Shown here piece by piece: positions 1 to 62,860 of a stretch of 62,860 nucleotides of DNA (its first letter is position 1; every line of letters begins with the position of its first letter). The DNA comes from Promethearchaeota archaeon (GTDB lineage: Archaea > Asgardarchaeota > Lokiarchaeia > Sigyniarchaeales > SOKP01). Position numbers and translations under genes: made by a program. Where the stretch lies: the NCBI GenBank assembly GCA_011364975.1, contig RDOE01000009.1, positions 1 to 62,860 of the forward strand, written 5' to 3'. The notes under the pieces were generated by a model. That model was not told the DNA's origin. It saw only the letters and a list, made by a program, of their open reading frames with translations, and did not search any database.

Positions 1-346
1 TAAGATAATCATTATATTTGGATCCTTCTTTAGGTAATTCCTCATAAGTTAGCTCGCCTTCTTCTAATTCCTTACCAAAAACAACAACCCAGAGTAGTTC
101 GAAGTAAGTAAGAACTTTTTTGGGGCTACCAGGCATCCATTTAAAGACAGTACTGTGACGTTCACAAGACTCTGTTGATGAGCGTTTTCCTATTTCTCGA
201 AGTAAAATTAGGCTATCCTCTTCATTTTGAGTGACCTCGTTAATTTCTTTAAGAATCTCACGATATAGGAGTGTATAAAACAAAGAATTTGTACTTCTTC
301 CGAATGCTTTGGTTATTTTTTTTAACAACCATTGAAATGCTCCCAA
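1..346 (-). CDS. TRAPP/Bet3-like protein (partial, cut by window edge)
   Basis: An open minus-strand frame runs from a TTG at 346 off the left edge, giving 115 residues. The TTG is chosen because a strong Shine-Dalgarno (complement of 354-360) lies 7 bases upstream and no in-frame ATG fits better. After about 15 residues comes the pattern NSLFYTLLYREILKEIN, an acidic stretch and LREIGKRSSTESCERH, which resembles the first helices of eukaryotic Bet3/TRAPPC3 (SELFTLTYGALV, then a Gly-containing helix and a conserved Arg/Glu helix). The V4R hydrocarbon-binding domain has the same fold, so membrane tethering or small-molecule binding are both possible. It directly follows another TRAPP/V4R-like gene and is probably co-transcribed with it. 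The C-terminal half, which would separate TRAPP from V4R, is outside the window. Confidence 0.55.
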   Translation of the reverse strand, partial: MGAFQWLLKKITKAFGRSTNSLFYTLLYREILKEINEVTQNEEDSLILLREIGKRSSTESCERHSTVFKWMPGSPKKVLTYFELLWVVVFGKELEEGELTYEELPKEGSKYNDYL

Positions 347-348
347 GA

Positions 349-858
349 TTAGGCACCTCCTTGGCGATATACGTATTCGTGGATACAAATTTTATGGCCT
401 AAAACTCTTGATTCTTTAACATCAAGATTATCTACTAAAAAAGGAGATTTTTCTCCTAATTCTTGATTGATTAATAGGATAAATTCCGATACCATTGCAG
501 TTATTATTTCACATCCCGCAGCTTCAATATCTTGAAAATAATACTTACAGAGCGGACAATCCGAATCTTTAATTTGAATTTTTTTATTAATATCGTCTAT
601 TTCAATAGAAACTGAGCTATTTAAAACATTTTTATATAAAGTAGCAATTACATTCTTAAAATTAGAAATATCGACGTATTCGATAGGCTTCCAATATTGA
701 ATATACGTTCGAGCAATATTTTGCCCAATTCTTCTTAATCTCTGTTTGATCTCAGTAATATTATTAATTTTTAAGAATCTTTGTAGATGATATATTGCAT
801 TTCGCATTTGATTCATAGTTGCATCTGATTTAATTAGATCTTCTCTCGTGTAATTCAT
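349..858 (-). CDS. TRAPP/V4R-fold protein
   Basis: This 169-residue protein has no signal peptide or membrane segment. Residues about 40-80 (RRIGQNIARTYIQYWKPIEY) look like the helix pair of the TRAPP/V4R fold. The second half has a Cys pair, DCPLCKYYF, a Gly-Cys helix (EAAGCEIITAMVSEF) and a final strand ESRVLGHKICIHEYVYR, as expected for the Cys-containing C-terminal part of V4R and Bet3-like domains. In eukaryotes Bet3-type TRAPP subunits tether vesicles and activate Rab GTPases; bacterial and archaeal V4R domains bind small hydrophobic ligands. It is followed 2 bases later by a second protein of the same fold, which suggests a heterodimer as in TRAPP. The call rests on pattern only. Confidence 0.5.
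   Translation of the reverse strand: MNYTREDLIKSDATMNQMRNAIYHLQRFLKINNITEIKQRLRRIGQNIARTYIQYWKPIEYVDISNFKNVIATLYKNVLNSSVSIEIDDINKKIQIKDSDCPLCKYYFQDIEAAGCEIITAMVSEFILLINQELGEKSPFLVDNLDVKESRVLGHKICIHEYVYRQGGA
354..360 (-). promoter_or_regulatory. Shine-Dalgarno that decides the TTG start at 346
   Basis: Read on the minus strand this is GGAGGTG, 7 bases before the TTG at 346 and overlapping the last codons of the upstream gene. It supports a non-ATG start and translational coupling of the two TRAPP-like genes. Confidence 0.6.
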
Positions 859-1013
859 TTTTCCACAATTACTTCAATTAATTTTAAATAAATATTGAAA
901 AAAAGCTAATTATTTTAATATTTTCAATTGATTTAACAGATGATCAGTATGTTATTTTATAAGTTGAATTTTAATAATAATTTGAATTAATATGAATTGT
1001 ATTAAAATAATAA

Positions 1014-1670
1014 GTGATAATTATGGAATATCAAATGGAAATTTTTTGGTTAGGACACGCTTGTTTTAAGATAAAGCATTATAGTGGTCGAATTATTTAT
1101 TTGGATCCATATCAAATAAAGGAAGGTGAAGAAAAAGCGGATATAATTGTTTCTTCGCACAGTCATGGAGACCATTTTTCAAAACCGGATATAAAAAAAA
1201 TTTGGAAAGAGAATACCATTTTAATAGGTCCTGAAAGCATTAAGAAAGAGTTAGAAAAGTTCAATGGAAAACCCTTGAAAATAGGGGAAACACTCACCCT
1301 AGAAGATCTTACAATTGAACTTGTTCCAGCTTATACGATAAATAAACCTACTCATCCTAAAAGCAATCAATGGAGTGGTACTATTATAATATCAGCGGAT
1401 CGCAAAATTTATCATGCAGGAGATACGGAAAGAATACCTGAAATGAAGAATTTATCTAAAAGAAAGATAGATGTGGCAATTCTACCTTGCGGAGGAACTT
1501 ATACTATGGATTTTGAAGAAGCAACCGATGCTGCTCTAGACATTAAACCTAAGATAGTGGTTCCTATGCATAATTGGGGTAAAGATTTGCAGGAATTTAA
1601 GAAAATTATGTTAAGAAAAGATCCCCAAATACAAGTTGAAATCCTTGAGAGAAAGTCGTTAAAAGTTTAA
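1014..1670 (+). CDS. MBL-fold metal-dependent hydrolase (UPF0173/UlaG-like)
   Basis: The protein belongs to the metallo-beta-lactamase fold. It opens with EIFWLGHACFKIK, the usual first strand of the UlaG/YtkL-like group, followed by the metal motif SHSHGDHF (HxHxDH). A further metal ligand region is IYHAGDT, and a terminal PMHNWG supplies the last His. The length (about 215 residues) fits the UPF0173 group of small hydrolases of unknown substrate. The frame can start at GTG 1014, ATG 1023 or ATG 1035; ATG 1023 (MEYQMEIFWLGH) is the most natural. The gene is divergent from the TRAPP-like pair and shares its 155-base upstream region. Confidence 0.8.
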   Translation: MIIMEYQMEIFWLGHACFKIKHYSGRIIYLDPYQIKEGEEKADIIVSSHSHGDHFSKPDIKKIWKENTILIGPESIKKELEKFNGKPLKIGETLTLEDLTIELVPAYTINKPTHPKSNQWSGTIIISADRKIYHAGDTERIPEMKNLSKRKIDVAILPCGGTYTMDFEEATDAALDIKPKIVVPMHNWGKDLQEFKKIMLRKDPQIQVEILERKSLKV

Positions 1671-1773
1671 ATATTAAATCTAAAATATCGTAAATTTATT
1701 TATCTCTTTATTCAAGTTTATATTACTAAATTTCTATTTTTTTCTTGATACAAAAAATCTTGATGAGATCGAT

Positions 1774-2373
1774 ATGGATATTTATAATGTTGGAGTTAGA
1801 GGGGGATTAAAGAAAACAAATAAACCTGTTTTTGATGAAGAAAATGTTATAATGATTTATGATTATCCAACAATTTATATATGGTTTGGAAAAAATATAC
1901 CTGAGAAAAGAAAAAATATTAGTATTGTAAAGGCAAAATTGCTTAGCAAAAATAAAGAGAGTATTGCAAATTTACAAATAATAAATCAGGATAAAGAATA
2001 TGGAGCGTTTCTTGACATTTTTGATCTTCTACGCCATGAAAATGTGAGCAGTATTGAAAAAATGAGGCGTCCAGAATTACATATTGAATATGATGCTACC
2101 TTAGAATTTCTTGAAGCGGGTTTAGATCCTGACCTTGAAGCCGAAATAACAATTGCCTCACATTCCATTTCAGAACAAAAAAAATCCTATGATGAATTAT
2201 GCAGAATTTTAGCCAAGTTACAACTTTCACTGATTAAAGATAATTCAAAAATCACTAAACAAGAAATTGAACTAAAAACGAAAGAAATTTTTGCTTCCTC
2301 TTCCACTTATGATGAATTATGCTGGTTAATAGCTCAATTAACTATGTTAAAAGAAAAGAATGAATTAAAATAA
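1774..2373 (+). CDS. Gelsolin-like domain protein
   Basis: A 199-residue soluble protein. Residues about 25-95 follow the gelsolin-domain plan: a strand ENVIMIYDYPTIYIWFGK (like the FILD...VFVWVGK strand pair), a helix starting with EKRKNISIVKAKLL (the Er-x-A helix), then a strand LQIINQDKEY and GAFLDIFD, matching the family's v-x-E-G-x-E...F pattern. Asgard archaea are known to encode such proteins, some of which act on actin-like filaments. After the domain comes a helical tail with two similar elements, SYDELCRILAKL and TYDELCWLIAQL, about 40 residues apart. A single domain would be enough to bind monomers or cap filaments but not to sever in the classical way; function is inferred. Confidence 0.55.
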   Translation: MDIYNVGVRGGLKKTNKPVFDEENVIMIYDYPTIYIWFGKNIPEKRKNISIVKAKLLSKNKESIANLQIINQDKEYGAFLDIFDLLRHENVSSIEKMRRPELHIEYDATLEFLEAGLDPDLEAEITIASHSISEQKKSYDELCRILAKLQLSLIKDNSKITKQEIELKTKEIFASSSTYDELCWLIAQLTMLKEKNELK

Positions 2374-2519
2374 GGATTGATGTAATCATAGTAGGTTAAT
2401 ATTCTATAAAGAAAACCAATAAAAGCAATTAAATATTAGTGCTAAATACTATTAAACAAATTAGTAAAAACTTGAATCATTATTAAAAAAACAGATATTT
2501 ATATTTAAATGGATGAATT

Positions 2520-2879
2520 ATGACGAGTATCGAAGAACTAAATAATTATGGTATAAATCTCCCTGATGATTTTAGTGATGGGGTAGTTATATGTGATATA
2601 TATACCAATTGGTGTGGTCCATGCAAAATTTTAAGCCCTGTATTAGAGAAACTGGCATCAGAAGGGTTAATTAAATTATTTAAAGTAGATTTAGAGCAAA
2701 ATAGACCTTTAGGTGAAAGATTCTCTGTACACGCTATTCCAACATTATTATTCTTTAAAGAAGGAAAATTAATAGAAGAAAGTGTAATAATAGATGGAGA
2801 GAAAGCGGTAGAAAACGGTAAAATGGTTGGTAACTGGGGAGAAAAAAGAATAAGAGAAGTTATTTCAAAAATCGGTTAA
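2520..2879 (+). CDS. Thioredoxin-like protein
   Basis: A 119-residue thioredoxin-fold protein with the intact redox motif NWCGPCK near residue 30. The expected cis-proline loop follows, HAIPTLLFFKEGKL, with the alternating strands and helices of the fold. It should act as a cytosolic dithiol-disulfide carrier or reductase. The C-terminal helix is preceded by an unusual insert after LIEESVIIDG, so it is a divergent thioredoxin rather than a typical 105-residue one. It is the gene just before an HdrC-like iron-sulfur protein on the same strand, which suggests a shared thiol/disulfide electron-transfer role; the 127-base gap means co-transcription is uncertain. Confidence 0.85.
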   Translation: MTSIEELNNYGINLPDDFSDGVVICDIYTNWCGPCKILSPVLEKLASEGLIKLFKVDLEQNRPLGERFSVHAIPTLLFFKEGKLIEESVIIDGEKAVENGKMVGNWGEKRIREVISKIG

Positions 2880-3006
2880 TAAAGTAATATTCTGTTTCAA
2901 GTTTAAAATTTTAATAACATTTATGCTTTATTTAACCAAAAACAGAAAAGAATTAATTTTTTAATTTAATGAAAGTTAATTAATATATAGTTTTATTATA
3001 ATAAAG

Positions 3007-3519
3007 ATGGAAATTATGGCTACTATTGATTTTGATTTTCGGAATCAAATTATACAAAATGATATTGGAAATACATTAGCTTATTGTTATCAGTGTGCTA
3101 CATGCAGTGGGGCGTGCCCAGTCGCACAAGTAACGAACGGGAAATATAATCCTAGAAGGTTAATTTTAGATGCGCTTCTTGGGTTAAAAGAAAAAATTTT
3201 TGGTAAAGAAAATGCATTTGGTATATGGGGATGTACTGTATGTGATACATGTGATGAAGTTTGCCCCCAAAAAGTAGAATTGACTGAGATCTTTACAATA
3301 TTAAAAAATATGAGTGTAGAAAAAGGTGAATCGCCTGATTATTATACTACACAAGCATCCACTATTTTAGAAAATGGTAAAGCTATCCCTATGCAACCCG
3401 CTATTGAAAGAAGAAGAGAACAATTAGGCTTACCAAAAGTATTATCACCTGATGTGGAGGAAGTTCAAAAATTATTAAAGTCCACTAAATTATCAGAAAA
3501 GATCAAAAAAGAAGTTTAA
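3007..3519 (+). CDS. hdrC: Heterodisulfide reductase subunit C-like iron-sulfur protein
   Basis: A 170-residue protein with two full [4Fe-4S] binding motifs of the type CxxCxxCxxxCP: CYQCATCSGACP near residue 27 and CTVCDTCDEVCP near residue 76. This spacing, the small size and the helical tail match HdrC, which passes electrons between the flavin subunit HdrA and the disulfide-reducing subunit HdrB. Neither HdrA nor HdrB is in the window, so the partner is unknown; HdrC-like proteins also serve other CCG-domain oxidoreductases. ATG 3007 and ATG 3016 are both possible starts. The neighbouring thioredoxin is compatible with thiol redox metabolism. Confidence 0.8.
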   Translation: MEIMATIDFDFRNQIIQNDIGNTLAYCYQCATCSGACPVAQVTNGKYNPRRLILDALLGLKEKIFGKENAFGIWGCTVCDTCDEVCPQKVELTEIFTILKNMSVEKGESPDYYTTQASTILENGKAIPMQPAIERRREQLGLPKVLSPDVEEVQKLLKSTKLSEKIKKEV

Positions 3520-3650
3520 TTCTTTCTATTACTCTTTTTTAATAAATAACTAATAATAATACTTTAGAAAAATTTATCATTGTCAATTAAGTTAAATTTT
3601 AATATTAAATAATCTAAAATTTGAATAGTATGTATAAGAGGATTTGAAAA

Positions 3651-4415
3651 ATGAGAATGCCAATAATTGGTGGTAATTGGAAGATGAATAGGGGTTCTCC
3701 ATCATCTGCTATAACTATGTTGAGAGTATTGAAGAGATTGGTTAAAAATATACATAATGTTGAGATTGTTATTGCACCACCTTTCACAGCATTGTTTTCT
3801 GTCATTCAGTATTTAAAGAAGACTGTTATAAGAGTTGGGGCTCAGAATGTGTATTTTGAGGATAGTGGGGCGTTCACCGGAGAGATTTCTCCAAAATTCT
3901 TAAAAGAGATCGGTTGTGAATATGTTATCCTTGGACATAGTGAAAGAAGGAATATATTTCTGGAATCTGATGAAGTAATTAATAAAAAAATTAAAAAATC
4001 CTTGAGTTATGGCTTAAGACCCATAGTCTGTATAGGGGAACATCTTGAAGACCGAGAAGCAGGTAATACAGAAAGAGTAATTGAAAAACAACTTGAATAT
4101 ACCTTTAAAGATTTAAATAAGAAAGATATGATGAATATAGTGATTGCTTATGAACCAATATGGGCAATTGGAACGGGAAAAACAGCTACTCCAGAACAAG
4201 CAGAGGAAATTCACAGATTTATAAGGAATTATTTAGGAGAAAAATACGATAATGATTTAAAAACCGGTATTAGAATTCAATATGGGGGGTCAATTAACCC
4301 TAGTAATGCTGAAGCTTTGTTTCAAAAAGAAAATATTGATGGTGGTTTAGTGGGAGGCGCTTCATTAGAAGCAGAATCTCTCTATGAAATAATTAAATCA
4401 GCAGAGAGATCGTAG
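3651..4415 (+). CDS. tpiA: Triosephosphate isomerase, bacterial/eukaryotic type
   Basis: The enzyme interconverts dihydroxyacetone phosphate and glyceraldehyde 3-phosphate. All key sites are present: GGNWKMN (substrate Asn and Lys), the electrophilic His in ILGHSERR, the catalytic Glu in AYEPIWAIGTGKTA with the mobile loop 6 following, and the phosphate-binding QYGGS and GGLVGGASL. At 254 residues it has the length and loop pattern of bacterial and eukaryotic enzymes; most archaeal versions are about 30 residues shorter. It may therefore have been acquired by transfer. It stands alone, with no other glycolytic gene in the window. Confidence 0.93.
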   Translation: MRMPIIGGNWKMNRGSPSSAITMLRVLKRLVKNIHNVEIVIAPPFTALFSVIQYLKKTVIRVGAQNVYFEDSGAFTGEISPKFLKEIGCEYVILGHSERRNIFLESDEVINKKIKKSLSYGLRPIVCIGEHLEDREAGNTERVIEKQLEYTFKDLNKKDMMNIVIAYEPIWAIGTGKTATPEQAEEIHRFIRNYLGEKYDNDLKTGIRIQYGGSINPSNAEALFQKENIDGGLVGGASLEAESLYEIIKSAERS

Positions 4416-4442
4416 AATTCAAAGTCCTAATTAGAAAATATT

Positions 4443-5300
4443 TTATCCTAAAATTTGATTAAAACGACTAGTCAATTTTGCGGGGAATTCTCCTAAGTAA
4501 GATTGCGGATCCGCAAATAATAAGTAAAAATAAGGCTCAAATAACCCATTTACCGTAGGACCAACTCCTGATTTTATGATATAAACCCAGATCTGTTCAT
4601 TTAAAATGTTAGATTGTCGATAAATCCATTCAAATGGAGAGATTTCAGGAAAAACTCCAATATTTCTTAATATAACATCAACATCATCTAATTTATATTT
4701 TTTACCAAAAAGAATTATCGGAGAAAGGTCAAATGATGTAATACAAATCCCATTCAAGCCATAAGATTTCATATTAGAGAGAAATTCATTACTTTCATTG
4801 GTTATTTCATTTTTATTTTTCTTGATTATATTTCTTGCATCAGAATCGTTTAATATCTCTATTATTATATCAATTTCATTCTGTAGCAAATCCAAGGCAG
4901 AGTCGAGTGGGATTTTTGAAGATATTACCAAATCATAAATTATTTTGATCTTTTCTTTAACAGATTTATGTAATAGATAAGGTTCAGTTTGAACTGTGAT
5001 TAAAACATCTCCCTCAAATCCATTATCTTTTTTATCCTTTTTATTAGTTTCCTTAGATTTAAACTCAAGCAATTCTATTTTTTTATTTATATTTCTTGCA
5101 AATTCAAATAATGCGGAAATTAGTCCAGCATTTAATTCAAACGTGCTAGTATCATTTAAGTTAGGAATAATTTCTCTTTTATCTCTTGAAAAATCATAAA
5201 ATCTTAAATATAGGTTAACCCCCTCAGGAGGTTTCTTTAGTTTAAGATTATGATAGGGAAATCCCGTATTTGTAATAACGGAGAACTCATAATAAGTCAT
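4443..5300 (-). CDS. Hypothetical protein, possible double longin/roadblock-like fold
   Basis: I do not recognise this 285-residue soluble protein. The first 125 residues alternate strands and helices in a longin/roadblock-like order: a strand YEFSVITNTGFPY, a central ELNAGLISALFEFA helix, then KIELLEF, a charged loop, a strand VLITVQTEP and a helix VKEKIKIIYDLVI. The second half repeats a similar rhythm from GICITSFDLSPIILFGK to YFYLLFADPQSYLGEF. Asgard genomes hold many longin and roadblock proteins that work with small GTPases, so a GTPase-linked role is possible but unproven. It is convergent with tpiA, 27 bases away, and the gene upstream on its strand is LeuRS. Confidence 0.35.
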   Translation of the reverse strand: MTYYEFSVITNTGFPYHNLKLKKPPEGVNLYLRFYDFSRDKREIIPNLNDTSTFELNAGLISALFEFARNINKKIELLEFKSKETNKKDKKDNGFEGDVLITVQTEPYLLHKSVKEKIKIIYDLVISSKIPLDSALDLLQNEIDIIIEILNDSDARNIIKKNKNEITNESNEFLSNMKSYGLNGICITSFDLSPIILFGKKYKLDDVDVILRNIGVFPEISPFEWIYRQSNILNEQIWVYIIKSGVGPTVNGLFEPYFYLLFADPQSYLGEFPAKLTSRFNQILG

Positions 5301-5446
5301 TTTAATGCAGTACAGTAATAATGTATTTCTGAAGAATAATTCATTAATCTAAATTTCTATATTAATAGATTTAAGTTGAAGTATTTAAATTAATGTACTT
5401 AATACGTAGGTAATATTTAGAGCAATATTTTAGTAAAAGTAATAAT

Positions 5447-8239
5447 TTATTGAATGACGATAGCGGGCTTTCCAGGTAAAGCATGATACTTTTTTTCTGA
5501 TTTTGAATCTTTCTCTAATAAAACAGATACCTCACAATTATATTTCTTTTGAACAATTGGTATCAACTCATTGAAGAATTCAAGTTCTTTTTGTTTGGTA
5601 AGATTATAGCTTGAAAATTTCCCTATATTTTTAAGAATCTTAGTGATTATCTGGCTAATTGATTTACTATAAGGCTTTAAATTTTGATCTTTCATCAAAT
5701 TTTTCATAATCTCTCCTTGGTTTTTATTTTTCTGAATAATTGGCATCAACTTCGTATAAAATGCAAATTTCCAATCATCAGCAATAACGATTGTGATTTT
5801 TTTAATTTCATTTAGTTTAGTAGCTAATTTAATGCTATTTATGTCATCTAATGTGTTATTCATTAAATTCCATTTAAAATCATTTTCGCTCGTTAGAAAT
5901 TCCTCATTATATAAAGGCCATTTTGCGAGACTTATGACATCTTTTTTCCCCATAGACTCCCAGATCTCCTCTGTTAAATGTGGAGCAATTGGGTGAAATA
6001 GAAGGGTCAATTTTTCACGGCAATCATCAAAAACCGCTTTTAATCCCCCTTCATTATAATATTTTGTGAAATCTGTTGTAAATTGGATAATATGATTTAT
6101 GGCATCTCTTATTTCAAGGTTTTCAAAACTTTCAGTTACATTTTTTATTGATCTGTTTAGATTATATAAAATTAGTTCATCCCTAATTGTCGGTTCTTTT
6201 CGAATCTGGTTTATTTCTCCAGTAATAATCGTATAAAAGTTTCGAACAAACCTATATGCTGATTCTATTCCATCTTCAGACCATTCTAATCCAGATCTAG
6301 GGCTAGCTCCGAAAAGTATGAAATATCTGGCTGCGTCAGCACCATATTTATTCATTATTCCTATAGGATCGACAATGTTACCTAAACTTTTACTCATTTT
6401 AACGCTTTTTAAGACATATTGTGTCCCGCATCGTTTACAATTTTTATTACCCATTTCTGCTTTTAAAGCAAAGGTTTCACAATTCGGACAAAATGGGTGT
6501 GATTTATTTATCATTCCCTGAGTTAATAATCGTTGAAATGGTTCACTGAATTTATGAAGACCAATATCATAGGTAAATTTCGTAAAAAATCGTGCATACA
6601 ACAAATGAAGAATTGCATGCTCAACACCTCCCACATAAAAATCTACATTCATCCAGTAATTGGCAATTTTCTTTCTATACGGTAATTCCTTAGACTCGGG
6701 ATCGCAGTATCTAAAGAAGTACCATGAACTATCCACAAATGTGTCCATTGTATCAGTTTCTCTTTTAGCATCTTCACCACATTTAGGACATACAGTTTGA
6801 ACAAAAGTTTCGCTTGTTTCTAAAGGATTTCCATGTCCTGTAAATTTAACATCCTTCGGTAGTAATACTGGTAAATCATCGTATGGAACTGGTACAACAC
6901 CACATTTTTTGCAGTAGATCATAGGGATTGGACATCCCCAATATCTCTGTCGCGAAATTAACCAATCTCTTAATTTATAATTTATCGTAGCATATCCACA
7001 ATCTTTCTCTTCAAGTTTTTTATTCATTAATTTCATAGCATTTCGATTTTCCATACCATTAAACTCATCAGAATTAACTAATGTACCGTCACCTTCATAA
7101 GCTCTGGACATCTTATTTGCATCAATTTCATAATCAAATGGTTGTATTACTACCTTAATTGGTATATTGTAAGTTTTAGCAAATTCAAAATCTCTTTGAT
7201 CATGCGCGGGTACTGCCATCACAGCTCCAGCGCCATATTCATAAATAACAAAGTTACCGACAAAAATAGGGATATTTTTACCAGTTAGTGGATTTAATGC
7301 CTCTTTCCCTATGAACATCCCTTTTTTTTCGATTTCTACATCAGTTCGTTCAAATTTGTTCTGTTTCATAACCTCTTCATAAAAATCATTAAAATTTTTT
7401 TCATAATCACTATTTATGACCCATTCTCTTACCCAAGGGTGTTCTGGGGCAAAAACCATGAAAGTTACTCCATATAATGTGTCCACTCTAGTTGTAAATA
7501 TATCAATTGTTCTTTTTTCTCCTACAATAGGAAATTTTATTATAGTTCCTTCAGATCTTCCTATCCAATTCCTCTGCATCAATTTAACTTCTTCCGGCCA
7601 ATCTACCTGGTTCAATCCTTCCAATAATTCTTCAGCATAATCTCTGATTTTAAGAAACCACTGAGTTAAAAACTTTTGTTCAACTTCCGAACTACATCTC
7701 CAGCATTTACTATTTAATACTTGTTCATTTGCTAAAACAGTAAAACATTGAGGACACCAATTAACATACGATTCTTGACGGTAAGCAAGACCCTTCTCAA
7801 ACATTTTCAAAAAAAGCCATTGATCCCATTTATAATAATTTGGATCATGGCTAAAGATCATACGATTCCAATCATATGACAGTCCAATTCGTTTTTGTTG
7901 TTTTTTTATAGTTTTTATATTTAAATCTGTCCAACTTTCTGGATTTTCACCGTGATCTATAGCTGCGTTTTCAGCAGGAAGTCCGAAAGAATCATATCCC
8001 ATCGGGTAAAGTACATTATATCCTCTCATTCTTTTAAACCTTGCGAAAGCATCACCTATTGAATAATTTCTCAGATGACCAATATGTAACTCAGAACTAG
8101 GATAAGGATACATTTCCAATACGTAAAATTTTTCTTTTTTTTTGCTCAAGTCAGCTTTTACTTTGAAAGTGGTATCTTTTTCCCATCTATTTTGCCACTT
8201 TTTCTCTATCTTTTGAAAATTATACTCAAAATCGACCAT
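5447..8239 (-). CDS. leuS: Leucyl-tRNA synthetase, bacterial-type core
   Basis: A class I aminoacyl-tRNA synthetase of 930 residues charging tRNA-Leu. HIGH is at 52-55 ([14 protein letters not shown]) and KMSKS near 614 ([12 protein letters not shown]). The segment [18 protein letters not shown] is the bacterial LeuRS signature. A CP1 editing domain is present, with TTRVDTLYG and [16 protein letters not shown]. Cys pairs in WCPQC...CWRC, VCPKCG and FCPNC...CKRCG suggest several zinc sites. Beyond the anticodon-binding helices there is an extra C-terminal domain of about 130 residues ending [12 protein letters not shown] would have expected an archaeal-type LeuRS, so this looks like a transferred gene. 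Confidence 0.93.
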
Positions 8240-8373
8240 GTAGATTCAAACCACTATGTATGAAATTAAGAAAATAAATATAATCTTAAATAAATGATTC
8301 AATAAATTTTTTTGGAAATTCACTATAAATTATATCGAAAAAGCTTAATTTTATAGAATAATTAAATTATCTA

Positions 8374-9375
8374 ATGGCAATAGAGAAGATACGGGTTTCA
8401 ATTGGGAGTGCTGCGGTTTTAGGACTATATCAAACTGAAAAATTTAAGGATATTCCGACTACATGCTATATTATGACATATATAAAAGGTCGCTGTTTAG
8501 CAAATTGTGGATTTTGCCCTCAAGCTAGAGAATCTGAAAGTTCAACTGAAAAACTCTCTCGTATTAGTTGGCCAATTTTTTCTTTCAAAGATTTTATAAC
8601 TAAACTCACTTATTTACCACCTACAAAGCATTTTAAGAGAATTTGCATTCAATCATTAAATTATCCGGGAAATTTTGATGACCTGATTGAAATTGTGACT
8701 AATATTAAGAAAAGCACTAATATCCCTATTTCTATTGCAATACCACCAATGTCAAAAGAAAATCTACAAATTTTAAAGTTAAAGGGGATAGAAAGAATAG
8801 GAATCGCTTTGGATGCCGCAGATCCAAAGATTTTTGATGAAATAAAGGGATTAGGAGTTAAAGGTCCATATAATTGGGATAACCATTTCAAAGCATTGAA
8901 AGAAGCATTAACTATATTTTCTCAAGGGTTTGTTACTACTCACATAATAGTTGGCTTAGGTGAAACAGAAAAAATGGTATTAAATTTAATTGGTCAGTTA
9001 AATAATCTTAAAATTATGGTTAGCTTATTTGCATTTACTCCCATCAAAGGGACTAAACTAGACAAATTAAGTCCACCAAATCTTAGAACTTTTAGAAAGT
9101 TACAGTTAGGTCGTTTTTTAATATTGAACGGATTTCTGACTTTAAACGATTTTACATTTAATTTGAAAGAGGAATTAATAAAAGTTAATATAAATAAACA
9201 AAGTTTAAGAAATATTATCGAAGAAACTAATGCTTTTGAAACATCAGGTTGCCCTGGGTGTAATCGTCCATACTATACTTCAAGGCCTAAAGGTCCAATT
9301 TATAATTATCCAAGAACCCTTTCTGTAGGTGAAAAGGAAGAAATATATGAACAATTATTAAAATATGTAATTTAA
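8374..9375 (+). CDS. lipS2: Radical SAM lipoate synthase component, LipS2-like
   Basis: A 333-residue radical SAM enzyme with the cluster motif CLANCGFCPQARES (CxxxCxxC) near residue 45, close to that of biotin synthase. It ends with a second Cys cluster, GCPGCNRPYYTSRP, a candidate for an auxiliary iron-sulfur site. In archaea two BioB-like radical SAM proteins, LipS1 and LipS2, together insert two sulfurs into protein-bound octanoate. The gene is 16 bases from a lipoate-protein ligase, which itself overlaps a second radical SAM gene; this three-gene order supports the LipS2 call over biotin synthase. No biotin genes are nearby. The LipS1/LipS2 assignment is from context. Confidence 0.7.
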   Translation: MAIEKIRVSIGSAAVLGLYQTEKFKDIPTTCYIMTYIKGRCLANCGFCPQARESESSTEKLSRISWPIFSFKDFITKLTYLPPTKHFKRICIQSLNYPGNFDDLIEIVTNIKKSTNIPISIAIPPMSKENLQILKLKGIERIGIALDAADPKIFDEIKGLGVKGPYNWDNHFKALKEALTIFSQGFVTTHIIVGLGETEKMVLNLIGQLNNLKIMVSLFAFTPIKGTKLDKLSPPNLRTFRKLQLGRFLILNGFLTLNDFTFNLKEELIKVNINKQSLRNIIEETNAFETSGCPGCNRPYYTSRPKGPIYNYPRTLSVGEKEEIYEQLLKYVI

Positions 9376-9391
9376 TTATCTATTTCTCATT

Positions 9392-10171
9392 ATGAGTGTC
9401 TGGAGATTAATACCATTAGAGATAAATAATGGTTATTGGAATATGGCGTTAGATGAAGCTATTTTAGAAGCAGTATTAGCTAAAAAATCGCAGTTTACCT
9501 TAAGATTTTATAAATGGAATCCATCAACAGTTTCTATTGGACGAAATCAAAGTCTTTCAGAAGAGGTTAATATGGATTTTGCTGAAGAAAATGGATTTAA
9601 TGTTGTTAGGAGAATAACTGGAGGAGGAGCGGTATTTCATGACAATATGAAAGAAATTACATACTCCCTGATATGCTCAATTAATTTTTTAGAGAATTTA
9701 AAGGCATTTAAAGTTATTGAGCAATTTGAGCTAATTGAGGCAGGAATTGTCTCAGCATTAGGTAATTATGGTTTAACACCAGAAAAAGGAATTATTCATT
9801 GTCCAGCTATTTTTTTAGATGGTAAAAAATTTTCAGGAAATGCCCAAATAAGACGGAGAAATCATATCCTGCAACATGGAACAATTCTTTTAGAAATAGA
9901 TGCGGAACTGATGTATTCAGTGCTTAAAGCACCACATAATGTTTCTAAGTCAAGAATGGTTAAATCGGTTTATGCTAAATGCATAGGGGTAAAAGAAAAA
10001 TTAAATGATTATGATGAAGCAGACTTTTTAAAAGCTTTAAAAATTGGTTTTGAAAAGATTTTAAATATTAAGTTAAAAGAAAGTACTTTTACAGAATACG
10101 AGTTGAAATTAGCTAAAAAATTAGTCATTGAAAAGTATTCTAATATTAAATGGCTTGAAAAGTATGAATGA
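9392..10171 (+). CDS. lplA: Lipoate-protein ligase A
   Basis: The enzyme activates lipoate or octanoate with ATP and attaches it to a lysine of lipoyl-domain proteins such as the glycine cleavage H protein or 2-oxoacid dehydrogenase E2. Seen here are the RRITGGGAVFHD motif (RRxxGGGxVxHD) near residue 72, SIGRNQS upstream of it, DGKKFSGNAQ (lipoyl-AMP pocket) and LQHGTILLEID. The short C-terminal helical tail after residue 225 is a candidate for a small LplB-like accessory region, but much shorter than in bacterial LplA. The stop overlaps the next gene by 8 bases, so translation is probably coupled. No lipoylated target protein is encoded in the window. Confidence 0.88.
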   Translation: MSVWRLIPLEINNGYWNMALDEAILEAVLAKKSQFTLRFYKWNPSTVSIGRNQSLSEEVNMDFAEENGFNVVRRITGGGAVFHDNMKEITYSLICSINFLENLKAFKVIEQFELIEAGIVSALGNYGLTPEKGIIHCPAIFLDGKKFSGNAQIRRRNHILQHGTILLEIDAELMYSVLKAPHNVSKSRMVKSVYAKCIGVKEKLNDYDEADFLKALKIGFEKILNIKLKESTFTEYELKLAKKLVIEKYSNIKWLEKYE

Positions 10172-11216
10172 AACAAAAGAATTATTAAAAAGATTTGAAA
10201 GTGGGGCTCAATCCTGGACGGATTATGAAGATTATCTTAAATTGAATTCTCAAGAGATCGAACCTTTCCTGCAACTAGCCTTAAAGTTGAAGATGAGATA
10301 TTTTAATAATATCCTTAAAATTTATACTCCTGGAAAAAGGTTTCCGGCCATAAGTTTAACTGGAAGTCAATGTGCTTTAAGTTGTGAGCATTGTAATAAA
10401 AAATATTTAAAAAATATGCACCCAATTACTAATAATAAAGATTTAAGATCATTCTTATTAAAGCATTCTAAAGAGGGTGGCACTGGGGCTTTAATTTCAG
10501 GTGGTTGCTTACCTGATGGATCAGTTCCCTTATTAAATTATATCGAAAGTATTCAAAGTATTAAAAATGAAACTGATCTTATAATCAACGCTCATACAGG
10601 GTTAATAGATGAGAATTCAGCAAAAATGTTAGCTGAAGCTAAAGTTGATATAATTTCATTTGATTTAAATTTAGATGATGAGATCATAAAGGATATCTAT
10701 CACTTAGACAAAAATTTAGAGGATTATATCAAAGTTTTAAACATTCTTCGAAAATATAAACTAAATATTGTCCCTCATATTTGTATAGGTTTACACTATG
10801 GTAAGCTTCATAAAGAATTAGAAACGATTAGATATTTAAAAGATTCAGATTTAAATCCCTCATTAATTGTTTTAATTGCCTTAATCCCTCCAATTGATAC
10901 AAAACGTAAATTTGAAATACCTAACCCCATTGATATAGCTAAAGTTATCTCTATTATTCGTTTTGTTTTTCCGAGGACTGAGATCTCACTTGGGTGTATG
11001 AGACCACGAGGTGCTTTGAAATTGGAAATTGAAAAAATGGCTTTCAAGGCAGGAATAAATAGAATTGAAATTCCATCAAAAAAAACATTAAATTGGGCAA
11101 AAAAAGTTTTTCCAGAAATTAACTATCAATTTTTTTCTGCCTGTTGCGCAATTCCCCAAGAGTTTGAGGAATTAGCTCAGAGTAGAAACAATATTGTAAA
11201 AAAATATCAAATTTAG
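10164..11216 (+). CDS. lipS1: Radical SAM lipoate synthase component, LipS1-like
   Basis: A radical SAM protein with the motif CALSCEHCNKKYL (CxxxCxxC). It also has ISGGCLPDGSVPL, a SAM-binding GG element, and a CCAIPQEFEE ending. The ATG at 10164 is preferred, giving 350 residues and an 8-base overlap with the ligase gene; a TTG at 10128 would add 12 residues translated from inside that gene. With the upstream LipS2-like and LplA genes it forms a compact archaeal lipoate set. Archaeal LipS1 is thought to make the first sulfur insertion, but which of the two proteins does which step cannot be read here. Confidence 0.68.
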   Translation: MNETKELLKRFESGAQSWTDYEDYLKLNSQEIEPFLQLALKLKMRYFNNILKIYTPGKRFPAISLTGSQCALSCEHCNKKYLKNMHPITNNKDLRSFLLKHSKEGGTGALISGGCLPDGSVPLLNYIESIQSIKNETDLIINAHTGLIDENSAKMLAEAKVDIISFDLNLDDEIIKDIYHLDKNLEDYIKVLNILRKYKLNIVPHICIGLHYGKLHKELETIRYLKDSDLNPSLIVLIALIPPIDTKRKFEIPNPIDIAKVISIIRFVFPRTEISLGCMRPRGALKLEIEKMAFKAGINRIEIPSKKTLNWAKKVFPEINYQFFSACCAIPQEFEELAQSRNNIVKKYQI

Positions 11217-11241
11217 TAAATACTATATTTATAAGATAATA

Positions 11242-12645
11242 ATGGATCAAAAAATTCAAATTATCGGATTAAGAGGAATTCCCTTAGTTAAACCAGGGGA
11301 CGATATTGCTAAAATAATATTAGAGGCTTTAAAAAACGATAATCTTACTTTAGAGAATGGAGATATTATTGTTATAGCACAATCGATAATTTCTAAAAGT
11401 ATTGGTAGGATAAAAGATTTAAAAGAGATTAAGCCTAGCGAAGAAGCATATCACCTTTATGAAAAGATGGAACCATTATGTAAAGATTTTGAGTTACCTA
11501 TTAAAAGTCCTGAATTAATACAAGCTATTTTAGATGAATCTCGCGAAATTTTAAAAGCTGAACATGTTATGATTGTCGAAACTAAACAAGGATTTGTATG
11601 TGCGAATGCAGGTATCGATAAATCTAATGTTGAAGGTGAGTCCAATATTACCTTTTTACCAGAGAACTCTGATTTTGAAGCAATTAAAATACATAATACC
11701 TTCTATGGACAAACTGGAAGTCATGTAGGAGTTATAATTTCAGACTCATTTGGTAGAGCATTCAGAGTAGGAGCCGTTGGAGTGGCAATTGGGGTAGCTG
11801 GTATTAATCCTATCTTAGATAAAAGAGGATCACTGGATCTTTATGGCAAAGAGTTAAAAACTACGATTGTGGGACAGATTGACAATTTAGCATCGGCTGC
11901 ACAATTGATAATGGGAGAATCTAATGAAGGTATACCTGTAGTACTCATACGTGGCTATAAATTTGATTTCGTAAAAAGTAGTAATATTAATCAAATTTTA
12001 AGAAAAAAAGAAAGTGATTTATTTAGATTAGAGAATAAAAAAGATGAATTTTTAGGTCTACTGAAATCTCGTAGAAGTTATAAATTAAAGTTCAGTGAAA
12101 AAAAGATAGAAAAAAAGGTTATTATGCAATGTATAGAGATAGCACGATGGGCCCCAAGCGCTCACAATGGGCAATTTTGGCGTTATATTCTTCTAGAGAA
12201 AGATAAACTCCGTTATGAATTAATTGAAAATATGAATAATAAGTTAAAAGAAGATTTAACCAGAGATGGAAAATCTGAGCAAGAAATTAAAGAAAAAGTT
12301 AGCAAAACTAAAAAGAATTTTATTAAGTCACCATATTTAATTTTATTATGCTTAGATAAGAATGATTTGTATCATTTCAATGATTTGGAAAGGGATCAAA
12401 ATGAATATATCATGGGAATTCAAAGTATTAGTGCTTCAGCAACGTATCTTCAACTCGCTTTTGAAGCGCTTGGTTTAGCCTCTTGCTGGTATTGTGCTCC
12501 TTTATTCACAAAAGAAATTATAACTGATACGTTAAATTTGCCTTCTTCATACGTCCCCATGGCTTTTTTTACAGTAGGATACCCTTTACAAGAAGTTAAA
12601 GCTCCAAAGCGAAGACCATTAAATGAAATTATTTATAAAAATTAG
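11242..12645 (+). CDS. cofE: F420:gamma-glutamyl ligase fused to a nitroreductase-like domain (FbiB-like)
   Basis: Two domains are visible in 467 residues. The first 250 are CofE, which adds glutamates to F420-0: LRGIPLVKPGDDIA, GDIIVIAQSIISKSIGRI, SDSFGRAFRVGAVGVAIGVA and the final GESNEGIPVVLIRG are typical. Residues about 275-460 are a nitroreductase/FMN fold with SRRSYK, ARWAPSAHNGQFWR and GLASCWYCAPL. This architecture is that of actinobacterial FbiB, whose C-terminal domain reduces dehydro-F420-0. Most archaeal CofE proteins lack it, so the fusion suggests this organism matures F420 from a dehydro precursor. CofD follows and overlaps by 23 bases. Confidence 0.88.
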   Translation: MDQKIQIIGLRGIPLVKPGDDIAKIILEALKNDNLTLENGDIIVIAQSIISKSIGRIKDLKEIKPSEEAYHLYEKMEPLCKDFELPIKSPELIQAILDESREILKAEHVMIVETKQGFVCANAGIDKSNVEGESNITFLPENSDFEAIKIHNTFYGQTGSHVGVIISDSFGRAFRVGAVGVAIGVAGINPILDKRGSLDLYGKELKTTIVGQIDNLASAAQLIMGESNEGIPVVLIRGYKFDFVKSSNINQILRKKESDLFRLENKKDEFLGLLKSRRSYKLKFSEKKIEKKVIMQCIEIARWAPSAHNGQFWRYILLEKDKLRYELIENMNNKLKEDLTRDGKSEQEIKEKVSKTKKNFIKSPYLILLCLDKNDLYHFNDLERDQNEYIMGIQSISASATYLQLAFEALGLASCWYCAPLFTKEIITDTLNLPSSYVPMAFFTVGYPLQEVKAPKRRPLNEIIYKN

Positions 12646-13600
12646 CTTGAAAACGGTGATAAAAATATCAGAAAAGTTTTATTTAGTCCTTGCAGGAGGA
12701 GTAGGAGCAGCGAAATTTATTGAAGGGTTAGTCCAGGTTATAAATCCTAAATTATTAAAAATTATTGTTAATACCGGCGATGATATTGAATTATATGGTT
12801 TGAAAATCTGTCCTGATTTAGATATAATTACTTATACCTTGGCAAATATAATTGATAAGGAAAAAGGATGGGGCTTTCAAAATGAATCTTTTCACTGTTT
12901 AAATGTTTTGAAGGTATATTATAATTTAGGTTGGTTTAATTTAGGTGATAAAGATCTAGCAACACATATTTTTCGTACTGATTTAATGAGAAGCGGGTAT
13001 TCAAAAGCAGAAGCAACAGCAATTATTTGTAAAAAGCTTGGTGTTATTTCTGAACTGATTCCAATGAGTAATGAAGATGTGCAAACAATAATTCATACAC
13101 CAACGAAAGCTATGCATTTTGAGGAGTACTATATTAAATACAAATGCGAGCCAAAAGTATTAAATATTGAATTTAAAGGAATTGAACATGCAAAACCGAT
13201 TAATAAGATTTTGGAATATATCCATAATGCATACAAAATTTATATTTCTCCCTCAAACCCAATCGTTTCGATTGGTACAATTCTTAGTTTACCCAAAATA
13301 AAGGAAAGTCTAGAAAAAGTAAAAGATAAAGTAATTGCAATAAGTCCTATTATTGCAGGGACTACAATAAAAGGACCTGCAGATAAATTAATGCAATCAC
13401 TCGGTTTAGAGGTTAGTTCCTTTGGAGTTGCTGAGTATTATAAGGATTTTGTAGCTCATTTCGTAATTGATAACATCGATTATAAATTAAAATCAAGGAT
13501 TGAAAGTTTAGGAATTTCTACTTATTGTTATGATACGATAATGACAAATTTAGAGAAAAAGAAAGCACTGGGAAATTTTGTATTAAATATCCCATCTTAA
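12623..13600 (+). CDS. cofD: 2-phospho-L-lactate (or PEP) transferase CofD
   Basis: CofD joins an activated 2-phospholactate or phosphoenolpyruvate unit to the deazaflavin Fo to give F420-0 or its dehydro form. The family's opening LVLAGGVGAAKFIEGL (nucleotide-binding), IVNTGDDIELYGL, CPDLDIITYTLAN, GWFNLGDKDLATHI and SPIIAGTTIKGPADKL motifs are all present at about the normal length. The frame opens at ATG 12623 inside the CofE-fusion gene, but GTG 12656 would place the start 11 residues before the glycine-rich loop and fits family length better. Only the Fo synthase genes are absent from this stretch. Confidence 0.92.
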   Translation: MKLFIKISLKTVIKISEKFYLVLAGGVGAAKFIEGLVQVINPKLLKIIVNTGDDIELYGLKICPDLDIITYTLANIIDKEKGWGFQNESFHCLNVLKVYYNLGWFNLGDKDLATHIFRTDLMRSGYSKAEATAIICKKLGVISELIPMSNEDVQTIIHTPTKAMHFEEYYIKYKCEPKVLNIEFKGIEHAKPINKILEYIHNAYKIYISPSNPIVSIGTILSLPKIKESLEKVKDKVIAISPIIAGTTIKGPADKLMQSLGLEVSSFGVAEYYKDFVAHFVIDNIDYKLKSRIESLGISTYCYDTIMTNLEKKKALGNFVLNIPS

Positions 13601-13607
13601 TTATATA

Positions 13608-15053
13608 TTAGGAGATTGGGGTTGTAGATTCTTGTAATTCAATTTCTTCTGAGTCCTTTTCCACTTTTTTAACGTAATCTCCCACTGAAGCCAAGATTTC
13701 TTTAATCCTTCCTTCTTGCTGTAACCGAATAATTAAATTTCTGTGCTTAATAGTCGAAACTATTTTTGAGATCACAGGAAATATTAAAATTAGAGGTGCT
13801 AATAAAATCACGATCACTTCCGGCGAAAAAATGGCAACACTTTCTGTAATTGCTGGCGGTAAGTTAAACACATCTTCTAAAAACCATTTGGGATGTATAA
13901 TGATAAAACTTATTATAATTAAGAGGCTTACTCGAAAAATAAAATTGAGAACTGTTGAAAGTATAAGACTCTGAGACTTAGGTGCAGCGCTTCTTGCTGT
14001 TAATGTATCTCTGGCTTCAGAATCTTCTTGGAAAAGTCTTTGGATATATCTCCCAAGCCGTCTAGTCTTTGATGCCGCTGTAACAAGCTTTTTTTCTTCA
14101 TCTTCTAATTTACGTCTTTCTATCATTTCTTTGATATATGAGAATCCTTCTCCTGTTTTAGAAAAAAATTTGCCAATAGTCGCTTTTTCCTCTATTTTAA
14201 GCTCTTCTCGCCTTTTTTTGGCTTCGTCTTTAATTTTATCTACATTTGCTATAACAAAATGTGACTCACTCTGCAAGATACTTAATTGAGCATCTAATCT
14301 GTTTTTCCTCTCCAAAGAAGGTTTTGACACCGTGTAGGTATAGTTTATTTGAAAGGATATTTCCAAATATATATATGAAAGAATCGCGAGAAGAATTACG
14401 GAACTAGCGAAGAATTGAAAGATATCATTAATTGGTATTTCATGAAGCGAAATATCAAGAGGATTAGCAAGATTTTCTAAAAGAGGAAGAGTAATATTAA
14501 ATAAAGCTAGCATTTCTCTAAATCCAAAAACCATCAACGGTATGACAATCATTAGTACTAATGCTCCTATAGCGATCATATCTTTTTTTGGGTCAGTTCT
14601 TAAAAATGCTCTAACCACATAAATAATAGATATAATGTATAGTATTTGAAAGGCAAAAAGGTAAATATTCTCGGTAAAAATGGTAAATTCAAATCCAATT
14701 AGATCTAAAATTTGATTTAATTCAGGTGGATTACCGCTTGGAAAAGTAAACCATAAACTAATTAACCCTCTAAAAAATTGTTCTATTAATCTAAACATCA
14801 CCGGTTGTAAACCATATCCTATTAAGATGAATGAAGCAACCATTGCAGCGCCCATAGCAACCATATAAGCTGCTCCAAATATTAAAAGTGAAACAATAGT
14901 TCTTAAACTAGTTATAAAAGCGTTAAAAACTAACTCACCATTTTCCGTAGTAAGAACGGTCTCAAAATGAAATATAGATGAAAATATTATCAATAACCAA
15001 ACAAAGATTAATATATTAATGATTTTTAAAATAAGTATATAATATCTTGTCAT
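13608..15053 (-). CDS. Multi-pass membrane protein of the MoxR/DUF58 locus
   Basis: This 481-residue protein has about eight hydrophobic segments. The first is at residues 5-26; several cluster between 45 and 230, and the last pair lies near 345-430. Between residues 235 and 340 is a long charged region (KDEAKKRREELKIEEK, MIERRKLEDEEKK) likely to be cytoplasmic coiled coil. I do not recognise a family. It is the last gene of the minus-strand run that starts at 25793 and begins 4 bases after the DUF58 gene ends, so it is probably co-expressed with it and may anchor or be controlled by the MoxR/DUF58 pair. Confidence 0.7.
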   Translation of the reverse strand: MTRYYILILKIINILIFVWLLIIFSSIFHFETVLTTENGELVFNAFITSLRTIVSLLIFGAAYMVAMGAAMVASFILIGYGLQPVMFRLIEQFFRGLISLWFTFPSGNPPELNQILDLIGFEFTIFTENIYLFAFQILYIISIIYVVRAFLRTDPKKDMIAIGALVLMIVIPLMVFGFREMLALFNITLPLLENLANPLDISLHEIPINDIFQFFASSVILLAILSYIYLEISFQINYTYTVSKPSLERKNRLDAQLSILQSESHFVIANVDKIKDEAKKRREELKIEEKATIGKFFSKTGEGFSYIKEMIERRKLEDEEKKLVTAASKTRRLGRYIQRLFQEDSEARDTLTARSAAPKSQSLILSTVLNFIFRVSLLIIISFIIIHPKWFLEDVFNLPPAITESVAIFSPEVIVILLAPLILIFPVISKIVSTIKHRNLIIRLQQEGRIKEILASVGDYVKKVEKDSEEIELQESTTPIS

Positions 15054-15057
15054 TTTT

Positions 15058-16386
15058 TTAATACGCCTTTCCTTTTTTCTTTGCTTCCATATAATTGCTA
15101 ATTATTTGATTCATCATATCATCAGGTCCGACCGTTATAAGATTGACTCCTAAATTTTTTATACCTTGCTTAACTATTAAAATATGCTCCATCATTTCCT
15201 CACTTATCGCTTCAGCAAGTGCTTTATCAGTTGTAGATAAATCTACTTCATGTATTTCAAACCAAGGACTGAAAGGATTTATTATTATGATAGTATGGTT
15301 GAAAGGTATTAATTTCCGAATAGCTTGACCAAATTCATTCGGATTTACTTCTAAATCGGTAATTAGAAAAACTAAACTTCGTTTCTGAAATCGGCGATTC
15401 AGATAATCCATAGCTTCTACAATCCTACATTTTCCTTGTGGTTTAATTTTAGCTACAAAGTCTAAGACTTGATAAAAATGATCCTCGCCTCTTCCTGGTT
15501 TTAGAAATTGATAATTTTTTCTATCGGAGAAGGTAAACACTCCTACATTATCTCTTCGTGTTAATGCCACTTTAGTTAGTAGCATACAAGCTCTGATCGC
15601 GTATTCAAACTTAGTATTTTCTATTGCTCCTCCTGCCATAGAATTTGAGGAGTCAACTACTATCATTACGGTAACATCTCTCTCACTTTCAAATTCTTTT
15701 ACTATTAATTTTTGGGTACGAGCACTGGCTTTCCAATCTATTAATCGAAATTGATCACCAAATACATATTTTCTCATTCCATAGAATTCTGAGCCTAACC
15801 CTTTTTGTTTTGATCTTTGAAGTCCGTAATTTAAGTTTAATGAACGTTTCGAACCTAAAATCTCTATTCTTTTAATATCCTCATAAGGAGGATAGATTAA
15901 AATATCTGAAACGCTATCTGGTACAATTCTTTCCACGGAGTTAAATCCAAGTCTATCTTTTACTGTAACAGAAAGAGGTCCTAGAGGATATTCACCTCTT
16001 ACTTTTGGTTCAAGAACATAACTAAACTTAATTATGCCCTTAGGTCCAATTCTGGTGGATATAAAATTTTCTCCCAGTACTAAACGGAAAAGTTGTGGAT
16101 TATAATAATCTCTTATTTCGAGGAATTCAAAGCTATTTTTCCCAGTATTTTCGACTATCACTTTAATGTGCACAAAATCATCCTTAAACACTTTCTCTTT
16201 TTCAAGTTCTCTCTTAACTTTCAACTCTTCAATATTCATCTGCCAATAGAAAAGTGGTAAACTAATTACTGTGCTGAAAATCAATAGCACAGCGAAGTAA
16301 ATCAAAAAGTAATTAACAAAGGCAAAACCTGCTGTGAGAAAAAATACTGAAAATAGTATTAAAGCTCTCCCTTTTCCTCCTAACAT
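15058..16386 (-). CDS. DUF58 protein with VWA-like domain
   Basis: Two membrane segments lie within the first 50 residues, then a beta-rich region (VKVIVENTGKN-like, EIRDYYN). It then has the DUF58 signature: YGMRKYVFGDQFRLIDWKAS followed by ARTQKLIVKEFE. Directly after comes a von Willebrand A-type fold with the MIDAS sequence VDSSNSM (DxSxS), the Thr loop and FLITDLE (third metal Asp). DUF58 proteins are usual partners of MoxR AAA+ ATPases and are thought to act as substrate adaptors or maturation factors at the membrane. Here the MoxR gene lies 76 bases upstream on the same strand. Confidence 0.88.
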   Translation of the reverse strand: MLGGKGRALILFSVFFLTAGFAFVNYFLIYFAVLLIFSTVISLPLFYWQMNIEELKVKRELEKEKVFKDDFVHIKVIVENTGKNSFEFLEIRDYYNPQLFRLVLGENFISTRIGPKGIIKFSYVLEPKVRGEYPLGPLSVTVKDRLGFNSVERIVPDSVSDILIYPPYEDIKRIEILGSKRSLNLNYGLQRSKQKGLGSEFYGMRKYVFGDQFRLIDWKASARTQKLIVKEFESERDVTVMIVVDSSNSMAGGAIENTKFEYAIRACMLLTKVALTRRDNVGVFTFSDRKNYQFLKPGRGEDHFYQVLDFVAKIKPQGKCRIVEAMDYLNRRFQKRSLVFLITDLEVNPNEFGQAIRKLIPFNHTIIIINPFSPWFEIHEVDLSTTDKALAEAISEEMMEHILIVKQGIKNLGVNLITVGPDDMMNQIISNYMEAKKKGKAY

Positions 16387-16462
16387 TATAATCCTCTTCT
16401 AATATTCTTGTACGTGATTTTCCATTGCAAATTTAAAAGTTTATTTATTTAATATATAATAT

Positions 16463-17443
16463 TTAGATAGGGACGGGAATATCTTCGATAATATTCTTGA
16501 TCACGGTTTTTACATCCAATCCTTCAAGTTCAGCTTCTGGTTTTAATAAAAGACGATGGTTCAAAGTAGGAACTGCTAAGGCGCGAACATCATCAGGAGT
16601 AACGTATACTCTCCCCAAGATTGCTGCTCTTGCTTTAGAGCAATTCATTAATACTAAAGATGCTCTTGGTCCGCAACCCAATCCAATTTGGGGATGATTC
16701 CTTGTTTTTAAGATAATATCTCGTATATATTTAAGAATTCTATCGTCGATGTAGACCATATTCATTAATTTCTGAGCTGCTAATATTTCTTCACCATTAG
16801 TGATTTCTTCTACTGAGGGGGATTCTCCTGAAATCTGTCTTCTCATAATATCAACTTCTTCGTCTTGTTCGGGATAATCCAACCATAACTTAAATAGAAA
16901 TCTGTCTACTTGCGCTTCAGGAAGAGGGTACGTTCCTTCCATTTCAACAGGATTTTCTGTAGCTATTACAATAAATGGTTTTTCTAATGGTAGGGTTTGA
17001 CCCTCTATAGTTACTTGTCGTTCAGCCATAGATTCTAATAATGCTGCTTGGGTTTTTGGTGCGCTTCTATTGATTTCATCCGCAAGCACAACATTGGCAA
17101 AGATGGGACCTTTTTGAAGTACGAAAGTTCCTTGTTCTTGAGAAAATATTTTAGTACCAGTAATATCACTTGGTAATAAATCAGGTGTGAATTGTACTCT
17201 ACGAAATGAAATACCAAGTGTTTTAGCAAATGTTTTAGCCATCACAGTCTTTCCTAACCCAGGAACGCCTTCTAAAAGCACGTGCCCATTTACAAGTAAC
17301 GCAATAAATAATTGTTGTAAGATCTCTCCATTTCCAACAATTACTCTGCTCACCTCTGAAAGTACTTCTTGAGCGATCCCTCTAATTGGAGAAACATCTA
17401 ATTTTTCCCTATCATAATATTTTGCTTTATCTGGAGCTTCCAT
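16463..17443 (-). CDS. MoxR-family AAA+ ATPase
   Basis: A 326-residue MoxR-type AAA+ ATPase. Walker A is EGVPGLGKTVMAK near residue 58, Walker B VVLADEINRSAPKTQ, sensor 1 IVIATENPVEMEGTYPLPEAQ, and the arginine-finger region QVDRFLFKL. Sensor 2 is in GCGPRASLVLM. It is the MRP-type subgroup that pairs with DUF58 and transglutaminase-like membrane proteins. It likely remodels or inserts a cofactor into client proteins, using the adjacent VWA-domain protein as adaptor. A weak AGAGGAA Shine-Dalgarno precedes the ATG. Confidence 0.93.
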   Translation of the reverse strand: MEAPDKAKYYDREKLDVSPIRGIAQEVLSEVSRVIVGNGEILQQLFIALLVNGHVLLEGVPGLGKTVMAKTFAKTLGISFRRVQFTPDLLPSDITGTKIFSQEQGTFVLQKGPIFANVVLADEINRSAPKTQAALLESMAERQVTIEGQTLPLEKPFIVIATENPVEMEGTYPLPEAQVDRFLFKLWLDYPEQDEEVDIMRRQISGESPSVEEITNGEEILAAQKLMNMVYIDDRILKYIRDIILKTRNHPQIGLGCGPRASLVLMNCSKARAAILGRVYVTPDDVRALAVPTLNHRLLLKPEAELEGLDVKTVIKNIIEDIPVPI

Positions 17444-17489
17444 TTTTTTTCCTCTTTATTTGTTTTGTTTTTTATTTTTATTTTTGAGT

Positions 17490-19220
17490 TTATAAATTAT
17501 TTACTACCCATTCCATCTCGAAGAATAGGTCGTCAAAATCTTGTTCACTTCGAACTTTACTCTTACCTATTTTAATAGATAATATTCTTTCAATAAATCT
17601 TGAAATTCGTTTAATTTTCAATTTATTAATTTTTGGATCTTTAGAAATGACCATATCCACTACATTTTTGGTTGTAACTTTTTTTCCTCTTAAAAGTGCG
17701 TTTAATTTTCGATCGAGCCTTCTATTTAAAAGGATCAAAGCCTTATCATACCTATTTTTTTCTCTATACCATTGAATTTTTTCAGCAAAAAAGGAGGAAG
17801 TTCGAAACCTTTCCTTCTCTTCTTTCTTTTCTAATTGTTCTGCTTTCTTTTTTTCTTCCTTTTCGCTTTTTTTAGGTAAATATTTCTTTAGAGTATAGAC
17901 GGCTAAGAGGGGATAAATCCAAGCAGTTATAGGATTTGTACTTAAATGAATGATATATTGTGTAATAATACCATAAATTCCAGCTGAAGTTAAATCCCGT
18001 GAATATTCCGGTCTTATATGCGCTTCATCAAAAACTACAACCCAATTATCCTTAGGTTCACCAAAAGTTAACCAATTTATTATATTAATCCCAAAATCGC
18101 GATTATCATAACCAGGTAACCAGAGCAGTTCATTATTGAATAAACTTGCATCTGAAGATAGGAATATTCTGGAACTACTAGAATCTTTAGCCATGAAAAC
18201 TCCTTGTGAATACCCTCCAAGAGGCCATTTATCGGGGAAAGGGAGTAATCCAGTTACTAAACTTAAATCAACATAATCATCATTGAAATTGTACATCTTA
18301 TCTCCATTTTTGTCTACATAACCATATTCTGTAGATGAACCGACTAAATCCCACCCAAAAAAGGAGATGAAAGGGCCCCCTACAACTGTTGATGCTTGAG
18401 AAAGGATTACTTGACTAATTCCATTAGTAGTAGGATGTGCTTCAAAATTTTTAATTACAGGAAAATCAGGTCTTGTGTCAAATGAATCATTATCATATAA
18501 AGTACCATCAGCGAAGAGTGTTACAGGAATTAACCCTTGAAGATCGGGGTCTAAAGCACTAGCAATAAATATTTCCCATAAAAGAGTACTTGTACTTCCA
18601 TGATCATGACATATAAATAATGAATTTCTTATATTTGATTCAAAGAAGTCAATAAAGTAGGGAATTTCAAAAATAGGATTATAATACTGATTGGGCCCCA
18701 GTAGGATCAAAAGTATTGATTTATTTAATCTTTCTGTTGCGCTTAAACTAGATTGTATAGTCATAACATCATAACCCTCTTGTTCTATAGTATGTTTAAA
18801 ATCTGAAGCACCATTCCAATCACTATTATAAACTGAAAAGTTTTGATCATTTACTCCTTGATCAAAAATAGGACTTAACAACGGAATAAAAACAAGTATA
18901 AAAATTACTAACAGTAAAGCCTCTTTATAAATTGACCCTTTTTTAAGTTTTTTTCTTGATTGTACTTCTCTGGATTGTTGTTTGGTTGCATTTCGAATAA
19001 AAATAATTAAGCCAAATCCAATGAAAAGTGCTCCAATGTAGCATACCAGCGGGATATAGGTTATATAAATTGGTAACGATTGCCCTTGATACGATGGGTA
19101 AATCTCAATAAAGTTGGATATAAAAATACCATAAAATATTAAAAATATGGTAAAAAATCCTAATATTATTCCCTTTGAGAGCCTAACATTATTTACATTA
19201 CTACTTCCAATACTTGACAT
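17490..19220 (-). CDS. DUF4350-like membrane protein
   Basis: A 576-residue protein with membrane helices near 14-38, 53-75 and 97-118 and another near 420-446. Between them is a large globular domain starting NSDWNGASDFKHTIEQEGYD, the pattern of DUF4350 proteins found in MoxR/DUF58 operons, with LILLGPNQYYNP, FICHDHGST and VVVFDEAHIRPEYS later on. The domain resembles the ThuA/glutamine-amidotransferase-like type and should sit outside the membrane. The cytoplasmic tail is highly charged (KSEKEEKKKAEQLEKKEEKE) and ends in helices. Role unknown; conserved linkage suggests envelope-protein maturation. Confidence 0.68.
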   Translation of the reverse strand: MSSIGSSNVNNVRLSKGIILGFFTIFLIFYGIFISNFIEIYPSYQGQSLPIYITYIPLVCYIGALFIGFGLIIFIRNATKQQSREVQSRKKLKKGSIYKEALLLVIFILVFIPLLSPIFDQGVNDQNFSVYNSDWNGASDFKHTIEQEGYDVMTIQSSLSATERLNKSILLILLGPNQYYNPIFEIPYFIDFFESNIRNSLFICHDHGSTSTLLWEIFIASALDPDLQGLIPVTLFADGTLYDNDSFDTRPDFPVIKNFEAHPTTNGISQVILSQASTVVGGPFISFFGWDLVGSSTEYGYVDKNGDKMYNFNDDYVDLSLVTGLLPFPDKWPLGGYSQGVFMAKDSSSSRIFLSSDASLFNNELLWLPGYDNRDFGINIINWLTFGEPKDNWVVVFDEAHIRPEYSRDLTSAGIYGIITQYIIHLSTNPITAWIYPLLAVYTLKKYLPKKSEKEEKKKAEQLEKKEEKERFRTSSFFAEKIQWYREKNRYDKALILLNRRLDRKLNALLRGKKVTTKNVVDMVISKDPKINKLKIKRISRFIERILSIKIGKSKVRSEQDFDDLFFEMEWVVNNL

Positions 19221-19274
19221 GTTTTATTCTTTCAATTAGTAAATTTTTTATTATGAAAATTCACTCTTAGTTAT

Positions 19275-19658
19275 TTAAAAACTAAGTGCTGGGACAGATT
19301 TTCCTGTAACTTCATTATATAAATTCGAAAATAATTCTATTGTATAATTCAACTCTTTGCTAGTTGGTTCTATTCCTCCATATATAATATCCTCAATCTT
19401 TTTAATAAAGGGGTAAATTGTTTCTGGTTTTTGTCCAAGCTCATTCACACACGTTATTGCATATTCTCGAATAGTTTGATATGCTAATCGTGGTTTTTTA
19501 TGTTTCAAGGTAATGATATCGTTATAGATCAGATATATGTAGGCAATAGCTTCTTTGGATCTACTAGTCTCAACAAGAACTTTCACATTCTCGAATTTTT
19601 GTTTAATATCTACTTCTGGTTCTTGAGTTTTTTTTGATCTCTTCACTTTTGGTGCCAT
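19275..19658 (-). CDS. Small soluble DUF4129-like paralogue
   Basis: A 127-residue protein without a membrane segment. It aligns closely by eye with the last 115 residues of the next upstream gene: shared elements are AIAYIYLIYNDII / SLSYLFNAIYMDLI, TIREYAIT / TIRDFAIV, YPFIKKIEDIIYG / YPFIQKVEEIVYA and TIELFSNLYNEVTG / TIELFSPIYFELTG. Such helical tails resemble the cytoplasmic DUF4129 element of transglutaminase operons. It therefore appears to be a duplicated, cut-free version of the cytoplasmic domain of its neighbour, perhaps a soluble partner or competitor. The N-terminus is basic (MAPKVKRSKK). Confidence 0.65.
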   Translation of the reverse strand: MAPKVKRSKKTQEPEVDIKQKFENVKVLVETSRSKEAIAYIYLIYNDIITLKHKKPRLAYQTIREYAITCVNELGQKPETIYPFIKKIEDIIYGGIEPTSKELNYTIELFSNLYNEVTGKSVPALSF

Positions 19659-19755
19659 ATTATTTACCTTTTTCTGTTATTTATATCGTTTATATATTTT
19701 TTTTATTTATTTTTTTGGTTATTTGGTATTATCTTTTTTTAAGATCATTATTTTA

Positions 19756-21315
19756 TTAGAAATTTAAAATAAAATTATATCCTGTTAATTCAAAATAGAT
19801 TGGAGAAAATAATTCTATTGTGTTATAAAAATCATGTTCCTTAATTTGATATGGTCTTGCATATACAATTTCCTCAACCTTCTGAATAAAGGGATAAACT
19901 GATGTTGGGGATAATCTTAAATCTTTTACTGAAACTATCGCAAAATCTCGAATTGTTTCATTATCTTTTCTTTTTCTGCCATATTTTGCATTTATTAAAT
20001 CCATATATATCGCATTGAATAAGTATGATAACGATTCTTCTAATCTTCCAGATTCTTTAAGTATTTTAAGATTATTTATTTTATCTTCAAGAGGGAGATT
20101 GATTATCTTCGAAGCTTTTTCTTGTTTTTTATAATAGCGATAACCATAAAATGATATAACTCCGACAACACATCCTAAAACGGGTAGGAATATTGAAAAG
20201 AACATTAATAAAGGAGGGGCTTGAACTCCAGGATTAACGGGATTCGGTTGAGCTTGAATATCGATATAATGGGTCGTAATTAAAGTCTTACCAAGTGAAT
20301 TCGGCATCAAAATGATGATATGGGTGATTCCTGTCCATACTGGAAGCCCATAGGTAATAGAAAAATCACCATTATTATCTGTTTGAAGTTCTCTGATTAA
20401 GGTTCCGTTATAAAAAATCTGTATTAATTTATTATTTAAAACTAGGGAAGGATTCGTTCTTGATATCAATTTTCCAGCGATTATTAAATCGGTAGAAGCC
20501 CTTATTATTGTAGGAAGATCCCAAATACAGGATATATTCGAAAAAATCATTGGATTGGATAAAAGAACTTCTGAATATTCTATTTCGGGTAGAGAATTAT
20601 ATGATAATAATAAATCTAAATTATCGATACCTATATCCGGAATTGGAATATTTTGGATTAATCCTGTTGCATCTGTTGATACAAAATTGGTTTCAATCAT
20701 TACTGGTCCGTTGTACCATCGATAATTTATGCTTGCGAAGGGTATAACATTATTATCTTCAGTTCGTAAAAATCCATTAGGATCATAAAAATCTCCAATC
20801 AATTGAGGAGTTGAAGGTCCAATAATATCAAAATAAGAATTAGTACTAACATCAATTGAATAAAAAGTACGATATTCTACAGTATCTGGGGTTGAATCAG
20901 AAACTATAGCTTCAATTTTATGAGAAGTATAAATATCCAAACTAGTATCAACAACATAATCTATTTGGAAAATTCCATTTACTGTAATATCAGTGAATCC
21001 CATATCTACAACATCATCAATTTCAATAGCGATATTATATCCTGATTTATTATCACCAGTAATCCGGTTATATAATCTTCCTTGTATGGTGATAAGAGTA
21101 TTATGAGATAGTCTAGTATTATTAAAACTTGCAGGATAAAGATCTAACGTGGCCCAAATACCAGAAGACCGTACATTTGGATTTAAGTAATCTTGTGATT
21201 GAAGATTAATAAAAGTAAAATTAAAAAATATTCCTGAGAAGATGACTAAAATTAATATTAAACCATTTTTTCTTCTTATATTCATAAGCCTCTGCTTAAA
21301 AATGGTTAACTTCAT
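19756..21315 (-). CDS. Surface protein with Ig-like domains, one C-terminal membrane helix and DUF4129-like tail
   Basis: 519 residues: an N-terminal signal/anchor helix at about 17-35, an extracellular beta-rich region with repeated Ig-like strands (IQGRLYNRITGDNKSGYNIA, GKLISRTNP), a membrane helix near 370-395 (SIFLPVLGCVVGVISFYGY), then a cytoplasmic helical domain of about 115 residues. That last domain is nearly duplicated as a stand-alone gene just downstream. Topology suggests it passes information or force between the outer Ig-like part and a cytoplasmic DUF4129-like domain that could meet MoxR/DUF58. It lies 29 bases downstream of the giant transglutaminase-like protein. Confidence 0.65.
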   Translation of the reverse strand: MKLTIFKQRLMNIRRKNGLILILVIFSGIFFNFTFINLQSQDYLNPNVRSSGIWATLDLYPASFNNTRLSHNTLITIQGRLYNRITGDNKSGYNIAIEIDDVVDMGFTDITVNGIFQIDYVVDTSLDIYTSHKIEAIVSDSTPDTVEYRTFYSIDVSTNSYFDIIGPSTPQLIGDFYDPNGFLRTEDNNVIPFASINYRWYNGPVMIETNFVSTDATGLIQNIPIPDIGIDNLDLLLSYNSLPEIEYSEVLLSNPMIFSNISCIWDLPTIIRASTDLIIAGKLISRTNPSLVLNNKLIQIFYNGTLIRELQTDNNGDFSITYGLPVWTGITHIIILMPNSLGKTLITTHYIDIQAQPNPVNPGVQAPPLLMFFSIFLPVLGCVVGVISFYGYRYYKKQEKASKIINLPLEDKINNLKILKESGRLEESLSYLFNAIYMDLINAKYGRKRKDNETIRDFAIVSVKDLRLSPTSVYPFIQKVEEIVYARPYQIKEHDFYNTIELFSPIYFELTGYNFILNF

Positions 21316-21344
21316 ATAAATACCATCAATCCTATATATTTATT

Positions 21345-24300
21345 TTAGGTTTCTCTAAAGACCTCAACTTCATTAAATTCAATATAATAATATTCTGGAG
21401 CATTAAAGTTATCTTCGGGAATAAAGCTAACCCAAACTTCTGAATTCGAAGGCCAGTTTCCCACTAATAAGGTTATATTAAAGAAGCCATTAATATCAGT
21501 ATAACCCAAGGCAGTTCCAAGTATTTGTCCTAAAGGTGTTCTCACAGTAATATTTACTTCCATAAATCCCATAGCAGTTCCATTATCCCATTCTAAATAA
21601 CCATAAACATATAAATCATCATCTTGGTAAAAATCATCCTTTACAACTCTTGTGTCATAATTTCCAGTAATTAATGTGCCCGCAGTGATATTAATCGGAA
21701 GGATAACACTCATAGAAGGAATCATATAATCATTTAAGGAGACACCCGCTTCATTGATGCTTCCTGTATAATAAATTAATATATAATATTGCCCTTGAGG
21801 ACAATTCATGAAGATGGAATTGTCGAGGTATTGAAAATTCCCTCCAGATATTAAATTAAACTGGGGACCATTTATACTTAAATAACTACTAGTAACATCA
21901 GAGTATGTATTATCTAATAGAAAGATACCTATAATTAATCCGTCTAAATTAGTACCATTCTGTTGTAAAGTACCCCAAACATCAAATTGATGAAAACTTC
22001 TTTGAATTACATTTCTATCAGAATTTATCGAAATACTGATTGTTTCGTTAATAATTATATAAGTTGTATTAAATGTACTATAAGTGTGATAATTTGCTCG
22101 AAGTCTTATCAATCCTGCATGGAGACTGTTTGTTGATATATTAAATTGAACAAATCCGGACTCATCTACGAAGGTGTATGATGTTATAAGATTGTTATTA
22201 AAATCATCATATAGAAACACCGTATTACCAAATTTAGGCAATACATGATAAATTTGAATTTGAATATGAGCTGTTTCGCCAAAATTATATGTTTCTGGAG
22301 GATTAGTATTATTATAAAGGGGTAAGGTTGGATTACCCTCAACTGAAAGATAAATATCTAAATTTTCAGGATCTATTACTTTAAGCTCTGAGAGCCCATT
22401 TACAGAATCTGTAAAATTATTTATTCCGCCTAAATAGAAATTATGTTCATTATATAAGTTATATGGCCAAGAGTACATAAAGATTCCGGCAAACTCAATT
22501 CTAATAGTATAATTTTTCTCAGGAGTCGAACTTTTAACAGAATAGGTTAGATCGAATACTCCGGTATCATCTAATCTAAGTGAACCACTTTCTAATACTA
22601 GGCAGTAAGATACATCAGTAGGACCATCAAACATATATACATCAATTAGAGTGTATTTTATAGGAGTCCCTAAAATTAAATCAGTTATATCTCCTTGTAA
22701 GTTGAAAGTCCTTTGAATTGCTCCACTTCTCATTATTTCTGCTGGGTTAGGTCCAGAAATAAGGTTAACAGTTATAGGAGTATTTACGATAAAGTAAGAA
22801 TAGTTATAATTCGAACCCCAATTAGCATATATTTGATGAGGTCCTGCTACTACTGATGATCCAATATTATAAATGAATCCAGCAAATCCATTAAGCGTTT
22901 GAGCAGACCCTATGAAAACTTCTTGGGTAGTATCATAAAAGTTCACCCATTCACCATCCCCAATTGGAATGCCCCCAGATTCGAGATAGACATTTAAATT
23001 TATATTGTCATTTGGGTAGACTAATGGGTTATTATAATCATTATTAGGGGTTCCATCAATCCAAAAGTTAAATATAAGAGATGTAGGAGTTAAGACTTTT
23101 AATTTGTTTAAAAAGGATGAAGAAGTATTAATATAAGGTAAATTAAAAAAGGTGCTGTATTCTGGATGCCATGAACGATCGATAGTTCCATTAAAATCAA
23201 GTCTTAAACTATAATTTCCTAAGGGTGTATTAGAGGCAACTTCGAAATTAATATTAAAATAACCATTAAAATCCGTGTAGAAATAACTACTCGGAATTAA
23301 GTAAGAAGAATAGTCTAGTCCCCCTCTAAATAATTTTAACTGTAATTGTGCTGTTCTTATTGGATTGTTATTTGTAGGGTCTATCATTTCCCCTTCAATA
23401 TTAAAGAAAGTATTTGTAGCACCCATCGCAGTTCGATTAATCTCTGTTGGAATTGGTCCTGAAAAAATATTTATTGTGGGTTCTTCGTTTAAAATGAAAT
23501 AGGAATAATTTTCTTCAATACCTAGCTTTGCGTAAACTAAATTAGGGCCAATGGTATTAAGATTATTAATATTGTAATCAATAGATGTAATACCGCTAGT
23601 ATTTGTTGTATTGGAACCCAAAAATACATTTCCTCTAGAATAATCATAAAAAGATACAATTTGATTGGATAAAGGAGCATCATCTTCATTTAATACTCTA
23701 ACTTTTAGAGCTAAGGTTGAAAATCTACTAACTATAGGGAAATCTGGTATTTGAGAGGGTATATCATTAATGTAAAACCAAACTTTTTTTATAATACCTC
23801 TCGTAATATTTAAATCCAACCTATTACTGGAAGCATTAATAAATCCTGCAGCATATGGTACAAAATACCAACTGCCATTAAAATCGACCCGTAATTCATG
23901 TTGGCCTATTGGAACAGAGGAATCAACATTAATAATTACATCAAAATCACCATTCAAATCGGTATAAGTAAAGATTGAATCAAAAGGTGGACTACCTATT
24001 CGATTGTTGGTACCTTTTTGAAGTAATACAAATTCCAAAGTAGCTCCAATAACTCTTTTGTTATTTACTGGATCAACAACATAACCTTGAATGTTAACAC
24101 TAGGATCTAGTGATATATTTACTTCTTGAGGACTAACACTTACTAAATTAACCTGAATATCACCATATATAGTATATATTGTCGTATCATTAACATTTGG
24201 ACTATATTGAGCAAATATAGCATGAGGTCCAACAAGTTGAGTATCATCAATATTTACTAATATTGATGTTTGACCAATAGAATTTGTATAACCTGTCCCT

Positions 24301-25793
24301 AGAAATTGAGAGGTAGTTAAATCGTAGATATTTATGGGTTCTCCTCCAACAGGATTACCATCTAAAGTAAGTGTTGCAGTTATATTTGCAATATTCCCCC
24401 TATATCCTGCTGTAAAGTTCGAATTTACAATTAAGGAATAATTTGCATAAGTTGGGGGAACTCCTAAATAATTATCGTAATAGATATCCATTTGAACCCA
24501 TTTACCGTTTCCTGAAATATCTGTTGGAATAAACACTTCTGCCCAATTATACATATTCTTGTATTTAATAGAAAAAGCATTTCTTCCCTCAATATTATCA
24601 TAAAATTCCTCTATAAGAAAACTGTTAAATCCGTCAACGAATCGAGTAGCTAACCCAAGAGCTCTTCCAAATGCACAAAATGCAGATGCAAAATCAGCCC
24701 AATATCCTATTTCATTTTCACAGAACCATTCAATTTGGTCATATCCATCTGGTGCGGGATTATATTGGCTGGGATCTGTTATTTTTGCAAAATTGTATTG
24801 CAAATAATTTCTAATTTTATCCGCTACGATAAAAGCATTATCTGAACTCAAAATTAAACTTGCAATATTATTATAATGAAATTCAAAATCATCATGATTA
24901 TTTATATAAACATTAACAGGATTTCCATTTAACTGTAAATATTTACTTTTTATTGGATCAGGAGTATATTGGGGATCTACGGCAATTGCATCGATCTCAG
25001 CGCTTGTAGGTAAATTTGACCCGAACATTTGATAACTCATGTTCACATCTCCTTCAGTGTGAAAAGAGATATCCATTGTTGTGCAGTTATAACTGTCTGC
25101 ATATAAAATGGGAGAATTTGGAGTATATTCCATATAATTTGGATTTGTCCATACACTTCCTTCCATTATATAAGGGTTGGGAAAGAATGAGGGTATTACC
25201 ATCGAATTTATACCCAAATTAGAAGAAAGTGGTAATTTAAGGGTTATTAAATCCTTACCCGGGTGATAATTATTATAATCATCATAGGTGGTAAAATCAA
25301 TTTGCTGCTTCGCAGCTGTAGAATGCCAACCATCCCCAGTATATTCATCAAAACTTTCATAACGCCACAATTTGGTAGTCATATCAGTAAAATCATTATA
25401 ATCATAAACTCTAAATACTTCTATTTCAGAAGCCATTAGAGCCGCTAGTGCTTGTGAATAATCTCCTAAATCTAAATCATCAATATCACCATCAAACATA
25501 TCCCCTAGTGCATCTATTAAATCACTTAACTGATCCGTTGTGAGATTAGGAAACTGATTTAAAAAATCAGATAAATTGTAAGGGAACGGAGGGATAAATT
25601 TTTGTATATCGGTAACAGGCTCAGCTTCAGATAAGCGATCACTTGGAAGAGGTCTTTGACTATCCCACAATAAACTAAATAAAAAAGTCGAAAAAGCGAA
25701 GGCTGTAATTAATAACACAGCTACAAGAATAATTTTAATTACTCTTTTTTTATCAAAACTGGTTACTAATAAGTCATCACGAAATTCTGACAT
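21345..25793 (-). CDS. Giant surface protein with degenerate transglutaminase-like domain and Ig-like repeats
   Basis: 1482 residues. One membrane helix near 18-42 anchors it with the bulk outside. Residues about 310-440 follow the transglutaminase-like plan: GYWADFASAF then GRALGLATRFVDGF, then MYNWAEVFI and GKWVQMD. In active relatives (TgpA type) the first motif is GxCxxxASAF and the second HAWAEV, so the catalytic Cys is Trp365 here and the catalytic His is Tyr415; only Asp436 remains. The rest, from about 455, is four or so Ig-like units of about 230 residues. It probably works as a binding or structural module rather than a protease or cross-linker. It is the first gene of the MoxR/DUF58 locus. 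Confidence 0.75.
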   Translation of the reverse strand: MSEFRDDLLVTSFDKKRVIKIILVAVLLITAFAFSTFLFSLLWDSQRPLPSDRLSEAEPVTDIQKFIPPFPYNLSDFLNQFPNLTTDQLSDLIDALGDMFDGDIDDLDLGDYSQALAALMASEIEVFRVYDYNDFTDMTTKLWRYESFDEYTGDGWHSTAAKQQIDFTTYDDYNNYHPGKDLITLKLPLSSNLGINSMVIPSFFPNPYIMEGSVWTNPNYMEYTPNSPILYADSYNCTTMDISFHTEGDVNMSYQMFGSNLPTSAEIDAIAVDPQYTPDPIKSKYLQLNGNPVNVYINNHDDFEFHYNNIASLILSSDNAFIVADKIRNYLQYNFAKITDPSQYNPAPDGYDQIEWFCENEIGYWADFASAFCAFGRALGLATRFVDGFNSFLIEEFYDNIEGRNAFSIKYKNMYNWAEVFIPTDISGNGKWVQMDIYYDNYLGVPPTYANYSLIVNSNFTAGYRGNIANITATLTLDGNPVGGEPINIYDLTTSQFLGTGYTNSIGQTSILVNIDDTQLVGPHAIFAQYSPNVNDTTIYTIYGDIQVNLVSVSPQEVNISLDPSVNIQGYVVDPVNNKRVIGATLEFVLLQKGTNNRIGSPPFDSIFTYTDLNGDFDVIINVDSSVPIGQHELRVDFNGSWYFVPYAAGFINASSNRLDLNITRGIIKKVWFYINDIPSQIPDFPIVSRFSTLALKVRVLNEDDAPLSNQIVSFYDYSRGNVFLGSNTTNTSGITSIDYNINNLNTIGPNLVYAKLGIEENYSYFILNEEPTINIFSGPIPTEINRTAMGATNTFFNIEGEMIDPTNNNPIRTAQLQLKLFRGGLDYSSYLIPSSYFYTDFNGYFNINFEVASNTPLGNYSLRLDFNGTIDRSWHPEYSTFFNLPYINTSSSFLNKLKVLTPTSLIFNFWIDGTPNNDYNNPLVYPNDNINLNVYLESGGIPIGDGEWVNFYDTTQEVFIGSAQTLNGFAGFIYNIGSSVVAGPHQIYANWGSNYNYSYFIVNTPITVNLISGPNPAEIMRSGAIQRTFNLQGDITDLILGTPIKYTLIDVYMFDGPTDVSYCLVLESGSLRLDDTGVFDLTYSVKSSTPEKNYTIRIEFAGIFMYSWPYNLYNEHNFYLGGINNFTDSVNGLSELKVIDPENLDIYLSVEGNPTLPLYNNTNPPETYNFGETAHIQIQIYHVLPKFGNTVFLYDDFNNNLITSYTFVDESGFVQFNISTNSLHAGLIRLRANYHTYSTFNTTYIIINETISISINSDRNVIQRSFHQFDVWGTLQQNGTNLDGLIIGIFLLDNTYSDVTSSYLSINGPQFNLISGGNFQYLDNSIFMNCPQGQYYILIYYTGSINEAGVSLNDYMIPSMSVILPINITAGTLITGNYDTRVVKDDFYQDDDLYVYGYLEWDNGTAMGFMEVNITVRTPLGQILGTALGYTDINGFFNITLLVGNWPSNSEVWVSFIPEDNFNAPEYYYIEFNEVEVFRET
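21430..24430 (-). repeat. Long protein-level tandem repeat (about 230 residues per unit)
   Basis: Within the giant surface protein, units restart with INLVSVSPQEVN-like strands: near residues 549, 774, 1009 and 1245 (for example INIFSGPIPTEIN and VNLISGPNPAEIM). Each unit holds a GxxxDPxNNxPI strand, a YTDxNGxF strand and a PxGxYxLRxDFNGS strand, followed by a second half with VxFYDxxxxxFLGS and VGPHxIYA. DNA-level identity is low, so the copies are old. Confidence 0.6.
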
Positions 25794-25983
25794 ATTAAAT
25801 CAAATTTTCCCTTAACTATTCCAAATTAAGTTTGCAATATTAATTAAAATAATAATATATATAATTTTCCTACTTATAGAAGAACCATACTAGATATCAA
25901 TTAGAATATTTTTTCTTAACATAACATCTTTAAAAAGATTCTTTAAGAAGACTTTTAAAAATAGATAGAAAAAGAGTAATAAT

Positions 25984-26820
25984 TTAAAATTCAAATCCGC
26001 ATTTTGTACAAATATTTTTTTTAGCATATTGAGGTTTCGGAATATAACTTATTATTTTTGTTTTATCTTCAACCTCTTTTATAGCAAAGCCAGTGGCACC
26101 ACAATTTGGACAAATTTTGCGTCCAGAAGAAGAACCTGTTCCTAAGGTAGGAGTAGAGGTCATAGATGATCCTGTAGGGGTTCCATATGAAATTGGAGCA
26201 CCCATACCAGAGGTTTGGGAAGTAATACCTTGAGCTAAACTAGAGGGCATTACTGCTTTTGGTTCTTTCAATTCTTGGATTCTTTTATCTTTATATACTA
26301 ATTCTTCCTGTAATTTATTAATTTGAGCTTGTAGAGGACCGATTTGTTGTTGTAATGTCATGTTCTCTTGCTGGAGAAGCTGTAAATTGTTTTGAAGTTG
26401 GGGAATTTGAGATTGTAGTTGTGCTTTTTCATTATTTAACATGTTAATCTGATTTTGGTAACCCTCAATGGTTTTTTGAAAATTTTGTAATTGACTTCTT
26501 AATTGATTTACTTGATTGTCCTTATCAATTAATTGAGCGTTTAAATTTGCATATTGAGCGTTTACATTATCTATCTGGTTTTGTAGCTGATATATAGTAG
26601 TATCTTTTTCTTGGACTTGTATTAGGGCAGAGTTATATTCATCTTGTGAAGGGCCTTGAGGAACATATGCTTCCTGTTGGTAAGAGGGAATGTCCTGTGA
26701 GGGCATAGGTGGCATTGAAGGGGGTGGCATTGATGGTGGAGGCATAGAAGGTGGCTTTATTCGAGGTGGTGTTGGGGGTCTCATTTCATCTTCATCTTCT
26801 CGTTCATATTCGTCCGACAT
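25984..26820 (-). CDS. Proline-rich, coiled-coil, zinc-ribbon protein
   Basis: 278 residues with four parts. Residues 1-60 are acidic then proline-rich, with three PPSMPP-type repeats. Residues about 60-185 are Gln/Asn-rich heptad-like sequence that should form a long coiled coil. A Ser/Gly/Thr-rich linker follows. The C-terminus is a zinc ribbon with CPNCGATG and CTKCGFEF. No enzymatic motif is present. A clear GAGGAGA Shine-Dalgarno (complement of 26826-26832) precedes the ATG. Possible roles are a scaffold or an adaptor; proline-rich segments like this could bind profilin or SH3-like folds, but that is speculation. It is followed by an HDAC-family gene 114 bases before it in the downstream direction. 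Confidence 0.7.
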   Translation of the reverse strand: MSDEYEREDEDEMRPPTPPRIKPPSMPPPSMPPPSMPPMPSQDIPSYQQEAYVPQGPSQDEYNSALIQVQEKDTTIYQLQNQIDNVNAQYANLNAQLIDKDNQVNQLRSQLQNFQKTIEGYQNQINMLNNEKAQLQSQIPQLQNNLQLLQQENMTLQQQIGPLQAQINKLQEELVYKDKRIQELKEPKAVMPSSLAQGITSQTSGMGAPISYGTPTGSSMTSTPTLGTGSSSGRKICPNCGATGFAIKEVEDKTKIISYIPKPQYAKKNICTKCGFEF

Positions 26821-26934
26821 TATATTCTCCTCATTATTGTATAATAAATTAATTTGATTTGTTACTTTAATAGTAGAATAGATTTATAAATTATAGTAAA
26901 AAAAGTAATAAGAATATTTCTTAAATTATCGCTA

Positions 26935-28023
26935 TTAAAAACAATCCCAGAAGTATTTTAAGTTATCTTTTAATTTTGGAATTAGATTATTATTGATGTA
27001 ATTTAATACTTCTTTATCGGAAAATCGGGCTTTTTCTTCAATCATATACTCAGATTTTTGGTTTAATACTTGAATGCAATTGTATACTGCAATTGCTTGT
27101 TTGTCCACTTCATAACCACCTTCTAAAGTAATTAAGATTTTTCCATTTGCATACTTATTCGCGATAGTTGTAATCTTTTGTAAGTAATTTGCGGGTCCTT
27201 GATAGGTCCACCCCATATTGGTTAATCTATCCGTCCAATGAGTATCAAATCCTGCGGAAATTAAAATAAACTCTGGACGAAATTCATCACATATTGGTTT
27301 TATAACCTCTTCAAAATATATCATTACTATATCTTCTGCAGCTCTGGGAGGCATAGGGAAGTTTATTATTTTTCCCTCTCCTTTACTATGACCTAAATCA
27401 TTTATAAACCCACTTCCAGGATAGAGAGTTCTCCCATCCTGATGAGAATTAAACAAGATTACTTCACCGTTTTCCGAACCATTAAAAAAGATATCTTGTG
27501 TACCATTTCCATGATGACAATCCCAATCTATTATCACAACTCGTTTTATATTCTTTTCCCTAAATAAGTATTCTGTCGTTATTGCTATATTATTAAAGAT
27601 ACAAAATCCAGCACATTTATATGAATTTGAGTGATGCCCCGGAGGCCTAACTGTGGCAAAAACATTATTGACCTTTCCCTCTAAAATTTCATCTATTCCT
27701 GTTAAATTTCCACCAACACTATATAACGAAGCTTCAAAAGTTTTAGCAGATACTGCAGTATCCATATCTAATTGTTGAATATGTCCTGTTACTTTCGCTA
27801 ACTCACTTACTTCCTTTACTTCATTAATAAGGCTTTCTTCATGGACGTATTTTATTTGATCTAAACTCGCTTTCCTTGGTTGGATAAGTTTAAAATTTGG
27901 ATCATCAAATAATTTTTTCTCTTTTAAAAAGTTCATGATTGTGACTAATCTCTCATGAGATTCTACATGAGTTCCAATTCGATGTTCTAGATAAATAGGA
28001 TCATAAACTATTCCCGTTTTCAT
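26935..28023 (-). CDS. HDAC-family (class II-like) deacetylase
   Basis: A zinc-dependent arginase/deacetylase-fold enzyme. Catalytic elements are complete: RPPGHHSNS (double His), DWDCHHGNGTQDIFF (zinc Asp/His), SAGFDTH (second zinc Asp) and LITLEGGYE. Length of about 360 residues is normal for the HDAC / acetoin utilisation / acetylpolyamine amidohydrolase group. The substrate could be acetyl-lysine in chromatin-like proteins, small acetylated amines or others; the sequence does not decide. I prefer the ATG at 28023, since an AAAGG motif lies 8 bases upstream; TTG 28029 would add two residues. Transcribed alone, with 190-base gaps on both sides. Confidence 0.88.
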   Translation of the reverse strand: MKTGIVYDPIYLEHRIGTHVESHERLVTIMNFLKEKKLFDDPNFKLIQPRKASLDQIKYVHEESLINEVKEVSELAKVTGHIQQLDMDTAVSAKTFEASLYSVGGNLTGIDEILEGKVNNVFATVRPPGHHSNSYKCAGFCIFNNIAITTEYLFREKNIKRVVIIDWDCHHGNGTQDIFFNGSENGEVILFNSHQDGRTLYPGSGFINDLGHSKGEGKIINFPMPPRAAEDIVMIYFEEVIKPICDEFRPEFILISAGFDTHWTDRLTNMGWTYQGPANYLQKITTIANKYANGKILITLEGGYEVDKQAIAVYNCIQVLNQKSEYMIEEKARFSDKEVLNYINNNLIPKLKDNLKYFWDCF

Positions 28024-28223
28024 TAGCAATACCTTTTCAGATTTGATAATAGTTTTTACAGTTTATAATTTGATTTAACTTAATATAATATTTTTAAGTT
28101 TTTTTAAATCAGCGAAGTAGTATATTTACCCATTAATTTAATTTCTTTTTTATTTATTATCTTTCACAGAATTAAAATTCTAATATGTTAGAAATAATTG
28201 TTTTTACAGGTATACTTTTATTG

Positions 28224-29204
28224 TTATGGTTTAATAGCAATTTTAATAAAATTTCTGTTATGAGGATCAAGATATTTTTCAAAAGCGTTTTGAATTTCTG
28301 AAAGAGGCATAATATAAGAAATAAATTGGTTTGTATCAATAACATTTCTATCGAAAAAATCAATAGCTGTTAGAATGTCTTCACGATCATGCCCTAGTAT
28401 TCCCTTAATGCACGCTTCCTTAGAATTAATAAGAAATATAGGAAGCAATATTTTGCCTTTATAAATCCCCTCTAGTATAATATTTCCGCCTTTTTTAATT
28501 AAATCTATAGCCATAAGGATTGAATCTTGATTACCAGCACAATCGAAGATATAATTAGGTTCACCATATTTTTTAAGATATTTTTTGATTTTAGCAGTAT
28601 TAGGAGGGAAAGCTTCGTTTGCACCGATTTTTTTCGCGGTATCCCTTAAAAATTCCTGAGGTTCAACAACAATAATGTAATTAGGTTTCTTTTCAATAAG
28701 GAGATATTTTAAAAAGCATAATCCGATATTACCAGCACCTATTATTGCAATATTTTGATTTTTTTCTATGTTTGATAACCTTACACCCCGGCAAGCATTT
28801 GCAAATGATTCGATCATTATAGCATCTTTAGTTGATATTGATTTAGGAATATGAAATAAATATTTTCCTGGAAGATTCACATATTCAGCAAAGCCTCCGT
28901 CTTTAAAGATGCCTAATCCATCTAATTCTCCTTGACCAATATCCAATGCTACATTTATACCACATACTTTATCACCAATAGTAACATTTTTAACCCTATC
29001 TCCGATTTGCACAACCTCGCCTGTAAATTCATGACCCATTATTAAGGGTACTTGATACATTTTTAGTTTAAAGTTAGTAATATCACTTCCGCATATTCCA
29101 CAATAATGAGTCTTTATTAATACGTCTTCAGGTCCAGGAGAAGGTTTTGGGTAATCTTCTCTATATTCTATTTTTTTAACATCTAAAAATACTGCCGCTT
29201 TCAT
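28224..29204 (-). CDS. Zinc-type medium-chain alcohol dehydrogenase
   Basis: A 326-residue MDR-family oxidoreductase. The catalytic zinc region is HYCGICGSDITNF with GHEFTGEV, and the nucleotide-binding Rossmann motif is IIGAGNIGLCFLKYL. The family's structural zinc lobe, usually four closely spaced Cys after the GDxV segment, is missing: the corresponding stretch VCGINVALDIGQGELDG has only one Cys. It is therefore probably a catalytic-zinc-only enzyme acting on a polyol, threonine or secondary alcohol; the substrate cannot be read. Single gene, minus strand. Confidence 0.85.
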   Translation of the reverse strand: MKAAVFLDVKKIEYREDYPKPSPGPEDVLIKTHYCGICGSDITNFKLKMYQVPLIMGHEFTGEVVQIGDRVKNVTIGDKVCGINVALDIGQGELDGLGIFKDGGFAEYVNLPGKYLFHIPKSISTKDAIMIESFANACRGVRLSNIEKNQNIAIIGAGNIGLCFLKYLLIEKKPNYIIVVEPQEFLRDTAKKIGANEAFPPNTAKIKKYLKKYGEPNYIFDCAGNQDSILMAIDLIKKGGNIILEGIYKGKILLPIFLINSKEACIKGILGHDREDILTAIDFFDRNVIDTNQFISYIMPLSEIQNAFEKYLDPHNRNFIKIAIKP

Positions 29205-29454
29205 AAAATATTAGTTAGTTCAAAATTTTTGAGACTAATAAAAGAAATAGAAGATTCATTTAAAAAGTTTTAAACAATTGATAATCATCTCAAAATAAAA
29301 TTCTCATGCTTAGTTTTTTTAGCGAAAAGATAGTATTTTTCTTTTGTTTTAATTTCTCCTTTAATTCTCTCTTATGAATTTTCATTGATAGATATATTTC
29401 GAATCAGATCCGCTTAAATTATAATTAGTAGAGTTATTGAATTTAAAATCTAAA
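29205..29454. other. Intergenic, nothing evident
   Basis: About 250 AT-rich bases between two minus-strand genes. I see no convincing ORF, RNA or repeat; it presumably contains the promoter of the alcohol dehydrogenase and the end of the helicase mRNA region. Confidence 0.4.
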
Positions 29455-31644
29455 TTACTTCTTTAATAAAGAATCTGCTGATGTAAATAAAGGAAAATGT
29501 TTGTTTTTAGATTCCTTTAATTTTTCTTCCCGTTTATTCTTATTATAAAAAAGTGGAACATTATTAGATTTACTTTGTATTACTTGGTACACTTTTGGAT
29601 TTAATTCGTTTATAAATTGAGAAGTATTTAGATTAATCTGCCCTTTTAGATTTTTAACTTTTGTAGGAGATATTAAATAAAGTTGGTCTTTAGCTCGGGT
29701 AATTCCAACATAAAATACCCTTCGTTCTTCCTCAAAACTTTCAATATCATCCTTCACCTTAAATGTAGGAAATAAATTCTCTGAAAGCATTGGTATAAAT
29801 ACCACATTCCATTCCAAACCTTTAGCACGATGAATAGTTGATAATGTTAACATTGAATCAGAGTTAATATTTGTTCCTAAATCAAATTTTCTGGTTTCTA
29901 TATTTGTTTTGTTGAGAGTTAATATATCTAAAAAACTTGAAATTGATTCATAATTCTGGGAGTATATTATTAGTTGATTTAAATCTTCCAATCGATCTTG
30001 CCAATTAGAATACCTTTTTTTAAGATTAGGAATTAAAATATCAATTAATTGCATTAAAATTTCTTTAGTATTTAATTTTTGGAGAGATTGAATGAAATTT
30101 TTTAAAAACTGGATAATTTCTTGTCTTATTTTTTTTGAGATTCTTAAAATTACCATTTGATTTAGGAACAGATCATTTTGTAATATTTCATTTAATGGAT
30201 CTTTTAATCTTGATATAGTATTAACTAATTGAGACGCTTTTTTTTTTCCAATACCATCAAATAAAGTTAAGATTCTTAGCCAAGAAACTTCATCATATGC
30301 ATTTTGAACGATTCTCAAGTGTGCTATTAAATCTTTAACATGAGATTTTTCAAAAAAAGAAACTCCTGAATGTACTACATAAGGTAGATTATTTTTTTTT
30401 AATTCTAGTTCGATTTGTAGTGAATGAAAACCTGCTCGATATAAGATAGCTATATTTTCCAGTTTTTCATTTTTTTCTTGAAGTTCTATAATTTTATTTA
30501 CGATATATTTTGCTTGTTCTTCGTCATTTTCAGAGATAATATGAAAGGGTATTAACCCTGAGGGTTTAGTAGTTTTCATTTGTTTTTCAAACTGCGTCAT
30601 ATTATGTCTAATTGATTCATTTGCTAAGTTTAAAATTTCTGGGACACTACGATAATTATATGTTAACTTAAATATACGGCAATTATTATGTTTTCTAGCA
30701 AATTGCATAATATTTTGAAAATTAGCACCTCTAAACCCATAAATACTTTGAGCATCATCTCCTACAGCTAGAATATTACAATCTGGAGAATCTTTTGATA
30801 TTTTATTAATTATTTCATCCTGGATAAAGTTTGTATCTTGATATTCATCAACTAATATATATTTAAAATTCGAAGCTATGGCTCTCGCTACAGATCTTTC
30901 ATCAAGTAATCTGCTCCAAAATAGTAATAAATCATCAAAATCAACTAAGTTATCTTTGGCTTTTTTAGTTTTATAGAGATCAAAAATCTGGTTCAATTTA
31001 GAAATAATCTTTTCACTGTTATATTGAGGATATTTCCATTTTATAGTCTTTTCTATTGATCTATTGCAATTTATAGAATAGGATAATATTTTTTTAGCAA
31101 TTTTGGGAGATGGAAGAGAAATATCTTCGTTTTGATAATCAATCGCGTTATAAGCAATTTTCATAAGTAAATTTGCATCAATCTCATCTATTATGGAGTA
31201 ATTAGGTTCAAGACCAAGTGATTTTGCATACTTACGTAAAAATCTATTCGCAATAGAATGAAAAGTTCCTGCCCATATTCCTATTGGCTTTATACCTAAT
31301 AATTTTTCCACTCTATTCATCATTTCTTTAGCAGCTTTATTAGTAAAAGTCACTAACATTATTTGAGATGGATTTATATGGGAAGTTATGAGTTTAGCTA
31401 CAGCATAGACTATAGTTCTAGTTTTACCAGAGCCAGCACCAGCTATGACTAATTGTGGTCCTTTAATTTCATTCACAATCTCTAATTGTTGTTCATTTAA
31501 TTCTTTCTCAAAATTAATGGTATTTAGTTGTTTAACGTTTTTTATAGAATAGCGATTTTGATGATTATAGCTATAATCACCAAAAATTTCTAATTGTATC
31601 TTCTCTTTATTTTTCGAATTAGTTAAATTTTGATTAATTCTCAT
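29455..31644 (-). CDS. UvrD/PcrA/Rep-type superfamily 1A DNA helicase
   Basis: 729 residues with all SF1A motifs: LNEQQLEIV (Q motif), VIAGAGSGKTRT (Walker A), ILVDEYQDTN (Walker B, motif II), VGDDAQSIYGFRGA (III), LTYNYRSVPEIL (IV), STIHRAKGLEWNVVFIP (V) and RRVFYVGITRAK (VI). Such 3'-5' helicases unwind DNA in repair and at stalled forks. UvrD-like helicases are mainly bacterial; several archaeal groups have acquired them. The N-terminal 45 residues before the Q motif and the C-terminal 60 residues are lineage specific. It is the gene just downstream of MCM on the same strand, 62 bases away. Confidence 0.92.
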   Translation of the reverse strand: MRINQNLTNSKNKEKIQLEIFGDYSYNHQNRYSIKNVKQLNTINFEKELNEQQLEIVNEIKGPQLVIAGAGSGKTRTIVYAVAKLITSHINPSQIMLVTFTNKAAKEMMNRVEKLLGIKPIGIWAGTFHSIANRFLRKYAKSLGLEPNYSIIDEIDANLLMKIAYNAIDYQNEDISLPSPKIAKKILSYSINCNRSIEKTIKWKYPQYNSEKIISKLNQIFDLYKTKKAKDNLVDFDDLLLFWSRLLDERSVARAIASNFKYILVDEYQDTNFIQDEIINKISKDSPDCNILAVGDDAQSIYGFRGANFQNIMQFARKHNNCRIFKLTYNYRSVPEILNLANESIRHNMTQFEKQMKTTKPSGLIPFHIISENDEEQAKYIVNKIIELQEKNEKLENIAILYRAGFHSLQIELELKKNNLPYVVHSGVSFFEKSHVKDLIAHLRIVQNAYDEVSWLRILTLFDGIGKKKASQLVNTISRLKDPLNEILQNDLFLNQMVILRISKKIRQEIIQFLKNFIQSLQKLNTKEILMQLIDILIPNLKKRYSNWQDRLEDLNQLIIYSQNYESISSFLDILTLNKTNIETRKFDLGTNINSDSMLTLSTIHRAKGLEWNVVFIPMLSENLFPTFKVKDDIESFEEERRVFYVGITRAKDQLYLISPTKVKNLKGQINLNTSQFINELNPKVYQVIQSKSNNVPLFYNKNKREEKLKESKNKHFPLFTSADSLLKK

Positions 31645-31706
31645 AAAAAATTGTAAACTCTCTATAATTTCTATTTTATTATTGAAGAAATATAGAAAAA
31701 AAGTGA

Positions 31707-34700
31707 TTAGTCATCTTTATTTGTAAATTTAATCATATTAGTACGTGGTTCATATAAAGTTCCTTCTCTCACTAACTCCTCAAGAGCATCCTTAATCCAT
31801 TTCTCATCCAATTCTTCCTCTAATGCAAGTATAGGAATTATATTAGTCTTTTCAAGTGCTTTCCATTTGTTTTCCTCAAATATTTCTTTAAGTCTTGTTA
31901 ATAATTTATCTAATTTACTAATTGAGCTTCTAGATTGTCCAACCAATATCCTATCCATATCTATTTTACCTGTTGTCTCATCATATCCAGTATCTTTTAG
32001 ATATCTTTTAAATAATTTAATAATTTCCTCTACATCCTCTTTAAGTACTATCTCTCTTAAAGCCATTTTAGCGTGTGCTTCAGTTAACCGAACAAGAGCA
32101 TCTAGATTCCTTGCTAATATCGAAACTATGGCATCTTCGCTATCATACTGACCTCTTAAATCTAAATAAAACTCTTTAATTTTTTCTTTTGATTCATCAG
32201 ATAATACAGGATGACAAGTTTTTCGGGCATGTTTTATATATTTCTTCAATAAATTCCCTTGAATAGGGGCAATCTCCTCCTCCTTTTCATTGTCATTTGT
32301 ATTAGGGTTGACCATCGCATTCTTCAAAATAAATTCAGCCATTTGAGCATCATCAGCGGGATTGGGCTTATCAACTACGACAAAGATTAAATCAAAACGA
32401 GATAATAATGATGGGGGCAAGTGAATATTTTGGGTAGGTGTTTTATATCGATCATATCGTCCAGATCGAGGATTAGCGGCCGCAATAATAGCAGTTTGAG
32501 CTTTTAATGTAGCAACGATTCCTGCTTTTGCTATGCTTACAGTATTATGTAAAATTACTCCTTGACTTATGAAAGTATGATTTGGTTCTATTGTAATGTC
32601 ATAAACCCAGGGTGTGTATGATTTACCTTTATTCTGTATAGTTTTTATTTTCTTAATTCTTCCCCAACAAATATCTGAATTTATAAATGATTCTAATTTG
32701 TTTAAACACATTTTTACTTGATCTAAATGATTCTTTAAAGCATTAATTAGATTTTTCTGAAATTCATATCTTTTTTCATTATTATATCCATTTCTTTCAA
32801 AATAATCTATATTACCTCGAGTGCATCCACAGATTTTAGAAAGATCATATTGCGAGTATCCAATTTCATGTCTAAATCGTTTTAGATCAGAAAAATTTCT
32901 CAGAGTTCTTAAGATCGTCTGGTATTTATCCTTAATGAGATTAAACTCCTTTATAATTATGTTTCGCGTAATTCCGTGTCTATTTTTTAAGTGTTTATAA
33001 TAATATCCATCATCTGCAATCGCTAAATTGGATTTTAGACTTAAAATATTATTTATTAAAGAAGTAGGAAAAACATCATGATGATGAGCTTTCTCTTCAT
33101 GTGGCTTGATCAAATTAGCAATCCTATTGAATCGTTTATCATCTTGTTCAACTATTTCATGATAAAATTTTATGAGGGAATGCCCACAGATATAGACTTT
33201 ATATGAATCATTATGTGTATCTAAAAGAATACGAGATTGAATTCCTAATTTCAATAATAAGTCTTGATAATCATGACTTAATCCTCTTGAAGATGTACGA
33301 TAACAAATTGCTGTTGACTCAACACTTCCATCACCCCTAAAGGCACTTTTTAAAAAACTTCTAGCAATCTCTCGACTTCCCGATAGTACTTTAACTGGAA
33401 TCCTTTTATATATCGATTTCGTCATTACTTCTTGAAAATTCAAAATCATCCACTTAAAAAGTTCGGTGGAAATATAACGGAGAGTGATCAAACCATCTTC
33501 CCTTGTATTTATTGAAGGTTCTAAACCAAAAGTATCGTACATTAGAGATTGCATATCTTCAAGAAGAGCTTCATCCTTATTAGAAAATCCTATCTCAGCG
33601 CCAGAACCTTTAAAACTGTGCCCCTCACTTACAAGATATCCTAACATTCTACTTAATTTTGAATTTAAAACAAGGGGAAAATCAAGGAATTTAGCATTTG
33701 GATGTGGAATGGTAGAAATATTTCTAAGTTCTATAGTAATGCTTGAATTGGGTAAATAATTAGGTAAAGGGATAAAATCATTAATATTACATTTGCTAGC
33801 CTCCACATTTGCTATCTTTCCTTCTCTAAACACAAAAAGGGGATGTTCAGGAGTGACTGTGATGGATCTACCATTATTAAAGGTGATTTTATAGAATAAA
33901 TCAGGAGCTTTATGACGACTTAACCTATCAGTTTTAATCTTGAAAATTTGATTGAAATCTGTAGAATACAGTTCTAAACCTCTAAATGGTAGAATTTCAC
34001 AATTAATCCCTCGAATAATATCTTCAGCATTAGATAGAAATAAGTTATCTATAAATTCTCCAATTAAAAACCTCTTTCCATTAGTGCTCAGTATTTCGGT
34101 CTTATAGTGATAAGATTGTTGTTCCATCGCTTCATGTAATGCAGATCTATCCGCAGTATCCATTTTATCAAATTCATCTATCGCAGCAACTCCTCCATTT
34201 GCTAATACTACCGCGCCTGCTTCTAAATTCATTTGACCAGTCTCATTATCTTTAATAACCGCAGCAGTTAAACCTACCGCTGTTGCTCCTTTCCCAGAAG
34301 TATATAATCCTCTGGGAGATATCTCTATAGCACCTTTCAAGATTTCACTCTTACCCGTTCCAGGATCTCCCACAAATAATACATGAATATCCCCTCGTTT
34401 ATAAGCACCTCCTGGTTTCTTCTTTCTTGTGCCGGCAAAAAGACTTAAAGCACATGCCATTTTCAAATCTTCTCGGCCATATATCGTTGGAGATATCGAT
34501 CTTGCGATTTTCTTTTGAATCATTGGTTCTTTTGATAATTTTTCAATTTCAAGTTTTTCTTCCTTGGACAAATCAATTAACTCATCACTTTTATCTTCAG
34601 GATCAATAAAGTTCACATCTATATAGGTTTTAAAAAGTGTACTATTCATCCCCTTAGTGGATTGCGCTAAAACTGACTTCAATATTCCGAGGATTTTCAC

Positions 34701-35405
34701 TCTATCACCTGGTTTAACTGTATCCACTAAATCATAGGTCAAGATTGCTTGAACAGACCGAGGTATTCTCCCAGGGGGTAAATCTTCTGGTATTTCTTGA
34801 ATAACTATACTTTGCCAATCAATAAATTCTGAAACTTTTGAGATTAAGCGAAAATCAGATTGAGCTCTTGCCTTACATCGTTTATTGGTGCAAAATTTTG
34901 GCCATTTTATCCTTGCAGTAAGTTGAATAACTTCAAATTGAGCACCGCATATCATACATTCAAATGTAGCTTTAACAAGTTTTGGTCTAATTGCTGAGCT
35001 TCTTACTAAAATACCATTAGAACAAACAAGATTATCAATATTTTTCGCTCTTAAGCCTCTTAAAGGGATGTTCAATGGGCTTTTTTCATCTTTTGTGGTC
35101 AGTCTTACAAAGTAATATTGATCAGTTATTTTAGCTCCTTGAAATTTTAGGATATTTTTAAAAGCATCTATAGCATCTTCTAACAAAGATTCTGGGTCTT
35201 TTCTTAGCATTTCTGCAATCTGAAAATCAAAAGCTAAAAGATCTTCATAATAAACTAGTAAAGTATTACCACCTTTAGAAAAAATATCACTTATTTGATC
35301 TTGGTATTTAAAAATTCCTGGCTTTTCTTCAAATAGCCTATAAAAATCTTCAAAACGCTGAGTTTTATGAATTGGTACATTTGGACTGGATAATGGGGTT
35401 GTCAT
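31707..35405 (-). CDS. mcm: MCM replicative helicase with an in-frame intein
   Basis: Extein parts make a 708-residue archaeal MCM: N-terminal domain with a zinc finger (CMIC...CTNKRC, residues 150-177), Walker A GDPGTGKSE at 346-353, Walker B AAIDEFDKM near 407, then the intein, then the sensor/arginine-finger part AAANPRSGRYDRYK and SRFDLIFV. A winged-helix domain closes the protein. The hexamer unwinds DNA ahead of the fork with Cdc45/RecJ and GINS; a Gins23-like gene lies 3.6 kb away. The intein interrupts the pre-sensor-1 helix region between ALHEAMEQQ and TVSIAKAG, one of the most conserved stretches, so protein function depends on splicing. Confidence 0.95.
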   Translation of the reverse strand: MTTPLSSPNVPIHKTQRFEDFYRLFEEKPGIFKYQDQISDIFSKGGNTLLVYYEDLLAFDFQIAEMLRKDPESLLEDAIDAFKNILKFQGAKITDQYYFVRLTTKDEKSPLNIPLRGLRAKNIDNLVCSNGILVRSSAIRPKLVKATFECMICGAQFEVIQLTARIKWPKFCTNKRCKARAQSDFRLISKVSEFIDWQSIVIQEIPEDLPPGRIPRSVQAILTYDLVDTVKPGDRVKILGILKSVLAQSTKGMNSTLFKTYIDVNFIDPEDKSDELIDLSKEEKLEIEKLSKEPMIQKKIARSISPTIYGREDLKMACALSLFAGTRKKKPGGAYKRGDIHVLFVGDPGTGKSEILKGAIEISPRGLYTSGKGATAVGLTAAVIKDNETGQMNLEAGAVVLANGGVAAIDEFDKMDTADRSALHEAMEQQSYHYKTEILSTNGKRFLIGEFIDNLFLSNAEDIIRGINCEILPFRGLELYSTDFNQIFKIKTDRLSRHKAPDLFYKITFNNGRSITVTPEHPLFVFREGKIANVEASKCNINDFIPLPNYLPNSSITIELRNISTIPHPNAKFLDFPLVLNSKLSRMLGYLVSEGHSFKGSGAEIGFSNKDEALLEDMQSLMYDTFGLEPSINTREDGLITLRYISTELFKWMILNFQEVMTKSIYKRIPVKVLSGSREIARSFLKSAFRGDGSVESTAICYRTSSRGLSHDYQDLLLKLGIQSRILLDTHNDSYKVYICGHSLIKFYHEIVEQDDKRFNRIANLIKPHEEKAHHHDVFPTSLINNILSLKSNLAIADDGYYYKHLKNRHGITRNIIIKEFNLIKDKYQTILRTLRNFSDLKRFRHEIGYSQYDLSKICGCTRGNIDYFERNGYNNEKRYEFQKNLINALKNHLDQVKMCLNKLESFINSDICWGRIKKIKTIQNKGKSYTPWVYDITIEPNHTFISQGVILHNTVSIAKAGIVATLKAQTAIIAAANPRSGRYDRYKTPTQNIHLPPSLLSRFDLIFVVVDKPNPADDAQMAEFILKNAMVNPNTNDNEKEEEIAPIQGNLLKKYIKHARKTCHPVLSDESKEKIKEFYLDLRGQYDSEDAIVSILARNLDALVRLTEAHAKMALREIVLKEDVEEIIKLFKRYLKDTGYDETTGKIDMDRILVGQSRSSISKLDKLLTRLKEIFEENKWKALEKTNIIPILALEEELDEKWIKDALEELVREGTLYEPRTNMIKFTNKDD
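32544..34115 (-). mobile_element. Intein with LAGLIDADG homing endonuclease in mcm
   Basis: 524 residues, 431-954 of the precursor. It begins with Ser1 (SYHYKTEIL) and ends ILHN before Thr+1, so the N-terminal nucleophile is Ser, not Cys, and the C-terminal His-Asn pair is intact. Block B is GRSITVTPEHPLF. The two LAGLIDADG helices are RMLGYLVSEG (587-595) and SFLKSAFRGDGS (683-694), both with their acidic residue. Near 848-873, inside the endonuclease region, EIGYSQYDLSKICGCT then RGNIDYFERNG looks like a helix-turn-helix DNA-binding element. All parts look functional, so homing may still be active. Confidence 0.93.
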
Positions 35406-35584
35406 AGTAAATCATAATTTCATTGATCGTAATATACCAAACTTGTTTTGGATGATATTTTAAATCTGATATTAACGATTTAAGCTTATTAAAGAGTAAA
35501 TAAAATTTGCTGGAAAAAAATGAGAGGAGAGACATGGTTTAGTGATATAACAACACTCAATAACTTAAAATAAGTAATTAAAAC

Positions 35585-38500
35585 TTAACTTTCACGTAAT
35601 TTAGTTAAATTTTCACAGATAATAGGGTCTTGTGATACTTCACACCTTATTTTAAGTAACGATATAGCTCTTTTTTTAATTGATTCATCTCCATAACGTA
35701 GCGTTCGACCTAAAATTATTGCAATTGATTGTTGAGTTTCAATTGAGACTTCATCACTTAAATTCTTTAATAATTTTGAGATTACCTTCGAAATTCCAAC
35801 TTTTTGAATAATTCCAACAAAAACATCAATTGTAGTGGTTCTTACCTCCTTAGTTTCATCTCCAAGTAATATTATATAGTTTTCAAAAGTTTTCTCTGTC
35901 TCATTTTCAATATGTATTTTTAGTAATTGTGCACATCCTTCTCGAATTTTTGAATCTTGATTCGTTATGTTTTTAGAAATTTTTTCTAAAGGAATTTGGG
36001 ATGGTTTGATATTATTTAATGTCGAAATTAAATTCATAGTTGATTTCTTTACCCAATTATTTTCATCGTCCAATAAAGGAATTAAATGCGCTATAACCGA
36101 TTCTTGATTTTCAATAAATTTTAAGATATTTCCTAAACTTAAGACTGCGGCATTCCTAACAATCCAATCATCATCATTTAAAGCTTTATTTGTCAATAAA
36201 TTTGCTGTAAAAGTACTATCTTGCTTTCCAATATAACCAAGGATTTTTGTGGCAGTTTCTCGTATAAATGAGTCTCTACTATCTAATAATGCAGTTAAAG
36301 CTTTTGCGTGGATTGATTCTGGTTCATTTTTTACAAATTCCAATATTGATTTTAATAATATGTTTACTACAGACATATCCTGATTATATAACGAGTTGAT
36401 TAACTCTGGTATAACAGGTTTAACTATTTTTGGGGCTACTTTTGAGGTTTTTGCAACTAATTGGGAAACTTCTTTTTTCACATTTAAATCGATGGGTTGA
36501 TTTAAAATTGATATAACAGGTTCTAAATTAATTTTCTGGGGAAATTTTTCAACAAGTCCATCCAAAGAAGCAATCGAATTTACTACTATATCACTATTTG
36601 GAGAAAGTAAAGAATTGAGTAATTTTGGAATTATAAGATCGGGGAATTTTATTCCTAATTTAATTAAAGTTTTTGATACAATACCTTTTGATACAAATTT
36701 CACGTCATCTTTAGTTTCAATCAATTTTTTATAGATCAAATCTGAATGTGATTCATATTTATTTACTATGATATCTGATATCGTCTCTTTTAAAGTTGAA
36801 TTTTCAAATTTGATATATATCAATAATGTTGTTAAAATTTTTTCAGGATCACTATTCCATAATTTACCTAATAAACTTAAGATAGTGATAGCGGATTCTA
36901 GATCATTTGAATCTATTTTTCCAATAATGGAAGGTAGTTTTATCATATTGGGGCTTTCTTTGAAACAAGTTTCAATTGCTTTTGAGGCGGAATTTCGTAC
37001 ATCATCATTAGGATCACTTAATCCTTCAATAAATGGGTCAATTGGTATAGAATGTTTTTTAAATTGTCCTATTTTTGATAGAGCTTCAAAAATTGATGCT
37101 CTTATAGCACTTGCTGGTGCTTTCATCAATGGAACTATTTTTTCGATAAATTTAGAATCTAATTTTTCTAGGGTAACATTTTTTATATTTCGAATTGTTG
37201 CTGCTCTCACGTCCTTATTAATATTATTCAAATTTTTAAAAAATAATTCGGGAGATAGTTTAAGAGAGGTATAGGATAGGGTATTTAATACTTCTACTTG
37301 TACTTGAGTGCTAGGATCTACTAATAACTTAGTAATATTGAATTTTTGAATCAGATTTTCATTCTTTTTTATTAATTTTGATAATATTTTCAAACTATAT
37401 AACCTGATTCTCCATTCGGGATCTTCGATTAAATTAATGATGTACTTAATAGGTAATTCCTCTAATAATGAAATATCAGCTTCATATAATAATACTAAAC
37501 TAGAATAAATCTTATCATAATTAGGGGATTTTAAGGCATTTTCTATCCAAGGAAAGACTTTATCAGGACAATCTTTCAGTAGTTTTTTTAAAATTTTTTT
37601 ACATATACTTTGGAGTTTAGGGTTTGAGGAACATAAGCCATCTATTAACAAATCCTTAAATTTCCAGTCATTAAGTGAAAGATCAGTTTTTTTAGGGATT
37701 CGTTCATACATCATCATTAAAGTGTTTTTAGCATGTTTTTGAATAGTTGGATCTTTATTCAATAAAAGATTGAATAATGGTATTGGATCAAAAGTTTGCC
37801 CATATTCAGTTATTTTTGAATATTTAAGATTTCTCGTAAAATCACTCTTTCTTGAGAGGAAGTAATAACTAGTAAAAATTATTAAAAAAATCTCTTCTAT
37901 AACAGCGGGCCATGCAAATAGAATATAATTAGAAGTAAGATTAAAAGTGAGGGCCCAAGAGTTAAATGTATCAGATAATTTATCCGCATTTACGATTATG
38001 AAATTCACAAGAACATTTATACCTATCGTTGCCATCAAATAAGCCGCAAAATAGATATCAATTCCTCTATATTTGATTTTACGCCCCCAGAATCTTGTAA
38101 AATATCCAATTATACCAAATAGGAGCGTGACAAAAACGAAATAAGAAGTCATCGTAGATATTGCTAAAGTTCCTGAAAAAAAGAAAATGATCGTTTGAAA
38201 CATTGAAATCCATGCCCAAACAAATACAAAAACCATCAAACCTAATACTATAAATGGTCTTGGGTTTGTGATAAACTGTGTGAAGCTTCTTTTTGAACTC
38301 TCAAATCCCAAAAATAGAGATCTTTTTATATCTGGAATATGATAATATTCATTTGTTATACCAGCGATATAACCTTTTGATCCATAAAATGTTAAGATCA
38401 TCAATGGGTAAACAAGCATCCATGATATCCACATTAGCAGAAGTGGAACTCCAATAAAGCTAAATAAAATAGGAGGTATAATGAATATCGAATATAATAA

Positions 38501-38932
38501 AAGTGCCATTAAAACTGAAATTTTTTTGTTGTTAGTTCTATTTATCAAATTATGCCCAATGAATTTATGGAATGGAGTTAAACCTTCATCTGTTTCTGGA
38601 CTTAATGCTATAAATATGAAATCAATTAGCGGATAAAAAGAAATATATCCCAAACTTAATGTAAAAGGAAGTAATAAAGCTAAAGAATTTATTTTTTCTG
38701 GAATGATTGAAGTCCCCTGCCAAAATTCAGGAGTTTCAACAGCAAAAATGAAAGCCATTGCTAATACGACACTAACAGCTAAACTAAAGATAAAGCCATA
38801 AATTAAACACTGAAAACGATCCTTAACATTAAATTCTCCTTTCTTAACTAGGGCTACCTGTTTATAAATAATAATAAAACCAATTATAAAGAATACAAAA
38901 AATATTATCAAAAGAATTATTTCAGCAATCAA
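35585..38932 (-). CDS. Large membrane protein with cytoplasmic HEAT-repeat region
   Basis: 1115 residues in two halves. The first ~380 contain about ten hydrophobic segments, including PAVIEEIFLIIFTSYY, which recalls the EE motif of CPBP intramembrane proteases but without their other His/Arg motifs. The second ~720 residues are tandem helix pairs with HEAT features: repeated DxxxxVRxxA-like turns such as DDWIVRNAAVLSLG, DPEWRIRLYSLKIL, DPNDDVRNSASKAIE and DENNWVKKSTMNLI, about 18 units. HEAT arrays form curved scaffolds. A membrane-bound HEAT scaffold this size is unusual in prokaryotes. Function unknown; it sits alone between MCM and the divergent GINS gene. Confidence 0.75.
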   Translation of the reverse strand: MIAEIILLIIFFVFFIIGFIIIYKQVALVKKGEFNVKDRFQCLIYGFIFSLAVSVVLAMAFIFAVETPEFWQGTSIIPEKINSLALLLPFTLSLGYISFYPLIDFIFIALSPETDEGLTPFHKFIGHNLINRTNNKKISVLMALLLYSIFIIPPILFSFIGVPLLLMWISWMLVYPLMILTFYGSKGYIAGITNEYYHIPDIKRSLFLGFESSKRSFTQFITNPRPFIVLGLMVFVFVWAWISMFQTIIFFFSGTLAISTMTSYFVFVTLLFGIIGYFTRFWGRKIKYRGIDIYFAAYLMATIGINVLVNFIIVNADKLSDTFNSWALTFNLTSNYILFAWPAVIEEIFLIIFTSYYFLSRKSDFTRNLKYSKITEYGQTFDPIPLFNLLLNKDPTIQKHAKNTLMMMYERIPKKTDLSLNDWKFKDLLIDGLCSSNPKLQSICKKILKKLLKDCPDKVFPWIENALKSPNYDKIYSSLVLLYEADISLLEELPIKYIINLIEDPEWRIRLYSLKILSKLIKKNENLIQKFNITKLLVDPSTQVQVEVLNTLSYTSLKLSPELFFKNLNNINKDVRAATIRNIKNVTLEKLDSKFIEKIVPLMKAPASAIRASIFEALSKIGQFKKHSIPIDPFIEGLSDPNDDVRNSASKAIETCFKESPNMIKLPSIIGKIDSNDLESAITILSLLGKLWNSDPEKILTTLLIYIKFENSTLKETISDIIVNKYESHSDLIYKKLIETKDDVKFVSKGIVSKTLIKLGIKFPDLIIPKLLNSLLSPNSDIVVNSIASLDGLVEKFPQKINLEPVISILNQPIDLNVKKEVSQLVAKTSKVAPKIVKPVIPELINSLYNQDMSVVNILLKSILEFVKNEPESIHAKALTALLDSRDSFIRETATKILGYIGKQDSTFTANLLTNKALNDDDWIVRNAAVLSLGNILKFIENQESVIAHLIPLLDDENNWVKKSTMNLISTLNNIKPSQIPLEKISKNITNQDSKIREGCAQLLKIHIENETEKTFENYIILLGDETKEVRTTTIDVFVGIIQKVGISKVISKLLKNLSDEVSIETQQSIAIILGRTLRYGDESIKKRAISLLKIRCEVSQDPIICENLTKLRES

Positions 38933-39027
38933 TTTTAATCCTTCTAAGGTTTATTAATTGACTAATAGATTTTTATTTCAGTTTTTTTAGTTATATTAGT
39001 AATTGAAAGTATAAATAATTATTAAAC

Positions 39028-39603
39028 ATGGTATACAGTGATTTTAAAATAATAGAAAACCAATTAATGGATTCTTTAATTAGATTTAATTTTATTTTTA
39101 AAAATCAATATATAAATACGGAGTGCATATCAAATTTTGAAAAATTCTCATTAATGGGAGATTCCTATGGACCATTTGAAAAAGGAAAAACATATAAGCT
39201 TCGATTTTTTGAAGCATTACCATTCATAAAGTCTAAGGTGTTAAAAGTAGCATCTGAAGAAAAATGTGATAATGTTGATGTTCAGAGATATGCCATTAGT
39301 GAGCGTGATGATCAAAAGCTAAATATGAGAGAAAATAGATTATTTTTAAATAAAATTAAGGAATTTAAATTATTTATAGAATCTGATGTTCAAGAGAATA
39401 AAAAACCAAAGATCGATTTAGATCGTTATATATCCTATTTTGTAAATATTATTGATAGTAGATTACTTAAATTGCTTAGACTAGCCAGATCTGAATTATC
39501 TTTAGACGATGAGAGAAGAATAACAAATTCAGAGAAAATCTTATACGAGAAATTATCAATTCTTATCAATCAATGGAGGACCTTCCTTTTAAATAAGGAA
39601 TAA
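39028..39603 (+). CDS. gins23: GINS-complex protein, Gins23-like
   Basis: 191 residues. A small beta domain comes first, with FSLMGDSYGPFEKGKTYKLR then FFEALPFIKSKVLKV, which matches the GPF...VPLWLALxLK pattern of Psf2/Psf3 and archaeal Gins23. A helical domain follows, ending RLLKLLRLARSEL...ITNSEKILYEKLSILINQW, as in the A-domain of GINS proteins. The B-then-A domain order is that of Gins23 (Gins51 has A then B). GINS bridges MCM and RecJ/Cdc45 at the fork, and mcm lies nearby. It is diverged, so I am fairly but not fully sure. Divergent from the HEAT membrane protein. Confidence 0.58.
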   Translation: MVYSDFKIIENQLMDSLIRFNFIFKNQYINTECISNFEKFSLMGDSYGPFEKGKTYKLRFFEALPFIKSKVLKVASEEKCDNVDVQRYAISERDDQKLNMRENRLFLNKIKEFKLFIESDVQENKKPKIDLDRYISYFVNIIDSRLLKLLRLARSELSLDDERRITNSEKILYEKLSILINQWRTFLLNKE

Positions 39604-39619
39604 TCTAAGATAGATTACT

Positions 39620-40294
39620 TTAAAAAATTAATTCTTGTTCTCCATATTTTTTGAAATACGCAATGATTTGAGATTTTATAGTCTCAGATGGATTCAGCTT
39701 CGGTAACAATTCTATAGCATTACTCATGGCATAATATGGTACATTTTGTGCTTTTATTGCATCTCCTACTGATTTTCCATCATCCCTTATTTCATTTCTA
39801 TTAGTCAATCCTATCGCAGCTAGAATTTTGACATTCATTTCAGAAAGTATATTAATACTTTCAATCAATGAATTGCCAGTTGTTGTGACATCCTCTATTA
39901 TTATAACACTTCCTTTAGGATATCCAAGAAAGAATCTATCCTTGATTTCTCCATGATCTTTAGGTTTTCCCCTTCCCATGGAAAGGATAAACATTCCAGG
40001 TTTGAGATTCTTATTCTTAAAAGCCCATTTATATTGTAAAATTATTCCTAATTTCGTTGCTCCTTCAGGAACTCCATAAAAACAAGTTGGATTAAGCTTT
40101 AAATATTTGACAAAACTAAATATGAATTCGGTCAATTGGTCAATCAAGAATACGTCTTCAGCGATACTTCTCCAATTAACATACCAACTTGATGTTCTCC
40201 CCGATTTTAACTTTATTGGATTCTCAAAAAATCCTATTACATCATTCGTAAGAATAAAATTAGAAAATTTTTCTTTTTGTTGTTCCCAGATCAT
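39620..40294 (-). CDS. pyrE: Orotate phosphoribosyltransferase
   Basis: Converts orotate and PRPP to orotidine 5'-phosphate in pyrimidine synthesis. The PRPP-binding motif is VIIIEDVTTTGNSLIES, typical of OPRTase. FFENPIKLKSGRTSSWYVNWR is the N-terminal OPRTase signature, with YGVPEGATKLG and the flexible catalytic loop SMGRGKPKDHGEIK. 224 residues is normal. It ends 16 bases from the convergent GINS gene and follows the small helical protein by 10 bases on the same strand, so it may be part of the topoisomerase VI transcript. No other pyrimidine gene is near. Confidence 0.92.
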   Translation of the reverse strand: MIWEQQKEKFSNFILTNDVIGFFENPIKLKSGRTSSWYVNWRSIAEDVFLIDQLTEFIFSFVKYLKLNPTCFYGVPEGATKLGIILQYKWAFKNKNLKPGMFILSMGRGKPKDHGEIKDRFFLGYPKGSVIIIEDVTTTGNSLIESINILSEMNVKILAAIGLTNRNEIRDDGKSVGDAIKAQNVPYYAMSNAIELLPKLNPSETIKSQIIAYFKKYGEQELIF

Positions 40295-40304
40295 TCTTTA
40301 TAGA

Positions 40305-40823
40305 TTAGTCTTTTAGTATTAAATAATCTTTTCTAGCTTTAGCATACTCTTCACCTGAAATTTTACCCTCCAAAAAATCTTTTTCTTTTTGCCTCATCAT
40401 ATTTCTTTTTTCTGCTAGCTTTTTCCTTTTTTCAACCTTGTCAAAATTCTCTAGAATAGAATCGCACAACTTAATTATTTCCTTATTATCTTTATTTTTT
40501 AAATTGGGAATATAAGGTTTTATTGGATCAACTAATTCGATTTTCTTTTTTGATAATTCTTCTATTCTTTTTAAAGCCAAGATAATCTCTTCATTATTAT
40601 CTCCATCTAATACATCTATTAATCTAGGAATAGCAACTTCTTCAAGAATTTCATTAAGGTAAGCCTCGATATCTTTCTTTACATTAGAATCCTCATAATT
40701 ATTCATTAAATTATTTCGGATATATTCTATAAATATTAGGGGTAATTCAACGGACCATTCTTGCATTTTTTCTTTATCGATTAATTGTACTATACCACCG
40801 TCTTTTTTATTGAAAATTTTCAT
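40305..40823 (-). CDS. Small helical protein, HEAT-like with SHOCT-like tail
   Basis: 172 residues, entirely predicted helical. The middle (EVAIPRLIDVLDGDNNEEII, then LALKRIEEL) looks like one or two HEAT-type helix pairs. The end, EKDFLEGKISGEEYAKARKDY, matches the short SHOCT-like pattern LxxGxISxEEY found at the C-terminus of many small proteins. A strongly basic segment, EKRKKLAEKRNMMRQKEK, lies between. Function unknown. It sits 19 bases after top6A and just before pyrE on the same strand. Confidence 0.6.
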   Translation of the reverse strand: MKIFNKKDGGIVQLIDKEKMQEWSVELPLIFIEYIRNNLMNNYEDSNVKKDIEAYLNEILEEVAIPRLIDVLDGDNNEEIILALKRIEELSKKKIELVDPIKPYIPNLKNKDNKEIIKLCDSILENFDKVEKRKKLAEKRNMMRQKEKDFLEGKISGEEYAKARKDYLILKD

Positions 40824-40842
40824 AAATTTATCATCACACTCC

Positions 40843-42036
40843 TTAAATCCAATCTCCTGTAGTCAATTTTTCTGGAAGATATTTATCAGTTAAAAATTCA
40901 AAGCCAAATGTCGAGAGTGCTTGAATTTCTGCTTTTATTTTTAGATTTAAAGCTAATTTCAAATCATTTTCCCATTCCTTATTATTTTTTACAAAATCTT
41001 CGCTTAATAATTCTTTTGTTCTTTTTATATCTGTCTGATTCATGGGAATTCTGCAATCATTAGGGATTTTATATTTCTCTAAATCACGGGTCAATACTCC
41101 AAGAAGTTTAATATTGGGAGTCGCTAGAAAGGGTGATTCATAGCTTAATCTTTTAGATCCTCTAAGATAAACTGAGTGAATATAATGACCATAAGGATCA
41201 CTATCTACTAAAGTGAATACGGGAAGATTTAATTCCTTACTTAATTTTCTTAAAAACATCCTAGTAGCAATATCTGCGGCACCTTTAGCTGTTAAAATAA
41301 TACATGGATAATTTTTCCAGAAACGTGCTTCAGATAACCTTATCATAGCAGCGTCTTTTTCTAAAACTAAAATAAACTCGGCATCTGATTCCAAGATTTC
41401 AATATTATCTAACATTGGGCTAATAGTCCAACCTCCACTGCCAAGACCTTCTAAATCAATAATATCATTTCTATCTCTAATCCGGAGTCTTCCTATACAT
41501 GACCCTTTGGCGGAAGCAACAATATGTGTCGAATTTCTTGTAGTGTAAAGCATTGTAGCAACATCTTCAATGCTTTTATCACTATTTTTTTGATCTCCAA
41601 ATAATTGAACGGAAGAATAATAGATTTCTCTTTTAGTGGCGTGAAGATCTTTTATTAATAACTCATTTACCTTTTCAAGAACTTTCATTAATCGCGTAAT
41701 ATCTGCTACACTTGCTAAAGAGTGAAATTGTTTTTCCATAATCTGTTTTCCAAGAAGTAAAAGATCATTCTCTTCATCCCATATTATATTAGTACTAGTC
41801 TTCGAAGGTAATTGAATTGAAGGTCTTCCTGATTCAGAAATCATCTCTATAATTGAATCAACCAATTGATGAATTCTTTCTAATATCTTTTTTCTGGAAA
41901 GATCATCAATTTTTACCGTATTTTCAGGTAATTTAACTTGTTTTTTTATCTCATCTTGTCCTTTTTTTAAATAATCTTGAAATAACTTTTTTGTTTCTTT
42001 TAAATCCCATTCTTTTTTATTGCTCTTGCTTGCCAT
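40843..42036 (-). CDS. top6A: DNA topoisomerase VI subunit A (Spo11-like)
   Basis: The DNA-cleaving subunit of type IIB topoisomerase VI. The active-site region is HATKREIYYSSVQLF, with adjacent tyrosines at 139 and 140, one of which forms the 5'-phosphotyrosyl link. The TOPRIM metal site is seen in FILVLEKDAAM (Glu) and LVDSDPYGHYIHSVYLRG (Asp-x-Asp). The winged-helix (CAP-like) domain precedes it. 397 residues is normal for the family. The gene begins 10 bases after the end of top6B, as in the usual top6BA operon, with AGGGGAT as Shine-Dalgarno. Confidence 0.95.
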   Translation of the reverse strand: MASKSNKKEWDLKETKKLFQDYLKKGQDEIKKQVKLPENTVKIDDLSRKKILERIHQLVDSIIEMISESGRPSIQLPSKTSTNIIWDEENDLLLLGKQIMEKQFHSLASVADITRLMKVLEKVNELLIKDLHATKREIYYSSVQLFGDQKNSDKSIEDVATMLYTTRNSTHIVASAKGSCIGRLRIRDRNDIIDLEGLGSGGWTISPMLDNIEILESDAEFILVLEKDAAMIRLSEARFWKNYPCIILTAKGAADIATRMFLRKLSKELNLPVFTLVDSDPYGHYIHSVYLRGSKRLSYESPFLATPNIKLLGVLTRDLEKYKIPNDCRIPMNQTDIKRTKELLSEDFVKNNKEWENDLKLALNLKIKAEIQALSTFGFEFLTDKYLPEKLTTGDWI

Positions 42037-42046
42037 TTACATCCCC

Positions 42047-45000
42047 TTAAGCTAAACTCCAATGTTTTTTACCCTTTTTAGTTTCAACAAATATCAAACC
42101 TTTTCGTTCTAAATCTTTTAATTTAAGTTGAAGGAAACGAGCATCCATCATATCCTTTATCTTCATCTTAAATATTAAGGACGTTATAGGTTCTCCTTCA
42201 TTTGTTAACACATCTAATATTTTCTCTGTGGTAATAAGTGGTGTTTCTTCTTGAATAGAACTAGGTTTAACTAATGGTTTAACAACCTGAGTTTTAACCA
42301 TTTTTTCTTGCTTTATTGGTTCTTCCTTAATAATCGGAATTTGCGTTAGTACTATTTCCTTTTTCTCTTCAATTCCTTCTTCTTTTTCCTTTGAAAAGAA
42401 TTCCTGAATATTTTTAATTATTTGTGTTTTACTTGCTGATTTTGTAATAACTATGTTGTGATCTGAACAATATTCTCTAAGTTCTTTAACAGTCCAATTT
42501 TTTAATGTTTTTATGGATAGAAATTCTTCTTTATAATGATCCGTTACTTCAATTTCTTGCACGGTCTCAATAGGAGGCTCCTCAATTTCAATTCCTTTTT
42601 CCCATTCAATAGTAACTTCTTGAGGTTCTTCTTTGGCAATAGTTTCCCTTTCAAGTCTTTTAGGAGGAGTAGGTGTAAGTTCTATCTTTTTTGGTAAGGT
42701 TTTCTTTCCAATTGCTTGTTTCATCATTTCTTCTAATTCTTCACGAGAAAATTTCTCTTTATATTTTTCATTAGTGGAAGTAGCAATAGTGTAGATACTA
42801 TTTATAAAAGAAGGTATATATTTTTCTATTAAACTCGCCCTCTTTTCACTTTTTTTAAAAGTGGCTTTACGATTTAAATAAACTCGTAAACGCCTTCCAA
42901 TCGCTTCAAGACAATATTTTATTTCTTTTACTAGGTCTTCATCATCAGCTAACGCGTTTTTAGATTGAGATTTAAACATAAGATGTACATAGGGACCAGA
43001 AACATTTACTATTAACTTTATAGGTCCTTTAGGAAGGTTATTATCATATATCTCTAATTTATAGTTCTTCCAATTAACGCTTTGTACTGCTTTAGTTATA
43101 GCGCAGTCTGCTGAATCCCTTAATTTTGGTGTACGATTTACAAATCTAGACAGGACATCTCTGGAGCGTTTGGGAGTCTCAAGCTTCTTAGGGTCATTAC
43201 AATAGGCTAAACCAGCTTCCACTACATACGCTAAACCCTTTCCACTAGTTGGAGGTCTCGTTTCCGCAGAGACAAAATCATCATCCTTGGTATAATTTTG
43301 AGAAAAAAATTCTAAAACCTCTTGATAACTGTCCTTTTCGACATTTTGGAGGGAAATAAGGTTATTTTCAACAATTCTAATAGCCTGCTCTGTATCAACG
43401 CTTAGATCATTGATATCTATGCTTGCAAGGATTCTTGAATTGTAGTTTTTAAGTTCATCAATAGTAATCGGGATTTTATCTATTTTTTCTAATTTATTTT
43501 TTTGATCCTCCTTTATTATAGCTTTTTTTTTCTCTTCTTGTAGGATTTCGGAAGTTTTTATTAGAACTTCTAAAGGTTCTCCAAAATCATCAATATTCTC
43601 CGATACTTTTAGACCTATTTCTTTAATTAAGGTACTTTCTAGAACAGAATCTCCAACTGGAATAGCTGTATCGGTAGGCGGCGACATATATTTCATTGAT
43701 TTGAATGCATGAAATAGTGAATTAAATTGTTCATTTGTCAATTCAGAAGGTTTTGATTTAGACATTAAAATTTCGTTAATAAGACTTTCAAAATCCTCTC
43801 TATTTTTTAACTTCTTTATTTCAAGAATACCCTCATTAACATTTTCAAAAACTTTTGCTAATTCACTCTTAATTTTTTCTTTTTGTTGAGAAATTTTTTC
43901 TAATTTGCTTAATAGATTATCAATTTCTTTTTCAATTTTTTTAATATCTTTTTTTATTTCTGATTTTTCTATTCTATTATTATGTTTTTTAATTTCATCA
44001 TTAATCTTTTCTTTATCTCTATTTAATTGATTATATCTATCTATAAGCACCCAATATTTGTCCTTTAATTCGTTAGATTGCACTGTATAAATTATTAGTT
44101 TGTCTCTAGGTCTTTCTGATCGACCGAATACACGTTTTTCAAATCTAAGCAAAAATATTTCATCATTTTTTTTATTTGATTTTGAAATAAAGCTGTTCCC
44201 AAGATTTAAAAGATTAAGTTTGTCTTGCAAATCTCTTTCAGCATGATTTATTATATCTTTTGCAGTTTTAGAACTAATTCTTACAAAATTTTCTTGAAGA
44301 AAAGCCGATACAGTCAAATTTTCAGATTTAGCCAATAAATCTTGTAAATCTCCAATATTGGTTGATGTAGGGTGCGGTTTTGCATATTTAGGTTCTCTTG
44401 GAAACGAAGAAACTAATCTTCTGTAGATCCATTCATCTCCATAAGGATCTATAAAAATAACAGTTATATGAGGATTCATTAAAGCTGTTTCTTTAATATA
44501 AGTATCTACGTATCCTCTAACATATTTGACATTCAGGTAATTTAATTTTATATACGTACCATGTAAAAAAGGGCTATCAACTTCTGTCGGATGTATTAAA
44601 TATTTCTTTTCATTTTTGGAAGTTGTAAAAAATTCAGATACGGTAGCATAAATACTTTCAAGATTTTTCGATACCGCAACAATAGGCTTTCCAGTTGTGT
44701 TTTGAGCATCACTAAATGCACTTGGTGCCCCAAATCCTTGACTACCTCTAGTCTGTTTTAACTCAATACTTTTTGAAGATGCTAAATATTTACCAAATTT
44801 TCTTAAGTCTACTTTAGACATTCCGATTCCATTATCAAAAATTTCAAATGTGTAGCTCATTACGTTTTTCTGGGATAGCTCTGATGTAAGAAATGATGCA
44901 GCTTCGTATTCTCTTAGACGAATAATTACAAGTGGCTCGATGTCTATAATTGATTCAACGGGCTTTATAATTTCATTCATATCAAGGATGATACGTTTAA

Positions 45001-45379
45001 CTTCTTCCTCAACTTCTAACTCGGATTTATCAATTATTTCTCCCGAACCTTCTTCTTTATCTTGAAAAGAATCTATAGATATCTCTATTGACTCTGCAGG
45101 AGCTAGACCTATTTCTTTCATCAATGTTAATTTGGCTTCATTGTTTAATGGTTTAGCAATTTCATCTGCTTTAGCTTCTTGAAGAATTGAAAGATTTTCT
45201 AATGTAAGATCTTGATCTAAAGAAAATAAAGCTTTAGATTCCTCCTTTTGGAGTTCATTCCAGTGGTAAGTTTCAATAGCGTCCAATGCGTTATCTAAGA
45301 ATTCGGCTATATATTGTTTGCACAGGTTTAGGATGCCTATAGAACCTTGAATGCTTCCAGTAACCGAATTCAAACCCAA
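42047..45379 (-). CDS. top6B: DNA topoisomerase VI subunit B, greatly enlarged
   Basis: ATPase subunit of topoisomerase VI. GHKL motifs are AEFLDNALDAIE (N box, Mg-Asn), EIFDNGIGM (G1, residues 180-187) and TRGSQGFGAPSA with NTTGKP (G2). Transducer motifs MSPPTDTAIPVGD and SAETRPPTSGKG follow. 1110 residues is about twice the usual length: there is a 110-residue acidic insert between the N box and G1, a coiled coil near 450-525, a helical insert in the transducer, and a C-terminal tail with a SAP-like motif (TVKELREYCSDHNIV, near 955-990) and a winged-helix end. The TTG 'start' directly follows an in-frame TAG; the true N-terminus is in another frame (see 45369-45452). Confidence 0.9.
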   Translation of the reverse strand: MGLNSVTGSIQGSIGILNLCKQYIAEFLDNALDAIETYHWNELQKEESKALFSLDQDLTLENLSILQEAKADEIAKPLNNEAKLTLMKEIGLAPAESIEISIDSFQDKEEGSGEIIDKSELEVEEEVKRIILDMNEIIKPVESIIDIEPLVIIRLREYEAASFLTSELSQKNVMSYTFEIFDNGIGMSKVDLRKFGKYLASSKSIELKQTRGSQGFGAPSAFSDAQNTTGKPIVAVSKNLESIYATVSEFFTTSKNEKKYLIHPTEVDSPFLHGTYIKLNYLNVKYVRGYVDTYIKETALMNPHITVIFIDPYGDEWIYRRLVSSFPREPKYAKPHPTSTNIGDLQDLLAKSENLTVSAFLQENFVRISSKTAKDIINHAERDLQDKLNLLNLGNSFISKSNKKNDEIFLLRFEKRVFGRSERPRDKLIIYTVQSNELKDKYWVLIDRYNQLNRDKEKINDEIKKHNNRIEKSEIKKDIKKIEKEIDNLLSKLEKISQQKEKIKSELAKVFENVNEGILEIKKLKNREDFESLINEILMSKSKPSELTNEQFNSLFHAFKSMKYMSPPTDTAIPVGDSVLESTLIKEIGLKVSENIDDFGEPLEVLIKTSEILQEEKKKAIIKEDQKNKLEKIDKIPITIDELKNYNSRILASIDINDLSVDTEQAIRIVENNLISLQNVEKDSYQEVLEFFSQNYTKDDDFVSAETRPPTSGKGLAYVVEAGLAYCNDPKKLETPKRSRDVLSRFVNRTPKLRDSADCAITKAVQSVNWKNYKLEIYDNNLPKGPIKLIVNVSGPYVHLMFKSQSKNALADDEDLVKEIKYCLEAIGRRLRVYLNRKATFKKSEKRASLIEKYIPSFINSIYTIATSTNEKYKEKFSREELEEMMKQAIGKKTLPKKIELTPTPPKRLERETIAKEEPQEVTIEWEKGIEIEEPPIETVQEIEVTDHYKEEFLSIKTLKNWTVKELREYCSDHNIVITKSASKTQIIKNIQEFFSKEKEEGIEEKKEIVLTQIPIIKEEPIKQEKMVKTQVVKPLVKPSSIQEETPLITTEKILDVLTNEGEPITSLIFKMKIKDMMDARFLQLKLKDLERKGLIFVETKKGKKHWSLA

Positions 45380-45452
45380 CTAGTTGTGTTCTTTTACGCA
45401 TGAACTGAGCTATTGTTCCTTGTTTAATCCTGCCTTCTTCCTCTGATGAAAT
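45369..45452 (-). other. top6B: Out-of-frame N-terminal segment of top6B
   Basis: Immediately upstream of the Top6B frame, the +1-shifted minus-strand frame encodes SSEEEGRIKQGTIAQFMRKR then TQLVGFE, which matches the normal Top6B beginning (like EFFRRNKQLVGFD before the GHKL domain). Skipping T at 45368 after the GAA codon joins it to SVTGSIQGSIGILNL in the main frame. In this short frame the only usual start is ATG 45401; an ATT at 45452 has an AGGTG motif 6 bases upstream and would give an N-terminus beginning with Met-Ser-Ser-Glu. So the intact N-terminus needs a frameshift, a sequencing error or a mutation. Confidence 0.6.
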
Positions 45453-45688
45453 TTTTTACACCTGCCTTATTAATATTTTAATTATAAAATTCACATAATT
45501 AGATGAATTATAATCTATATATACATAAACCTATTTTTACCACATAAGACCTATTAAATATTCTAATGTCTAATAAATTAATCAATTTTTAAAATTGTAT
45601 TTGTTCAGTCATTTTGAAAAGAAATTGATTTACTATTTAAATCTTTTCTTCATTTGTAAAAATTTATAAAGAACGAGTGGATTTAAGT
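45453..45688. other. Intergenic, AT-rich, nothing evident
   Basis: Together with the shifted top6B segment this is the longest stretch lacking a called ORF. Very AT-rich; contains the presumed top6BA promoter. I see no RNA, repeat or extra ORF. Confidence 0.4.
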
Positions 45689-46966
45689 TCAAATATTTTT
45701 AATTCTATAATTCTCTAGGGCAACATCTAGTATTTTTGATGCAATATATCTTTTAGATTGCTTTTCTATATGTGTAATATGTTTTTCTTTATCAATTATG
45801 TAAACCTCATTATATTTACTATTAAATCCAATATCATCTCTACCAACATCATTTGCGATTATTAGATCCGCTTGAGACTTATTTAATCGATTATAGGCGC
45901 GATCTATTAATTCTGTTCTTGATACATTCGTTTCTGCTTTAAATGCTACAATATATACTTTATAATTCTTCTTTCGTGCCACATCTATTATTTTGGGAGT
46001 TAATCTCATATTAATTTTAAGTTCTTCAACATCATCCGACGAGATCTTCCCTTTAATAAAATCGACGGGTTTATAATCACTTATAGCTGCGGCACATATA
46101 AAGAAATCATATTCTTTGTACGATAACTCATCTTTAACAGATTTTATAAAATCGTCTGAGGATACTACGTTTATTGTATTGATGTAATCAGGAATTTTTA
46201 CCATACACTGCCCTGCGATTAATAAAACATCAGCACCTCTAGCGGCAGCTTCTTTTGCAATCTCGATTCCCATCCTTCCAGAAGAATTATTAGATACAAA
46301 TCTTATCTCATCAATGTATTCTCTAGTCGGTCCAGCAGTAATTAGTATCTTCTTCCCTTTTAAATCCTTTTTAGCGATCACTAGATCAATTACACGATCG
46401 ATGATATCATCAACTTTTGCTATTTTTGCTTTTCCTTCTGAAATTCTTGGTCCAAGAATATCTACTCCGTATTTCTTGAGTCTTGAGATATTTTTTTCAA
46501 TAATTGGATGAAACATACTTTCATGCATTGCTGGTACAATTATAATAGGAATTGAGGACCCGAATGCTGTTGAAACAACAGTTGTTACTGGTGTATCATC
46601 AATTCCATTCGCAATTTTAGAAATAGTATTAGCTGTTGCGGGGCAAACTAATATTAAGTCGGCTTTTCCTACTTCCCTTGGACGATCTCCCGCTATATAA
46701 ACATGTTCGACTTCTCCTGTTAATTTACTGATTACAGGATTACCAGTTGCCCAATGCATTAATGATGGATTTATTAATTCTGTCGCAGCTTTTGACATTA
46801 CAGTAATCACATCTGCACCTAAACGCATCAATTCTCTAGCTATAATTGGAGCAGATATCACAGCAACAGATCCTGTTAAGCATATACATATGGTTTTTCC
46901 TCTAAGAATTGTGCCTTTGGTTTCAATAATATCTTTAGAGGGATGATGTAGATTTTCTCGAGCCAT
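45689..46966 (-). CDS. coaBC: CoaBC: phosphopantothenoylcysteine decarboxylase/synthetase
   Basis: Bifunctional coenzyme A enzyme. The N-terminal CoaC flavoprotein part has CLTGSVAVISAPIIAREL, an ADLILVCPATANTISKIANGI segment in two pieces, and PAMHESMF with its active-site Met/His loop. The C-terminal CoaB part starts LITAGPTREYIDEIR followed by VSNNSSGRMGIEIA and later has CAAAISDYKP and VAFKAE. It joins phosphopantothenate to cysteine and then decarboxylates the product. 425 residues is normal for archaea. Minus strand, single gene. Confidence 0.93.
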   Translation of the reverse strand: MARENLHHPSKDIIETKGTILRGKTICICLTGSVAVISAPIIARELMRLGADVITVMSKAATELINPSLMHWATGNPVISKLTGEVEHVYIAGDRPREVGKADLILVCPATANTISKIANGIDDTPVTTVVSTAFGSSIPIIIVPAMHESMFHPIIEKNISRLKKYGVDILGPRISEGKAKIAKVDDIIDRVIDLVIAKKDLKGKKILITAGPTREYIDEIRFVSNNSSGRMGIEIAKEAAARGADVLLIAGQCMVKIPDYINTINVVSSDDFIKSVKDELSYKEYDFFICAAAISDYKPVDFIKGKISSDDVEELKINMRLTPKIIDVARKKNYKVYIVAFKAETNVSRTELIDRAYNRLNKSQADLIIANDVGRDDIGFNSKYNEVYIIDKEKHITHIEKQSKRYIASKILDVALENYRIKNI

Positions 46967-47132
46967 ATTTCGATAAATATTAATCTAGATTTTGTATATT
47001 TGAATTATGTGATTAATATAAATATAAAGTTAAAAATTTTCCTTTATTCACAAAATATATTATCTTCTTTTATATAATAAGGCTGAAACAATTTGAAAAT
47101 TAATGTTGGATTTAATAAAGCGCATTTAAAAA

Positions 47133-49496
47133 TCACTGATCAATAATTTTGATTTTCAATTTCAATTTTGAAGCAAATTTTAAATATTTATTGAATGTCT
47201 CTTGTCTTAGAATCGATTTATTATCAAGCTTAAGAATTAAAGAAAGTTGTTTGCCATAATAGGTTCTATTCAATTCACTTACATCAAAATTAAAACCCTT
47301 TTCAAACGGAAGTTTGTAAATGGATGAACGTTCAAATTCTTCTTTTCTAATTTTTAAAATTTCTGTAGAGTATTTAATAAACTGAGTATGGCGCATTTTT
47401 TTCAAATCGAATATTATAGTACTTCCTAATTCTTTTTTTTGGAGTAAATCTTCAATATAATTATGAATTTTTTCTAATAAATGCTTACGAAATTCATGTA
47501 AATTTAATGAATTTTGCAGTAAATTGTTTATTATTTCATCTAAAGGTAATTCTAACCCTGCAAGTTCAGTGCTTAAATTTAAAAGAATTAAAAATTGATT
47601 GGTTCTTTCTTTTGGATTAGATTCTAATTCATGATAAACGTAATCGCGTTCCTTATTAATAAAGTCAAACAAAAACTCTTGAAATGCTTTTACAAATTCA
47701 GTATAATTTGGTATAAAAATTCTATCTTCATTTTCAATCAATACCCGATTTGCTTCAAATGGATTTATACTTTTTTTTATTACAGAATTGACTAGAGAAA
47801 GAGGATAATATCCTTCAATAAAATCCATACCCTTTGTAATACTTTTAATTGCATCCTTAAATGAGCATTTTGTTATTACATTGATAGTTTTGATGAGATT
47901 CCGTTCAATTTTAACAGGAGTTTTCCGGCAATAGCATAGATCAAAGGGTTTTAAATCATGAAAAAGAGGATTATTTTGATCAGGAATGACTATTTGTGCC
48001 CCAAAAGCGTTAACTAGACTTCCTTGTCTAGGCTTATTAGCTAAATCCCATTCAATTAATATAAGATCATTAACATTTGAATAATTCTGGTCTATGTCAT
48101 AATTATAATCGATGGATTTACTTATCACAGAATGGAAGTCAATAGGATTTATTTCATATTCATCATTTTCCCCCCAAAACTGCTTTTTATAATAAAAAAT
48201 GTCAGGAAAATTGCTAAAATCGTCCAGAAAGAGTTCTTTTATAATTAAGTAATTTACTCCAATTTCAGAAGATTTAATGATAGAATCACTTAAATCATAA
48301 AATCCAAGATGATTTATTATGTACTTATAAGCGGGATTTTCGAAATTCTCTTTATCATGATTAACAATATAAGTGTTTCTTCTTTTTCTAAAAGCAACTC
48401 TTGTTTTCTTTATATTAAATTTATCAATAAAGAGTTTTATAAAGGAAAACTTTCTCAAATATACCTTCTTTTCTAATTCTTTAATTTCATTTTTATAGGC
48501 TTTGTATCTTTCAATGTATAAATCTTCTGGAATTTCAAGTACAATAAATTGTTTCTTCATCAGCTTTAATTTATCAATGATACAGAAATTTTCAATCTCA
48601 TTTAAAAAATAATTGACGATTTCTGCCTTAAACAGCTTGAAGTCATCAAAATTTATTATATTGTCAATTCCAGGTTCATTTTGTGATATTTTATCATAAT
48701 ATTTTTTTATAAAGAAGAAAGCAAAATATTTTTCATTTATAACTTTCGAGTTTGTAAATTCTATTAATTTCCTAATTAAAAAATTAACAAATGTATTGTT
48801 CTGAAATTTATATTTTTCTAGAAAGGCATAAATTGATTCGATAATTCTTAGTATTTCATAAAAAGAGTATAAGGATATTGCTCTTAAGAAGCGTATAGTT
48901 CCCTGTTCAATATAATTATTATATTTAAGAAGATAATGATCAAATTCATTCTCATAAGAACTTTGCAGAAATTCAAAAAATTCAATATATAAGTTATTTG
49001 ATATGGCAGTTTGAAGAAAATTTTCAATAATAAGCTCACTATCTTGTTGGTTGATAATTGCTTTATTTAGGTAATTTAAGCCTTCAACACAATTATCATC
49101 TTCAAAGCATTGATTAGCTAGTTGGAGGAAATTTTTACTTTTTTTTTTTGATCCAAAATCTTCTGAAGTTAGATAATAATTATCGATTTTGTTAAGGAGT
49201 CTTATAGCGATATTTTCATCCAATAAAGTTATTACTCTAATAATATGGTTACATATCTTATCGTCTCGTTCTGTATGGATTAAAAATTTTGGACAATCAT
49301 GAAAAATTTCAAGATTTTTTTCATCTATAATTAAATGGAATTCCCTATCATTGTCTAATATAATACTCCTTATTTTAATTGGGTCTTTCCTAAGTGAAAT
49401 AAATTTAATTTTATTTTTTGGAAAATCTAGTGATTTTCTATAGAGATTTTCACTAAATTTGCTATTTATGATTTCTGATAACGCTTTATTATTCAT
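47133..49496 (-). CDS. Large protein with variant SWIM-like zinc motif, partner of MoxR/VWA pair
   Basis: 787 residues, soluble, lysine and isoleucine rich. Near residue 65-85 it has LEIFHDCPKF followed 13 residues after the Cys by CNHIIRVITLL, that is HxC-x13-CxH; the SWIM motif is CxC-xn-CxH, so this is a variant with His for the first Cys. The rest is helical with a beta-rich portion around 440-570, and I do not recognise it. It begins 2 bases after the VWA gene ends, so the three genes (MoxR, VWA, SWIM) form one transcript. In bacteria SWIM, MoxR and CoxE-like VWA genes also cluster, with unknown role. Confidence 0.65.
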   Translation of the reverse strand: MNNKALSEIINSKFSENLYRKSLDFPKNKIKFISLRKDPIKIRSIILDNDREFHLIIDEKNLEIFHDCPKFLIHTERDDKICNHIIRVITLLDENIAIRLLNKIDNYYLTSEDFGSKKKSKNFLQLANQCFEDDNCVEGLNYLNKAIINQQDSELIIENFLQTAISNNLYIEFFEFLQSSYENEFDHYLLKYNNYIEQGTIRFLRAISLYSFYEILRIIESIYAFLEKYKFQNNTFVNFLIRKLIEFTNSKVINEKYFAFFFIKKYYDKISQNEPGIDNIINFDDFKLFKAEIVNYFLNEIENFCIIDKLKLMKKQFIVLEIPEDLYIERYKAYKNEIKELEKKVYLRKFSFIKLFIDKFNIKKTRVAFRKRRNTYIVNHDKENFENPAYKYIINHLGFYDLSDSIIKSSEIGVNYLIIKELFLDDFSNFPDIFYYKKQFWGENDEYEINPIDFHSVISKSIDYNYDIDQNYSNVNDLILIEWDLANKPRQGSLVNAFGAQIVIPDQNNPLFHDLKPFDLCYCRKTPVKIERNLIKTINVITKCSFKDAIKSITKGMDFIEGYYPLSLVNSVIKKSINPFEANRVLIENEDRIFIPNYTEFVKAFQEFLFDFINKERDYVYHELESNPKERTNQFLILLNLSTELAGLELPLDEIINNLLQNSLNLHEFRKHLLEKIHNYIEDLLQKKELGSTIIFDLKKMRHTQFIKYSTEILKIRKEEFERSSIYKLPFEKGFNFDVSELNRTYYGKQLSLILKLDNKSILRQETFNKYLKFASKLKLKIKIIDQ

Positions 49497-49498
49497 AA

Positions 49499-52000
49499 TT
49501 AAAATCTAGATTTTATTATATCAGAAATTAATTTTGGAAATTCATTCCAATCTTTGATTGTAAGTAATTGTCCTCCGGCGATTTTAATCATTTTTTCAGC
49601 TTCCTTCAAATTATAGGAGCTTTCTGGAGTAATAAGTATGAAATCAACACCTAATGAGCGCATAACTTTTAATTCTTGCATGGCTTCCCTAATATCAAAA
49701 ACTTCTGCATCTGTAAACAAAACATTTAATTTTTCACGAGAACTAGATTTTTCTTTAAATTGTTTATTAGCCCATTCAAGTGCACTTTGAATCTTAGTGC
49801 CGCCTCTTGCATTTACCGATAAGAGTTCATCAGCTAATTTTTCTAAATCAGCTTTTTCATCTAATTGTTTCAATACGTGAGTATTCGATTCAAAGAACGT
49901 TATCCCGAATTCATCTTTACGCATCCCATAGCATAACATAGTTATGCAAATACTCATATAAGCAAGTTTTTCTCCCGTCATTGAACCACTAATATCAAGT
50001 TCAAAACAACATGATCGCATTCCTTTAGCAGTTTCGAAAACATAGAAATCATCATAATTAATATGTTCTAAATCTTTTCCTTTTTCTAAAAGATTGAATA
50101 TAGTTTCCTCTAAATCTATATTATCAAAATCATCTCCAATAGTATAAGGTCTAACGATATTTATGGGTATAGGCCCAGTGGTGGCACTCCCTAAACGCGC
50201 TCTAGAATAATATATCCCTAATTCAATCAGCATTTTCTTTGCTAGCTCCTTCACTTTTGATTTAGATTGCTCTGGTAAGCTATTTCTATGCAGAAACCAC
50301 TGCTTTAAAAGGTTTTCACCACTACCCGCAGATAAACAGGAAATTAGCTTATCTTGGCCCTCATTTCCACCAACTTGCTGTGCACCTTTTAATGCTTCAC
50401 TTAAATTAAAGTGACCCAAAGCACCTAAAGCATCTCTATTATCATTTGCAAGTGCACTACTTAACAGCTCTTTAAATCTATCCTTTGTTATTTGATCTTT
50501 AATTTGATTTATTAAATTATCGATTCTTTGAAAATCTCCAGTATTCTTTTCAATCATCTTTTTTAATAATTGATAATTTGGCTCAATCAGCTCGTATATT
50601 TCTTCATCAGACATTTCAAGATTTTTTCCCTTCGATTTGATATCTTCCTCCATAGGATTCAAACCTATTTTTCGTAAAAATTCTATAACATTTCTAAGTT
50701 GATCTGGTGTCTCACATGCCTTTAAATTTTGAGAAATAATATCTGGGATTTTTTGAGCTATTTTTTGGCTACAATGCATATTCGAACAGCTATTCATTAA
50801 TTGTTGTAATTTATGAGATAGGGACTTAAAAGCCTCAAATTTCATCTTCTGGTTGTTCGCATCATCTATAGCATTTTTCAATGCTTGATTAAACAGAGAA
50901 TTCCAAGCTTTATTCGCATATGAATTTTTAGTCAAATCTTCTAAAGAAAGATTCATATGTTCCGAAGAAATCGCTTTATTTAATTCATTAAGATACGCAG
51001 ATCTTAATTCCGTCCCAAAATATTGATCTAATGAATTTGTTAAGTTAAAATTGTGTTCAAATGTTGATTGTTGCAATGAATTTTTTAATACTTTATTTAT
51101 ATCGAATTTAGGGGTTTCGCCTAAAGTTTTAGCAGCATTAAATAGCTGATCAAGGTTATTAATTTGATTATGAAGTTGTTCTTTTACTTTATTTATTTCT
51201 TCCTTAATATTATTTTGATTGACTGATTCGTTAAGGAATTTAATAGATTCTAACAAATCCTCCAATTTTCCTGATTTCATCAAATTATTTAAATCTTCTG
51301 CGATAGATTCGTTATTAAGAGCTTTGCTTGTGATTTTTTCCCATTCTCGAAGTGATTTTTCCTGAATTAGATCATTCATGTTTAAATTTGTCGCAGCAAT
51401 TAAGTCCTGGGGAGTAAGAGAATTTATTTTCTCCTCTAGTCGTTTTTGTGCTTCTTCTATTAGTTTTTTCAAAGAATTAATTTCTTCTTTATATAATTCT
51501 GAATCATCATTAAAAAAATTCAGTGCTGATTTATATGGTTCTAATTCACGATTTAAATTGATTTCTTCTAAAAAAGTCTCTAATTTTTGAATTGAATCTT
51601 CATTAATCAACTTAGACATTTCAATTTCCTCAATAATTTCTTGAAGTTGATCCAATTCTGATTTAATTTCTGAATCTAAAGTTTGATCTACTGAACTATT
51701 GATACCATTTAATTCATTTCCAAAAAAGGATTGCACCATATCCTTTTTATAATTTGGAAATAAAATCTCAAAGGCAATATCCTTAGCTAAATCTTGATTG
51801 TCAGGAAAGGAAGTGACCGTACTGATTTCAATATAATCATTAGGAGAAACATGCCCTTTTCTATAATATCTTGATAATATAAGTTTTGGTATAGCTAATA
51901 CTTGTCTAGAAGATGGAATTTGAACAATATCATGATGATTTCTCATTCTTCTTATAAAATCAATGGCGAATTCGCAAGGATTTTCTGGAAAAACTGCCAT
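49499..52000 (-). CDS. VWA-domain (CoxE-like) protein of MoxR system
   Basis: 833 residues. The C-terminal ~210 form a von Willebrand A domain with an intact metal site: ELDISGSMTGEKL (DxSxS), ARGGTKIQSALEW (Thr) and LFTDAEVFD (Asp). Before it lies a very long helical, charged region of about 550 residues resembling a coiled coil, with LARQ-free Lys/Glu/Asn-rich composition. VWA proteins of this sort act as adaptors for MoxR ATPases. The MoxR gene stops 19 bases upstream, with an AGGAGGT Shine-Dalgarno overlapping its stop codon, so the two are coupled. The substrate or complex acted on is not known. Confidence 0.8.
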   Translation of the reverse strand: MAVFPENPCEFAIDFIRRMRNHHDIVQIPSSRQVLAIPKLILSRYYRKGHVSPNDYIEISTVTSFPDNQDLAKDIAFEILFPNYKKDMVQSFFGNELNGINSSVDQTLDSEIKSELDQLQEIIEEIEMSKLINEDSIQKLETFLEEINLNRELEPYKSALNFFNDDSELYKEEINSLKKLIEEAQKRLEEKINSLTPQDLIAATNLNMNDLIQEKSLREWEKITSKALNNESIAEDLNNLMKSGKLEDLLESIKFLNESVNQNNIKEEINKVKEQLHNQINNLDQLFNAAKTLGETPKFDINKVLKNSLQQSTFEHNFNLTNSLDQYFGTELRSAYLNELNKAISSEHMNLSLEDLTKNSYANKAWNSLFNQALKNAIDDANNQKMKFEAFKSLSHKLQQLMNSCSNMHCSQKIAQKIPDIISQNLKACETPDQLRNVIEFLRKIGLNPMEEDIKSKGKNLEMSDEEIYELIEPNYQLLKKMIEKNTGDFQRIDNLINQIKDQITKDRFKELLSSALANDNRDALGALGHFNLSEALKGAQQVGGNEGQDKLISCLSAGSGENLLKQWFLHRNSLPEQSKSKVKELAKKMLIELGIYYSRARLGSATTGPIPINIVRPYTIGDDFDNIDLEETIFNLLEKGKDLEHINYDDFYVFETAKGMRSCCFELDISGSMTGEKLAYMSICITMLCYGMRKDEFGITFFESNTHVLKQLDEKADLEKLADELLSVNARGGTKIQSALEWANKQFKEKSSSREKLNVLFTDAEVFDIREAMQELKVMRSLGVDFILITPESSYNLKEAEKMIKIAGGQLLTIKDWNEFPKLISDIIKSRF

Positions 52001-52013
52001 GACTTTAGATTAA

Positions 52014-52020
52014 ACCTCCT
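52014..52020 (-). promoter_or_regulatory. Shine-Dalgarno AGGAGGT before the VWA gene
   Basis: A near-perfect ribosome-binding site overlapping the MoxR stop codon, 13 bases before the VWA start. It supports co-translation of the two genes. Confidence 0.55.
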
Positions 52021-52960
52021 AGGTTCCTAATGTTTTATGAATTATATTCTCAATAACATTTTCTACTTTCATTCCAGGTTTAGGCTTAATACTTCCAAGT
52101 AAAACATTTTTAGTGATATCAGTAAGAATTTCATAAATTGACATTTTTTCTTTAACATTTTCTTTTTTCTCAAGAAATCTTGTACGTGCTACTAGTTTAG
52201 CAATTGCGATACCTGCCCTTATTGAAGCAGGAATTTCAATATCTATCTTATTTTTTCTAGTTTCATTGATTATTGTATAAATCAGCTCTAATTCAGATTC
52301 TTCAACCACAAAATGCTCAGGTAAGTTGATTCTTATAATATCTAGTTCTGTAGCTTTATCTGGATATGTCAATTTTATCCATACTTTAATTCTATCTTTA
52401 AGTGCTTCTGATAATCTATGAGTTCCAGATAATTCTTCAGGATTCATTGCCGAAATAAAAAAGAAATCCTTATCCGCTTTTATACGCCCCAAATGAGGAA
52501 TACTTATGGAAGCTTCCTCTAAAGGTTCTAATAAAGTGTTTTGGGAATATTCTGTAGCTCTATTTATTTCATTTGCCAAAAATGTGCCACCCTCAAGCAT
52601 AGCGCTTAAAAGAGGGCCAGGATTAAAAGCTTCTAAAACAAAGCCTTTCTTTAAGGTGATTGCAGGATCAAAACTACCAATAAAATGGGAAGGTTTAATG
52701 GACTCATCCATTGTTAACCAATGAAAGCTTTTATTTTTATTTTCTTGGGCTCGTAAACTAGCAAAATATCTGCATAAAATAGTTTTACCAACCCCGGGAG
52801 GACCAACTAAAGCAGGAAATAATCCTGTAGCTTCAGCATCCCTCAGTAATTCTAAAGCTTTTCCATACTGACCAGAAAGCACAATATCAATTTTTTCCTC
52901 AGAAATGTCTTTGATAAGATGTTGATTAAATAACTCCTCAAATTTTTGCTTATTTATCAT
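52019..52960 (-). CDS. MoxR-type AAA+ ATPase (second in window)
   Basis: 313 residues. Walker A is VGPPGVGKTILCRYFAS near residue 39, Walker B GGTFLANEINRATEYSQ with NTLLEPLEE, sensor 1 FFISAMNPEELSGTHRLS and arginine region ALKDRIKVWIKL. It is more distant from the other MoxR here than paralogues in one operon would be and belongs with the MoxR members that pair with CoxE-like VWA and SWIM proteins. It leads a three-gene set with the VWA and SWIM-like genes. Likely role: ATP-driven remodelling of an unidentified protein or complex. Confidence 0.9.
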   Translation of the reverse strand: MINKQKFEELFNQHLIKDISEEKIDIVLSGQYGKALELLRDAEATGLFPALVGPPGVGKTILCRYFASLRAQENKNKSFHWLTMDESIKPSHFIGSFDPAITLKKGFVLEAFNPGPLLSAMLEGGTFLANEINRATEYSQNTLLEPLEEASISIPHLGRIKADKDFFFISAMNPEELSGTHRLSEALKDRIKVWIKLTYPDKATELDIIRINLPEHFVVEESELELIYTIINETRKNKIDIEIPASIRAGIAIAKLVARTRFLEKKENVKEKMSIYEILTDITKNVLLGSIKPKPGMKVENVIENIIHKTLGT

Positions 52961-53179
52961 ATTTAACGTTCAAAGAAATGATTTCAATTTAATAGTATTA
53001 TCTTGATTGAATAATAATTATTGACTCTTAATCTATTTTATTATATAATATAAAATTTTCATTCTATATTTAAAATAAGATTAATTATTTACCTACATAA
53101 TTTCTAACTTCAAGAAAAGGGTAAAATAGATATTTAAACAAAAAAGTATAAAAATAAATTATAAATTTTTAATCATAAT
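52961..53179. other. Divergent intergenic region
   Basis: 219 AT-rich bases between the start of the MoxR trio (minus) and the permease gene (plus). Both promoters should be here; TATA-like tracts are too common in this base composition to choose one. Confidence 0.35.
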
Positions 53180-54220
53180 ATGAGAAAAAAAGGGCAAATT
53201 AACCTATTAAATTATATTTTACGTAGAGTTCTAGTCGCAGTTCCTGCCCTTCTGGGGCTTGTAACCATTATTTTCTTTCTTAGTAGGGCAATTCCTGGAG
53301 ATCCCGTATTATATAGGGTTCCTACAAAAGCACTTGGTACTTTATATGAAATAGAAAGAAAAAAATTAGGTTTAGACCAACCGATCTTCATTCAGTATTT
53401 AAAATTTATGTGGGTGATGTTTACAGGGGATTGGGGATTTTCGTTAGGTGTTCAACCAGATATTGACGTTTGGACTCTATTGTGGTTAAGATTGCCAAGA
53501 ACTTTAGAAGTAGTCACCATAAGTATGTTAATTGCGGCACTATTGGGAATAAAAGCTGGTAAAATCGCAGCAACAAACCGAAATAGTTTTAAAGATGTCA
53601 TTATAAGGTTTATTATTTATACTGCAATGGCAGTACCGGGGTTTGTAGTTGCAACCTTCATAATTACTTTTTTCGAAAGTACGAGGATTAAAATTTTCCC
53701 ATTTTATAGTTATAAATCTATAGGTATAGGAGACCCCCCCACTATAACATATATTCGAACCATTGATTGTATCCTATCGGGGAATTTTATTATGCTTTTT
53801 GATTACCTATACCATCTATTTATTCCAATCTGTACTATGGTTATAATTCAATTAGTTATAATTGCAAGACAGACAAGATCTAGTATGATTGGTATTCTAC
53901 AGATGGATTATATTAGGACTGCTATCGCTAAAGGAGTTAATCTTAAAACCATATATAAGAAACATGCACTTAAAAATGCAATTCCTCCTGTAATTACCAA
54001 AATTATGATAGGTTTTCCCACTCTTCTTGGTACAATGATTCCTGTAGAAGTTGCACTTGAATTAAAGGGTTTAGGGCAATATTTTGCGATGGCTATGTTT
54101 TATCTAGATTATAGTGTGATTATAGCTATGATTTTTGCATATGGTGTCATAGTGATTATTTTTAATCTAATTGCAGATATTTTATATGGTGTGGTTGATC
54201 CTAGAATTAGATATACATAA
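53180..54220 (+). CDS. ABC transporter permease, DppB/OppB family (orphan)
   Basis: 346 residues with six membrane helices, beginning LLNYILRRVLVAVPALLGLV and the conserved FFLSRAIPGDPV loop. The cytoplasmic EAA-type loop YIRTAIAKGVNLKTIYKKHA with LKNAIPPVI is intact and would contact the ATPase. It ends with the family's LYGVVDPRIRY. Such permeases import peptides, sugars or nickel with a second permease, two ATPases and a binding protein. None of these partners is in the window, so the gene is a lone subunit here. Confidence 0.9.
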   Translation: MRKKGQINLLNYILRRVLVAVPALLGLVTIIFFLSRAIPGDPVLYRVPTKALGTLYEIERKKLGLDQPIFIQYLKFMWVMFTGDWGFSLGVQPDIDVWTLLWLRLPRTLEVVTISMLIAALLGIKAGKIAATNRNSFKDVIIRFIIYTAMAVPGFVVATFIITFFESTRIKIFPFYSYKSIGIGDPPTITYIRTIDCILSGNFIMLFDYLYHLFIPICTMVIIQLVIIARQTRSSMIGILQMDYIRTAIAKGVNLKTIYKKHALKNAIPPVITKIMIGFPTLLGTMIPVEVALELKGLGQYFAMAMFYLDYSVIIAMIFAYGVIVIIFNLIADILYGVVDPRIRYT

Positions 54221-54381
54221 TTGCTTATTTTGGTTTTATCCAAATTTAGATTAGTTTTAATTTGCATTTTAAGATAGATTATATTTACTGTATAATAAAA
54301 AACCTCAAATAATCAAGATTAACAAATAAAAGTGAGTTTTATTATATTATTAATAAAGAAAAAACAATAATTTTGATTTAA

Positions 54382-55305
54382 TTGGTAAAAAAAACGTCTA
54401 CTCAAACTTCTCTTTCTGAATTTATTAATAGTAAACCTGAAAATGGGATTAAGTTATATTATCAGAAGCATTATTTAGAGAAAAATAAAGTAGAAAATGT
54501 ATATCCATTTGTGAAATGGGCAGGTGGAAAACGACAATTAATCCCAAAAATTAAACCTTATATCCCTAAGAAATTTAATAATTATTTAGAACCCTTTGTG
54601 GGAGGTGGTGCTATGCTATTCTATCTACTCCCAGATAGAGCAGTGATAATTGACAACAATATGGAACTGATAAATTGTTATGAAGTAATAAAAAAGAATG
54701 CAGAAGAATTAATTGAATCTTTGAAGAACTATAAATATAATAAGGATTATTATTATGAAATTAGAGCTTTAGATCAAAAATTAGACGTTTATAATAGTTT
54801 ATCTAACGTTGAAAAGGCAGCAAGAACAATTTTTTTGAACAAAACGGGATATAATGGGTTGTATCGAGTCAATAGTAAGGGTCGATTCAATGTTCCTTTT
54901 GGGAGGCATAAAAACCCTAAGATTTGCGATAAAAAAAATTTGAAAGCAGTACAAAAAGCTATTCAAAATGTAGAAATCTTGCATGGATCTTTTGAAATCT
55001 GCCTAAATTACGCTAAGGAAGACGATTTTGTATATTTTGACCCGCCTTATTATCCTCTTTCTGACACTGCGTTATTTACTAGCTATACCAAAGAAAATTT
55101 TGGAAAAGAGTCCCAAATCCAATTATATGAAGTGTTTAAAGAACTAGATGCCCGAGGATGTAAATTGTTGTTAAGTAATTCATATTGTAATTTTATATTA
55201 GATTTATATAACGAATTTAAAATTATAACAATTAGAGCAAAGAGAGCAATTAATAGTGATTCATCCAAAAGAGGATTCATTAATGAGGTTTTAATTATGA
55301 ATTAA
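54382..55305 (+). CDS. Dam-type adenine-N6 DNA methyltransferase (D12 class), orphan
   Basis: 307 residues. Motif I is FVKWAGGKRQLIPKIKPYI with EPFVGGGAM and motif IV DFVYFDPPYYPLS; NKTGYNGLYRVNSKGRFNVP is the class signature. These enzymes methylate adenine in a short target such as GATC; the target here is unknown. The start is TTG 54382. The N-terminal tail contains QTSLSEFI (residues 8-15), near the PCNA-interacting peptide consensus QxxLxxFF, which would recruit it to replication forks. No restriction endonuclease gene is adjacent, so it is either an orphan regulator/maintenance methylase or a mobile-element remnant. Confidence 0.9.
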   Translation: MVKKTSTQTSLSEFINSKPENGIKLYYQKHYLEKNKVENVYPFVKWAGGKRQLIPKIKPYIPKKFNNYLEPFVGGGAMLFYLLPDRAVIIDNNMELINCYEVIKKNAEELIESLKNYKYNKDYYYEIRALDQKLDVYNSLSNVEKAARTIFLNKTGYNGLYRVNSKGRFNVPFGRHKNPKICDKKNLKAVQKAIQNVEILHGSFEICLNYAKEDDFVYFDPPYYPLSDTALFTSYTKENFGKESQIQLYEVFKELDARGCKLLLSNSYCNFILDLYNEFKIITIRAKRAINSDSSKRGFINEVLIMN

Positions 55306-55388
55306 GTCCTAATTCCTCTAATAAATTTATTTAACCTTGAATTCATATTTTTATATTAGCTATAATTTTTAATATTAGTTGACTAAAA

Positions 55389-57767
55389 ATGCAGTTAGAA
55401 CTTAATCTTTATTCAGATTATAGGAAAAGGATAAATAAGACAAGAAATAAAGTAATAAGTCAACCACATGAATTATGTATTGAAAGAGCATTACTAATTA
55501 CAAAATCGTATGAAAAAACTAAAGGAGAAAGCCCAGTTATCCGATTTGCTAAAGCGATGGAATTTTTCTTAACTAATATGACCATAAAAATATGGGATGA
55601 CGAGATTATAGTAGGAAATAGATGTACTAAATATGTTGGTACCCCTTTATATCCTGAAGTTAGAGTAGACACTATTGAACAAGATTTAGATCTTTATAAT
55701 ACAAGAGAGGTTCAAAAATTCTTAATTTCTGAGGAGGATAAAAAAACTTTAAGGGACTATATTATTCCTTATTGGAAAAATGAAGATGAAACTGTAAAGG
55801 CGCGATTCTATTCAAAATTGTCTCCTGAATTAAAAAATTATATATTAAATTTATTATATGTAGTTGATACCGACATAACAAATGGTGTAGGTCATTTCAT
55901 TCCTGGTCATTTTAACATCTTGAATTACGGTATCAATGGTTTACTTGAAAAAGTTAAGAAGAGAAAACAACAACTTAATGGAATAGAAAACAGTAAAGAG
56001 TTTTTAGATTCAGTAATAATCTTACTAAATGGCGCTCAAACATTTATAAAAAGATTTTCTAATTTGAGTAAGCAATTAGCCGAAAATGAAAATGATTTAA
56101 AGCGAAAAATGGAATTATTTGATATATCAAAAACATGTTTGAAAGTCTCTTCTGAACCTCCTGAAACTTTCAAAGAAGCTCTTCAATTGATATATTTTAC
56201 TCATCTTATAGCTGGTTTAGAAGACGGAGGTTTTGCGATTAGTCTTGGACGTTTAGATCAAATTCTTTATCCTTACTATATTAAGGACATGAAAAAAGGA
56301 AAAATAAGTAATGAAGAGGTTCAGTTCCTAATTGAATGTCTTTACTTAAAGTTATCCACTTTATGGAATTATGTACTTCATAAAGGTATAATTGCTGCAG
56401 AAGGTCCTCCAATTGCAATCAATTTAACGATTGGAGGTATAGATAAAAATGGAAATAATGTTACAAATGATTTATCATATCTATTTTTAGATTCTTATGA
56501 ATTTCTAAAAACAATTCAACCTGCTTTTTCAGTGAGAATATGTTCAAATACTCCAGATGATTTAATCAGAAAAGTTGGTCAAGCTATTAAATCAGGAGCT
56601 AGTATCGGGCTATTTAATGATTTAGTTATGATCCCTGGACTAATTGATATGGGATATACATTAAATGATGCTAGAGAATATGCACCGATTGGATGTGTGG
56701 AACCCGCACATCATTGTAAAACCTTTGGTTGTACCAATGCAACTCAAATAAATATAGTAAAATGCTTGGAATTAACATTAAATAATGGAATAGACATGTT
56801 TACAAGGAATAAATATGGTCTTGAAAATTCCAAACAAATAAATTCATATGAAGATCTATGGGAGGATTTTACTAAACAATTAGAATTTTTTTTAGAGAAA
56901 ATGATTCTCACCATGCGAGATCTTGAAGAATCCATCGCAGAGATGAATCCACAACCATTCTTATCTGCTACAATTGATAATTGTATCGAACGTGGAATGG
57001 ATATAACTAAAGGAGGAGCTATTTATGATTTTACGACAACTCAGTTGATTGGTTTAGCAACAGTCGCAGATAGCTTAGCAGTAATAAAAAAATTGGTGTT
57101 TGAAGAAAAAATACTTACTTTAGAAGAATTGACAAATATTTTAAAGAAAAATTATCGTGGGACTTATAGAGGTAAAAGTGGAGAAGAATGGAGACAAATT
57201 TTTATAAATAGAGGGCCTAAATTTGGAAATGACGATGATTATGTTGATAATATTGCCTATGATGTAGCAAAACTTTTTTGTGAACGTTTACGCAAATTTA
57301 GAAACTATCGGGGAGGTAAATATAACCCGGGAATTTATTCAACATCGTTTCATTTAGCTTTTGGGGCATTTACAGCCGCATCTGCAGATGGAAGGAAATC
57401 AAGAGAAGCCCTTTCAAATGGTATAGGCCCTACAAATGGGATGGATAAAAATGGACCTACAGCGATTTTAAATTCAATAATGAAGTTGGAAAATGAATTG
57501 ATGACGAACGGTAATTCGACAATATTATCAATTCATCCTAGTTCTTTCAGGGAAGATTTATTCGTACCATTAATTAGATCTTTTTTCAAAATGAATGGTG
57601 GTTATCATGTTCAATTTAATGTTGTTGGTAAAGAAATGCTTTGTGAAGCTCAAAACCATCCAGAGAACTATATAGGTTTAGTAGTAAGGATTGCGGGGTA
57701 TTCTGTACTCTTCAATGAATTATCTAAATCGGCTCAAGATGATATAATCTCTAGAACACAATATTAA
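55389..57767 (+). CDS. Glycyl radical enzyme, PflD/dehydratase type
   Basis: 792 residues. The catalytic Cys is 436 in PIGCVEPAHHCKTFG, with the catalytic Glu at 438; the glycyl radical is Gly770 in VRIAGYSVLF, 22 residues from the end, as usual. The GCVEP motif puts it with glycerol/diol dehydratases and the PflD-type group rather than with pyruvate formate-lyase. The substrate cannot be inferred. A radical SAM activating enzyme is needed to install the radical, and none is adjacent; the two radical SAM genes at 8-11 kb belong to the lipoate set. Oxygen-sensitive, so it implies anaerobic life. Confidence 0.88.
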   Translation: MQLELNLYSDYRKRINKTRNKVISQPHELCIERALLITKSYEKTKGESPVIRFAKAMEFFLTNMTIKIWDDEIIVGNRCTKYVGTPLYPEVRVDTIEQDLDLYNTREVQKFLISEEDKKTLRDYIIPYWKNEDETVKARFYSKLSPELKNYILNLLYVVDTDITNGVGHFIPGHFNILNYGINGLLEKVKKRKQQLNGIENSKEFLDSVIILLNGAQTFIKRFSNLSKQLAENENDLKRKMELFDISKTCLKVSSEPPETFKEALQLIYFTHLIAGLEDGGFAISLGRLDQILYPYYIKDMKKGKISNEEVQFLIECLYLKLSTLWNYVLHKGIIAAEGPPIAINLTIGGIDKNGNNVTNDLSYLFLDSYEFLKTIQPAFSVRICSNTPDDLIRKVGQAIKSGASIGLFNDLVMIPGLIDMGYTLNDAREYAPIGCVEPAHHCKTFGCTNATQINIVKCLELTLNNGIDMFTRNKYGLENSKQINSYEDLWEDFTKQLEFFLEKMILTMRDLEESIAEMNPQPFLSATIDNCIERGMDITKGGAIYDFTTTQLIGLATVADSLAVIKKLVFEEKILTLEELTNILKKNYRGTYRGKSGEEWRQIFINRGPKFGNDDDYVDNIAYDVAKLFCERLRKFRNYRGGKYNPGIYSTSFHLAFGAFTAASADGRKSREALSNGIGPTNGMDKNGPTAILNSIMKLENELMTNGNSTILSIHPSSFREDLFVPLIRSFFKMNGGYHVQFNVVGKEMLCEAQNHPENYIGLVVRIAGYSVLFNELSKSAQDDIISRTQY

Positions 57768-57857
57768 ATTGATTTTGATTAATCTTAATTTCTAAATGTT
57801 AAAATCAAAAAAATTTTTAGTTAGCCTATTTTTTAACTAGTATTATTATTATAGAAT

Positions 57858-57961
57858 GGGCCTGTAGATCAGTGGAAGATCGCTTGATATGATTTGAGTT
57901 TTAAACTTAAATCACAAGATTCGCATTCAAGAGGTCACGGGTTCAATTCCCGTCAGGTCCA
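57858..57961 (+). tRNA. tRNA-Ala(CGC) with non-canonical intron
   Basis: Cloverleaf read by eye: acceptor GGGCCTG/CAGGTCC with the alanine identity pair G3-U70, D arm GATC/GATC with GG in the loop, anticodon stem CTTGA/TCAAG, variable AGGTC, T arm ACGGG/CCCGT with loop TTCAATT, and A73. CCA is not encoded. The gene is interrupted by 32 bases before the anticodon; joined, the anticodon loop is TTCGCAT with anticodon CGC at 57922-57924. It lies between a glycyl radical enzyme gene and the ValRS gene. Confidence 0.9.
57889..57920 (+). other. tRNA intron at position 32/33 with bulge-helix-bulge motif
   Basis: Strict archaeal hBHBh' motif: exon CTTG (57883-57886) pairs with intron CAAG (57915-57918) as the 4-bp central helix, flanked by 3-base bulges ATA and ATT. 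The intron stem TGATTTGAG pairs with CTTAAATCA (9 bp, one G-T) around loop TTTTAAA. Cutting at the same point of both bulges gives one unique mature tRNA. Confidence 0.85.
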
Positions 57962-58052
57962 CTAATTAATATTGGATTATTGAAAACAATCAAAACTAAT
58001 AAATCAAAGGATATATTCTTAAATTTATATCTTTTGGGTAATAAAATGTAAA

Positions 58053-58060
58053 AAGGAGAG
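58053..58060 (+). promoter_or_regulatory. Shine-Dalgarno of valS
   Basis: AAGGAGAG, 4 bases before the ATG at 58065; one of the clearest ribosome-binding sites in the window. A possible TATA element, AAATTTATAT, lies at 58021-58030. Confidence 0.5.
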
Positions 58061-58064
58061 AGTC

Positions 58065-60665
58065 ATGGCTCAGGAAACTAATTATCCTAAACGGTTTAAA
58101 TTTGAAGATATTCAAAATAAATGGATAGAATATTGGAATAAAGAGAAACTTTACGCATTTGATATTGATAAAAATGGCCAAATATTTTCAATAGATACGC
58201 CTCCTCCATTTGTTAGTGGTGTACTTCATATTGGTCAATATTTAAATTATGCTTGGATTGATTTTGTTGCACGTTATCATAGAATGAAAGGAGAAAATGT
58301 TTATTTCCCTCAAGGATGGGACTGCCATGGATTACCTGTAGAATTAGCAGTCACCAAATATTATAAAGTAAAGAAAGACAATAGAGAACTCTTTCTTCAA
58401 AAATGTAGAGAATGGGTAGAAAGTAATATTGAAAATATGACGAGACAGTTAAATATTTTAGGATATTCTACTGACTGGAACTATACCTACCGAACAATGA
58501 ATGATAATTATAAATATAAAGTCCAATTATCACTTCTCTATTTTTTTAATAAGGGTTGGTTATACCGAGAAAAATTCCCAACTCATTTTTGTGTTAATTG
58601 TGAGACTTCTTTAGCAAAGGCAGAAGTAAGTTATGAAGAGGAAGAAGGAAAATTATGGTTTATCAAATTACCCTTAGCAGGAAGAGAAGATGAATATCTT
58701 ACTATTGCTACTACTCGCCCTGAGTATATGGAAGCTTGTGTTGCGATATTAATAAATCCAAACGATGGGAGATACTATGATCTATCTGCTGCTGAGGTTA
58801 GTATTCCTTTTACCGATAGAATAGTTAAGGTTTATTTAGATAGTAATGTGGACATGAATTTTGGCACGGGAGTAGTTTATGTATGCACTTATGGAGACGA
58901 AATGGATATTAAATGGAAGTTGCAATATAATCTCGAAGAAATTCAAATTTTTACGGAAGATGGGCATTTAAATGAGAACTCAAAATACAAGGGTCTCACA
59001 ATTACCGACGCTAGGGAGCAAATTGTAAAAGATCTTGATAAAATGGGATTAATCGTAAAAGTTGAGGATTATCCACATAGTGTTATTATTCACAGTGAGC
59101 GTTCCTCTTGTAGAAAGCCTATCGAATATTTACCAGTTTATCAATGGTTCATTAATATAAAGGATTTTACCGAGGACATTCTTGAATCTGGAGAAGTCAT
59201 GAAATGGTATCCCGAGAAGCAAAAACAAAGATTAGTTGATTGGGCTAAGGGTTTAGATTGGAATTGGGTTATTTCGCGACAAAGAATATTTGGGACGCCT
59301 ATTCCTTTTTGGTACTGCGAAGATTGTGGAGAGATTATTGCACCAAAAAAAGAGGATTTACCGTTAGATCCTGTAAAAAAGACACCACCATTGAAGAAGT
59401 GCCCAAACTGTAATAGTACCAAATTAATCGGAGAGAAAGATGTATGCGACTGCTGGATAGATTCTAGTATAACTCCACTTGTAATCTCCAAATGGGAAGA
59501 GGATTCAAATTTTTTTAAGAAAGCCTATACTGACGCAATAATGCACAGATCCCAAGGTTATGAAATAATTCGAACATGGTTGTTTTATACACTTTTTCGA
59601 TGTAAAATGTTAACAGGTAAACCCCCTTTTTATGAAGTAATGATTAATGGTATGGTAGCTGGTCCTGATGGTAGGATCATGTCAAAAAGTCTTGGAAATT
59701 ATATCTCACCAGATGAGGTTGTCCCTCAGTATGGAACAGATGCAGTTCGATATTGGACTGCCATGGGGTCTTTAGGAGATGATTATCCGTTTGAGTTTAC
59801 TTGGATAAATCTTCAAAATAAACAACCTGTTTCGAAGGAACTTATAATGAAGGAGATGCAAAATTTAAGTAAAGATAAATTTAATAAGAAATATCAAAGA
59901 AGGTATGAACAATTAATTGGGGCATCTAGATTACTAACTAAAATTTGGAATGCTTATAGATTTTTATATTTAAATTTAGATAAAATAGAGATATCAGATT
60001 TAATCTATAATTCAAAAGAGCTATCAGCAATTGATTGCTATTATTTTTCTGAATTCAATAAGATAATAGAAACCATCACAAATCATTTTGAAGGATATAA
60101 TTGGCATGAGGCGACCATGATCTTGCGCAGTTTTTTCTGGAATGATTTATGTGATAATTATATTGAAGCAATTAAATACAAGTTTTATTCCGAGGATGAA
60201 TCCTTAAGGAAACGTTCTTTAAGAAATGCATTAATTTTATTTTATAACATCTTGAAAGTTTTTTCAGTAATAATGCCATTCATTACTGAAGAAATATATC
60301 ACATTTTATATAAGCAATTTAAGGAGCTTAAATCAATTCACCTCGAGAATTGGGCGCAATCTTTTACAAACTTAAGTGAGGAGTTAATTCAATATGGAAA
60401 ATTAGGGATAGACCTTATTAGAAATTTAAGAAACATCAAATCAAAGCTTCAAATCCCTTTGAATCAAGAAATTTCTGAAGTTTATATAATAAGTGTTAAA
60501 GATAATGTAAATTATTTAGAATTAATAAAATCAGATATTTCAAACACTCTAAGGATCAATAATTTGATATTTTTAAAAAAACCACAGAAAAAAACGATCA
60601 AGCGGACCCCCGATTTAAAAGAAGATTACACGGATTTAGGATTATCAATATATTTCTTTAAATAA
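58065..60665 (+). CDS. valS: Valyl-tRNA synthetase, archaeal type
   Basis: 866 residues charging tRNA-Val. HIGH region PPFVSGVLHIGQ, KMSKS region GRIMSKSLGNYIS, and the editing domain TIATTRPEYMEACVAILINP. Valine-specific features are CWIDSSITPLVISKW and RSQGYEIIRTWLFYTLFR, which differ from the IleRS pattern despite GWDCHGLPVE, shared by both. Zinc sites: CVNCETSLAKAE and CEDCG...CPNC. A strong Shine-Dalgarno is present. The tRNA just upstream is for alanine, not valine. It contrasts with the bacterial-type LeuRS in this window. Confidence 0.93.
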   Translation: MAQETNYPKRFKFEDIQNKWIEYWNKEKLYAFDIDKNGQIFSIDTPPPFVSGVLHIGQYLNYAWIDFVARYHRMKGENVYFPQGWDCHGLPVELAVTKYYKVKKDNRELFLQKCREWVESNIENMTRQLNILGYSTDWNYTYRTMNDNYKYKVQLSLLYFFNKGWLYREKFPTHFCVNCETSLAKAEVSYEEEEGKLWFIKLPLAGREDEYLTIATTRPEYMEACVAILINPNDGRYYDLSAAEVSIPFTDRIVKVYLDSNVDMNFGTGVVYVCTYGDEMDIKWKLQYNLEEIQIFTEDGHLNENSKYKGLTITDAREQIVKDLDKMGLIVKVEDYPHSVIIHSERSSCRKPIEYLPVYQWFINIKDFTEDILESGEVMKWYPEKQKQRLVDWAKGLDWNWVISRQRIFGTPIPFWYCEDCGEIIAPKKEDLPLDPVKKTPPLKKCPNCNSTKLIGEKDVCDCWIDSSITPLVISKWEEDSNFFKKAYTDAIMHRSQGYEIIRTWLFYTLFRCKMLTGKPPFYEVMINGMVAGPDGRIMSKSLGNYISPDEVVPQYGTDAVRYWTAMGSLGDDYPFEFTWINLQNKQPVSKELIMKEMQNLSKDKFNKKYQRRYEQLIGASRLLTKIWNAYRFLYLNLDKIEISDLIYNSKELSAIDCYYFSEFNKIIETITNHFEGYNWHEATMILRSFFWNDLCDNYIEAIKYKFYSEDESLRKRSLRNALILFYNILKVFSVIMPFITEEIYHILYKQFKELKSIHLENWAQSFTNLSEELIQYGKLGIDLIRNLRNIKSKLQIPLNQEISEVYIISVKDNVNYLELIKSDISNTLRINNLIFLKKPQKKTIKRTPDLKEDYTDLGLSIYFFK

Positions 60666-60688
60666 TTTTATTTCACTTCTTTAAGGTC

Positions 60689-61405
60689 ATGAAAAAAGTC
60701 GTAAGTATCATTATTCCCGCTTTTAATGAAGCTAAATCAATTAAAAGTGTATTACAAAAGATTCCCCAATTTTCGCAATTAATCTTAAAAGTTTTTGTAA
60801 TAGATGATGGAAGTACGGATAATACCTCAGAATTAGCAAGTAAATCAGGTGCGATAGTGATTTCAAATCCAAAAAATTTGGGTTTAGGAATATCCTTTAA
60901 AGTGGGGTTATATCATGCATTAGAACAAGGTTCTGAAATTATTGTAATATTAGATGGTGATGGTCAGTATAATCCACATAATATTGGTGATTTAATAAAT
61001 CCCCTACTTAATAACGAATCGGATTTAGTAATCGGAAATAGGTTCTTAAATAAATCTATTTCAGAAATGAGTATTATAAAAGACACTGCAAACAGAATCA
61101 TTTCTATATTCATTTCCAAAATTTTATTACTTTTAAATGAAAATTATGATGTTCAATCATCTTTTAGAGCTTTTAATAAAAATTTTGGAAAGTTTTTATA
61201 TCAAAAATTAGAGGGAAAATATAATTATGCTCAAGAAATGTTTATTATCGCAATTCTCTTTAGATACAAAATTAAACAGATTCCAGTCAAATGCTATAAA
61301 AGAACTTATGGAAAATCAAAATTAATAAAGAGCCCACTTCTTCATCTTTTTAAGATCTTATATATTACCTTTAAAACTTATTTTAAAATCACAATTTTCC
61401 ACTAA
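60689..61405 (+). CDS. Glycosyltransferase family 2, dolichyl-phosphate hexose synthase-like
   Basis: 238 residues with a GT-A fold: SIIIPAFNEAKSIKSVL (nucleotide-binding start), VIDDGSTDNTSELA (donor Asp), NLGLGISFKVGLYHALEQG and the metal-binding VILDGDGQYNP (DxD-like DGDGQ). It resembles polyprenyl-phosphate mannose or glucose synthases. No membrane helices are seen at the C-terminus, unlike many GtrB-type enzymes. It should make lipid-linked sugar for protein or lipid glycosylation. Follows valS by 23 bases and is probably co-transcribed; convergent with scpB. Confidence 0.85.
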   Translation: MKKVVSIIIPAFNEAKSIKSVLQKIPQFSQLILKVFVIDDGSTDNTSELASKSGAIVISNPKNLGLGISFKVGLYHALEQGSEIIVILDGDGQYNPHNIGDLINPLLNNESDLVIGNRFLNKSISEMSIIKDTANRIISIFISKILLLLNENYDVQSSFRAFNKNFGKFLYQKLEGKYNYAQEMFIIAILFRYKIKQIPVKCYKRTYGKSKLIKSPLLHLFKILYITFKTYFKITIFH

Positions 61406-61408
61406 ATA

Positions 61409-62278
61409 TCATTTCTGTTCTGTTTCAAGGCCTAATTGTCCAATCATAACTTTTTTCAATTCCTCTTTATTTTTTGGCAATCCAAACATTTCAGAATATT
61501 TATCTGTAGTGGTTAATTCATCCGATCTTCCTTTTTTAACTGCAGAAACGAGATCGTTATCAATTAAATATTTAACGTGTTCATATGCTCCTGTACCTCT
61601 CAATTTAATAACCAAAGATTTTAAAATCGGTTGCTTCAATGCTATTACTGTTAATGTCCTGAGGTAGCGTTCAGCAATACCTCCTCCACTTGAGAATTTA
61701 GCAACTCTTTCAACATATTCTGATCTTAACGCCATTTGATATTTTTCTCCTACTTGGTTAATGATTAACGAAGTAGCACGGTCCATGTAATCAAGAGCTA
61801 ATTCTTGGATTAAAATTTCAACCTCCTTTTTAGGTATCTCTAATTTAGTTGATAGTTCTTCTACATCCAAGGGCTTACCGGAAGCATATAGTGAGGCTTC
61901 AATAAGGTTACGATTTATTACGGCAACTTGAGCTTCCAAATCTTCTTTGCTTAATTCAATAGAATCTTCTTTAATAGAATAACCATTTAGTTCATCTTCT
62001 TCATTAACTAATTCCGCTATTTCATCTTCCTCATCATCTAATACCTTTAGTTCAGCCTCTAAATCATCTAGTTCATCTTCTTCATCAAATATTTCCTCTA
62101 GTTCATTTTCCTCATCATCTAATTCCTCAATTTCACCTTCATTATCATCAATTTCCTCTAATTCAGCTTCCTCAGAGATTATTTGCGTAAAATCTTCCTC
62201 TTTATCCTCAGATTGATTATCCTTATCACTTTCATTCTCTTCAATATCTTCAATTTCATTTTTGTTTGTTTCATTCAT
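61409..62278 (-). CDS. scpB: ScpB, chromosome segregation/condensation protein, with acidic N-terminal extension
   Basis: The last ~170 residues are ScpB: NLIEASLYASGKPLDVEEL, two winged helices, and RYLRTLTVIALKQPILKSLV followed by LRGTGAYEHVKYLIDNDLV. ScpB binds the ScpA kleisin in prokaryotic SMC condensin. The first ~115 residues are almost all Glu/Asp with Leu/Ile spacing in a loose repeat of about 14 residues (such as DEENELEEIFDEEDELDDLE), not part of the family; a typical ScpB is 180-200 residues. The scpA gene lies 30 bases upstream on the same strand, as expected for an scpAB operon. Confidence 0.85.
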   Translation of the reverse strand: MNETNKNEIEDIEENESDKDNQSEDKEEDFTQIISEEAELEEIDDNEGEIEELDDEENELEEIFDEEDELDDLEAELKVLDDEEDEIAELVNEEDELNGYSIKEDSIELSKEDLEAQVAVINRNLIEASLYASGKPLDVEELSTKLEIPKKEVEILIQELALDYMDRATSLIINQVGEKYQMALRSEYVERVAKFSSGGGIAERYLRTLTVIALKQPILKSLVIKLRGTGAYEHVKYLIDNDLVSAVKKGRSDELTTTDKYSEMFGLPKNKEELKKVMIGQLGLETEQK

Positions 62279-62308
62279 ATCTTTTCACCTTTATGCAGAT
62301 AGGAAATT

Positions 62309-62860
62309 TTACCTTAAATTAATGTTAAAATCTTTAAAATCTTCATCTTGATGGAGTAAAAGTTTATTTCCAGTAGACAAAAACATTAACGCTAAAAATA
62401 GTTTTACAAATGCGAACTTTCGATCAATATCACTAGTCTCCTCTTCCTTTATCATTTTTGCCAGTTCATAGAAAGATAATTCTTTCTCATCTAGACTTAT
62501 TTTTGCTTTAATTTTATTATGCCATGATTCTAGTAATTCTTCGATACTTTGTTCTCTTCCACTAATATGTTTCAGAAGTTCTCTTGGTAAGCTTGCTTTT
62601 GAACGCATCTGTATTCTTTCTTGCTTTAATTCTTCTTTACGTAATGCTCGTCTTCTTAATTTCTCTCTATTTTGCATAGTTTCTATTATAGCCGATCTCA
62701 TAGCGTCAAATAATTCTTCTTTAGTGGAAATCATTAATTTTGGTTGAATAGGTTGAGGCAGTGCCTTGGGAATTGTTCTAGAATGTTGCTGTCTTAACTT
62801 TTCCAATTCTTCCTTTTTCTGTATCTCCTCCTCTTGTCGTATAATACTCGATATTTTATA
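62309..62860 (-). CDS. scpA: ScpA kleisin (partial, N-terminus beyond window)
   Basis: The minus-strand frame is open to the right edge (184 codons), so the TTG near 62806 is not the start. The visible C-terminal part has a charged middle (EKLRRRALRKEELKQERIQM), LISxx-like helices and a final winged helix, SFYELAKMIKEEETSDIDRK then FAFVKLFLALMFLSTGNKLLL, as in ScpA/Rad21 kleisins, which bridge SMC heads. It precedes scpB by 30 bases. The N-terminal SMC-neck-binding part is outside the window. Confidence 0.75.
   Translation of the reverse strand, partial: YKISSIIRQEEEIQKKEELEKLRQQHSRTIPKALPQPIQPKLMISTKEELFDAMRSAIIETMQNREKLRRRALRKEELKQERIQMRSKASLPRELLKHISGREQSIEELLESWHNKIKAKISLDEKELSFYELAKMIKEEETSDIDRKFAFVKLFLALMFLSTGNKLLLHQDEDFKDFNINLR

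Follow-up and report, generated by a model that had tools for sequence, protein, structure and literature searches.

Pairs of a MoxR-family AAA+ ATPase and a von Willebrand factor A (VWA) protein are widespread, and what directs them to their targets is for the most part obscure. Here, we describe such a pair with a regular third partner in Asgard archaea, to which eukaryotes are more closely related than to any other known prokaryotes. In NorQD, among the best-matching pairs, a VWA finger lies inside the pore of the ring, and ATP hydrolysis turns the VWA domain, stretching the NorD linker (PMC13036017). MoxR–vWA ternary conflict systems combine the pair with a variable third component (PMC7159879, in whose main text the term SWIM is absent). 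Literature searches returned nothing on Asgard MoxR with defense or von Willebrand, nor on the SWIM zinc finger with MoxR.

We analyzed 62,860 nucleotides of a Promethearchaeota genome (contig RDOE01000009.1, here called the window) and focused on three minus-strand open reading frames, each with an ATG start, at positions 47133–52960 (Table 1). The genes are separated by only 18 bp (MoxR–VWA) and 2 bp (VWA–SWIM-like gene), which bears out the tight operon reported in a preliminary description of the sequence. The second, different MoxR locus mentioned there was also recovered, ∼30 kb away, where a MoxR gene (16463–17443) adjoins a DUF58/VWA gene (15058–16386).

Table 1. Features of the three-gene operon and its setting, in window coordinates
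Feature	Position	Strand	Basis or remark
MoxR-family AAA+ ATPase, 313 aa	52019..52960	-	ORF, Pfam and PDB comparison
VWA co-chaperone, 833 aa	49499..52000	-	helical arm aa 1-603 and C-terminal VWA domain aa ~614-833
MIDAS DxSxS, aa 669-673 of VWA protein	49982..49996	-	alignment
Third component, SWIM-like, 787 aa	47133..49496	-	ORF, alignment, predicted structure
Variant SWIM motif H66-x-C68-x13-C82-x-H84	49245..49301	-	invariant in 37/37 and 62/62
C-terminal adaptor domain (putative motor-docking), aa 640-787	47136..47579	-	recurrence beside related MoxR-VWA pairs
coaBC, syntenic downstream neighbor	45689..46966	-	Pfam, synteny; context, outside the machine
DNA topoisomerase VI subunits B and A, further downstream	40843..45379	-	syntenic in several genomes; context only

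The ATPase matched the Pfam models AAA_5 (1.7e-17) and AAA_3 (9.7e-14) and has their core with Walker A (GPPGVGKT, residues 53–60), sensor 1 (Asn173) and an arginine finger; DR at 189–190 and R248 belong to its motifs, and most of its ATPase residues are invariant among the aligned homologs. The canonical hhhhDE Walker B is replaced by FLANE, with Asn130 in place of Asp and the catalytic Glu retained. The same Asn occurs in all members examined that cover the motif, a family-specific deviation in an otherwise clear MoxR, and with this residue, the enzyme may hydrolyze ATP slowly or in an altered manner. In profile comparisons against the PDB and in NCBIfam, the closest singly scoring relatives were 2r44, CbbQ, NorQ and GvpN; the GvpN model, nearest in NCBIfam, scored 66 bits, far under its cut-off, and PADLOC gave weak ATPase matches only. 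The 197-bit score of the MoxR profile with midasin was rejected as a sign of special kinship, as it is the sum of several AAA modules, of which the best reaches 42 bits and is outscored by 2r44 at 81 bits.

The VWA protein matched VWA_2 and VWA_CoxE in Pfam, both at its C terminus. Its predicted structure is all helix between residues 8 and 603, in agreement with the helical arm that had been read from the sequence, and continues into the VWA domain. The DxSxS...T...D metal site is intact, its residues D669, S671, S673, T735 and D764 being invariant among 41 VWA homologs, and the top Foldseek matches of the domain were the midasin MIDAS (8ql1, 3e-6) and the VWA domain of NorD in NorQD (9qhe, 1.3e-5). 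By homology, MoxR would form an AAA+ ring on which the VWA protein is seated through its C-terminal domain, working as a lever, the role of NorD on NorQ and of the MIDAS domain in midasin, and the force would be carried by the 600-residue helical arm.

The third protein found no match in Pfam, NCBIfam, PADLOC or the PDB sequences, and Pfam revealed no effector domain in it, such as a peptidase or a nuclease. In its structural model (pLDDT 87.7, pTM 0.80), a SWIM-like zinc module (residues ∼1–110) is followed by an alpha-solenoid (∼117–359), a beta-rich core (∼365–565) and a mostly helical C-terminal domain (∼640–787); a comparison of the model with PDB folds by Foldseek gave nothing at E ≤ 0.001, only weak resemblances to alpha-solenoids. 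Profile–profile comparison united three divergent groups of the protein across most of their length. Among 37 aligned sequences, the four putative zinc ligands (H66-D-C68-x13-C82-N-H84 in the window) and P517 and F518 are invariant, and W483, D484, D506, D519 and C523 are kept in at least 90%. The HxC...CxH pattern, with a spacer of 8 to 26 residues, is present in 62 of 62 unique full-length homologs, a recheck on proteins found by profile, made because some distant homologs had first been picked by the motif. Both the variant motif named in the preliminary description and the conservation of its CxH pair are thus confirmed.

We call the module SWIM-like only, since it has HxCxnCxH instead of the canonical CxCxnCxH of SWIM (PF04434). 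The CxH half of the motif is common to the two, and in the model, the metal ligands lie between strands and a following helix, an arrangement like that of a beta-beta-alpha finger. In contrast, the first ligand pair is HxC in the window family and CxC in SWIM, and the window family has an extended conserved stretch of ∼50 residues ahead of the motif. With the Pfam SWIM model, the window protein fell below the reporting level, and 4 of the 37 homologs gave weak matches (best E 0.0011).

Homologs of the third protein were found in 38 of 58 sampled relatives, nearly all of which are metagenome-assembled genomes (MAGs) with some genes split or cut at contig ends. The complete MoxR–VWA–SWIM protein operon is present in seven Asgard families (f1, f2, f4, f7, f8, f21 and f23). 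It is near-universal in f1, the family that includes the window, where most complete genomes have it, and by our own count the VWA gene directly adjoins the gene for the third protein in 28 of 30 loci. One strict two-pattern genome scan returned Asgard-type MAGs only (named contigs: Thorarchaeota, Heimdallarchaeota and Harpocratesius), and the other whole-genome searches were Asgard-centered. A paralogous type I operon occurs in the host genome of the window as well (G000:C3, L061).

Searching with a profile of the third protein, we uncovered related MoxR–VWA loci with another type of partner. The main new point is a C-terminal domain common to otherwise unrelated partners of related MoxR–VWA pairs. 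The domain (residues ∼640–787 of the third protein) has the motif [YF]D[IVL]S-x-L-x-x-T-Y-[YFL]-G-K and recurs with Rad50-like, split, leucine-rich-repeat, WD40 and HEAT partners; it is strongly diverged in the type I proteins of Heimdall- and Thorarchaeota. In type II loci (L075, L076 and L078), two genes span the middle, core and C terminus and lack the SWIM module. In type III loci (L062, L072, L082, L085, L095, L159, L160 and L162), a protein of ∼175 residues consists of the C-terminal domain only and adjoins a Rad50/SMC-like ATPase. The scanned ATPases matched AAA_23 and SMC_N in Pfam, some being cut at contig ends, and where complete, they have a mid-protein CxxC (hook). The Rad50-like and adaptor genes are operonic with MoxR–VWA in L160, L162 and L095.

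In Thorarchaeota, the MoxR–VWA pair mostly stands alone, and a genome can have up to eight scattered proteins with the adaptor domain. Most of these have leucine-rich repeats ahead of it, one has a WD40 propeller and one has HEAT repeats. In one locus (L176), a leucine-rich-repeat–adaptor gene overlaps the start of MoxR, giving the order adaptor–MoxR–VWA. As an earlier profile had contained one leucine-rich-repeat protein, we rechecked this link in both directions: profiles built without such proteins still match them, and a profile of leucine-rich-repeat proteins only matches the C terminus of the window family with E from 1e-7 to 1e-13.

The partner type follows the phylogeny of the motor. 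On a tree built from 53 VWA proteins, we counted 6 changes of partner label compared with 25.9 for shuffled labels; types I and II and the proteins with no partner each form a single group, and type III nearly does. Of 227 Asgard genomes, 91 encode the adaptor domain alongside the long VWA protein, 12 the domain alone, 9 the VWA protein alone and 115 neither, in our own count that is confounded by descent. A strict co-occurrence of the domain with the pair was considered and did not hold: two Thorarchaeota genomes (G117 and G085, 97% complete) have adaptor-domain proteins and no such MoxR–VWA pair, and docking on the motor is therefore not obligatory. That a single domain keeps appearing next to related motors nevertheless suggests that the third protein is an adaptor.

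We favor, with about even confidence, the reading that the operon encodes a three-part ATP-driven remodeler whose adaptor is aimed at DNA-bound complexes, that is, replication or chromosome proteins. The C-terminal domain of the adaptor would dock on the motor, and its front, formed by the SWIM-like zinc module and the alpha-solenoid, would pick the target; the motor being thus directed, ATP hydrolysis would exert a pull or twist that takes the DNA-bound complex apart or brings it to maturity. The lead to DNA comes from stand-alone relatives of the SWIM module, ∼200–227 residues in length, that sit between the genes for PolD-DP1 and Orc1/Cdc6 in families f1 and f15 (L131–L136 and L144; the contig of L134 ends before the DP1 side). 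DP2 adjoins DP1 in four of these loci, and the PolD/Orc1 replication locus thereby gains a link to a variant SWIM module. This location, taken with the Rad50-like partners and the synteny with topoisomerase VI, suggests a DNA-bound target for the SWIM version. The closeness to topoisomerase VI may be plain synteny, and the SWIM module also occurs fused to DUF72. As type II and leucine-rich-repeat partners lack the SWIM module, it would be unsafe to extend a DNA target to every version. More tentatively, we propose one MoxR–VWA motor family with exchangeable adaptors, a common, previously undescribed docking domain and several targets, of which the SWIM version would act on the replication or chromosome machinery. 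If true, the same motor with different fronts attached through one common domain would give a direct, testable answer to the question of how such motors find their targets.

The same architecture of motor, lever and adaptor could also serve one dedicated protein client that needs maturation or metal insertion, with the SWIM module only a structural zinc finger or a protein-binding site, comparable to NorQD with nitric oxide reductase and CbbQO with Rubisco. The closest characterized MoxR–VWA pairs do serve single enzymes, and the third protein consists chiefly of an alpha-solenoid and an unmatched beta core, typical of protein-binding scaffolds; one version of the adaptor is fused to HEAT repeats. 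However, no metabolic enzyme was consistently linked to the operon, the linkage to coaBC being limited to f1 among the families compared, and the adaptor fronts differ widely with an unchanged motor. We consider a dedicated client unlikely, though it is the best of the alternatives to the DNA-directed remodeler.

The preliminary description had offered a separate machine of either chaperone-like or defense-like character. The first is supported by the conservation of the linkage across the seven families and of the zinc motif, and by the resemblance of the VWA domain and MoxR to NorQD and midasin. A conflict system against invaders, in which the third component would act as the sensor and the motor would set an effector free, appears quite improbable to us. 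The combination of MoxR, vWA and a variable third component with modular fronts follows the same logic as the bacterial ternary systems (PMC7159879), and fronts with leucine-rich repeats, WD40 or Rad50-like proteins, in up to eight paralogs in Thorarchaeota, are sensor-like. The distribution of those systems, however, is patchy and mobile and they carry effectors, whereas the Asgard operon is vertically inherited, syntenic and without an effector domain; none of their third components (VMAP, iSTAND, FtsH and beta-propeller) was found in the proteins of the operon with Pfam, and the VWA and SWIM proteins had no PADLOC match.

The inheritance of the operon is best resolved in f1, where it is followed by coaBC and often by topoisomerase VI B and A (the window, L092, L096, L100 and L149), and a valS gene and a pyruvate-formate-lyase-like gene recur upstream in some loci. 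For 17 loci, Mantel tests correlated the divergence of CoaBC with that of the SWIM protein (r 0.85) and of the VWA protein (r 0.87), and 0 of 2000 permutations were as high; the VWA protein diverges as slowly as CoaBC (0.22 compared with 0.21), and the value for the SWIM protein is 0.40. Searches of viral contigs, phages and plasmids yielded no relatives of the SWIM protein, and the only VWA-domain match, a weak one, came from viral contigs. Near-universal in f1, syntenic, co-diverging with CoaBC and with no mobile relatives found, the operon appears here to be a resident machine rather than mobile defense, and the defense-like role was not borne out; relatives with Rad50-like or leucine-rich-repeat partners may still have one.

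Bacterial clusters of MoxR, VWA and SWIM genes do exist, as had been stated, and the same kinds of genes are clustered in Escherichia coli yehL-M-P-Q (MoxR, YehM, VWA and SWIM), yet a direct counterpart, inherited or transferred as a unit, is barely credible and the analogy is the most that stands, since YehQ and YehM gave hhalign probabilities below 1% with the Asgard third protein, YehQ has canonical CxC-CxH motifs, the VWA protein YehP is short (378 residues compared with 833), and YehL scores at the ordinary MoxR level only.

The remodeler that we propose follows the design of NorQD and midasin. NorQ–NorD and CbbQ–CbbO, in which a CGN-type MoxR has a long partner with a C-terminal VWA domain, share with it a MoxR AAA+ ATPase and a VWA partner that has an N-terminal part and ends in a VWA/MIDAS domain. 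A further mark of these pairs is a VWA C terminus placed on the post-sensor-1 loop. NorD VWA was among the top Foldseek matches of the VWA domain as NorQ and CbbQ were among the top PDB matches of MoxR. Unlike these, the Asgard partner has a very long helical arm, a third gene is regularly present, the Walker B has Asn, and no nor or cbb genes are linked within the window. Midasin (Rea1/MDN1) likewise unites an AAA ring of the MoxR clade and a MIDAS domain, that of human MDN1 being the best structural match of the Asgard VWA domain, but does so in a single chain with six AAA modules. With this related arrangement of motor and MIDAS in eukaryotes, a modular Asgard version would bear on the evolution of such remodelers.

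Both terminal domains of the operon's third protein recur in proteins encoded elsewhere. The N-terminal SWIM module, with its HxC...CxH motif, is found in a protein of ~200-227 aa whose gene is flanked by those for PolD DP1 and Orc1/Cdc6 (L131-L136 and L144, loci compared with the window; at L134 the PolD DP1 side lies beyond the contig end), and this small protein may represent an unrecognised replication-associated protein of Asgard archaea. The module is also fused with DUF72 (L137, L138, L145) or followed by an apparent HD-hydrolase-like stretch (L140/L141). Proteins of genomes from the Asgard family f4 (L097-L099) combine a canonical CxC...CxH with an HxxC...CxH motif.

Selected loci with SWIM-module or MoxR genes
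Feature	Location	Context
SWIM-module protein gene (~200-227 aa)	L131:6262-6942	between PolD DP1 and Orc1/Cdc6
SWIM-module protein gene (~200-227 aa)	L135:3558-4142	between PolD DP1 and Orc1/Cdc6
SWIM-module protein gene (~200-227 aa), own genome	G000:C124	between PolD DP1 and Orc1/Cdc6
Second MoxR locus, unrelated to the operon	window 15058-17443	classic MoxR (AAA_3, AAA_lid_2) adjoining DUF58/VWA protein

The putative motor-docking adaptor domain forms the C-terminal end of up to eight dispersed proteins per Thorarchaeota genome, most of them containing leucine-rich repeats (L215-L234 and other Thorarchaeota loci). Two near-complete Thorarchaeota genomes (G117 and G085) encode adaptor-domain proteins and lack the MoxR-VWA pair.

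The window's own genome carries a second, paralogous MoxR-VWA-SWIM operon (L061; G000:C3:3585-9856), whose third protein is 29% identical to that of the window. Heimdall-type SWIM proteins are much longer, at 1573-1582 aa (L070, L071, L148; L071 is cut by a contig end), and the additional C-terminal part in L070 consists of HEAT repeats. Degraded or truncated third-component genes at G036:C267 (L029) and G182:C1:471548-473005 (L146) indicate occasional loss within f1, the family to which the window's operon belongs. In the operon MoxR (52019-52960), asparagine replaces the Walker-B aspartate ('FLANE', aa 127-131), as in every examined group member covering the motif.
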